Below, piece by piece: positions 1-34,666 of a stretch of DNA of 34,666 nucleotides. Below the pieces are notes generated by a model, which was not told the DNA's origin, did not search any database, and saw only the letters and a program-made list of their open reading frames with translations. Source of the DNA: Bacteroidales bacterium. Lineage in GTDB: Bacteria > Bacteroidota > Bacteroidia > Bacteroidales > WRLA01. The number at the start of each line of letters is the position of its first letter. Position 1 is the stretch's first letter. A program made the translations under genes and the position numbers. Where the stretch lies: contig WRLA01000027.1 in NCBI GenBank assembly GCA_009777825.1, forward strand, positions 1 through 34,666, in the 5' to 3' direction.

Positions 1-240
1 TCCATTGTTTTATTTCATCACTCTCGGTTTTTATCTTCGCTCCTATAATATATTTATAACCTCCTGATTCCAATAGTTCTATGTTTTTTTGATTCATCAA
101 CCCTGCATCGGCAACTATAACAAAATCATCCAAGTTAAAGCGTTGAACAAAATCTTCTACTACAGGTAGCATCGTTCTGCCTTCATACTGCGAACCATTG
201 AAAAGCGAATAAGACAGAGGGTATTGACAACCGTTTCCCC
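1..240 (-). pseudogene. IS1634-family transposase, internal fragment
   Basis: Read leftward, this stretch encodes the central part of an IS1634-like DDE transposase: an YSLFNGSQYEGRTMLP block, then FVQRFNLDDFVIVADAGLM and GGYKYIIGAKIKTESDE. This block, with the acidic residue in VADAG, is the recognisable catalytic-core region of the family. The fragment runs off the left edge. Its upstream side does not end at an IS terminus; the homology stops near position 220-240, where a different reading frame carrying a peptidase begins. It is therefore a broken element, or the product of a deletion or rearrangement, not an intact insertion. The same transposase family appears again as a remnant near 29.4-30.0 kb. 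Confidence 0.75.
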
Positions 241-528
241 TGTTCCTGAAAAATTACAGCCTAAAACAGGAATACATGCCTTGGAACCCGATAATAAAAC
301 CGTATTCCCATTATGGAACAGCACCTCGTAAATAGCAGGTTTCCCTTGACGAGAAATGTACGATACAGAAGAAATGTCGGAAATGCCATATGACGCTCTT
401 TCAAGGTTATATACCGACAAATAATGAGCGCTTGCCGTCTTTATTTCTCTCAACGTAACCTCTTGCTGGGCAAAAAGATTTGCGTATAAAAACGCAAAAA
501 ACATGTAAATTAATATGTGTTTTTTCAT
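241..528 (-). pseudogene. C10 (streptopain-like) peptidase, N-terminal fragment
   Basis: The start at 528 (MKKHIL) is preferred over an upstream ATG at 555 because it begins a clean signal peptide ending in LFAQQ. The following ~80 residues look like the Spi/C10 prodomain: VTLREIKTASAHYLS, then PAIYEVLFHNGNTVLLSG and SKACIPVLG, the stretch that leads into the mature protease. The reading continues in frame only to 160 because it runs into the IS1634 transposase DNA out of frame. The catalytic Cys and His domain is absent. C10 proteases of Bacteroidota are secreted and often carry a T9SS tail; here that part is lost, so the gene is almost certainly dead. Confidence 0.6.
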
Positions 529-558
529 TTCAATATATTTTTTAAGGTAAAACATAAC

Positions 559-1047
559 TTATTCAAAATAAACATCATCAGCATTCATTATAGTAATAGT
601 TGGGGTAGTGAAACAGCAATCATTGTTAGGACGATCAAAAATAATCAGCGATCCGGTAACATAACATCTTCTTTTCAAATCGGAAGTGTCAAATTTGGTT
701 TGTATAGCTTCAAGCGCTTCTTTGTAAAAGCATTGTATTCTAACCATAGCGCATTTAGGATTATTGGCTTCAACAAATAAGGAATCACTTAAAAGGTAGA
801 AGTCATGAGGACGAACGCTTTGTGGGTCAAAAATCCATCCGTACATTTTAATGATATGATCTGTTTGCCCTATCGTAAAATCCGAACAATCGCCAGTATA
901 ATTCCAATACACAGTATGGGTATCATTATAATTTTCCCAGTCAATCGGTTTAATATTACCGGGTTTATCTATTTGACATTTATCTTTTTCCTTACAGGAA
1001 AATCCTGCAACGAACAGTACAATAACTAAAACAAATAATTTTTTCAT
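559..1047 (-). CDS. Small lipoprotein of unknown function
   Basis: A 162-residue protein with a classic N-terminal lipoprotein signal: MKK, a hydrophobic stretch and a lipobox ending at Cys18 (AGFSC). Lysines and glutamate follow the cysteine. The mature part is polar, with several cysteines (for example the CC pair near residue 143) and aromatic-rich beta-like segments, and no domain I recognise. It lies between the broken C10 peptidase downstream (30 bases to that gene's start) and the tail-fibre-like fragment upstream (stop at 1050, three bases away), so it could be co-transcribed with both. The signal predicts an inner- or outer-membrane-anchored location. Confidence 0.65.
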   Translation of the reverse strand: MKKLFVLVIVLFVAGFSCKEKDKCQIDKPGNIKPIDWENYNDTHTVYWNYTGDCSDFTIGQTDHIIKMYGWIFDPQSVRPHDFYLLSDSLFVEANNPKCAMVRIQCFYKEALEAIQTKFDTSDLKRRCYVTGSLIIFDRPNNDCCFTTPTITIMNADDVYFE

Positions 1048-1049
1048 CC

Positions 1050-1466
1050 CTACCTCCCCTCTTTCAATGATTGAACTTCTGCTTTCAGCGATTGTATATC
1101 GTCATTTTGTTGCAGGATATAGAGCGTCAGCTCTTCCACCTTTTTGAGCAGCAGCGCGTTTACTTCGCCTATATTAATGCCATTTTCGGCGACGTCGGCG
1201 GCGGAGGGCATTTCGGGCAGACGTTGGTTTTCCTGTATAAAAGAGGCAACCTCGTCTAAGTTTCTCAGGTTGTAATCTTCGGCAAAGACGTAGTCGGGCC
1301 ATTCAATTTCTTCATCTACCCCTCTTTCCTCTCTTCCGCTGAGTGACACCACCAATTCCGTACAGTTGATTTTCCCGTTTACCTTTAATTTATAGCCGCT
1401 GGTATTCGTTGTGCCGATGCCGACATGGGGATGTGTTGTCGCTGCATCCCAATAATGACTGGTTGC
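1050..1466 (-). pseudogene. C-terminal fragment of tail-fibre/coiled-coil surface protein
   Basis: The frame is open from a stop at 1467-1469 down to 1050; the first ATG is at 1355, but homology starts earlier. Visible blocks are YWDAATTHPHVGIGTTNTSG, YKLKVNGKI, then DYVFAEDYNLRNLDEVASFI, LPEMPSAADV and a C-terminal coiled coil (LLLKKVEELTLYILQQND). This arrangement is the C-terminus of the long tail-fibre or S74-like proteins common in Bacteroidota, where it forms a trimeric end domain with a coiled coil. Those proteins are normally several hundred residues and begin with a signal peptide. Here the N-terminal part is missing, cut at about 1455-1470 where a rightward membrane-protein gene begins. 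Confidence 0.6.
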
Positions 1467-3073
1467 TCATATTTCCTTTTCTCTTGCTAATGATTATTTT
1501 CCCTTTTATTTGCAAGGAAAAAGATGTCAGGGTTACGTATCTTTTATTGTTATTTCCGCTCTTTGCCACATGGAAACACAGTTTTATACGGGAAGATATT
1601 TATCATTATACCATATTATTGGCTTTTTTATTTGTTTTTTGGGGAATTATACTCACGGTATCGTCATCAAAAAAGACCCTCACGTTTTTAGTTGCGTCTG
1701 TTACCATTTTATTATTATGTGCAAACATGCGTAATATACCCCTGTATAACGGAATGAAAAGAGAAATTACAGGAATCAATAACTTTCGGGAAATTTTGAA
1801 TTATCGTACTTTCAAACAAAAAATGCTGTCAGCATCCGAAAACAATGTTTCACCAAACAAATTAAACACGGAAATACGGGAAACAATCGGAGATGCTGTT
1901 GTTGATGTTTATCCATGGGAATTTTCCTACATTGCTGCCAATCAATTAAATTGGAAACCGAGAAAAACATTGGAATTGGGCGCATCCACATCTCAATGGG
2001 CTTCCGAAAAAGCGTCTGAGAATTATTTGTTGGAAGAGGATTCGCCACAATTTGTTCTTTTTCATCTTGAAAATGACGGGTTCGGTGGAAAATTCGGCTC
2101 TTTTGACAATAGGCATATTTTGAACGACGAGCCGTTACTAATCTATAACCTTTTGAATAACTATACATTATCGAAAGAAACAGACCGGATTCTTTTATTT
2201 CAACGCGATACGGTTTGTCATTTTGAAAACATGTATTTAGATGAACTTCAAAACCACACCTTTGGAGAATGGATAGATATTCCGTACAAAGCAGATGAAA
2301 TCACTCGTTTAAAGGTTTTTTCCGATAATACATTCTTGGGAAAACTCAATAAAACGCTGTATAAAGAAACGGTGTATTATATTGATTATCAATTTGAAGA
2401 TGGCATGATACTGACCTATAGATACAATCCGTCAACAGCCGTTGACGGATTGTGGTGTAATCCGTTTATCCGATACCCTAATACGGATGTGAAAGAATCA
2501 AAAGTTGTCAAGGTCAGGTTACGTAATGCCAACTCTTTCTGTGTGAAAGCGTCATTAAAAACACAAATTCAACATATTACACTCAAACCCGATTTACGAG
2601 ACTCGACAGGAGTAGATAATGCTTTGTTTCATAAATTAATAACTCCTTCTAAAGAAGTTATTATTGACATGCTACAACAATCTGATAATGAATTTTCTAA
2701 ATCCACAGGATTTTCAAGTATAGTAGAAAAAGGCGGATATTCATATACATATAAAATAGATTTGGATTCACTATTCAATGCAGTAGAAGCCGACAATTTA
2801 ATAGTCGAGGCAAATGTGAGTTTTATGAATTACTATTCTGATGCAGGCTTAGTGATTTCCGCAGACGGAACAAAGGATGATTTTTGGGCAGCAACCTATT
2901 TTCCGAACAGTATTTCAAAATATCTATGGCATTATTCTTATGTGAACAAGGTGATTACCAGAGACAATCACGCATCAGGCATGTTGAAAGTGTATGTTTT
3001 CAACTTCGGCTCGTCGCCGGTTTATATTGATGACTTTCGGCTTAGTATTAGCCAGCTTATACCCCCGATTTGA
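1409..3073 (+). pseudogene. Polytopic membrane protein lacking its N-terminus, with large C-terminal extracytoplasmic domain
   Basis: The ORF starts at 1409, but the first ~18 codons are antisense to the tail-fibre fragment, so native sequence probably begins near 1460 (LLIFPFLLLMIIFPF). Three to four hydrophobic helices follow within the first ~110 residues, then about 440 soluble residues with beta-rich character. The loop motif FATWKHSFIREDIYH resembles the K-G-F-V-R-H-D-x-H loop of bacterial membrane proteins related to glycosyltransferases and polysaccharide polymerases, which normally have eight or more helices before it. I infer that the N-terminal helices were lost at the head-to-head junction. 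The long domain may be a periplasmic sensor or carbohydrate-binding part; function is unknown. Confidence 0.5.
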
Positions 3074-3251
3074 GACAAAGCGTTATCTTTGTCATTCGGT
3101 TTAAGACATGAATTTCCATATTTGTTCATGTTTTATTCCGTTTTTTTGCAGGACATGTCTTTTTTTCAAATATAGCATGAAATTTTTCTTCCATACTCGA
3201 AAATTTTGCCGCAAAGACACAAAAAATCTTTTACAGTCGAATCAACACAAA

Positions 3252-3443
3252 TTAAATCATATTAAAGCCTGTACCGAGTTCTACCGTTTGATAATTTTGA
3301 GGGTGATGATTCAGCCAATATTCTCTTGGAGTTACAATTTGTGTATGTTTGTAAGCGGGGAAAATGAAATCTGTTGTATTACCGGTAATAATATAGTTTG
3401 CAGAGCAAGTATCAGCAAGTTCTATTATTATAAGCTTTTGCAT
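3252..3443 (-). pseudogene. PIN-domain toxin (VapC-like), C-terminal fragment
   Basis: The 63-residue reading contains the C-terminal half of a PIN nuclease: LIIIELADTCSANYIITGNT followed by KHTQIVTPREYW. The block 'A-x-Y-I-x-T-G-(D/N)' then 'I-(V/I)-T-P-x-E' is characteristic of the PIN family TA toxins of Bacteroidota. The N-terminal half with the first catalytic aspartates (usually LDTN) is missing. The usual D of the TGD motif is N here. Immediately upstream, in the neighbouring frame, is the antitoxin-like fragment, so the toxin start was removed together with the antitoxin end. Confidence 0.55.
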
Positions 3444-3612
3444 GCTGTCTTACGGCTTTCACCTCGTTATTAATTTCTTTCATCGTCATTGATGATAAAC
3501 CGTGTTTTTCTACCAATGCGATACAACGGTTTAAATTCTGACGCATCAACTCTCTGCTGATAATGTCAACAAAATCAGTAAAATTCAACTGTTCATTCGG
3601 AATGCCAAAAAC
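3412..3612 (-). pseudogene. Antitoxin-like fragment upstream of PIN remnant
   Basis: This frame is open for about 66 codons without an obvious ATG at its upstream end. It reads NFTDFVDIISRELMRQNLNR, then CIALVEKHGLSSMTMKEINN and EVKAVR. The pattern 'A-L-x-x-K-H-G-L-S-x-M-T-M-x-E-I-N-x-E-(I/V)-x-x-x-R' is typical of the C-terminus of small antitoxins encoded just before PIN toxins in Bacteroidota. The last residues run into the PIN DNA in another frame (stop at 3412-3414). The pair is best explained as a VapBC-like module collapsed by an internal deletion of roughly 250-300 bases. Confidence 0.45.
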
Positions 3613-3722
3613 TTATCTACGAATTGATTACCGACGAACATTCTATTTGGCGAAAAAATAAAAACCTCGTAGCACCATGTGACAAATTTTCTGTTCCATC
3701 TTTTTTCGTTTTTAAATTAATA

Positions 3723-4520
3723 CTATGTTATTTTTATCTTCCCGTAGAGAAAAGCCAGCATCCGCACCGGCGTTACCGCAAGCAACGGCAGGCTGATTTT
3801 GTTGATGATTCCGGGGATGTAGGTAACTCTTTTGCGGAACATCCGTCTCAGTGCGCGTTTTGCTAATGCGTCGGGGGTGGTCATCACGCCGATGGTTTTT
3901 GCGAGTGTTCGCAATTTTGGTTTTAGATTAAATAAGCCGGTGTCAACGGCGCCGGGGCAGACGGTGGTAACGCCGACGTTGTACGGTGAAAATTCAAAGT
4001 GTATCGCTCTGGAAAAAGTCCTTAGAAATCGTTTTGTCGAGGCGTATAGCGAGAGGTAAGGATAGGGCATCCACGCTGATAGTGAAGACATTGTGAGGAT
4101 GTATCCTTCGCGTCGTCGTTTCATGTCGTCGCCGAACAGTTTACAGAGTTTTGCGGGTGTGTTCAGGTGCAGTTGCAGGAAAGCGTTGTAGGCGTCGTTT
4201 TCGACATCTGTTATCGCGTCGAAGAGAAAACGTCCGGCGTTGCTGATTAAGATGTGGATTGCGATGTTGTTTTCACGACAAAAGGCATGGATGGTCTCCG
4301 GCGCATCGGTTGTGGATAGGTCCAAAGCGAGCGTGTGTATATTAATATGGTACGTGTTTTTTAACTGTTCTGCCACCTGAGTGATTTTATCTTCCTGAAT
4401 ATCAACGATAAGGAGGTCATATCCCTGTCGGGCGAGATTGTCGGCGAAGGCAAATCCTATTCCTGAGGCGGCGCCGGTGATTAATGCCGTTTTGTCTTTT
4501 CTATCTCTTTCAGAATACAT
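3723..4520 (-). CDS. Short-chain dehydrogenase/reductase (SDR)
   Basis: A complete 265-residue classical SDR. The Rossmann nucleotide motif TGAASGIG is at residues 15-22, NAG at 94-96, Ser146, and the catalytic Y159-A-S-T-K163. VCPGAVDTG follows the active site. The C-terminus carries a hydrophobic stretch (LPLLAVTPVRMLAFLYG) that may sit on the membrane. An Asp (D40) after the second beta strand suggests NAD(H) preference, which is inference. The start codon lies 40 bases inside the 3' end of the OYE-family gene, indicating translational coupling. Together with that enzyme and the 5-alpha-reductase-like protein at 7944-8756 it could interconvert hydroxyl and keto groups of a steroid or bile-acid-like substrate; fatty-acyl or sugar substrates remain possible. 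Confidence 0.85.
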   Translation of the reverse strand: MYSERDRKDKTALITGAASGIGFAFADNLARQGYDLLIVDIQEDKITQVAEQLKNTYHINIHTLALDLSTTDAPETIHAFCRENNIAIHILISNAGRFLFDAITDVENDAYNAFLQLHLNTPAKLCKLFGDDMKRRREGYILTMSSLSAWMPYPYLSLYASTKRFLRTFSRAIHFEFSPYNVGVTTVCPGAVDTGLFNLKPKLRTLAKTIGVMTTPDALAKRALRRMFRKRVTYIPGIINKISLPLLAVTPVRMLAFLYGKIKIT

Positions 4521-5710
4521 TTCGGAAGTTCGTCTTTAATATGTTGATAACACTGCATCTCCACGGTGTACATCCTGCCGATGCAGTAGTTGGCATGTTC
4601 GCAACTGCACCGCACGTCTCCTTCTGCCTTCATCCTGTTGACGAAGCCCGGCTCGTTGATAAGCGCCCGCGCCATCGCCACAAACTCGAAACCGGAGTTG
4701 AGAACCATATCTATCTTATCCCTTGCCACCAATCCGCCGACGTAAATCAACGGCAACTTGACCGCCTCTCTGAACTTCAACGCATCTTCGTAAAAATATG
4801 CCTCCTTAAACGGAACTGTCGGAACCAAGATTTTCCCAAAATAACGCGCAAGCGGTTTTATTACCGACGGTTCCATGTAATACGACATGGTGCGCGTGGG
4901 CATGGCGCCACACATGACGTGCATGGGCGCATGACTGACAAAACCGGCACTCAGCACCAATCCGTGTATTCCCAAAGATTCGAGCCTTTTCGCAACGAGC
5001 AGACAGTCATCGGTTTGCATCCCACCCAAAAACTTGAAACCGTCTTTCATGTTGATTTTCGCAATGACAGCCATGTCGTCTTTGGCAGCGTCCAGAGCGT
5101 TTTCGACCGCCATGCTCATAAACCGCATCCTGTTTTCCAAACTTCCGCCGTACTCATCGCGGCGACGGTTGGTGTATTTGGAGAGAAACTGACTGAGCAG
5201 ATAGCCATGTCCCGCATGGAGTTCAACGGCGTCGAAGCCGGCTTCCCGTGCCAGATGAACAGCTTTCCCGAAATCCCGCGCTACCTCTTCTATTTCGTCT
5301 TTTCGCATCTTTCTCACGAAAGTGGGCGAATAGATGTTGAAGCCGTAGGAGGCGGAGACCGGCAGTTGTCCCGCAACGCTCTTTTTCGACATGTTGCCGC
5401 AATGTCCTATCTGTATGGACGCCGCCGCGCCCTCTTTGTGTATGGCGTCGGTGATTTTTCTAAGGTCGGCAATGGTTTCTTTCCGGAGCCAGAGTTGGTG
5501 CGGGAACGAGAGTCCGCTTTGCGTTACCGAGGCGTAGGCAAGGGTCGTCATGCCGATGCCGCCGGCGGCAACCGACGTGTGGTAGTTCCACAATTTCTCT
5601 CCCGGACGGTTGTCCGGACACATGCCCTCGAAAGCAGCTGCACGGATGGTGCGGTTGCGCAAGGTTATCGGACCGAGGGGGGCGGGGGTGAATAAGGGGG
5701 ATTCTGTCAT
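4481..5710 (-). CDS. NADH:flavin oxidoreductase, Old Yellow Enzyme family
   Basis: A 409-residue TIM-barrel FMN enzyme. The N-terminus LFTPAPLGPITLRNRTIRAA is the standard OYE entry. QIGHCG, ELHAGHGYLLSQFLSKYTN and RRRDEYGGSLENRMRF carry the substrate- and flavin-binding residues. VARALINEP-like motif FVAMARALINEP is near the C-terminus. A cysteine group (CSCEHANYCIG) follows, reminiscent of the iron-sulfur-binding cysteines of the larger 2,4-dienoyl-CoA reductase/BaiCD subgroup, but the second FAD/NAD domain of those ~650-residue proteins is absent. OYEs reduce activated C=C bonds; related gut Bacteroidota enzymes act as delta4-3-ketosteroid 5-beta-reductases. It overlaps the SDR gene and follows the TA toxin at 5747 by 36 bases. 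Confidence 0.88.
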   Translation of the reverse strand: MTESPLFTPAPLGPITLRNRTIRAAAFEGMCPDNRPGEKLWNYHTSVAAGGIGMTTLAYASVTQSGLSFPHQLWLRKETIADLRKITDAIHKEGAAASIQIGHCGNMSKKSVAGQLPVSASYGFNIYSPTFVRKMRKDEIEEVARDFGKAVHLAREAGFDAVELHAGHGYLLSQFLSKYTNRRRDEYGGSLENRMRFMSMAVENALDAAKDDMAVIAKINMKDGFKFLGGMQTDDCLLVAKRLESLGIHGLVLSAGFVSHAPMHVMCGAMPTRTMSYYMEPSVIKPLARYFGKILVPTVPFKEAYFYEDALKFREAVKLPLIYVGGLVARDKIDMVLNSGFEFVAMARALINEPGFVNRMKAEGDVRCSCEHANYCIGRMYTVEMQCYQHIKDELPKCILKEIEKTKRH

Positions 5711-5746
5711 AAAATTTCACCTTTATATAATTGATTCCAAATAAGA

Positions 5747-6076
5747 TTATAAAAAATGCCCTGCCGTATGGTTATTTTCAATATGGCGTACCATATAAAC
5801 GTCTTCTCCATCTTTCTCATATTTTGTGAAAAAAGCGTACCACGTCGTGCTTCTGTTTTTTTTGAAACCGGAGTAATACATATCCTTTCCGTATTTTTCA
5901 AAATGCTTGGGTGCAGGTCTTTTCCAACGGACAGGCAAATTTTCTTCTATATCATCGAATAGTTCTTTTGCGTACTGTCGGGCGTTTTCTTCAAATGCAA
6001 AATACTCTTTTTCAAAAAGTGTATCCGCGAGAAAATCAAAATATTCCCGCACTTCAGGTAAAAATATTACTCTCAT
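5747..6076 (-). CDS. RelE/ParE-type toxin of TA module 1
   Basis: A 109-residue basic protein with the shape of a Bacteroidota RelE/ParE toxin: MRVIFLPEVREYFDFLAD at the start, RPAPKHFEKYG in the middle, then FKKNRSTTWYAFFTKYE and VYMVRHIENNHT at the end. The last strand with R/H residues is the usual catalytic or ribosome-facing part. Members generally cleave mRNA on the ribosome or inhibit gyrase; which applies here cannot be told. The start overlaps the antitoxin stop by four bases (ATGA), the usual translational coupling. A paralogous toxin is at 7406-7741. Confidence 0.85.
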   Translation of the reverse strand: MRVIFLPEVREYFDFLADTLFEKEYFAFEENARQYAKELFDDIEENLPVRWKRPAPKHFEKYGKDMYYSGFKKNRSTTWYAFFTKYEKDGEDVYMVRHIENNHTAGHFL

Positions 6077-6315
6077 CTTTTGGCAAATCTTTTCGCTATG
6101 TCTTCGTAGATACCTTCCAGCAATTCATCTTTGGTGATGGCTCTGCGAAAATCATCATCAGGTTGTAAAGTAACTTGCCTATCAATCATATCCACAGGAT
6201 TGCATATCAGACGAAACATATATTTATCATTCTGAATACAAACATCCCCGTCCACAGCCATATCAAAATATTTCTCCTGCTGGGTGTTAAATTCTTGTGT
6301 GCTTACTACTGTCAT
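6073..6315 (-). CDS. Antitoxin of TA module 1
   Basis: The start chosen is the ATG at 6315 (MTVVSTQEFNTQQEKYFDMA), not the in-frame ATG at 6357, because the promoter element TATCTTTG (6335-6342) lies between them. The resulting 80-residue protein resembles Phd/YefM-style antitoxins of Bacteroidales: N-terminal 'V-(I/V)-S-(S/T)-x-E-F-x-x-x-Q-x-K-Y-F-D-x-A' DNA-binding part, a central DVCIQNDKYMFRL strand, and a C-terminal acidic, helical toxin-binding tail (LQPDDDFRRAITKDELLE). It would repress its own promoter and neutralise the toxin at 5747-6076. Its 5' end lies in the 90-bp repeat copied at 7314-7403. Confidence 0.82.
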   Translation of the reverse strand: MTVVSTQEFNTQQEKYFDMAVDGDVCIQNDKYMFRLICNPVDMIDRQVTLQPDDDFRRAITKDELLEGIYEDIAKRFAKR

Positions 6316-6348
6316 AACATCAAAATTTAGTGTGCAAAGATAGTAAAA
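6259..6348 (-). repeat. TA promoter/antitoxin-leader repeat, copy 1
   Basis: This 90-bp block covers the antitoxin promoter, its leader and the first 19 codons. It matches 7314-7403 at 89 of 90 positions by direct comparison; the only difference is ctgctggg versus ctgatggg. A more diverged third copy is at 7853-7941. Copy 1 leads into a full-length antitoxin. Confidence 0.9.
6335..6342 (-). promoter_or_regulatory. Bacteroidota -7 promoter element, TA module 1
   Basis: TATCTTTG on the minus strand matches the Bacteroidota TAnnTTTG consensus and sits 19 bases upstream of the antitoxin ATG at 6315. Its position rules out the longer start at 6357. Confidence 0.75.
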
Positions 6349-6353
6349 CTTTT

Positions 6354-6905
6354 TCATCTATTGTTACAATACTGAATTATCGGTTCCAACATCTCTTTTG
6401 TCACAAAGTCAATGTTTTGTCCATACGTTGCCAACAGGTCTCTGTTTTCGTCTGTTAGTTCGCTATCAGGTTTTTTGGATAGTTGCGAGTAAACTATCTT
6501 CATCATTGTTTTGTGCAGGAAACTCAGATTATCGTAGTCAATGCCACCTCTGAGGTGGAAAATCTTGATTTTGTCTCTGATGTCGGGCGTAATAATAGTG
6601 TCTAATGATTTGTTTATGTTGACAATGTTTGCCTCGCTGTTCACATCAGCCACTCCGCAGGTGAATAGCACCACTTTTTTATTTTTCAACTGTTCAAAAT
6701 GTTTGACGATTAGAGCGGCAGCCTTATTTTTCCCTGCATACAAACTGCCACCAAACACGATGGTGGCATAATCCTTTAACATGTCGTTTTTCAGATTTCC
6801 GCTCTCGCAAATATCAGCACTCAACGCCTCCGCTAACCACTGTGCATACTTTTTCGTATGACCGTATTTTGAATGGTAGATTATTAATACTTTGTGTGTT
6901 TGCAT
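6354..6905 (-). CDS. Flavodoxin-domain protein, HemG/flavodoxin-like
   Basis: A 183-residue flavodoxin-fold protein. It begins KVLIIYHSKYGHTKKYAQ, the FMN phosphate-binding loop (S-x-Y-G-x-T-x-x) of flavodoxin and HemG-type protoporphyrinogen oxidases. FGGSLYAGKN and FTCGVAD are further loops that would contact the flavin ring. HemG from enterobacteria is of similar size (about 180 residues) and carries a comparable insertion, but many Bacteroidota proteins of this type have no proven haem role. It starts 6 bases after the stop of the lipoprotein at 6912-7316, so the two look like one transcript. Its stop is about 12 bases from the promoter of TA module 1. Confidence 0.8.
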   Translation of the reverse strand: MQTHKVLIIYHSKYGHTKKYAQWLAEALSADICESGNLKNDMLKDYATIVFGGSLYAGKNKAAALIVKHFEQLKNKKVVLFTCGVADVNSEANIVNINKSLDTIITPDIRDKIKIFHLRGGIDYDNLSFLHKTMMKIVYSQLSKKPDSELTDENRDLLATYGQNIDFVTKEMLEPIIQYCNNR

Positions 6906-6911
6906 ACAATA

Positions 6912-7316
6912 TCAATCTTTAATCAAGCACAATGTGCTTTTCTGCTTACCGTCATCTACCGTAACCCGATAGGTGTCCGCCGGGTAATCGCTGATGTTTA
7001 TCGCTATATTTCTACTGCTGAATGTTCGACGCAGCAACTCTTTTCCACGCTTATTCGTTATGGTAACGAGATGCGAACCGTCTGTCTCAAAGTTCAATGC
7101 AACAAAGCCATCAGCAGGATTAGGATACATGGCAAAAATCGGGTCTTCGGGTCTTTCCGTAGTTGTGGAACAATAACCCATGAGTTCTCCATAAACATTT
7201 CTGAGAATACAAATACATCCGTTATCGTCTGAGTGTTGTCTGTCATCTCTGTTGCACGACGTCAATGTAGCTGATGCTATTATGGCTGCTACTAAATAGG
7301 TTATAAATTTTTGCAT
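6912..7316 (-). CDS. Lipoprotein with T9SS-tail-like C-terminal domain, on a captured antitoxin leader
   Basis: The biologically sensible start is the ATG at 7316 (MQKFITYLVAAIIASATLTS, then Cys of the lipobox LTSC). In-frame ATGs at 7370 and 7409 belong to a copied antitoxin leader (MTVVSTQEFNTHQEKYFD) that runs without a stop into the lipoprotein. The 134-residue lipoprotein ends in a beta-sandwich like a Por-type sorting domain: MYPNPADGFVALNF, VTITNKRGKELL, INISDYPADTYRVTV and a terminal CLIK. Small lipoproteins ending this way occur in Bacteroidales; a lipid anchor plus a sorting-like tail is unusual and the tail may simply be a structural domain. Downstream flavodoxin is 6 bases away. 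If translation starts at 7370, the signal peptide would be internal and export probably impaired. Confidence 0.75.
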   Translation of the reverse strand: MQKFITYLVAAIIASATLTSCNRDDRQHSDDNGCICILRNVYGELMGYCSTTTERPEDPIFAMYPNPADGFVALNFETDGSHLVTITNKRGKELLRRTFSSRNIAINISDYPADTYRVTVDDGKQKSTLCLIKD

Positions 7317-7403
7317 ATCAAAATATTTCTCCTGATGGGTGTTAAATTCTTGTGTGCTTACTACTGTCATAACATCAAAATTTAGTGTGCAAAGATAGTA
7401 AAA
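7314..7403 (-). repeat. TA promoter/antitoxin-leader repeat, copy 2 (in front of lipoprotein)
   Basis: Ninety bases differing from 6259-6348 at one position. The homology ends exactly at the ATG of the lipoprotein: the antitoxin reading KYFDM becomes KYFDMQKF, so the antitoxin's Met codon is the lipoprotein's start codon. Confidence 0.9.
7390..7397 (-). promoter_or_regulatory. Bacteroidota -7 promoter element (captured TA promoter)
   Basis: TATCTTTG on the minus strand, identical in context to the promoter of TA module 1. It would drive the lipoprotein and flavodoxin genes and may still be bound by either antitoxin. Confidence 0.7.
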
Positions 7404-7405
7404 AA

Positions 7406-7741
7406 TCAAAAACGAAAATGCTGTGCTTCCGTATGATTATTCCCAATATAACACACTAAATAAATGGTTTCTCCATTCTCAACGTACTTTGAAAAGAAAG
7501 CGTACCATTGTGTTCGTCTGTTTTTCTTAAAAGTAGCATAGTACAACCCTTTTCCGTATTTTTCATAATGTTTCGGCGCTGGTCTGTTTCGTGCATTGGG
7601 CAGGTTATGTTTTATATCGAAGATTAAATCATCTACATATTTGTGCGCAACGCCTTCATAGCCGAAATATTCTTTTTCGTACAAAATAATTTCGAGATCA
7701 TCAAAATATTCCTGTATTTCAGGTAAAAATAGAACGCTCAT
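7406..7741 (-). CDS. RelE/ParE-type toxin of TA module 2
   Basis: A 111-residue paralogue of the toxin at 5747-6076 with the same landmarks: MSVLFLPEIQEYFDDLE, RPAPKHYEKYGKGLYY, FKKNRRTQWYAFFSKYVENG and a C-terminal YLVCYIGNNHTEAQHF. The equivalent of the conserved R in VRHIENNHT is C (VCYIGNNHT), a change in the last strand that might affect activity. The gene overlaps its antitoxin stop by four bases. It ends 3 bases before copy 2 of the leader repeat, so read-through into the lipoprotein-flavodoxin pair is likely. Confidence 0.83.
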   Translation of the reverse strand: MSVLFLPEIQEYFDDLEIILYEKEYFGYEGVAHKYVDDLIFDIKHNLPNARNRPAPKHYEKYGKGLYYATFKKNRRTQWYAFFSKYVENGETIYLVCYIGNNHTEAQHFRF

Positions 7742-7908
7742 ACCCGTGACGCAAATTTTCTATGAATATCCCCATGTATTCTTTCTAATAACTCTTCCGC
7801 AGTGATAGCTTTGCGTAAATTGTCGTCAGGCTCTAATATTATCTGCTCCGGATATTCAAAATATTTCTCCTGCTGGGTGTTAAACTCTTGTGTGCTTATT
7901 ACTGTCAT
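7738..7908 (-). CDS. Antitoxin of TA module 2, internally shortened
   Basis: The start at 7908 (MTVISTQEFNTQQEKYFE) is preferred over 7956 because the promoter TATCTTTG is at 7928-7935. Only 56 residues remain. Compared with the 80-residue antitoxin of module 1, the N-terminal 18 residues and the C-terminal acidic tail (ILEPDDNLRKAITAEELLER) are kept, but about 24 residues between KYF and the tail are missing in frame, including the central strand DVCIQNDKYMFRL. The toxin-binding tail could still work, while the DNA-binding fold is probably damaged. Either the module is decaying or module 1 supplies repression in trans. Confidence 0.7.
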   Translation of the reverse strand: MTVISTQEFNTQQEKYFEYPEQIILEPDDNLRKAITAEELLERIHGDIHRKFASRV

Positions 7909-7941
7909 AATATCAAAATTTAATTTGCAAAGATAGTGAAA
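7853..7941 (-). repeat. TA promoter/antitoxin-leader repeat, copy 3
   Basis: A diverged copy of the leader repeat with about seven differences from copies 1 and 2, including a changed base pair at the leader (aatttgc for agtgtgc) and aactct for aattct. It leads into the shortened antitoxin of module 2. The higher divergence makes copies 1 and 2 the most recent duplication or gene-converted pair. Confidence 0.8.
7928..7935 (-). promoter_or_regulatory. Bacteroidota -7 promoter element, TA module 2
   Basis: TATCTTTG on the minus strand, 19 bases upstream of the ATG at 7908. It lies just before the stop of the 5-alpha-reductase-like gene (7944). Confidence 0.7.
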
Positions 7942-7943
7942 AA

Positions 7944-8756
7944 TCAATAAATCCACGGAAAAACCCTTTTCAACTTTCTCTCTTTAATGGTTTCTTCGCC
8001 GAACATCTTCCCGTATTTCTTGTAAATCGCATTGGCGCGTGGCACCAAATTGGCAAAAGTCCAAAGGGCGAAGACGGCTCCCGAAAGCGACCACGTCAGT
8101 ATGGCAAAGCCGATCCATTCCACGACTTCGCCGAAGTAATGGGCGCCGGTTACATATTTGAAAAGACCTTTGGAGGGGAGGTGGTGTTGCGTGTCGCCGG
8201 GCTTGCGGAGGTTTTGGATGATTTTGTCCGACCGGATGTTGATAGTCATCCCGCCGAAGAAGACAACGGCGCCGATGATAAACTGCGGCGTCCACAGCCA
8301 ATCAACGGAATACATCGCTTCCGGCGCTTTGTAAAATATCCATCCGCCCTGCATGAAAGCGTTGCAGACGTTGAACACGACGCCCATCAGCATCACCGTA
8401 ACCGGCATTTTACTTTTCCCCTTCAGCAAAAACGGAAAGATGAACGACCGTCGGACGTAGTGCGTCTGAAAGAAGAGGAAGATAATCAACGGGACTAACG
8501 ACGTTGCGATATTGAACGGCGTCATCCGCGGGGATAGCAGGCATAAGACGGTCATCAGGACAAACACGGGCGCTTCCATGCAAATCCATGCGACCTTGTT
8601 GTTGATGGCGACGCCCCATTTCTTGTCTATGGTGATGCCGTAGCCCGCTTCAACGAAATTGAGCGCAATAAACACGACCACCGCAAGCGATGCCATCGCA
8701 AGCAAAAAGACGTCGTAGTGCGCGAGGAGATAGTTTAAGATAGATGATGATGTCAT
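7944..8756 (-). CDS. 3-oxo-5-alpha-steroid 4-dehydrogenase (5-alpha-reductase) family membrane enzyme
   Basis: A 270-residue polytopic membrane protein with about six or seven hydrophobic helices. The C-terminal half carries the steroid 5-alpha-reductase signature: NIRSDKIIQNLRKPGD, HLPSKGLFKYVTGAHYFGE, VVEWIGFAILTWS and the end YKKYGKMFGEETIKERKLKR. These residues bind NADPH and the 3-keto substrate in the family. Human-gut Bacteroidota homologues reduce delta4-3-keto steroids or bile acids to 5-alpha (allo) products, a role I recall as reported in association with an OYE and an SDR. Here the OYE-SDR pair lies 2.2 kb downstream on the same strand, separated by two TA modules, a lipoprotein and a flavodoxin. 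The promoter element is at 8802-8809. Confidence 0.85.
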   Translation of the reverse strand: MTSSSILNYLLAHYDVFLLAMASLAVVVFIALNFVEAGYGITIDKKWGVAINNKVAWICMEAPVFVLMTVLCLLSPRMTPFNIATSLVPLIIFLFFQTHYVRRSFIFPFLLKGKSKMPVTVMLMGVVFNVCNAFMQGGWIFYKAPEAMYSVDWLWTPQFIIGAVVFFGGMTINIRSDKIIQNLRKPGDTQHHLPSKGLFKYVTGAHYFGEVVEWIGFAILTWSLSGAVFALWTFANLVPRANAIYKKYGKMFGEETIKERKLKRVFPWIY

Positions 8757-8801
8757 ATTTATACTCTTTGTACTTTACATCTAATAATGTATAACAATGC
8801 G

Positions 8802-8809
8802 CAAAGATA
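8802..8809 (-). promoter_or_regulatory. Bacteroidota -7 promoter element for the 5-alpha-reductase gene
   Basis: TATCTTTG on the minus strand about 45 bases upstream of the ATG at 8756, divergent from the promoter at 8861-8868. Confidence 0.65.
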
Positions 8810-8818
8810 CAACATTTC

Positions 8819-8850
8819 CAGTTATTCAGTTATTCAGTTATTCAATTATT
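8819..8850. repeat. Octamer tandem repeat CAGTTATT, four copies
   Basis: Three exact copies of CAGTTATT and one with CAATTATT lie between the divergent promoters. The same octamer occurs in three copies at 34479-34502 next to a dispersed repeat. Confidence 0.8.
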
Positions 8851-8860
8851 GTTAATTTCG

Positions 8861-8868
8861 TATCTTTG
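8861..8868 (+). promoter_or_regulatory. Bacteroidota -7 promoter element for the TPR gene
   Basis: TATCTTTG lies 23 bases upstream of the GTG start at 8892, leaving a very short leader. Confidence 0.65.
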
Positions 8869-8891
8869 CCCCCGCAAAAAAGATTACATCT

Positions 8892-10859
8892 GTGGTAGCA
8901 AAATACAAATCTAAATTAAAGAGACTGTTAGTGATAGCGTTGTTGGCGTTTTCGTCGTCGAGCGCTGTTTCGCAGGTCAACTTCGAGTATTTTCTGGCGG
9001 TGGGGCATTACAAGTTGTTCGACGGGAGTTATGTGGAGGCGATAAAGTTTTTGAACACCGCCATCATGGTCAACAGAAGTTCCTACGACGCTTACTTTTA
9101 CCGTGGTTTGGCAAAGTACAGCCTGAGCGACTATGCCGGCGCCAAAGATGACTTAGACCAAGCCTTGACCATTCAGCCGATGTCGAAGTGGGCGTTGTAC
9201 TATCGTGCGGCGGCGCTCAACATGCTGGGTATGTACGATGACGCCGAAGCCGACCTGCTGACGGTGTTGAAGATTGACCCGTTGGACAGCGCCATCCATA
9301 TCAACATGGGCGTTACCAAGTTACAGCAGAAAGAGTACGACGCCGCCGAGGCAAAGTTCAACGAAGCCATCATGCTGGAACCGAACAACGACGCCGCCTA
9401 TTTGCACCGCTGCATCGTGCGGGCGTTGAAGGAAGAGTACGACAAGGCTATCGAAGACTGCAACAAAGCAATAAAAATCAATCAGTTCAACGCCGACGCT
9501 TTCCTCCGTCGCGGCATGGTGCATTACGAAATGGAACAGTATGAGACCGCCATCGAAGATTACGAATACGCTCTGAAGTTGGCGAATGACAACCCTTTGA
9601 CCTATTTCTACCGTGCGCTTTCCTATCTCGAACAGGGCGACACGACGCAAGCCATGCGCGACTACGACAAAGTCTTGGCGCTGGAGCCGCACAACGCCCT
9701 GACCTATTACAACCGCGCCATCATCAAATCCATACAGCGCGACTGGGAGGGCGCGTTGCAGGATTACTCCTCCGTGCTTTACTACAATCCCGAAAACCTC
9801 TACACGCTCTATAACCGCGGATTGGTGAAGATAGAACTGAAAGATTACAGAGGCGCCGTAGAAGATTTCAGCAGCGCCATCGCGGCTTTTCCCGACTTCG
9901 CCTACGCCTACATGGGACGCAGCATGGCGAAAGACCAACTCAACGACCGCTGGGGCGCTTATGCCGACCAGGATACCGCCATGACCATCATGCAGCGCAT
10001 GTCGGACACCAACGATAGTACCTATCTGGCGTTCTCCGACAAAGACAAACTGCGCCGTGTGATTCAGTTGGAAGCCGACTTCAACCGCTCGTCCGGCGAA
10101 AAAGGACAGGTGCAATATCAAGCGACGCACATCGAATTGGAGCCGCTGTGGATGATCTCCTGTTTCGCCTCCGACGATGAATACGTGAAGGCGCACCGCT
10201 CGGAAGCATGGGACAAAACCCTCGACAACTACAACGAAACCAACTCCTTAGGACTAAAATTCGGAATCGTGAAATACGGCGGAACGCAAAGCCTCGACGA
10301 ACTGTTGGATGCGCTCAGCGACACCGACATGAGTAAGGAAGACCTCAACATCTCGTTCCTCGCGGGAATCATCAATACGTGGATCAACAACTATCCGGCA
10401 GCCATACAGTCCTACGACAAAGCCATTGCGCTTGACGAAGATTTCTCCTATGGCTGGTTCAACCGCTCCGTCGCCAAGACTTTACAGATACGCACTTCCG
10501 ACCAGCAGGAAGATATGCCGTTTATCGGATTGTCCGACTCTGCGACGAAAACAGCGGAAACCATTGACTATTCGTCGGCTATTGACGACATGACGGAAGC
10601 CATCATGTCGTACGCGAAATGGGCGGCGGCGTGGTACAATCGCGCCACCATCAAAGCCTATTCCGGTGATTATCAAGGCGCCATCAATGACTATGCCCAA
10701 GCCATCAAATTAGCGCCCAACATGGCGGAAGCCTACTACAACCGCGGACTAATCCTCATCTTCACCAAACGCACCCAAGAAGCCTGTCCTGACCTGAGCA
10801 AAGCCGGAGAATTGGGAATATCTACCGCTTATAACGTCATTAAGCGATACTGCAAGTGA
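8892..10859 (+). CDS. Exported tetratricopeptide-repeat protein
   Basis: A 655-residue protein starting with GTG. A signal peptide (basic start, then LLVIALLAFSSSSAVSQ) is followed by two blocks of TPR repeats. The first, roughly residues 29-350, holds nine or so 34-residue units with the usual W/L-G-Y-A-F-A-P spacing (for example FLAVGHYKLFDGSYVEAIKF and YNRGLVKIELKDYRGAVEDF). A non-repeat region of about 110 residues follows, then a second TPR block from about 455 to the end. TPRs form scaffolds for protein binding; the partner is unknown. The export signal indicates the periplasm. Codon use is more GC-rich than in the flanks, as for the conserved genes here. It is not obviously in an operon. 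Confidence 0.88.
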   Translation: MVAKYKSKLKRLLVIALLAFSSSSAVSQVNFEYFLAVGHYKLFDGSYVEAIKFLNTAIMVNRSSYDAYFYRGLAKYSLSDYAGAKDDLDQALTIQPMSKWALYYRAAALNMLGMYDDAEADLLTVLKIDPLDSAIHINMGVTKLQQKEYDAAEAKFNEAIMLEPNNDAAYLHRCIVRALKEEYDKAIEDCNKAIKINQFNADAFLRRGMVHYEMEQYETAIEDYEYALKLANDNPLTYFYRALSYLEQGDTTQAMRDYDKVLALEPHNALTYYNRAIIKSIQRDWEGALQDYSSVLYYNPENLYTLYNRGLVKIELKDYRGAVEDFSSAIAAFPDFAYAYMGRSMAKDQLNDRWGAYADQDTAMTIMQRMSDTNDSTYLAFSDKDKLRRVIQLEADFNRSSGEKGQVQYQATHIELEPLWMISCFASDDEYVKAHRSEAWDKTLDNYNETNSLGLKFGIVKYGGTQSLDELLDALSDTDMSKEDLNISFLAGIINTWINNYPAAIQSYDKAIALDEDFSYGWFNRSVAKTLQIRTSDQQEDMPFIGLSDSATKTAETIDYSSAIDDMTEAIMSYAKWAAAWYNRATIKAYSGDYQGAINDYAQAIKLAPNMAEAYYNRGLILIFTKRTQEACPDLSKAGELGISTAYNVIKRYCK

Positions 10860-10921
10860 TTCGTGTTGGAAAATTCGCATTTTGTTATTATCTCCTTAAT
10901 CTTTTTATAACACTTGGTCAA

Positions 10922-10929
10922 TACTTTTG
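10922..10929 (+). promoter_or_regulatory. Bacteroidota -7 promoter element for the secreted PHP protein
   Basis: TACTTTTG lies 43 bases upstream of the ATG at 10972, in the 112-base gap after the TPR gene. Confidence 0.55.
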
Positions 10930-10971
10930 CACCACAATTTTATAATATTTTAATAACAAAACATTTTAGAA

Positions 10972-12882
10972 ATGAAAGGTAAAAAGAAAATTCTGAGAGC
11001 TAATCTTTTTGTATTAGCAATGTGCGGCATCATGTTTGCACAAGGACAAGGTCGTTATGTAACAGGTGATTTTCACCAACACACCACCTACACGGATGGT
11101 AGTTACACGATGGGACAAATGATGGAAAAAAGCAACCAATTCGGATTGGATTGGTGGGCAAATTCCGAACACGGCGGCGGCTGGGATAGATGGGGACTTG
11201 TTTCCGGTCTTGATTTAGGCTCGTCGGTAGTATGGGAAGACACCGAAATCACGGTTAAGGGGAACAACCTGAGCGGCAGTGACATGTGGCGCTGGCAATC
11301 TCTGACGGAATGGTCGTTTCGCGATGTGCTTTTGTATCGTCGGGTGTTTCCGGACAAGTTGATTGTGCAAGCCTACGAGATGAATGTTCCCGGACACGAG
11401 CATGCCAGCATGGGACTTATTGGTAATCAATTTCATGCGACCAATCCCGATGTAGAGGCGCTTGCGTTGTTTGAGTATTTGTTTGATGCAACCGACGGCG
11501 ATAACAGCCAGCCCTTTGGGACTACGTACACAAAAAACATGACGAACGATCATGGAAAAGCCGTAGAAGCCGTTACATGGTTGCAAAACAATCATCAGTA
11601 TGAGAGTTGGGTCATTCCTGCACATCCTGAACGTTTTCGCTATCCGAGCGGCGTGGACAATTATCATGGTTGGAACATTGAGCATATCCGTGATATGAAC
11701 AATGCGGCGCCGGATGTGTTTTTCGGATTTGAGAGTTTTCCGGGACATCAGGCAGCCGGAAATCGCGGTGAATACCATGCAGGTCGTGGAGCGTTCGGTT
11801 CGTATGGAATATGCACCTACGGCGGTGGCGGCTGGATGAGCGCCAAAGTAGGCGGACTGTGGGATGCTTTGTTAAGCGAAGGGCGGCATTACTGGCTATT
11901 TGCAAGTTCCGATTGCCATATTGTAACCAATGCCGATGGCAGTTTGGCTAATGCGGATTTCTACCCCGGCGAATACCAAAAAACCTATACTTACGCCAAC
12001 AACTTGGACGCACAGTCAATAGTTGATGGACTTCGTTCAGGAAATTCGTGGGTGGTCAGCGGCGATTTGATAGATGAACTCGAATTTAATGTAGGAAACG
12101 CTGTTATGGGAGAAATCGTGCAGACAAACAGCGAAGGAAAAGCAACAATCACTGTTCGCCTTCACAACCCTCAAACGCCCAATCATAACACTTACGGAAC
12201 TTACACCATTCCCGAATTAGACCATTTCGATATTATAGAAGGTGTTGTCGGAACCAAGGTTACGCCTCCTACAACAGTTCCTGCCGACGGAGTTACCGGT
12301 TATAGCGATGCGTATAAATGCGACAGCGTATCCACAACACACGTGATTGCTCGTTTTGGAAAAACGGCTGCCGCTGCCGATCCTAATGGCATCCCTACTA
12401 CCTTATGGACAAGCGAGGGCAACGGATATTACAAAGCCTCTTTTGAAGTAACGCTGGGAGAACACGAAACTCGGTATTACCGTCTAAGAGGTACAAACAT
12501 CGCATTGAACACCCCCGACGAAACAGACGCCTGCGGGAATCCGCTCCCCGATACTTTAATGGGAACAAACACCGCTACCAAAGCCTTTGACGATTTGTGG
12601 TTCTATTCAAACCCCATTTTTGTAACAACTGATCCGGTGAAAATCAATGAGAATGTGAACGGCAATGTTCAAATTTTCCCCAACCCGTCTAACGACCGCA
12701 TCTACATAAGCGGCGCTGCCGTAAAGGAAACCAAGATATTTAACACCTTGGGAATCACTGTTAAAGAACAAATATCCTCCGAAAACCAGATAGATGTCAG
12801 CGACTTAGCATCCGGCATGTACATCATACAGATAAGAACAAGCGACGACGCTATCATTAGCAAGAAGATTGTGAAACAATGA
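10972..12882 (+). CDS. Secreted PHP-domain phosphoesterase-like protein with T9SS sorting tail
   Basis: A 636-residue exported protein. A signal peptide (ANLFVLAMCGIMFAQGQG) is followed by a PHP domain: GDFHQHTTYTDGS gives the H35-x-H37 metal motif, ANSEHGG a second motif, WVIPAHPERF a third, and FASSDCHI the late D-x-H motif. PHP domains bind two or three metals and hydrolyse phosphoesters. A beta-rich middle part of ~170 residues follows, then a type A T9SS tail (IFPNPSNDRIYIS, IFNTLGITVKEQI, DLASGMYIIQI, KKIVKQ end). The protein should thus cross the outer membrane and be surface attached or released. Its substrate is unknown; a phosphorylated glycan or nucleotide is a guess. A terminator follows at 12906-12931. 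Confidence 0.85.
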   Translation: MKGKKKILRANLFVLAMCGIMFAQGQGRYVTGDFHQHTTYTDGSYTMGQMMEKSNQFGLDWWANSEHGGGWDRWGLVSGLDLGSSVVWEDTEITVKGNNLSGSDMWRWQSLTEWSFRDVLLYRRVFPDKLIVQAYEMNVPGHEHASMGLIGNQFHATNPDVEALALFEYLFDATDGDNSQPFGTTYTKNMTNDHGKAVEAVTWLQNNHQYESWVIPAHPERFRYPSGVDNYHGWNIEHIRDMNNAAPDVFFGFESFPGHQAAGNRGEYHAGRGAFGSYGICTYGGGGWMSAKVGGLWDALLSEGRHYWLFASSDCHIVTNADGSLANADFYPGEYQKTYTYANNLDAQSIVDGLRSGNSWVVSGDLIDELEFNVGNAVMGEIVQTNSEGKATITVRLHNPQTPNHNTYGTYTIPELDHFDIIEGVVGTKVTPPTTVPADGVTGYSDAYKCDSVSTTHVIARFGKTAAAADPNGIPTTLWTSEGNGYYKASFEVTLGEHETRYYRLRGTNIALNTPDETDACGNPLPDTLMGTNTATKAFDDLWFYSNPIFVTTDPVKINENVNGNVQIFPNPSNDRIYISGAAVKETKIFNTLGITVKEQISSENQIDVSDLASGMYIIQIRTSDDAIISKKIVKQ

Positions 12883-12905
12883 TACTATAATAAAAATTTT
12901 TTCAG

Positions 12906-12931
12906 GCTGTTCAGAGATGGACAGCTTTTTT
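12906..12931 (+). terminator. Rho-independent terminator
   Basis: Seven-base stem GCTGTTC/GGACAGC (one G-T pair), a six-base loop and six Ts, 24 bases after the stop of the secreted PHP gene. It covers the ATG at 12917 and so argues that the next gene starts at 12941. Confidence 0.8.
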
Positions 12932-12940
12932 ATATTTAAA

Positions 12941-15580
12941 ATGACACATTATAAATTCCAGCAGACACTGAAAGAAGAATTTGACAGGTTTCTTTTTTCC
13001 CAGCAAAACAAATTTCCTATTGAAGAAACGTTGAAAATAGACCTCCACTGTCACGATTTCAACAGCGATGTTCCGGACGAACTCATCGGAAGGATACTAA
13101 ATGTTCCGGAAACATGGCTACCGAGCAAAAAATTATTGAAAAAATTGGCAAAAAACGGATGCGATACGTTCACCATTACCAACCATAACAACGCCCGTTC
13201 CTGTTATGCGTTGCAGGACAAAGGTGTGGACGTGTTGACTGCCGCCGAGTTTAGTTGCTTTGTCCCTGATTTTGAGACAGGTATCCATGTCTTGGCGTAT
13301 GGCTTTACGCCGGAGCAGGAGGTCCGATTGGAAAAATTGCGTAAAAACGTATATCCATTTTTGGAATATGCCCATTTTCATCACATTCCTGTTATTTGGG
13401 CGCATCCGCTGTATCATTATTCGGTAAAGAAAACGCCGCCGCCCGCATTTTTTAATAAAATGTCGTTGGTTTTTGAACGATTTGAAACAGTGAACGGACA
13501 ACGGGATACATGGCAAAATCTGCTTGTCAAAGAGTGGTTAGGACAAATTTCCCCTCAAGACATTGACCAATATTCTAAAACGTTTGATATTGACCCTTTG
13601 CAATTTTGCAGCGACCCTTACCGTAAAATTATGACGGGAGGCTCTGATTGCCACATGGGTATTTTTGCAGGTATGACAGGAACATATTTGCATATACCCC
13701 ATTTAAAGGAACGAATTAAATCGGAATCTCGCTCGCAATTGGCTTTAGAAGCCATACGAAACGGAAATATGGCTCCTTTCGGAACGTTCCAAAATGCTGA
13801 AAAAATGACCATTGCTTTCATGGATTACGCCTGCCAGATTGCATTGAATTACAAAGATCCGGGACTTGTCAGACTCCTGCTGCATAAAGGGACTACTAAC
13901 GACAAACTAATATCTTTCGTCGTTTCAAACCTGTTTTGTGAAATAAAACAACACAAGATTACCACCTCTTTCATTGATATTTTTCACAAAAGCATGATGG
14001 GCGAAAAACCGCCTTTTCTGAAAAAAATGGTCGTTAAGCCTGTTTACAAACCGATCTTCGACGAGGCTATGAATATTGCAAAGAAAAATAAAGAGACCGA
14101 TAACCGCTTGACAGAGGGATATTATAACTCCATACTGAAAATTAATCATCAACTTTATGATATACTGTTCAAAAGGTTGGAAAAGAAACTGAAAAAGTTA
14201 AATGCCGAAGGGTATTTTAAGGATAAATCGTTTGAAATGTTCATCGAAAAATTGGAATTGCCAAGCGCTATCCGGGCTTATACGGAAAATGAAAAAGAGA
14301 AGAAAAATATCAATATACCAGAGTTTTTAGATGGTTTGCCGTTTCCTTTTTTCGGGGCTTTTTTTATTCTGGCTGCCCATTTCACTGCTGTCAAAACGAT
14401 GTTCAACGCTCGTCCGCTGTTAAAAGATTTTTCTAAAAGATGGAAGCGCTTTGAGCACCCCGAGCGCATACTTTGGCTCACAGATACCTTTGGCGATAGC
14501 AATGGCGTTTCCGTCTTTTTAAAAGAGATGCACGCCGAAATAAAAAAGAAAAACCTGCCAATAGACATCGTTACTTGCAACACAGAGATAAAGTCGGAAG
14601 ATAATCTAATTGTTCTACAACCGATTAAGGAATTTTCTTTGCCCGTCTATAGCGATTATGCTTTCAGAATCCCTAATTTTATAGAACTGCACAATTTGTT
14701 TCTGACAGGAGGATATGACAGAATTATATGCTCCACCGAAGGAATTATGGGGCTCTTCGGGTTATACCTCAAACACGCTTATACAGTAGAAGCCTCTTTC
14801 TACTTGCATACCGACTGGCTTATGTTTGCACGAAAAGCGTTGAATATAGAAGGCGCCAACCTAAACCGTGTTCGCCGAATATTGCGGTTCTTTTATAACG
14901 CATTTGACAATGTATTGGTACTCAATTCCGACCAGAAAAAATGGCTTTCAGGCTCTCAAATGGAATTGAACCCCGACAATGTGCATCAAACGGCACACTG
15001 GGTAAATACATATTTCAAACCGGTACCGCCGGATAAAAACAAAATATTCGGCATTTCTGCAGACGCCCCCGTTCTATTGTATGCAGGAAGAGTGAGCAAA
15101 GAAAAAGGCGTTTTGGAATTGACAAACATTTACAGAGAAACAAAACAAAAGTATCCAAATACGAAATTAGCAGTTGTAGGAAAAGGACCTGCATTACAGC
15201 AACTCATGGACGAAAACCCCGACGCCGTTTTTATTGACTGGGTGCAGAGAGATAAACTGCCCGAAATCTATTCTTCCGCCGACTTGTTACTATTGCCCTC
15301 ACGCTTCGATACATTTTCGAATGTTGTCCTTGAAGCGTTGAGTTGCGGATTGCCCGTAATTGCATACAACCTGAAAGGTCCCAAAGATATTATCCGCAAC
15401 GGGAAAGATGGCTTTCTCGTTAACACCCAATCGGAAATGCAAGAATCTATTATCAGTTTTTTTGAAAATAAAAAACAGGAACATTATAAAACTGCGGCAA
15501 TGGAAAGAGCCGCCTCCTATAATGCCGACAATATCATTGCCGATTTGATGAAATCGGTAGGGATGAATTACGAAATATAA
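12941..15580 (+). CDS. PHP-domain / GT4 glycosyltransferase fusion protein
   Basis: Start at 12941 (MTHYKFQQ) chosen because the in-frame ATG at 12917 lies in the upstream terminator hairpin. The 879-residue protein has two parts. The N-terminal ~290 residues are a PHP domain: IDLHCHDFNSD (H-x-H), FTITNHNNARS, VIWAHPLYH and TGGSDCHMG. A helical linker follows, then from about 490 a GT-B glycosyltransferase of the GT4 type: RILWLTDTFGDSNGVSVFLK, LLYAGRVSKEKGVLEL, KLAVVGKGPAL and LLLPSRFDTFSNVVLEALSC, then GLPVIAY. The E in the last motif is the usual sugar-nucleotide contact. No signal peptide or clear membrane helix, so it is likely cytosolic. A fused phosphoesterase and retaining glycosyltransferase would suit glycolipid or polysaccharide synthesis, but the substrate is unknown. 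Confidence 0.87.
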   Translation: MTHYKFQQTLKEEFDRFLFSQQNKFPIEETLKIDLHCHDFNSDVPDELIGRILNVPETWLPSKKLLKKLAKNGCDTFTITNHNNARSCYALQDKGVDVLTAAEFSCFVPDFETGIHVLAYGFTPEQEVRLEKLRKNVYPFLEYAHFHHIPVIWAHPLYHYSVKKTPPPAFFNKMSLVFERFETVNGQRDTWQNLLVKEWLGQISPQDIDQYSKTFDIDPLQFCSDPYRKIMTGGSDCHMGIFAGMTGTYLHIPHLKERIKSESRSQLALEAIRNGNMAPFGTFQNAEKMTIAFMDYACQIALNYKDPGLVRLLLHKGTTNDKLISFVVSNLFCEIKQHKITTSFIDIFHKSMMGEKPPFLKKMVVKPVYKPIFDEAMNIAKKNKETDNRLTEGYYNSILKINHQLYDILFKRLEKKLKKLNAEGYFKDKSFEMFIEKLELPSAIRAYTENEKEKKNINIPEFLDGLPFPFFGAFFILAAHFTAVKTMFNARPLLKDFSKRWKRFEHPERILWLTDTFGDSNGVSVFLKEMHAEIKKKNLPIDIVTCNTEIKSEDNLIVLQPIKEFSLPVYSDYAFRIPNFIELHNLFLTGGYDRIICSTEGIMGLFGLYLKHAYTVEASFYLHTDWLMFARKALNIEGANLNRVRRILRFFYNAFDNVLVLNSDQKKWLSGSQMELNPDNVHQTAHWVNTYFKPVPPDKNKIFGISADAPVLLYAGRVSKEKGVLELTNIYRETKQKYPNTKLAVVGKGPALQQLMDENPDAVFIDWVQRDKLPEIYSSADLLLLPSRFDTFSNVVLEALSCGLPVIAYNLKGPKDIIRNGKDGFLVNTQSEMQESIISFFENKKQEHYKTAAMERAASYNADNIIADLMKSVGMNYEI

Positions 15581-15713
15581 TTCATTCTTCCGGAAACGAA
15601 ATATATTGCGGTGTTTTCCGTATATCACCCATTTTACATAGTAAGATGCGTTTGTATTTATTTTATTCATACCTTTACAGTCCGAAAAATAACATCTATA
15701 AAACAGTAGTATT

Positions 15714-16727
15714 ATGAATAATATTGAATGGGGTAAACTCCCTTTTGGGTATGTAAAAACGCATTACAACGTCCGTTGCTACTATCGTGACGGCAAGTGG
15801 GGAGAGATAGAAGTATCTTCCGACGAGTACATTAACATCCATATCGCAGCCACCTGCTTGCACTACGGGCAGGAGGCTTTTGAAGGATTAAAAGTTTTTA
15901 CCGGAAAAGACGGTTCGTTACGTGTTTTTCGCTGGGACGAGAATGCAAAACGGATGATTAGTTCGGCTAACGGCGTGATGATGGCGCCACCGCCGATGGA
16001 ACTCTTTTTGGAGATGCTGGAAAAAATTGTCCGGCTGAACAGCGATTTTGTGCCTCCCTACGGGACGGGCGCCTCGCTCTATGTGCGACCGTTGCTGATA
16101 GGAACCGGCGCTCAGGTGGGCGTAAGTCCTGCGAAAGAGTATCTGTTTATGATTTTTGTATCACCGGTGGGACCTTATTTTAAAGAAGGATTCAAACCTG
16201 TTAAGATGCAGATAGTCAGAGATGTTGACAGAGCCGCGCCGCACGGCACCGGACGTTTTAAGGTCGGAGGCAACTACGCCGCCAGCCTCTCGTCGGTAGT
16301 AAGAGCGCATCAGGAAGGATACGGCTCGGTACTCTACCTCGACGCCAAAGAGAAAAAATATATTGACGAAGCCGGTCCCGCCAACTTCTTCGGTATCAAG
16401 AACAACACCTACATCACGCCCGACTCCACCTCCATCCTTCAGTCCATCACCAACATGAGTCTGAGACAGTTGGCGACGGACATGGGATTGCAAGTCGAAG
16501 TGCGTCCCGTGCCGGTCGAAGAACTGAACACCTTTGAAGAAACCGGCGCCTGCGGAACCGCCGCCGTCATCACCCCGATAGGAGAGATCATAGACCGCGA
16601 AACCGGCGACAAATACACTTTCGGCAACGAACCCGGAGCCGTTTCCACAAAACTGTATCAAACCCTGCAAGGCATCCAGTACGGAGACGTGCCGGATAAA
16701 TACGGGTGGATACATGTTATCGGTTAG
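15714..16727 (+). CDS. ilvE: Branched-chain amino acid aminotransferase
   Basis: A complete 337-residue class IV PLP aminotransferase of the long BCAT type. The Schiff-base lysine is K183 in GRFKVGGNYA. CLHYGQEAFEGLKVF, LYVRPLLIGTGAQVGV, DEAGPANFFGI, SITNMSLRQLA and ETGACGTAAVITPIGEI are the expected substrate- and cofactor-binding blocks. It transfers amino groups between branched-chain 2-oxo acids and glutamate, the last step of leucine, isoleucine and valine synthesis. It stands alone. A weak -7-like element (TACCTTTA at 15670-15677) lies 36 bases upstream of the ATG. The next gene is convergent, 11 bases beyond the stop, with no obvious terminator. Confidence 0.95.
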   Translation: MNNIEWGKLPFGYVKTHYNVRCYYRDGKWGEIEVSSDEYINIHIAATCLHYGQEAFEGLKVFTGKDGSLRVFRWDENAKRMISSANGVMMAPPPMELFLEMLEKIVRLNSDFVPPYGTGASLYVRPLLIGTGAQVGVSPAKEYLFMIFVSPVGPYFKEGFKPVKMQIVRDVDRAAPHGTGRFKVGGNYAASLSSVVRAHQEGYGSVLYLDAKEKKYIDEAGPANFFGIKNNTYITPDSTSILQSITNMSLRQLATDMGLQVEVRPVPVEELNTFEETGACGTAAVITPIGEIIDRETGDKYTFGNEPGAVSTKLYQTLQGIQYGDVPDKYGWIHVIG

Positions 16728-16738
16728 TCATAGAGTCG

Positions 16739-17272
16739 TTATTTACACCGCTCCAGAAACGCGATAAAATCGCTTGCCTGCACATCCGTGTAACAGTACA
16801 ATTGCGTCGCTGCCAAAAAACTAAACGAGGCATATTCGAACACCTGTACTGCCGCAAAATGAGCGTCGTCCGACTTCAGAACTTTGACGCATACGTTTCC
16901 GTTTTCCAAAAAATGGATCGGTTTCGCTAATGAAAAACCCGCATGAGACAAAAGCATCTTCAGGGTTTCCATCTGTTCGCGCTGCATGTAGTAATCGCAA
17001 CTCTTCACGGCGCTTCCGGTTGCCGTATATACGTATTTTTTGTGTTTCAGGAAAGTCAATATGAGCGCCCAGAGTATCAATATGATACCGACAAAAATCA
17101 ATATGTTATTCGTCCACGAATTGATCTCTTTCCGAAAAAGACCGGCGCTCATGGCTGCGACGCCAAGCGCTAACAGCAACAATGCCATCAAAATGGCTTG
17201 AACATTTACTTTCTTTGTAACTTGTGTTATTTTATCTATATTTATTTTATTCTCAACTACTTGTGATTCCAT
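16739..17272 (-). CDS. Small membrane protein with two helices, unknown function
   Basis: Start at 17272 (MESQVVENKINIDKITQ) preferred; the same frame is open upstream to 17476, but that part reads as a chance hydrophobic extension (see the 17397-17798 entry). The 177-residue protein has two adjacent membrane helices (VQAILMALLLLALGVAAMSAGL and ILIFVGIILILWALILTFL) followed by a soluble cytoplasmic domain ending at the stop. No family recognised. The KKYVYT and CDYYMQ stretch follows directly after helix two. Confidence 0.6.
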   Translation of the reverse strand: MESQVVENKINIDKITQVTKKVNVQAILMALLLLALGVAAMSAGLFRKEINSWTNNILIFVGIILILWALILTFLKHKKYVYTATGSAVKSCDYYMQREQMETLKMLLSHAGFSLAKPIHFLENGNVCVKVLKSDDAHFAAVQVFEYASFSFLAATQLYCYTDVQASDFIAFLERCK

Positions 17273-17396
17273 ATAATTATTCTTTTTTATGTTATAAATT
17301 AAAAAATTGCGCTGTTTTTGTCTAAAAACAACAAAAAACCATACGACATACCGACCGTCCGGCACGTCGAAGATATGATAAAAAGAAATAATTACG

Positions 17397-17798
17397 CTAA
17401 ATAATAAGTTCCCGCAACGCCACAACATGGTAGCGGCAAGGAGAATAAAAATGAGAGGAATTTGTGTCAGATACAACGCTTTTCAGTGCCATTTTTACCA
17501 AGATGTTTTTCGAAAAAACCTGCTGGCGCTGTATATTTTTAAAAACGTTCTGAAAAGCAAAATCGAAAGAAGAGCAATGCAGCGAAAGGATCGTCTGGAC
17601 GACTGCGTGCAAGGGATGTGTTACTACGGCATCGAAAAATATGTGGTTTAGTTCGTTGTCAACCGTTGTCGTCAGCGTTTCGTCCAATGTTATCTTTTTG
17701 CCGCCATACTCAACACAGCCTTCAACAAAATAGCCAAGTCCCGCGCCCAAAACGGCGAAAGCCACGATGCCGATGATGTTCTTTTTCAACCAATCCAC
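17397..17798 (-). CDS. Small membrane-anchored protein, possibly frameshifted
   Basis: A 133-residue reading. The N-terminus MDWLKKNIIGIVAFAVLGAG is a membrane anchor followed by a soluble part without recognised domain. Near its end the protein-like quality moves to another frame: from about 17476 downward the neighbouring frame reads PLIFILLAATMLWRCGNLLF, a good membrane helix, whereas this frame ends in a nondescript tail. A single-base frameshift in or near 17460-17490 would fuse the two and place a second helix at the C-terminus. The promoter element CAAAGGTA (TACCTTTG) is at 17816-17823, 18 bases upstream. Confidence 0.45.
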   Translation of the reverse strand: MDWLKKNIIGIVAFAVLGAGLGYFVEGCVEYGGKKITLDETLTTTVDNELNHIFFDAVVTHPLHAVVQTILSLHCSSFDFAFQNVFKNIQRQQVFSKNILVKMALKSVVSDTNSSHFYSPCRYHVVALRELII

Positions 17799-17815
17799 TT
17801 TCAGATATTTTTTTG

Positions 17816-17823
17816 CAAAGGTA
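17816..17823 (-). promoter_or_regulatory. Bacteroidota -7 promoter element
   Basis: TACCTTTG on the minus strand, 18 bases upstream of the ATG at 17798. Confidence 0.6.
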
Positions 17824-17846
17824 CACTTTTTTTATTAGTTCTTCAT

Positions 17847-18032
17847 CTACTTTCTCGATATTATCACCCTGTCGTCGGAAAAAATCTGATACAAATACAT
17901 GCCTGCGGGCAGGTGTTGTGTTCGGACGTTTTTTTGATTTTTCTGTTCCAAAATCAATTTTCCGGAAAAATCATACATGCGGAAATTGAAATCACCGCCA
18001 TCCTCAAATAAAAATATGGTGCAAAGATACAA
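17847..18032 (-). pseudogene. Orphan T9SS C-terminal sorting-domain fragment
   Basis: The last ~45 residues (FRMYDFSGKLILEQKNQKN, LPAGMYLYQIFSDDRVIISR, K end) match the C-terminal half of a type A T9SS tail: N-x-x-G-x-x-(V/L), then L-P-x-G-x-Y-(V/L)-x-x-(V/I). No signal peptide or cargo precedes it. The only ATG in frame (18032) lies over a promoter element (TATCTTTG at 18022-18029), so this is a leftover of a larger secreted protein joined to a promoter. Confidence 0.55.
18022..18029 (-). promoter_or_regulatory. Bacteroidota -7 promoter element in front of the orphan T9SS tail
   Basis: TATCTTTG on the minus strand directly upstream of the CTD fragment and just after the stop of the AAA ATPase gene at 18036. 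Confidence 0.5.
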
Positions 18033-18035
18033 AAT

Positions 18036-19190
18036 TCACCCTATTATAATTTCGTCATTCCACAGTTTTTTTAGAAAATCGGCTATTGGATAAATTTCCA
18101 CACCGTTCATTCGTCTTGGGTTGGGGTCGAGTGAAACTACCATAAGTCGCGCATTCGGATACTCTTCCGAGAAAGCTTTCAGTCCTCTAAGATGTCGCGA
18201 TTGTACCTCGTTGCACGATTTTATTTCAATCGCCACCTGTGCATCGCCCAGTACGACGTCCACTTCGTAACCATTGGCAGTCCGCCAGTATGAAAGTGTT
18301 TCTTCGGAGAAAGAATAACTCAGGTAGGCAGTAAGTTCGTGAATAATCAAATGTTCAAACGCTTTGCCAAAGTCCACAGAACCAGGCAGTAAAGATTTTC
18401 TCTTTGTCAGATAATTGGCAACTCCGACATCAAACAAATAAAATTTTGGGGCTTGTATGATGCGGCGTTTGACGGTTTTGGTGAATGCCGGCACAAAATA
18501 TCCGAACATGGTTTCTTCCAATATCGAAAAATATTCCCGCACCGTTGGAGCGCTGACGCCGCAGTCGGTGGCAATGTTGGAAAAATTTACAATCTCGCCA
18601 TTGGTCAATGCCGCAACGTCTAAAAAGCGTGTGAATGTTCTCAGATTGCGCAATTGTGCCTCTTCCCGAATCTCTTCTTGAAGATAGTTTCCGATGTAAG
18701 CCTGTAATTTCTTTCGCGGGTTTGACAGCAAGTAATGTTGCGGCAATAAGCCGTGATTGATGGCTTTGATAAAATCGAAATCCGGAATTTCCACGCTGAC
18801 GAGCGGATGTAAAAGTTCTCTTATTGCCCGTCCGCCCAGCAAGTTAGCGCCACATCGTTTGAGTTTTCGTGCGCTCGACCCGCAAAGCAAAAACCGAAGT
18901 TGACGATTGTGAATAAGCCAATGCACCTCATTTAACAATTGCGGGATTTTCTGCACCTCATCCACAATCACCAATTCGTTGGGCGGACACAAATCAAGTT
19001 CCTCCCGAAACAACCACGGCGCCCGAACCAATCGTTCAAAAACGTCCGACTTCAGCAGGTCGTAATACCGTGCCTGAGGAAACTTTTCCTTAACCAAAGT
19101 GCTTTTTCCTGTTTGGCGTGCGCCAAACAGGAAAACACTTTCATTTTCAACGTCTTGCAATAATAATTTTCGTGTAAACATAAAATTCAA
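18036..19190 (-). CDS. AAA_14 ATPase with DUF4143 C-terminal domain
   Basis: A 384-residue ATP-binding protein of the common AAA_14/DUF4143 family. Walker A is GARQTGKS at 23-30, Walker B LVIVDEVQ ends with D77-E78, and a sensor-like FLLCGSSARKLK follows. A helix-turn-helix-like part (FSNIATDCGVSAPTVREYF) links to the C-terminal domain, whose NGYEVDVVLGD and VAIEIKSC have the D-x(n)-E-x-K pattern of PD-(D/E)XK nucleases. These proteins are frequent and mobile in Bacteroidota and archaea; their role is not settled. It is complete, with a promoter element at 19228-19235. A 32-bp near-perfect palindrome covers the Walker A codons. Confidence 0.9.
   Translation of the reverse strand: MNFMFTRKLLLQDVENESVFLFGARQTGKSTLVKEKFPQARYYDLLKSDVFERLVRAPWLFREELDLCPPNELVIVDEVQKIPQLLNEVHWLIHNRQLRFLLCGSSARKLKRCGANLLGGRAIRELLHPLVSVEIPDFDFIKAINHGLLPQHYLLSNPRKKLQAYIGNYLQEEIREEAQLRNLRTFTRFLDVAALTNGEIVNFSNIATDCGVSAPTVREYFSILEETMFGYFVPAFTKTVKRRIIQAPKFYLFDVGVANYLTKRKSLLPGSVDFGKAFEHLIIHELTAYLSYSFSEETLSYWRTANGYEVDVVLGDAQVAIEIKSCNEVQSRHLRGLKAFSEEYPNARLMVVSLDPNPRRMNGVEIYPIADFLKKLWNDEIIIG
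19104..19135. repeat. 32-bp palindrome within the Walker A codons
   Basis: Fifteen-base perfect arms (TTTTCCTGTTTGGCG and its complement) separated by TG. It overlaps the codons for FLFGARQTGKS of the AAA ATPase. Confidence 0.85.
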
Positions 19191-19227
19191 CTTTTAATTT
19201 ACATAACATTTGTAAAGTTTATGTTTG

Positions 19228-19235
19228 CAAAAGTA
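19228..19235 (-). promoter_or_regulatory. Bacteroidota -7 promoter element for the AAA ATPase gene
   Basis: TACTTTTG on the minus strand about 37 bases upstream of the ATG at 19190. Confidence 0.6.
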
Positions 19236-19335
19236 CATAAAAATTTTGAATTATACACAGACACATAACAATTATTTCCCCCCCTTTGCAACATTTTCAA
19301 ATTTTTGTCGTCATATATGATGTAAAAAAATCAAT

Positions 19336-21675
19336 ATGGCTGCATCAAAACATATCGCATTAGCATTATTTTTGTTCTTCGCCGGAGCAACAACTTTCGC
19401 GCAGAACAATTCCTGTAGCGGACAGGTTGCAGATTCCATTTCGGGCGAGCCGCTTGCTTATGTTACGGTGCAGTTGTTAAAGATGTCGGATTCAACGCTT
19501 TACGCAGGCGCTATTACCGATGGACAAGGGAATTTTTCGATACAGAATTTGATGCGGGGAGACTATCTTTGTCGGTTCACATACGTCGGTTATCAGAAAA
19601 AGGACGTCATAGTTAACATTCAGGAAAAACGGGTGACGAATTTGGGTAAAATCGAACTTCTTCCGGCTCAGATTATGTTGCCGGAGTTGTCCGTCAACGC
19701 TCAGGCGCCGGTAACTGTTAAGATAGACCGCACCATTTACCAGATTGACAGCGCCTTGCTTTCAAAAGTAACCACCAGCGCCGAGTTGCTATCCAAAATG
19801 CCGGAATTGCACGTCAATAAAGTCAGTGAAACCGTCAGCATCAAGGGAAAAGAAAACACGACCGTCATGCTCAATGGCGTGCTTGCGCCGACAGAAGTCA
19901 AACTGCATTCCATTAATCCTCAGAACATTGATAGAATAGAAATCATCACCGTTCCCGCTTCGGAATATGGCACCGATGTTGACGGCATCGTAAATATTAT
20001 CCTGAAAGAAGACATCAATGCGGGATATTCTTTTAATATTATAGGGCAATGGTGTGCTCCTCCTTGGAATAGCGTGAGTTCCGGTATAGATTTTCAATAC
20101 GGTTCGGAAAAATTTCGTTATACTTTTTCTTATTGGTGTAATTTTGAAAACCAAAAATCACAGTCGGATACCACTTACCGGAAAATTACCGATGAAGACG
20201 ACCATCTCACCATTTATCAATCCCATGAAAAACCGGATAAGAGGAAGGAATCTACCCATTACATTAACAACACCCTTGATTTTTATCCTAACAAAAGCAA
20301 TTACCTGAGATTGCTTACAAGCCACTATATTAACGCAGGCAATTTTATCAATAAGGGTTACGCCACCCAACAATACTTTAACGACCTGTCCGATACAATT
20401 TTTTCCCAACATCAAGGAAAGGAAAATTATTTTTCCGGTAATTACACCCTGTTTCACAGAAAAAACTTCGGTAAAGACGGACATAAATTTACCACAAACT
20501 TTAATTTTTTTCATTGGAACTCTACCGAAAATTATCAATATAAGGATACAAACAACGCCGATTTGTTGCCCCTTTCGTCATACACGCGGAAAGAAAACAC
20601 AGAAATGTCCCGCTATTCTTATAACTTAAAGTTAGATTATTATAATCCCATTTCAGCCAAATTTGAATTTAATACGGGCGCTTTGGGCTATTATCAGACT
20701 TTTTTTAACGATTACCGAGATGGCGGATTTTCCGATACGGCGTACAATTACAGCATGTTAAAAAGCCATTATTATGTGGATGTATTGTTTCGCTGGCAAA
20801 ACACCTTCCTGCGGATAGGCAATAAAATAGAAGGATATTATGCTTATATGGAGAATGATTTGTGGGCGGATCAGTGGTTTTATTTGCCTTCGTTGGCTGT
20901 TTCGCAAAAGATAAATACGGAACATACGGTACGTTTCAACTATCGGACGGTTAATTATTATCCGGGCGTTTGGATTCTAAATCCTTACCGCACCTATTCG
21001 GCAGATTCGCTGACGGCACAGGAAGGGAATCCCAACATCAAACCCGTCTCCCGACATGACCTTTCGTTGGAATATTTATACAATAAAGGCATGCTTTCGT
21101 TGCAAACCAATGTTGTTTATCGCTATATGCACAATGAATTTATGTACGAATCCACGTTGGACGAACAAAATGTTCTGGTCTCTCGCCCGAATAATGAAAA
21201 GGGACGACAAAGAGTGTACTTGCTGTTGAACGCTTCATTGGATTTCGATTTTCTATTGCTTTCCTGCCAAATAAACCCGTATTACGAATATTTCAACAAT
21301 GAAAACGACCATCGTAAAAATTTCAGTTACGACATTTACATTTCCACGGAGTTTTATCTTCCGCGTGATTTTGAAATAGATGCCTCCTTCTGGTATGCCG
21401 GAAAAAGGTTTTCTTCACAGGGATATTCGCAATATGCCCCAATGCTTGACCTAAGCATAACCAAAAAACTATTCAAAAAACAAGTAAGCCTTACGCTTGC
21501 ATATTCCTTTTTGCCCGACTACGACATCACCGTCATCGAACAACCGGATGTATATCAATGGCAACGGGAAAACACGAATTGGACAGGATTTTCCGTAAGC
21601 CTCAAATACTTTTTCCAAAAAGGGAAAGAATATACGACGGAACAGATAGAGAAATTTATGGATTCGGGGAACTGA
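19336..21675 (+). CDS. Outer-membrane beta-barrel family protein with carboxypeptidase-regulatory-like domain
   Basis: A 779-residue protein. Signal peptide (ALALFLFFAGATTFAQ), then a carboxypeptidase-regulatory-like domain (CSGQVADSISGEPLAYVTVQ, ITDGQGNFSIQNL), a plug-like region (LLSKMPELHVNKVSETVSI, VPASEYGTDVDGIVNIILK) and a long aromatic-rich barrel of alternating strands to the end. This order matches the 'outer membrane beta-barrel family' relatives of TonB-dependent receptors; no TonB box is obvious. Such proteins sit in the outer membrane and probably take part in uptake or export, but the cargo is unknown. No SusD partner is adjacent, so a SusCD glycan system is unlikely. The upstream gene is divergent. 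Confidence 0.85.
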   Translation: MAASKHIALALFLFFAGATTFAQNNSCSGQVADSISGEPLAYVTVQLLKMSDSTLYAGAITDGQGNFSIQNLMRGDYLCRFTYVGYQKKDVIVNIQEKRVTNLGKIELLPAQIMLPELSVNAQAPVTVKIDRTIYQIDSALLSKVTTSAELLSKMPELHVNKVSETVSIKGKENTTVMLNGVLAPTEVKLHSINPQNIDRIEIITVPASEYGTDVDGIVNIILKEDINAGYSFNIIGQWCAPPWNSVSSGIDFQYGSEKFRYTFSYWCNFENQKSQSDTTYRKITDEDDHLTIYQSHEKPDKRKESTHYINNTLDFYPNKSNYLRLLTSHYINAGNFINKGYATQQYFNDLSDTIFSQHQGKENYFSGNYTLFHRKNFGKDGHKFTTNFNFFHWNSTENYQYKDTNNADLLPLSSYTRKENTEMSRYSYNLKLDYYNPISAKFEFNTGALGYYQTFFNDYRDGGFSDTAYNYSMLKSHYYVDVLFRWQNTFLRIGNKIEGYYAYMENDLWADQWFYLPSLAVSQKINTEHTVRFNYRTVNYYPGVWILNPYRTYSADSLTAQEGNPNIKPVSRHDLSLEYLYNKGMLSLQTNVVYRYMHNEFMYESTLDEQNVLVSRPNNEKGRQRVYLLLNASLDFDFLLLSCQINPYYEYFNNENDHRKNFSYDIYISTEFYLPRDFEIDASFWYAGKRFSSQGYSQYAPMLDLSITKKLFKKQVSLTLAYSFLPDYDITVIEQPDVYQWQRENTNWTGFSVSLKYFFQKGKEYTTEQIEKFMDSGN

Positions 21676-21847
21676 AAATATGGATTCGGCTAACTAAATT
21701 TTTGTATCTTTCCTCTAAAAATCAATATAAAAACCCAAACAACCAAAGTGGGATTTTGTTGCCAAATCCTATTTCCAAGTCAATGTCCAATCCGCCGGAA
21801 ACACAGGAATATTCAACATGTTGCCAATCAGTTGAAAGACACAAAAT

Positions 21848-23365
21848 TCACTCCATCTTCATAATTAGCAATTCATCATCGTTTAGATTGTCATAATGCT
21901 GTTTCACCCGCGCCTTTTGGTTTTCGGGCAGGGCGGAAAACGATTTCTGCTCCATCAACTTTTGCAGGTCGGTCTTGGAATAGACGACGTACAGCATGTT
22001 GTCGAGTACGTTTATTTTATCTAATGTGAACGGGATTCCGTTCGGCAATGAATTTCCGATGATTACGTCTTCGGGGTAAGTGTCTTTCACAGGGATTTGG
22101 TATAATTTTTTATCCCGTTTATGGTAAAACCGGTAGAAGAATTTTAGTTCGTCCCTTTGACGAGTGTTGGGACAATCGTAGTTTTCGGTGGAGATGATGT
22201 AAATAAACTGGTTGTTTTCTAACCATCCTCCAAGCATCAGTTTGCCGGATTTATCGCCTATTAATCCGGTTCTTTTGTCCAAGCGTTTTTCTCCGAAATC
22301 TAAAATATAGACAGGTGTCAGGCGATTGTCAGCTGTTAGCCGAAAAACAGTGTCATTGTATTGCTGACGCACAGTGTATTGATTGTTAAGCAGATAGGAA
22401 AAATCACAGTCGGCGGAAGCATATGTTGTCTGTACTTTTATTTTCGGAACATGGTCTTGAAAATGGCACAGCGTGTCTCCCCAAATTCCGAAAGTCGTCA
22501 AAAACGTCTCTTCCATATTCACCGGAGACAGCGTTTCTATGATGTAAGACGATTGATTTATCAAAACCGGCACGCCACATCCGCCTCCTCTAAAAACTTT
22601 ACTTTCAAACGGGCGTTTTGGAGGAACGGTAACAGGGGAAAGGTTTTGAAAGTTAAGTTTTTGCACATCTTTTTCGATATCCGCGCTTCGCGTCTTGGTC
22701 GGAATGTTATAAAAGTTCATCACACCCATTTCGCCTTCCACCGTAAGAAACATACAATCATCGCCGAAAACAGAAAACGCTCCCAAATAACCGGCGACGT
22801 CGGCGGTATGAATCATTGCCCTTTCTTTTCCATCTGAAGACGAACTCGTTTGCGTCTTGTCTTTCGATAGCCCTTCGCTGACAATGGTATCCAAAAAGTT
22901 TCCTTGAGCGTCGTAACAGAATAATCCCAAACGAAGATCGCTGAGAAAGATGTATTTGTCGGAAAGTTGAACTAAATTTTGATTGGAAAGCAAAGATATT
23001 CCCCGTGTATTTGTAAACTTCCCACCCACTTCTGCCCGCGGATGTTTGATTTTGACAAAACTGACTTTGCTGTAATAATCGGCGGGGTCTAACTTTTTTG
23101 ATTCTATGTTTTGACTGTGCAAGTCGAGTGTTACCGGTGGGGCGGCGACGTCAATCGCTCTTGCTTCTTCCGAATATTTTACACCGGCGGGGATGGTATC
23201 GGAGAAGTTGACAACATGTTCTGTTTCATCTCTTTCCGACGTTTCTAAGGAGAGTAGTTGCTTGTCCGATAAGCCGGGGTGGGAGGAGTTGGTGCAGGCG
23301 GCGAGGGTTAATACGATTACGAAAGTAAATTGGGTATCAATAAGTAATCGGAACATATTAAGCAT
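21848..23365 (-). CDS. DUF4933 lipoprotein (6-bladed propeller-like) starting with DUF5615-toxin codons
   Basis: A 505-residue lipoprotein whose body matches the second DUF4933 copy at 23693-25186 nearly end to end (for example NIESKK-DPADYYSKVSFVKI, LSPVTVPPKRPF and the C-terminus LLIMKME). The family forms beta-propeller-like surface lipoproteins of unknown role. The N-terminus differs: the paralogue begins MLSFFFILLLTLAACTNSS, whereas this one begins MLNMFRLLIDTQFTFVIVLT then LAACTNSS. MFRLLIDTQ is how DUF5615 (Mut7-C-like) toxins start, and they are normally encoded right after a DUF433 antitoxin, which is exactly what precedes this gene (stop 23358, overlapping start at 23365 or 23356). 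The lipobox Cys is preserved, so export may still work. Confidence 0.8.
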   Translation of the reverse strand: MLNMFRLLIDTQFTFVIVLTLAACTNSSHPGLSDKQLLSLETSERDETEHVVNFSDTIPAGVKYSEEARAIDVAAPPVTLDLHSQNIESKKLDPADYYSKVSFVKIKHPRAEVGGKFTNTRGISLLSNQNLVQLSDKYIFLSDLRLGLFCYDAQGNFLDTIVSEGLSKDKTQTSSSSDGKERAMIHTADVAGYLGAFSVFGDDCMFLTVEGEMGVMNFYNIPTKTRSADIEKDVQKLNFQNLSPVTVPPKRPFESKVFRGGGCGVPVLINQSSYIIETLSPVNMEETFLTTFGIWGDTLCHFQDHVPKIKVQTTYASADCDFSYLLNNQYTVRQQYNDTVFRLTADNRLTPVYILDFGEKRLDKRTGLIGDKSGKLMLGGWLENNQFIYIISTENYDCPNTRQRDELKFFYRFYHKRDKKLYQIPVKDTYPEDVIIGNSLPNGIPFTLDKINVLDNMLYVVYSKTDLQKLMEQKSFSALPENQKARVKQHYDNLNDDELLIMKME

Positions 23366-23594
23366 ATTCGACGAGTAACATATTACGGTTATTCAATACG
23401 CAGGAAGCGTAACGCAAACAGGCAACAATATCATCTGCTTCGAGATAGGGATAATCATTCAGAATCTTTTCGGAAGTCATTCCGGAAGCAACCAATTCAA
23501 GCATTTGCGAGACCGTGAAACGCATTCCCCTGATAGAAGGCTTGCCTTTGCATATATCTTTATCTATCGTTATTTTGTTTAATAAATTGTCCAT
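23358..23594 (-). CDS. DUF433 antitoxin
   Basis: Start at 23594 (MDNLLNKITIDKDICKGKPS) chosen because the longer frame starts at a TTG inside the promoter element (23619-23626). The 78-residue protein is a complete DUF433 antitoxin: I-x-x-D-x-x-x-x-x-G-K-P-(S/C)-I-R-G-(M/T)-R-(F/I)-(T/P)-V, then LELVASGMTSEKILNDYPYL and a C-terminal IVACLRYAS helix. The winged-helix-like fold binds DNA. Its partner is usually a DUF5615 PIN-like toxin starting M-(F/K)-x-L-(L/I)-D-(T/A). Only the first few codons of such a toxin follow, and they lead into a lipoprotein, so the antitoxin is orphaned and may regulate the lipoprotein gene. Confidence 0.85.
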   Translation of the reverse strand: MDNLLNKITIDKDICKGKPSIRGMRFTVSQMLELVASGMTSEKILNDYPYLEADDIVACLRYASCVLNNRNMLLVEYA

Positions 23595-23618
23595 TACACG
23601 TGATTTTAAATAACGCCG

Positions 23619-23626
23619 CAAAGATA
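23619..23626 (-). promoter_or_regulatory. Bacteroidota -7 promoter element, DUF433/lipoprotein transcript
   Basis: TATCTTTG on the minus strand, 24 bases upstream of the DUF433 ATG at 23594. Confidence 0.65.
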
Positions 23627-23692
23627 AAGATTTTTTTCAAAATAAAATATTTGAACCACAATAAATGTGAAGTTGTGGTTTTTTCAGTAGTT

Positions 23693-25186
23693 TCACTCCA
23701 TCTTCATAATCAGCAATTCATTATCATTCATCCCATCATAATACTGTTTCACTCGTGCCTTTTGGTTTTCGGGCAGGGCGGAAAACGATGGATGTTCCAT
23801 CAACTTTTGCAGGTCGGTCTTGGAATAGACGACGTACAGCATGTTGTCGAGTATGTTTATTTTATTCAAGGTAAACGGGAGAGCGTTCGGCAGCGAATTT
23901 TCAACGATTATGTCTTCGGGGAAGGCATCTTCGACGGGCGTCGGGATTTGGTATAGTTTCCGGTCTCGTTTGTGGTAAAGCCGGTGATGCAGGTTGATGT
24001 TACTGTCGTCAACAAATTCGATGAAGACGATGTAAATAAACTGACGGCTTTCCGTCCAGTTCCGAAGCGTCAGTTTTCCGGATTTATTGCCGATTAGTCC
24101 GCTTCTTTTGTCCATACGTCTCTCTCCGAAATCCAGAATATAGACGGGCGTCAAGCGATTGTCCGCCGTCAGACGAAAAACCGTATCGCAATATTGCTGA
24201 TGAATGGTGTATTGATTATCAAGAAGATACGAAAAAGCCAAATCGGAGCCGGGAGAATAATTTGTTTGTATTTTCACTTTCGGGACAAGGTCTTGGAAAT
24301 GACAGAGCGTATCTCCCCGTATTCCGAAAGTCGTCAAAAAAGTTTCCCGCATACTTATCGGATTGAGCGTTTCCATGACGTAAGACGATTGACTTAACAA
24401 AACCGGCGTCCCGCCTCTAAAAGGACGTTTGGGCGGAACGGTAACGGGAGAGAGATTTTGGAAATTGAGTTTTGGCACATCTTTCTCAATATCAACGCTT
24501 CGCGTCTTGGTTGGGATGTTGTAGAAGTTCATCACAAACACGTCGTCTTCTAATGTAAGAAACAGACAGTCATCGCCGACAACCGAAAACTCTCCCAAAT
24601 AACCGAAGATATCTGCGAAAAAATAGCGTACCAATCCTTCATTTTCCAAAGTTACCCAACCACTTCCTTTCCTGTTTCCCGAAAGACTTTTATTGGGATC
24701 ATCTTTTAAATAAGAACTTTCGGCGATGGTATCCAAAAAGTTTCCCTGAGCGTCGTAACAAAACAGTCCCATGCGAAAGTCATTAACAAAGATGTATTTA
24801 TCGGAAAGTTTAACGAGCGAGTTTACTTTTCGTTCCGAACCAAAAGAGATTCCCTGAGTAGTTACAAATTTCCCACCCGATTCCGCACGCGGATGTTTGA
24901 TTTTGACAAAACTGACTTTGCTGTAATAATCGGCGGGGTCGAATTTTTTCGATTCGATGTTTAGGCTGTGCAAGTCGAGTGTTACCGGCGGGACGGCGGC
25001 GTCAATCGCTCGCTCTTCCGAATATTTTATGCCGGTGGGGATGGTGTCGGAGAAGTTGACAATACGTTCCGTATCATCTCTTTCCGGCGTTTCTAAGGAT
25101 AGTAGTTGCTTGTCCGATAAGCCGGGGCGAGAGGAGTTGGTGCAGGCGGCGAGGGTGAGTAAAAGGATGAAGAAGAACGATAACAT
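23693..25186 (-). CDS. DUF4933 lipoprotein, likely independent start inside the fused frame
   Basis: From the ATG at 25186 the protein reads MLSFFFILLLTLAACTNSSR, a full lipoprotein signal with lipobox Cys15, followed by a 483-residue DUF4933 body. It is a tandem paralogue of 21848-23365, separated from it by the DUF433 antitoxin gene. The two differ by small indels in loops (one has GGGCG insert, the other an extra SGSWVTLENEG-like loop) but keep the same strand order and C-terminus. Without the internal start the signal would be buried behind ten membrane helices. Function is unknown; related proteins are extracytoplasmic. Confidence 0.6.
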   Translation of the reverse strand: MLSFFFILLLTLAACTNSSRPGLSDKQLLSLETPERDDTERIVNFSDTIPTGIKYSEERAIDAAVPPVTLDLHSLNIESKKFDPADYYSKVSFVKIKHPRAESGGKFVTTQGISFGSERKVNSLVKLSDKYIFVNDFRMGLFCYDAQGNFLDTIAESSYLKDDPNKSLSGNRKGSGWVTLENEGLVRYFFADIFGYLGEFSVVGDDCLFLTLEDDVFVMNFYNIPTKTRSVDIEKDVPKLNFQNLSPVTVPPKRPFRGGTPVLLSQSSYVMETLNPISMRETFLTTFGIRGDTLCHFQDLVPKVKIQTNYSPGSDLAFSYLLDNQYTIHQQYCDTVFRLTADNRLTPVYILDFGERRMDKRSGLIGNKSGKLTLRNWTESRQFIYIVFIEFVDDSNINLHHRLYHKRDRKLYQIPTPVEDAFPEDIIVENSLPNALPFTLNKINILDNMLYVVYSKTDLQKLMEHPSFSALPENQKARVKQYYDGMNDNELLIMKME

Positions 25187-26494
25187 TTTATAAAAATCCC
25201 GTTTTCCGTCATTGCGAGGGATATCTCTGTTTTTCCCCCTTCGGAGGAACCAAAGGGGGCTTGCGTCTCTGTGCTGAAAAAGTAACGCGTTACGCGTAAC
25301 GTGTAACAAATTTCTCTGGATTGCTTCACTCCGTTCGCAATGACGGGAAGAATAATCTTTCCCAAACGTCAACCAGCACATCCGTATCCAGTTTATCAGC
25401 ATCAGCCACAGATGCAGCGACAGTGTTCCGAAGAGGAATCGCATAAGCGATGGCGGACAAAGCAAGTCAACGGGAACGACCATCACAACGACAAGCAGGG
25501 CGTAGAAGAAGATTTTATCGGTCGTAGTGCGTTTGGTGCGGCTCCAATACCACAGCGCGAAGCCGAGCATGGTGATAAGGTGCGTATGCGTGTCGGCGGC
25601 GTTGCTGAACAGAACCATCCAGCCCATTAGGATGCCTAATGCTTGCAGTTTGAAAGCGTCGGAGAAAAACCGTTTGCGGTTCATTACGAACAAGAGCATC
25701 AGAGAGAACAGTGTGCTTATCTGAATATACACCGAAGCGAAAGAGATGTTGCCCCACGGTTGCATGTAGTAGAACGTGTGCCATGGATGTGGACGTCCGT
25801 CTTTGTGCGACATTACCGCGTCGAACCAACTGCCGTAGTAATCCGTCCAGTTGCCTATTTGTGTATTTATCATGGGTAATAAGAGGAAAAAAGCCATGCC
25901 GAGCATCACATAGCCGGCGTTGCGCCAGAATTTGGGGTAACAGAGCAGCAGTCCTAATTGAAATATCCCGTAAACTTTTATAAATCCCGACAAGAGGATG
26001 AGCAAAATCGCCCAATGCGGCTTATCTCTTTCGAGCAACGAGTAGGCAAACAGAAAGGTGGCTGCCACCAAGATGTTGGTCTGAAACGAATGGAGGCTGG
26101 TGGAGAGAATGAGCAGGGTGAAGAGAAATATTTTACATTTCGTCTCTTTTGAAAACTTGTCGGGCAACGTGAATATCGCCAGAAAGTAGAGCGAGAAGTT
26201 CATAAAGTTCCACATAAACGGTCCCAGCCACTTTGGCATAAGCGCAAACGGAGCAAAAAACACGTTGAACACCGGACCATATACGAATTTGTCCAAGTTG
26301 GTAGTCAGCGCCGTCCAGTTATCGCCGTAAGGGGCGATGCCTTTCCAGAACAGTTTGGTCGCCTCGCTGAATACCATAAAGTTCTTTTGGCGGTTGCGAA
26401 TCACTTCCGAAAAACTTAATCCGAACGTCAGAATCATTCCCACAATGTAAAGGTTGCGGGGGCGCATGAAAAAACTGACTAACCTTTTTTTCAT
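23693..26494 (-). CDS. GT87-type membrane glycosyltransferase fused in frame to DUF4933 lipoprotein
   Basis: A single 933-codon frame made of three parts. Residues 1 to about 385 are a polytopic GT87/DUF2029-like mannosyltransferase with ten or so helices and the loop FSEATKLFWKGIAPYGDNW typical of polyprenyl-phosphate-sugar-using enzymes (the D/E near the start of loop one is the usual catalytic position). About 50 residues follow that are translation of dispersed repeats (SSRHCERSEAIQRNLLHVTR and RGKNRDIPRNDGKR). The rest, from Met437 (25186), is a complete DUF4933 lipoprotein with its own signal and lipobox. I think the repeat removed the stop of the glycosyltransferase and that the lipoprotein is made from its internal start. 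Promoter element TACCTTTG at 26524-26531. Confidence 0.75.
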   Translation of the reverse strand: MKKRLVSFFMRPRNLYIVGMILTFGLSFSEVIRNRQKNFMVFSEATKLFWKGIAPYGDNWTALTTNLDKFVYGPVFNVFFAPFALMPKWLGPFMWNFMNFSLYFLAIFTLPDKFSKETKCKIFLFTLLILSTSLHSFQTNILVAATFLFAYSLLERDKPHWAILLILLSGFIKVYGIFQLGLLLCYPKFWRNAGYVMLGMAFFLLLPMINTQIGNWTDYYGSWFDAVMSHKDGRPHPWHTFYYMQPWGNISFASVYIQISTLFSLMLLFVMNRKRFFSDAFKLQALGILMGWMVLFSNAADTHTHLITMLGFALWYWSRTKRTTTDKIFFYALLVVVMVVPVDLLCPPSLMRFLFGTLSLHLWLMLINWIRMCWLTFGKDYSSRHCERSEAIQRNLLHVTRNALLFQHRDASPLWFLRRGKNRDIPRNDGKRDFYKMLSFFFILLLTLAACTNSSRPGLSDKQLLSLETPERDDTERIVNFSDTIPTGIKYSEERAIDAAVPPVTLDLHSLNIESKKFDPADYYSKVSFVKIKHPRAESGGKFVTTQGISFGSERKVNSLVKLSDKYIFVNDFRMGLFCYDAQGNFLDTIAESSYLKDDPNKSLSGNRKGSGWVTLENEGLVRYFFADIFGYLGEFSVVGDDCLFLTLEDDVFVMNFYNIPTKTRSVDIEKDVPKLNFQNLSPVTVPPKRPFRGGTPVLLSQSSYVMETLNPISMRETFLTTFGIRGDTLCHFQDLVPKVKIQTNYSPGSDLAFSYLLDNQYTIHQQYCDTVFRLTADNRLTPVYILDFGERRMDKRSGLIGNKSGKLTLRNWTESRQFIYIVFIEFVDDSNINLHHRLYHKRDRKLYQIPTPVEDAFPEDIIVENSLPNALPFTLNKINILDNMLYVVYSKTDLQKLMEHPSFSALPENQKARVKQYYDGMNDNELLIMKME
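25190..25345. repeat. Composite dispersed repeat (CERSEAIQ-type) between GT87 and lipoprotein
   Basis: Contains CTCTGGATTGCTTCACTCCG followed by TTCGCAATGACGGG, the well-known dispersed repeat whose translation is HCERSEAIQ, preceded by GTAACGCGTTACGCGTAACG and by an inverted CCCCCTT/AAGGGGG pair. The same composite, in opposite orientation, is at 34421-34478. A shorter relative is at 26834-26875. Confidence 0.8.
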
Positions 26495-26523
26495 TGTAAA
26501 TATACTTTATAAAATTACGAGGG

Positions 26524-26531
26524 CAAAGGTA
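26524..26531 (-). promoter_or_regulatory. Bacteroidota -7 promoter element for the GT87 gene
   Basis: TACCTTTG on the minus strand, about 29 bases upstream of the ATG at 26494. Confidence 0.65.
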
Positions 26532-26559
26532 AGGATTTTTTATTACTTTATTTTTTTAC

Positions 26560-26731
26560 CGCAAAGGGCGCAAAGGGTTTTCACAAAGGGCGCAAAGTGC
26601 TAATGACGTCATTGCGGGCAACGACCCGCAATCTCCTGTTCGACACCTTGCCTTAGGGGATTCCTGCTTTCGCAGGAATGACAGCGTTGCTCTTTTCCTT
26701 TGTGTGTACTTCGTGCTCTTTGTGGTTAATC
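26560..26731. repeat. Cluster of dispersed intergenic repeats
   Basis: Holds CGCAAAGGGCGCAAAGGG-type repeats (26561-26600), a hairpin GCGGG-CAACGA-CCCGC (26614-26629) of the CHCG-type repeat, a perfect eight-base hairpin ATTCCTGC-TTTC-GCAGGAAT (26660-26679) of the 'IPAKAGIP' repeat, and a CTTTGTGTGTACTTCGTGCT block (26697-26716) of the 'EHEVHTK' type. Such repeats are found scattered between genes in Bacteroidota and other phyla. No gene is visible. Confidence 0.75.
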
Positions 26732-26833
26732 CAAGGCAAACGCATTAAAATTCTTATTTCGTAATTTTTAAATAAGTGATAATCAATATAATAATAAGAT
26801 ATTTTTCCGAAAAATTTTAATGCATTTGCCTTG
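26732..26833. repeat. 102-bp MITE-like element with 21-bp inverted ends
   Basis: Left end CAAGGCAAACGCATTAAAAT and right end its complement, with one mismatch (C/T) over 21 bases. The AT-rich core has no coding capacity. It sits between two other repeat types in the gap between the divergent GT87 and FtsX-permease genes. Confidence 0.65.
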
Positions 26834-26912
26834 TCTCTGGATTGTTTCACTATGTTCGCAATGATGGGATGCGACAATTTGAAATGCATCCTACGAATAC
26901 CGCAAAAAACTG

Positions 26913-26920
26913 TATCTTTG
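26913..26920 (+). promoter_or_regulatory. Bacteroidota -7 promoter element for the ABC permease gene
   Basis: TATCTTTG, 23 bases upstream of the ATG at 26944. It excludes the in-frame start at 26842. Confidence 0.75.
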
Positions 26921-26943
26921 CAGGGATAAATTTTAAAAACATC

Positions 26944-29304
26944 ATGTTGCACCAATACCTAAAAATCGCATTTCGCAATATCCGCAACGACAGGGGATAT
27001 TCGCTCATCAACATCTTAGGGCTTTCTGTGGCGTTGGCGTGTTGTTTGGTGTTGATTTTCTGGATAAAGTTCGAACTGAGTTACGAAAACTGTTTCCCCG
27101 ACGCCGGCAGGATTTACAGGGTCTTGGAGGTGGAACGACGCGATGGCGGATTGCATAAAAGCGACTATATTCGCCCCGGCATCGCAGAGCAGTTGAAAGA
27201 GAATTTTCCCGAAATCGAGGCGGCGACTTGTGTTCATCACGAGCAACTTCCTTACACCTACGAGGAGAACGATGGCATCATGGTAAACAAGGTAGAGGTG
27301 TCGCCCGACTTCTTCAAAATGTTTCAGTACGAATACGTTGAAGGCTCGCCGGAAGCCCTCGGACAAGCCGAAACCGACGCCATCATGTCGGAAGAGACCG
27401 CCCGGAAGTTTTTCGGAAACGAGTCGGCGATAGGAAAAAGCATCTCTTTCGGCGGACATTTCGAAGTAACCATCGTCGGTGTCGTGAAGATGCCGCAAAA
27501 CACTTTCGTCCGTTTCGACCTGCTGACGGTAGTACGAAATCCGATGCGGCTGTATGGTTTCCATTACGTCTTAATCGGGAAAAATGCCGCTTTTTCCGAT
27601 GAGACGCAGCAACGGTTAGCCAATTTCCTCTCCACCATGCGCGACACCGACAACAAATTGGCGTTTCAACCCATCAAAGAGATCCACCTGCATTCGTCGG
27701 AAGAGTTGGCGCGGGACATACCGTGGTACAACTATGGCAACAAGGCGCAGTTGTATCTCTTCTCTTTGGCGGCGCTGTTGCTGCTCTTGATTGCCGTCAT
27801 CAACTACGTAAACACTTCGATTGCGCGCTCCATGACACGGGCTAAGGAGGTGGGCGTCAGGAAGATAGCCGGCTCGACGCAAGCACAACTGATTGCCCGT
27901 TTTCTGATTGAGGCGTTTGTTGTCTCGTTTTTGGCTGTCATCGTGGCGTTCTTTTTGGCGAGGTTGTTTTTCCCGCACTTCAGCCAGTTGATGGGGACGG
28001 TCGTGGCTTTGACGTTCAACATGGGTTCTGTCCTCGTCTGCGTGGGCGTCTGCGTGATGATGACGTTACTTTCGGGGGCGTATTCCGCCTTTTACCTCTC
28101 GTTCTTCAATCCCGTGATAGCCTTTAAAGGAGGAAGCGCCACCGGCACGAAAAACGGATTGCGAAAAACATTGGTCGGATTGCAGTTCTTCCTGTCCATC
28201 ACGATATTCATCTGTACTTTGTTGATATACAAACAGATAAGTTACATGTTTCATGCCGACACCGGCGTTGAGAAAGACAACATCGTCGTCATCAACACCG
28301 ATTTATGGTACGACTCCGAGCGTTTTTTCCATACGATAAAAACGGAAAATCCCGACGTCATCGAAGCCACCATTGCCTCCGCGCCGCCCTATAACGCCAA
28401 ATACAACTACAGCGGCGTCTCGTGGGACGGCGCTCCCGAAGAGGCGCAACTGATAGAGTTTAACCAGATCTTCTGCGACCATCACTATGCCGACCTCTTC
28501 GGATTGGAAGTGCTGGAAGGACGTTTTATCCCATCCGACTTAACGTGGTGGGACGAGACGGAAGACAATTCCTATGGCGTGGTCATCAACGAAACATTCA
28601 AAAAATTGATGAACGTGGACAATCCGATAGGAATCACGGTAAAGTATGCATGGGGAATGGAAGGGAAAATAGTAGGCGTGATTAAAGATTTCAATTTCAA
28701 ACCGTTGCGACAGCCTATAACACCGTTGATTATCAGTTTTAATCCGGAAGCCATGAACTCCGTTTTTGTAAAAATGAGCGGCAAAAACCGGCAGGCAACC
28801 CTGCAATATGTGCTGGAAAAATATCGGGAAGTGTATCAGAAAGACAGAGAAACCAACCGTCCGGTGATCTATTCGATGGTGGACGACGATTACAAAAAGA
28901 TGTACCAAACGGAACTGCGCACCTCTAAGGTGTTGCTGATTTTTTCCATCGCCTCGCTGCTCATCTCGCTGATGGGCATCTTCGGGATGATTTCGCTCAT
29001 GCTCGAAAAAAGAACCAAAGAGATAGCCCTCCGGAAAATACACGGCGCAAAGATTGCAGACATCATCCGACTGTTTGTCAAGGAGTTTACGACTTTGCTT
29101 GGCGTGGCGGTCGTTACCTCCGTTCCGGTAGCCTATTGGATTATGAGCCGCTGGATCTTGGATTACGCCTACCGCACGCCGCTGAGTTGGTGGCTGTTTG
29201 TGTCGGTCGTGCTACTCATCTTTACGCTCACGGTCGTGTTGATCTCGTCGCAGGTGTATAACGTGGCGCGACGCGATCCGGTGAAATCGCTGAAGAATGA
29301 GTAG
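26944..29304 (+). CDS. FtsX-like ABC transporter permease (MacB family)
   Basis: Start at 26944 (MLHQYLKIAFRNIRNDRGYS) because the promoter element lies just upstream; the longer frame to 26842 would run through repeat DNA. The 786-residue protein has the layout of the Bacteroidota two-FtsX permeases: helix one (LINILGLSVALACCLVLIFW), a MacB-like periplasmic domain (~residues 45-260), three helices with the FtsX motif ARSMTRAKEVGVRKIAGSTQ, a fourth helix, a second periplasmic domain and a second set with KRTKEIALRKIHGAKIADII. Such permeases work with an ATPase in export or lipoprotein-related signalling, and commonly respond to antimicrobial stress. No ATPase gene adjoins, so it depends on one elsewhere. 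The gene ends MKSLKNE-like (PVKSLKNE). Confidence 0.9.
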   Translation: MLHQYLKIAFRNIRNDRGYSLINILGLSVALACCLVLIFWIKFELSYENCFPDAGRIYRVLEVERRDGGLHKSDYIRPGIAEQLKENFPEIEAATCVHHEQLPYTYEENDGIMVNKVEVSPDFFKMFQYEYVEGSPEALGQAETDAIMSEETARKFFGNESAIGKSISFGGHFEVTIVGVVKMPQNTFVRFDLLTVVRNPMRLYGFHYVLIGKNAAFSDETQQRLANFLSTMRDTDNKLAFQPIKEIHLHSSEELARDIPWYNYGNKAQLYLFSLAALLLLLIAVINYVNTSIARSMTRAKEVGVRKIAGSTQAQLIARFLIEAFVVSFLAVIVAFFLARLFFPHFSQLMGTVVALTFNMGSVLVCVGVCVMMTLLSGAYSAFYLSFFNPVIAFKGGSATGTKNGLRKTLVGLQFFLSITIFICTLLIYKQISYMFHADTGVEKDNIVVINTDLWYDSERFFHTIKTENPDVIEATIASAPPYNAKYNYSGVSWDGAPEEAQLIEFNQIFCDHHYADLFGLEVLEGRFIPSDLTWWDETEDNSYGVVINETFKKLMNVDNPIGITVKYAWGMEGKIVGVIKDFNFKPLRQPITPLIISFNPEAMNSVFVKMSGKNRQATLQYVLEKYREVYQKDRETNRPVIYSMVDDDYKKMYQTELRTSKVLLIFSIASLLISLMGIFGMISLMLEKRTKEIALRKIHGAKIADIIRLFVKEFTTLLGVAVVTSVPVAYWIMSRWILDYAYRTPLSWWLFVSVVLLIFTLTVVLISSQVYNVARRDPVKSLKNE

Positions 29305-29424
29305 GGGCAGGGGAAGTTGCAAGTAAAAAAATCGGCGGACACACGACAGGAACCGGTATATTTAGATATGCGCCGTTTTGTCTCCGAGTGTGCCGGATGT
29401 ACGTCTTTTTTACAAAAAATTATG

Positions 29425-29963
29425 TTAACCCACATTGCAGCCCTTAGCTTGTATCTATCTTGTTTTGAGTTTTTTGCGATTTGTTTGGCTCAATTTTTCG
29501 CACTACGGATTTCGGGTGTCGCAAAACATGTAAAATGATGATTATGAAGATGTTGAAAAATCACTTCTTTGAAAGTGTCGAAGTCAGGAAACGAACTTCA
29601 TCTTCCGTAAAACCAACACGTTCTAAAAAACTGTTAACGCACAGACGATGAAGCGCTTGAAGGCACAGCCATTCCTCGCCAACCTCGCGAACATCCTTGT
29701 TGTTGATACTCTGCATATCTATCTTTCCCGTCTGCAAATCCGTCTTCATGTCTGTCCTGAAAAACATGCTGCAAAAACACTACTTATTCCATTGATAATC
29801 AATGATATTTTCGCACTACAAAGCACTTCCAAAAAATAATTATGCTTAGTATCAACGCTTTACAAAAATATAGCACAAAAAAACTTTCCCTTTTGGGCTA
29901 AAAATGCCACTTTTATCGGAATTTTCAGTGTATTACGGAGGGAGGGGCTGCAATGTGGGTCAA
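29425..29963 (-). mobile_element. Internally deleted IS1634-type element (MITE-like)
   Basis: About 539 bp bounded by imperfect inverted ends: 5' TTAACCCACATTGCAGCCC at 29425-29443 and its near-complement GGGCTGCAATGTGGGTCAA at 29945-29963 (18 of 19 match). Inside, on the minus strand, is a transposase remnant at 29561-29767. No clear target duplication is visible by eye. The element is too short for a full IS1634 (about 1.6-2 kb), so it must be mobilised in trans if at all. Confidence 0.65.
29561..29767 (-). pseudogene. IS1634-family transposase remnant, N-terminal parts joined
   Basis: The 68-residue reading begins like an IS1634 transposase N-terminus (MFFRTDMKTDLQTGK) and continues directly with a block normally found ~90 residues further on: INNKDVREVGEEWLCLQALH, RLCVNSFLERVGFTEDEV. 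It then degenerates and stops. Both the segment between and everything after are missing, including the DDE core. The core fragment at 1-240 is of the same family but does not overlap this part. Confidence 0.65.
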
Positions 29964-30062
29964 GGTCGTGTATAATACCAATATGATCGAAAAGTGAAAC
30001 ATCTGCTTTTTTTCATTTGTAATCACAAAAAATCTTCGGCATTTGGTTTGCAGGAAAAGTTG

Positions 30063-30070
30063 TATCTTTG
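30063..30070 (+). promoter_or_regulatory. Bacteroidota promoter for the thiolase gene
   Basis: TATCTTTG with TTTG about 18-20 bases upstream (30046-30049), close to the full Bacteroidota -33/-7 consensus, 28 bases before the ATG at 30099. Confidence 0.75.
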
Positions 30071-30098
30071 CAACTAAAAATATATAAAAATATCATTT

Positions 30099-31301
30099 AT
30101 GCAAAAAGTATTTATAGTAGCAGCGAAGAGAACTGCTATCGGAAAATTTTCAGGCACGCTGGCGCCGGTTTCGGCAGCCGACTTAGCCGCTCAGGTCATT
30201 AAAAACATCGTGGTAGAGACAAAGATTGACCCTGCCGCCATTGATGAAGTCATCGTCGGCAACATCCTTGCCGCCGGACAGAAACAGGGTATCGCTCGTC
30301 AGGCATCCATCAAAGCAGGTATTCCGCAGGAGGTGCCGGCTTACGGCGTCAACATGATTTGCGGAAGCGGGATGAAGTCCATCATCAACGCGGTGAACAG
30401 CATCAGGTCCGGCGACGCCCACCTCATCCTCGCCGGAGGCACGGAGTCTATGTCGAACGCCGGATTCATCATTCCCGCCACCATCCGCAACGGACACAAG
30501 ATGGGCAACCTCACCCTGCTTGACCAGATGATCTGCGACGGACTGAGCGACGCTTTCACCGACGTCCACATGGGCATCACGGCGGAAAATATCGCCGAGA
30601 AGTACGGCATCACCCGTGAGGCGCAGGACGAGTTCTCCATCGGCTCGCAACAGAAAGCCATCGCCGCCATTGACGGCGGAAAGTTTAAAGACGAGATTGT
30701 CCCCGTCGAGATAGCGAGCAAGAAAGAGACCATCGTCTTCGACACCGACGAGTTCCCCAACCGCAACACCAACCTCGAAAAACTGTTGCAACTGCGACCG
30801 GCGTTCAAAAAGGACGGTACCGTAACAGCCGGCAACGCCTCCGGCATCAACGACGGCGCTTCTTTCGTGATGATCGCTTCGGAAGAGGCAGTGAAGAAGT
30901 ACGGACTGCATCCGTTAGCGGAAATAGTAGCCACCGGACAGGGCGGCGTTGACCCGAACATCATGGGCATGGGTCCTGTGCCGGCTATCGCCAACGCGCT
31001 GAAAAAGTCCGGCATGAAACTGTCCGACATGGAAGTGTTGGAACTCAACGAAGCCTTCGCCGCACAGTCGCTCGGCGTCATGCAGCAACTCTGTACAGAC
31101 CACAACGTTACACCCGAATGGCTGTCGGAACGCACCAACGTCAACGGCGGCGCCATCGCATTGGGACACCCCATCGGCGCATCCGGAAACAGAATCGTCG
31201 TCAGCCTGATACACGAACTGATACACAGCGGAAAGACCTTCGGCTTAGCCGCGCTCTGCATCGGCGGCGGGATGGGAACGGCGGTGATTGTGAAGAGGTA
31301 A
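30099..31301 (+). CDS. Acetyl-CoA C-acetyltransferase (thiolase)
   Basis: A complete 400-residue thiolase II. The acyl-accepting cysteine is C88 in NMICGSGMKS. The later catalytic motifs are NEAFAAQS, GGAIALGHPIGASG (His) and ALCIGGGMG (Cys). Length and motifs fit biosynthetic acetoacetyl-CoA thiolases (AtoB/ThlA type), which condense two acetyl-CoA or cleave acetoacetyl-CoA, for example in butyrate or ketone metabolism. Acetoacetyl-CoA partners (Hbd, Crt) are not nearby, so the pathway cannot be named. The gene has its own promoter. It converges on the acyltransferase gene, 4 bases away. Confidence 0.93.
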   Translation: MQKVFIVAAKRTAIGKFSGTLAPVSAADLAAQVIKNIVVETKIDPAAIDEVIVGNILAAGQKQGIARQASIKAGIPQEVPAYGVNMICGSGMKSIINAVNSIRSGDAHLILAGGTESMSNAGFIIPATIRNGHKMGNLTLLDQMICDGLSDAFTDVHMGITAENIAEKYGITREAQDEFSIGSQQKAIAAIDGGKFKDEIVPVEIASKKETIVFDTDEFPNRNTNLEKLLQLRPAFKKDGTVTAGNASGINDGASFVMIASEEAVKKYGLHPLAEIVATGQGGVDPNIMGMGPVPAIANALKKSGMKLSDMEVLELNEAFAAQSLGVMQQLCTDHNVTPEWLSERTNVNGGAIALGHPIGASGNRIVVSLIHELIHSGKTFGLAALCIGGGMGTAVIVKR

Positions 31302-31305
31302 AACC

Positions 31306-31881
31306 TCACACCCCTACATGCACCGAAAACTTCTCCGGATATTTTCCCGAGACGCCTTGGTAGAACTTTCCGATTTCTTTCATATCGGCGTTAAAGTCGT
31401 TGGTGATGGTGAAGGCGTTGCCGAAGATGATATGTTTTTTCGCGTAGTCCAAGGCGCCGAGCAGGAGTGTGGCGTTGGTGGCTTGGGTTATTTGGTAAAA
31501 ACCTCGTTTCCAGCGAGTTACTCTTTTACGTGTTCCTTCGGGGGTGATGGTGAGAAACATCCGGTCGGTTTTTTCAAATGCTCGGATGATTTGTGGCAAA
31601 AAATCCTTGTCGCCGGCTTTGACCGGAATGCCGCCATGCGCCTTTAAGATAAAGTTCAGCGGGAAGAAGAAGAATTTTTTATTAATCATAAATGCTCCTT
31701 TTTTTCTCAAGGCGGCTAAGGTTATGTAGCCTATCACATAATCAGTTATGGAGGTGTGGGGCGCTGAGATGAGGACACATTTTTCCGTATCGTGCCAACG
31801 TTGGATGTGTTCCGGTTCGCCGGCGATTTTCCATCCTGTCCAGCGGAGTATTTTCAGTGCAAATCGTTGTTTGAGTGTCAT
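31306..31881 (-). CDS. 1-acyl-glycerol-3-phosphate acyltransferase-like protein (PlsC family)
   Basis: A 191-residue acyltransferase. The catalytic H-x4-D motif is H42-TSIT-D47 (APHTSITDY), followed by FMINKKFFFFP, a PlsC block-II position, and ITPEGTRKRVTRWKRGF, the block that binds the phosphate. GGIPVKAG resembles block III. It is shorter than PlsC (about 240 residues) and belongs to the short 'lysophospholipid acyltransferase' group common in Bacteroidota. It would acylate lysophospholipid or a related lipid at the inner membrane. Its ATG overlaps the stop of the ABC ATPase gene (ATGA), so it is the last gene of the fabD operon. Confidence 0.85.
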   Translation of the reverse strand: MTLKQRFALKILRWTGWKIAGEPEHIQRWHDTEKCVLISAPHTSITDYVIGYITLAALRKKGAFMINKKFFFFPLNFILKAHGGIPVKAGDKDFLPQIIRAFEKTDRMFLTITPEGTRKRVTRWKRGFYQITQATNATLLLGALDYAKKHIIFGNAFTITNDFNADMKEIGKFYQGVSGKYPEKFSVHVGV

Positions 31882-32585
31882 ATATTGTGATTGGTTAGTT
31901 GATGAAAAACTTTTTCCAACTTATCGGATTTGGTCAGTTCGGCGATAGCGGCGTCGGCGACGATTTCTCCTTTGTTGATGATGATGGTACGGTTGCAGAT
32001 GGCTTCTACTTCCTGCATGATGTGGGTGGAGAGTATCACCACTTTTTCTTTTCCGAGTTGACAAATCAGTTCGCGGATGCCAACGATTTGGTTGGGATCT
32101 AATCCCGATGTGGGTTCGTCCATGATGAGTACTTCGGGGTCGTGTATCAGCGCTTGGGCGAGCCCGACCCGTTGCCGGTAACCTTTCGACAGGGCTTTGA
32201 TTTTCTTGGCGCTTTCGGGCGTCAAGCCGGTGCGGTGAATCATCTCTTTGACCCGCTGGGCGACATGGTTAATCTTATGAATTTTAGCGATAAATTCCAG
32301 ATATTCACGGACATACATGTCGGTATAGAGCGGATTGTGTTCGGGCAGATAGCCGATGCGTTTTTTGATTTCCAACGGATTTTCATCCGTGTCGAAACCG
32401 CAAACGGTTACTTTTCCTTCGTTTTTCGGGATGAAGCAGGTGATGATTTTCATCATGGTGGACTTTCCCGCACCGTTAGGTCCTAACAGTCCGACAATCT
32501 CGCCCTGTTTTACGGAGAACGAAACGTTGTTCAGGGCGCGTTGCTCGCCGTATATCTTTGTAACATGTTCTACTGTGATGGACAT
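31878..32585 (-). CDS. ABC transporter ATP-binding protein, GldA-like
   Basis: A 235-residue ABC ATPase. Walker A is GPNGAGKS at 35-42, the signature is KALSKGYRQRVGLAQAL, Walker B VLIMDEPTSGLD, and the switch histidine is in LSTHIMQEVEAIC. The start MSITVEHVTKIYGEQRALNN, the Q-loop region RIGYLPEHNPLYTDMYVREY and the LSKGYRQR signature match the Bacteroidota GldA subgroup. GldA of gliding species is about 300 residues; this protein lacks the C-terminal ~65 residues, so a gliding role should not be assumed. No permease is next to it. It starts 14 bases after the fabD stop and overlaps the acyltransferase gene. Confidence 0.85.
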   Translation of the reverse strand: MSITVEHVTKIYGEQRALNNVSFSVKQGEIVGLLGPNGAGKSTMMKIITCFIPKNEGKVTVCGFDTDENPLEIKKRIGYLPEHNPLYTDMYVREYLEFIAKIHKINHVAQRVKEMIHRTGLTPESAKKIKALSKGYRQRVGLAQALIHDPEVLIMDEPTSGLDPNQIVGIRELICQLGKEKVVILSTHIMQEVEAICNRTIIINKGEIVADAAIAELTKSDKLEKVFHQLTNHNI

Positions 32586-32599
32586 GGTTCCGTTGTCAA

Positions 32600-33496
32600 T
32601 TAAAACGTATCAATCGTATCAATGCTGACGACTGTGGCATTGCCGTCAATTTTTTGGATTAAGCCCTGCAACACTTTTCCCGGTCCGAGTTCCGTAAAGT
32701 CTTTTATTCCGTTGTCCATCATGTTTTTGACGGATTGCGCCCATCGCACGGGCGACGTTAATTGCGCTATTAGGTTCTTGCGGATGATTTCGGGGTTGGA
32801 GACCGGTTGTGCCGTTACATTTTGGTAAATGGGACAGATACCGCTTACGAATTTGGTGTCGTTGATGGCTTTTTCCAACTCCTGACGGGCAGGTTCCATC
32901 AACGGGGAGTGAAAGGCGCCGCTCACGTTTAAGGGCATGGCGCGTTTGGCGCCGGCTTCTTTCAGTTTGGCGCAGGCGAGTTCGATGCCTTTTACGCTAC
33001 CCGAGATGACCAACTGATGATGACAGTTGTAGTTTGCCGGTACGACGACTTCATCGGTGATGTCGGCGCAGATTTTTTCGACCACGGCGTCGTCCAAGTT
33101 GGTAATGGCAGCCATCGTCGAAGGCGTCAGTTCGCAGGCTTTTTGCATGGCGAGCGCCCGCTTGGAAACCAAGCGCAAGCCATCTTCAAAGGCGAGTACT
33201 TTGTTGGCTGTCAATGCCGAAAACTCACCCAACGAATGTCCGGCAACCATGTCGGGCTTGAAATCGTCCTCCATCACCCGTGCCAAAATGACGGAGTGAA
33301 GAAAAATAGCCGGCTGCGTGATTTTGGTCTGCCTCAATTCCTCTTCCGTACCTTCAAACATGACTTTGGTGATGTCGAAGTCGAGGATGTTGTTCGCTTT
33401 CTTAAAAAGATCTCTGGCGATGGAATGGTTGTCGTAGAGCGATTTGCCCATTCCTACATATTGGGCACCTTGCCCGGGAAACACGTATGCTTTCAT
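32600..33496 (-). CDS. fabD: Malonyl-CoA:ACP transacylase
   Basis: A complete 298-residue FabD. The N-terminal FPGQGAQYVGMGK, the nucleophile in GHSLGE (S88), QPAIFLHSV before it and the catalytic His in NVSGAFHSPLM are all present. It moves malonyl from CoA to acyl carrier protein for fatty acid synthesis. Neighbours downstream (ABC ATPase, PlsC-like acyltransferase) are close-packed, placing lipid genes in one transcript. No other fab gene is adjacent, unlike the fabH-fabD-fabG order in many bacteria. Confidence 0.95.
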   Translation of the reverse strand: MKAYVFPGQGAQYVGMGKSLYDNHSIARDLFKKANNILDFDITKVMFEGTEEELRQTKITQPAIFLHSVILARVMEDDFKPDMVAGHSLGEFSALTANKVLAFEDGLRLVSKRALAMQKACELTPSTMAAITNLDDAVVEKICADITDEVVVPANYNCHHQLVISGSVKGIELACAKLKEAGAKRAMPLNVSGAFHSPLMEPARQELEKAINDTKFVSGICPIYQNVTAQPVSNPEIIRKNLIAQLTSPVRWAQSVKNMMDNGIKDFTELGPGKVLQGLIQKIDGNATVVSIDTIDTF

Positions 33497-33525
33497 TTTT
33501 TGAAAATGTATTTATTTAGATTTTG

Positions 33526-34254
33526 TTAGTTCTTTCTTCCGAAAATACGTAACAGGAACAGGAACAGGTTGATGAAGTCTAAATAGAGCGTCAACGAGCC
33601 CATCAATGCCATTTTTCCTGCCGTATTGTCAAACTCGCCGACTTGGGCGGAGTAATTTTTCAATTTCTGAACGTCGTAAGCGGTTAAGCCGGTGAATATC
33701 AATACGCCGATAATGCTGATGATATAATCCATGGTCGAGTTTCTCATAAAGATATTGACCACGATGGCGATAATAATTCCAATCAGCGCCATCCGCAGAA
33801 AAGCGCCGAACTTGGTCAGGTCGGTCTTTGTCGTGTAGCCGATGACCGACATCGTGATAAAAGTCCCGGCGGTAACGGCAAAGGTGGTTCCGATAACGTT
33901 CATGTCATAAACCAAAAAGATGGTACTCAGACTCACGCCCATCAATACCGAATAAAGAATAAACAGTAGCGATAAAACGCTCAACGACAACCGGTTAACT
34001 GCCGACGACATGACCAACACCAACACAAACGGCGCAAAAATCACAACCCAAAGCAAAGGGGCAACTTTTCCTGTTTCTAAGTTAAAAAAATATGGTATAA
34101 ATGTGTCAAAGTTTGCCGCTACCAAGAATGACGTTATGGCAGTCAGCGCCAACGCCCCCGCCATCCACATAAAGACCTTGGAGATAAACGTTCTTGAAAC
34201 GTCCTGTGCCTGAACGGCTTGAAAAGTCAAATTGTTATTTTCCGTGTAATTCAT
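33526..34254 (-). CDS. Bax inhibitor-1/YccA family membrane protein
   Basis: A 242-residue polytopic protein with seven predicted helices (for example VFMWMAGALALTAITSFLVA, APLLWVVIFAPFVLVLVMSS, VLSLLFILYSVLMGVSLSTI). The C-terminal GLTAYDVQKLKNYS and LYLDFINLFLFLLRIFG match the BI-1 signature, including the D residues implicated in pH-dependent calcium leak. In E. coli the relative YccA modulates the membrane protease FtsH. It is 29 bases upstream of fabD and probably opens the same transcript. A seven-base inverted repeat (TACTCAC-TTGTTA-GTGAGTA) lies at 34276-34295. Confidence 0.92.
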   Translation of the reverse strand: MNYTENNNLTFQAVQAQDVSRTFISKVFMWMAGALALTAITSFLVAANFDTFIPYFFNLETGKVAPLLWVVIFAPFVLVLVMSSAVNRLSLSVLSLLFILYSVLMGVSLSTIFLVYDMNVIGTTFAVTAGTFITMSVIGYTTKTDLTKFGAFLRMALIGIIIAIVVNIFMRNSTMDYIISIIGVLIFTGLTAYDVQKLKNYSAQVGEFDNTAGKMALMGSLTLYLDFINLFLFLLRIFGRKN

Positions 34255-34275
34255 AATTGTATTTACATTTAATGA

Positions 34276-34295
34276 TACTCACTTGTTAGTGAGTA
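34276..34295. promoter_or_regulatory. Inverted repeat upstream of the BI-1 gene
   Basis: Perfect TACTCAC/GTGAGTA arms with a six-base spacer, 21 bases upstream of the ATG at 34254. It could be an operator or an mRNA hairpin; no regulator is known. Confidence 0.4.
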
Positions 34296-34375
34296 AACGC
34301 GCTTTACTTACAAAAAGTGTGCCACAAGGAAACTTACCATCATTATGGGATGTGAGATATGCGATGTGAGACGTG

Positions 34376-34420
34376 AGACACAAGACCGTTAGACATAAGA
34401 CTGTTAGACACAAGACTGTT
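34376..34420. repeat. 15-bp tandem repeat, three copies
   Basis: AGACACAAGACCGTT, AGACATAAGACTGTT and AGACACAAGACTGTT in tandem, differing at one or two positions, preceded by GTGAGA-type hexamers. They lead directly into the CERSEAIQ-type repeat. Confidence 0.85.
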
Positions 34421-34502
34421 TCCCGTCATTGCGAACGCAGTGAAGCAATCCAGAGTTCGTTACACGTTACGCGTTACTCAGTTATTCAATCATTCAGTTA
34501 TT
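34421..34502. repeat. Composite dispersed repeat plus CAGTTATT octamers
   Basis: CCCGTCATTGCGAACGCAGT, GAAGCAATCCAGAG and GTTACACGTTACGCGTTACT match the complement of 25270-25345. Three CAGTTATT/CAATCATT octamers at 34479-34502 follow. Confidence 0.8.
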
Positions 34503-34507
34503 AAAAC

Positions 34508-34541
34508 AGGCGCCCCCTATCATCGGAAGCGCCTTCTTTTA
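34508..34541. terminator. Possible bidirectional terminator hairpin
   Basis: Six-base stem AGGCGC/GCGCCT with a 15-base loop, followed by TTCTTTT on the plus strand and by a T-rich run on the minus strand. The gene it served is not in the window, probably displaced by the IS66 fragment. Confidence 0.4.
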
Positions 34542-34666
34542 AAGGGCATCAAATCTGCATAGCTCATCTGCTGCGAGAGTTGAAATATCTGAGTAAACTT
34601 TACCCAAAACAGCAATGGTCAGAAAATTGTAAATCCTTACTTTTACAAGCAGTAGAACTGAAAAAA
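34542..34666 (+). pseudogene. IS66-family transposase fragment
   Basis: The frame reads KGHQICIAHLLRELKYLSKL then YPKQQWSENCKSLLLQAVEL, the part of the IS66 DDE transposase just after the D of the catalytic core (…C-x-A-H-x-x-R-E-L…). It is cut upstream at about 34540 inside the protein and runs off the right edge, so only the right part of the transposase could follow. Confidence 0.65.

Follow-up and report, generated by a model that had tools for sequence, protein, structure and literature searches.

The locus raises two questions: how did a lipoprotein gene come to begin with the 5' end of an antitoxin gene, and does this bring it, together with the flavodoxin gene behind it, under the control of a toxin-antitoxin (TA) system? 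Both genes lie in the window (the whole stretch of 34,666 nucleotides that was analyzed), which belongs to a draft genome of 90 contigs that is 69% complete.

A toxin-antitoxin island within a steroid-reductase gene set

Along the minus strand, a 5AR-like gene (7944-8756; PF02544, E = 1.7e-41) is followed by an antitoxin-toxin module (AT2-T2), the lipoprotein-flavodoxin pair, a second module (AT1-T1), a gene of the NADH:flavin oxidoreductase family (OxFMN, 4481-5710; PF00724, E = 8.7e-53) and a short-chain dehydrogenase gene (SDR, 3723-4520; PF00106, E = 2.7e-40), which is the last gene of the host set. The 5AR-like and OxFMN genes adjoin in five relatives, where 15-56 nt, stop codon included, lie between them, and we therefore regard the six genes that separate them here (5747-7943, 2.2 kb, minus strand) as an island. 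The G+C content of the island genes is 0.35-0.42, versus 0.48-0.53 for the host genes. In relatives, the adjacent 5AR-like, OxFMN and SDR genes recall the steroid and bile acid reductase genes (5AR/5BR/HSDH) known from gut bacteria (a review, PMC12292970, describes how 5AR and 5BR enzymes take part in bile acid conversion); the present set differs in being split by the TA island.

Both modules, on the minus strand, have the antitoxin-toxin order and the overlapping reading frames of type II TA systems of the Phd/YefM and RelE/ParE/YoeB kind. Alignment and modeling identify AT1 (6073-6315, 80 aa) as a full-length Phd/YefM-like antitoxin, and its partner T1 (5747-6076, 109 aa) resembles the RelE/ParE/YoeB superfamily in its model. 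Judging by alignment and secondary structure, AT2 (7738-7908) is shortened to 56 aa and keeps the C-terminal part expected to bind the toxin; by comparison, T2 (7406-7741) belongs to the family of T1 (59% to T1). The AlphaFold model of the antitoxin has a beta-alpha-alpha-beta-beta N-terminus (pLDDT about 91 for residues 1-30 and 83 for residues 31-40), which Foldseek matched to Phd and YefM with probabilities of up to 1.00, rmsd values of 1.2-1.4 (1.2-1.3 for the Phd entry 4zlx and the YefM entry 6l8e, at probability 1.00) and weak E-values (0.08-0.3); one antitoxin paralogue gave a weak match to PF02604 (E = 0.068). The N-terminus is predicted to adopt the Phd/YefM DNA-binding fold. For the toxins a RelE/ParE-like fold is tentatively predicted: the toxin model (pLDDT 92.8) had its best matches in ParE1 and YoeB/ParE, at weak E-values of 0.06-0.1 and TM-scores of 0.41-0.52. 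The partners of two paralogous antitoxins score close to or over the Pfam cut-off for ParE_toxin.

What sets these modules apart from known Phd/YefM systems is that Pfam and NCBIfam recognize neither the antitoxin nor the main toxin. Pfam gave no relevant match for T1, T2 or two toxin paralogues, PDB sequence profiles gave no meaningful match, and PADLOC reported nothing relevant. AT2 further departs from Phd/YefM antitoxins in lacking the second half of the DNA-binding domain, since about 24 residues (equivalent to about 19-43) that make up strands beta2-beta3 of this fold are missing; from its sequence, it may neutralize its toxin without repressing.

The antitoxin family occupies about a dozen loci in this genome. 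It has matches in 16 of 343 other genomes of the order, is absent from both same-genus genomes (n = 2), and was not found in phage and viral contigs. At two loci (C12 and C19) the same antitoxin N-terminus is combined with a different, ParE-like toxin; at two others (C48 and C16) the antitoxin gene is followed by only a short toxin remnant, leaving apparent orphan antitoxins.

Three antitoxin 5' ends and an in-frame junction

A repeat search found a 90-bp repeat in three in-register copies on the minus strand: copy 1 (6259-6348), used as reference, is the 5' end of AT1; copy 2 (7314-7403) is joined to the lipoprotein gene; and copy 3 (7852-7941) is the 5' end of AT2. Copies 2 and 3 are 99% and 89% identical to copy 1, and the sole difference between copies 1 and 2, at 7335, turns CAG into CAT (Gln to His). 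The alignment bears out the sequence-only reading, which had reported a match at 89 of 90 positions between the lipoprotein upstream region and the 5' end of AT1, as well as a third copy in front of the other module. With the leader as query, genome-wide blastn gave E-values of 5e-40 for copy 1 and 4e-33 for copy 3, and the next-best matches were other antitoxin genes, at 75-81% and in the coding part only. A pattern of -7 box, UTR and start, allowing 3 mismatches, occurred at 3 places only in 2.48 Mb, namely the three copies, and its reversed control had 0 matches in the same 2.48 Mb; chance therefore does not explain the three leaders. Among the antitoxin-type matches of this genome, the lipoprotein is the only non-antitoxin gene with the leader. 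Copies 2 and 3 have in common an extra 5' stretch, TTGATTTTTYAC, that is absent from copy 1; it is short and T-rich, and together with the -7 box it has no further exact match in the genome.

As this is a draft genome with a repeat of 99% identity, we considered whether a metagenome misjoin at the repeat might have created the arrangement. This seems very improbable, as the longest exact match within the repeat (about 68 nt) is within reach of usual assembly k-mers, the open reading frames are intact and in frame, and the lipoprotein-flavodoxin segment is present only once in the assembly.

The start codon of AT1 was set at ATG 6315-6313 because all other antitoxin paralogues in the genome begin at the equivalent ATG (MTVVSSKEF...); its counterpart in the lipoprotein copy is 7370-7368. 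The homology does end at the lipoprotein ATG (7316-7314), as had been noted from the sequence; the antitoxin Met codon at this place is codon 19. What was called a leader is therefore mostly coding, since after a -7 box and a short UTR it runs through 18 codons of the antitoxin; copy 2, delimited by the repeat and genome searches, consists of 6 nt, the -7 box, the UTR, antitoxin codons 1-18 and the shared ATG.

Because the lipoprotein is read in the same frame as the 18 codons (MTVVSTQEFNTHQEKYFD-MQKFITYLVAAIIASATLTSC), there are two candidate starts, 7370 and 7316. The first defines a chimeric open reading frame (6912-7370, minus strand) of 18 antitoxin residues followed by the lipoprotein with its own start at 7316. 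The antitoxin start at 7370, preceded by the same 33 nt as in AT1, is the most likely site of translation initiation, which would put 18 extra residues in front of the putative signal peptide; alternatively, initiation may be internal, at 7316. Of the antitoxin fold, these residues span just beta1, alpha1 and part of alpha2, too little, in all likelihood, for a DNA-binding domain.

A candidate signal peptide with a lipobox, LTSC, was seen by eye in the lipoprotein (MQKFITYLVAAIIASATLTSC), and is preceded by the 18 antitoxin codons if translation starts at 7370. The C-terminus is a T9SS type A sorting-like domain (PF18962, E = 2.5e-8, 34.5 bits, cut-off 27; TIGR04183, E = 1.2e-6, 28.4 bits, cut-off 23). 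The flavodoxin gene (Flavodoxin_5; 6354-6905, minus strand; PF12724, E = 1.6e-26) lies 6 nt after the lipoprotein stop codon; its nearest matches are from Clostridium thermobutyricum (42%), one genome of the same order (39%) and an uncultured Clostridia bacterium (37%). The flavodoxin was rejected as a marker of a conserved pair, as no similar lipoprotein stands beside these three distant relatives. For the lipoprotein, 99 related genomes yielded matches to the T9SS domain only, and no relative was confirmed in collections of genome contigs and viral contigs. Given a lipoprotein with no relative beyond its T9SS domain, flavodoxin relatives without a similar lipoprotein, and a single-copy segment, the pair looks recently assembled.

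Elsewhere in the window, at 21847-25161, a lipoprotein-like gene occurs in two copies in tandem (77-91% in pieces). The second copy reads as one 933-aa open reading frame with a membrane protein in front, and its stretch RHCERSEAIQRN... resembles a translated interspersed repeat.

Origin of the chimeric gene

The leaders have diverged far less than the genes they precede: leader DNA is 91-98% identical across the three copies, versus 64% of bases for the bodies of AT1 and AT2, and 59% of amino acids and 68% of DNA for T1 and T2. Another pair of antitoxin loci (C2 and C18) likewise has a common 5' module, from the promoter to about codon 40, of about 94% identity (estimated from the alignment), past which bodies and toxins have diverged. 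Taken together, these patterns indicate that antitoxin 5' ends recombine independently of their bodies.

We consider it likely, with a probability of roughly 0.7, that the chimera was made by recombination inside the TA cluster, with the 5' end of AT1 duplicated in front of the lipoprotein. A Phd/YefM-RelE/ParE-like TA family, amplified in the genome, would have established itself between two steroid-reductase genes in the form of tandem modules, with antitoxin 5' ends (promoter plus N-terminal codons) that would recombine separately from the bodies. In what would be the latest event, AT1 would have received the lipoprotein-flavodoxin segment (7313-6349) behind its codon 18; the 5' end of AT1 would have been duplicated and AT1 left intact, and the lipoprotein would have gained a -7 box and a UTR along with a start codon and 18 codons in its own frame. 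A full antitoxin body follows copy 1 but not copy 2; together with the distribution of TTGATTTTTYAC, this is what an insertion into AT1 that also duplicated the leader would be expected to leave. The junction on the lipoprotein's own ATG could represent a 3-base microhomology, and recombination between the direct repeats would excise the segment again. The order of these events is inferred from short sequences. No allele without the insertion was found, and neither same-genus genome has the antitoxin family.

A tandem array of three leaders that are more alike than the bodies would also suit gene conversion, in which the lipoprotein-flavodoxin pair would have displaced the body from an older, third TA module whose leader was later homogenized with that of AT1. 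We judge this unlikely: it requires two events, and the presence of TTGATTTTTYAC in two copies only is explained equally well by a single duplication.

Promoter capture and the formation of chimeric genes by 5' end duplication are general phenomena, and the duplication that we favor would be like them in placing a promoter end, a UTR and start codons in front of an unrelated gene. It would be unlike them in that the donor antitoxin gene stays intact downstream, and in that the point of joining coincides exactly with the start codon that belongs to the recipient.

Promoter sharing and toxin-antitoxin control

In leader copy 2, the -7 box TATCTTTG (7390-7397, minus strand; equivalents at 6335-6342 and 7928-7935) fits TAnnTTTG, the -7 consensus of Bacteroides sigma-ABfr (PMC7366714). 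A sigma-70 promoter scan gave no excess over shuffles, as expected for Bacteroidota promoters, and an Rfam search gave no match. The repeat extends just 6 nt upstream of the box, and the -33 region lies outside it, inside the preceding gene of each copy. That the lipoprotein-flavodoxin pair has captured the promoter end and the translation start of the antitoxin is well supported by the sequence. Transcription of the pair would probably be driven by the captured -7 box, combined with a -33 region of the pair's own, and/or reach it as read-through from genes upstream.

The proposal made from the sequence had gone further, in that the pair was thought to have been drawn into TA regulation by promoter capture. 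Capture is well supported as regards the -7 box, the UTR and the translation start; the regulatory part is not, in view of the missing operator palindrome and the uncopied -33 region. In such a scheme, AT1 or the AT1-T1 complex would bind the shared leader and repress the pair, with induction upon antitoxin degradation. In its favor, the antitoxin has a predicted Phd/YefM DNA-binding fold, antitoxins of this type repress their own promoters via palindromes with a TGTACA core (PMC7730913), and the DNA from the -7 box to codon 18 is identical but for one base. As autoregulation is expected from this fold, TA control is a possibility, although we regard it as doubtful. In the leader of the lipoprotein, palindromes of the TGTACA and GTACC-N-GGTAC kinds are both absent and no inverted repeat reaches significance (shuffle p = 0.99); nor is there a significant palindrome in the region upstream of the lipoprotein start, where the proposed binding site at 7380-7403 lies. 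Palindromes of the GTACC-N-GGTAC type occur upstream of about 9 of 11 Phd/YefM-type genes in the same order and in 0 of the 13 leaders of the antitoxin family in this genome, whose promoters are in this respect unlike that of YefM; TA control is therefore without sequence support, while an operator of a different type in the leaders is possible. Moreover, recombination alone accounts for the chimera, and is seen at C2 and C18 without regulation. As a functional claim, TA control is compatible with the recombination origin favored above, and selection for shared regulation may possibly lie behind the common leaders. A literature search for a TA promoter with a flavodoxin found no paper.

A broader version, which we hold to be more doubtful still, gives AT1 a role in trans: as the one full-length antitoxin in the array, it would repress three near-identical promoters, namely its own, that of AT2 and that of the lipoprotein-flavodoxin pair. 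If true, the TA locus would be the controller of a small regulon inside a steroid-reductase operon.

The recombination of antitoxin 5' ends as units, with the donor left intact, offers a likely route by which TA promoters reach unrelated genes, and an antitoxin 5' end can in this way land in frame on another gene. If the captured promoter is antitoxin-controlled, this locus would exemplify the spread of TA control to a metabolic neighbor.
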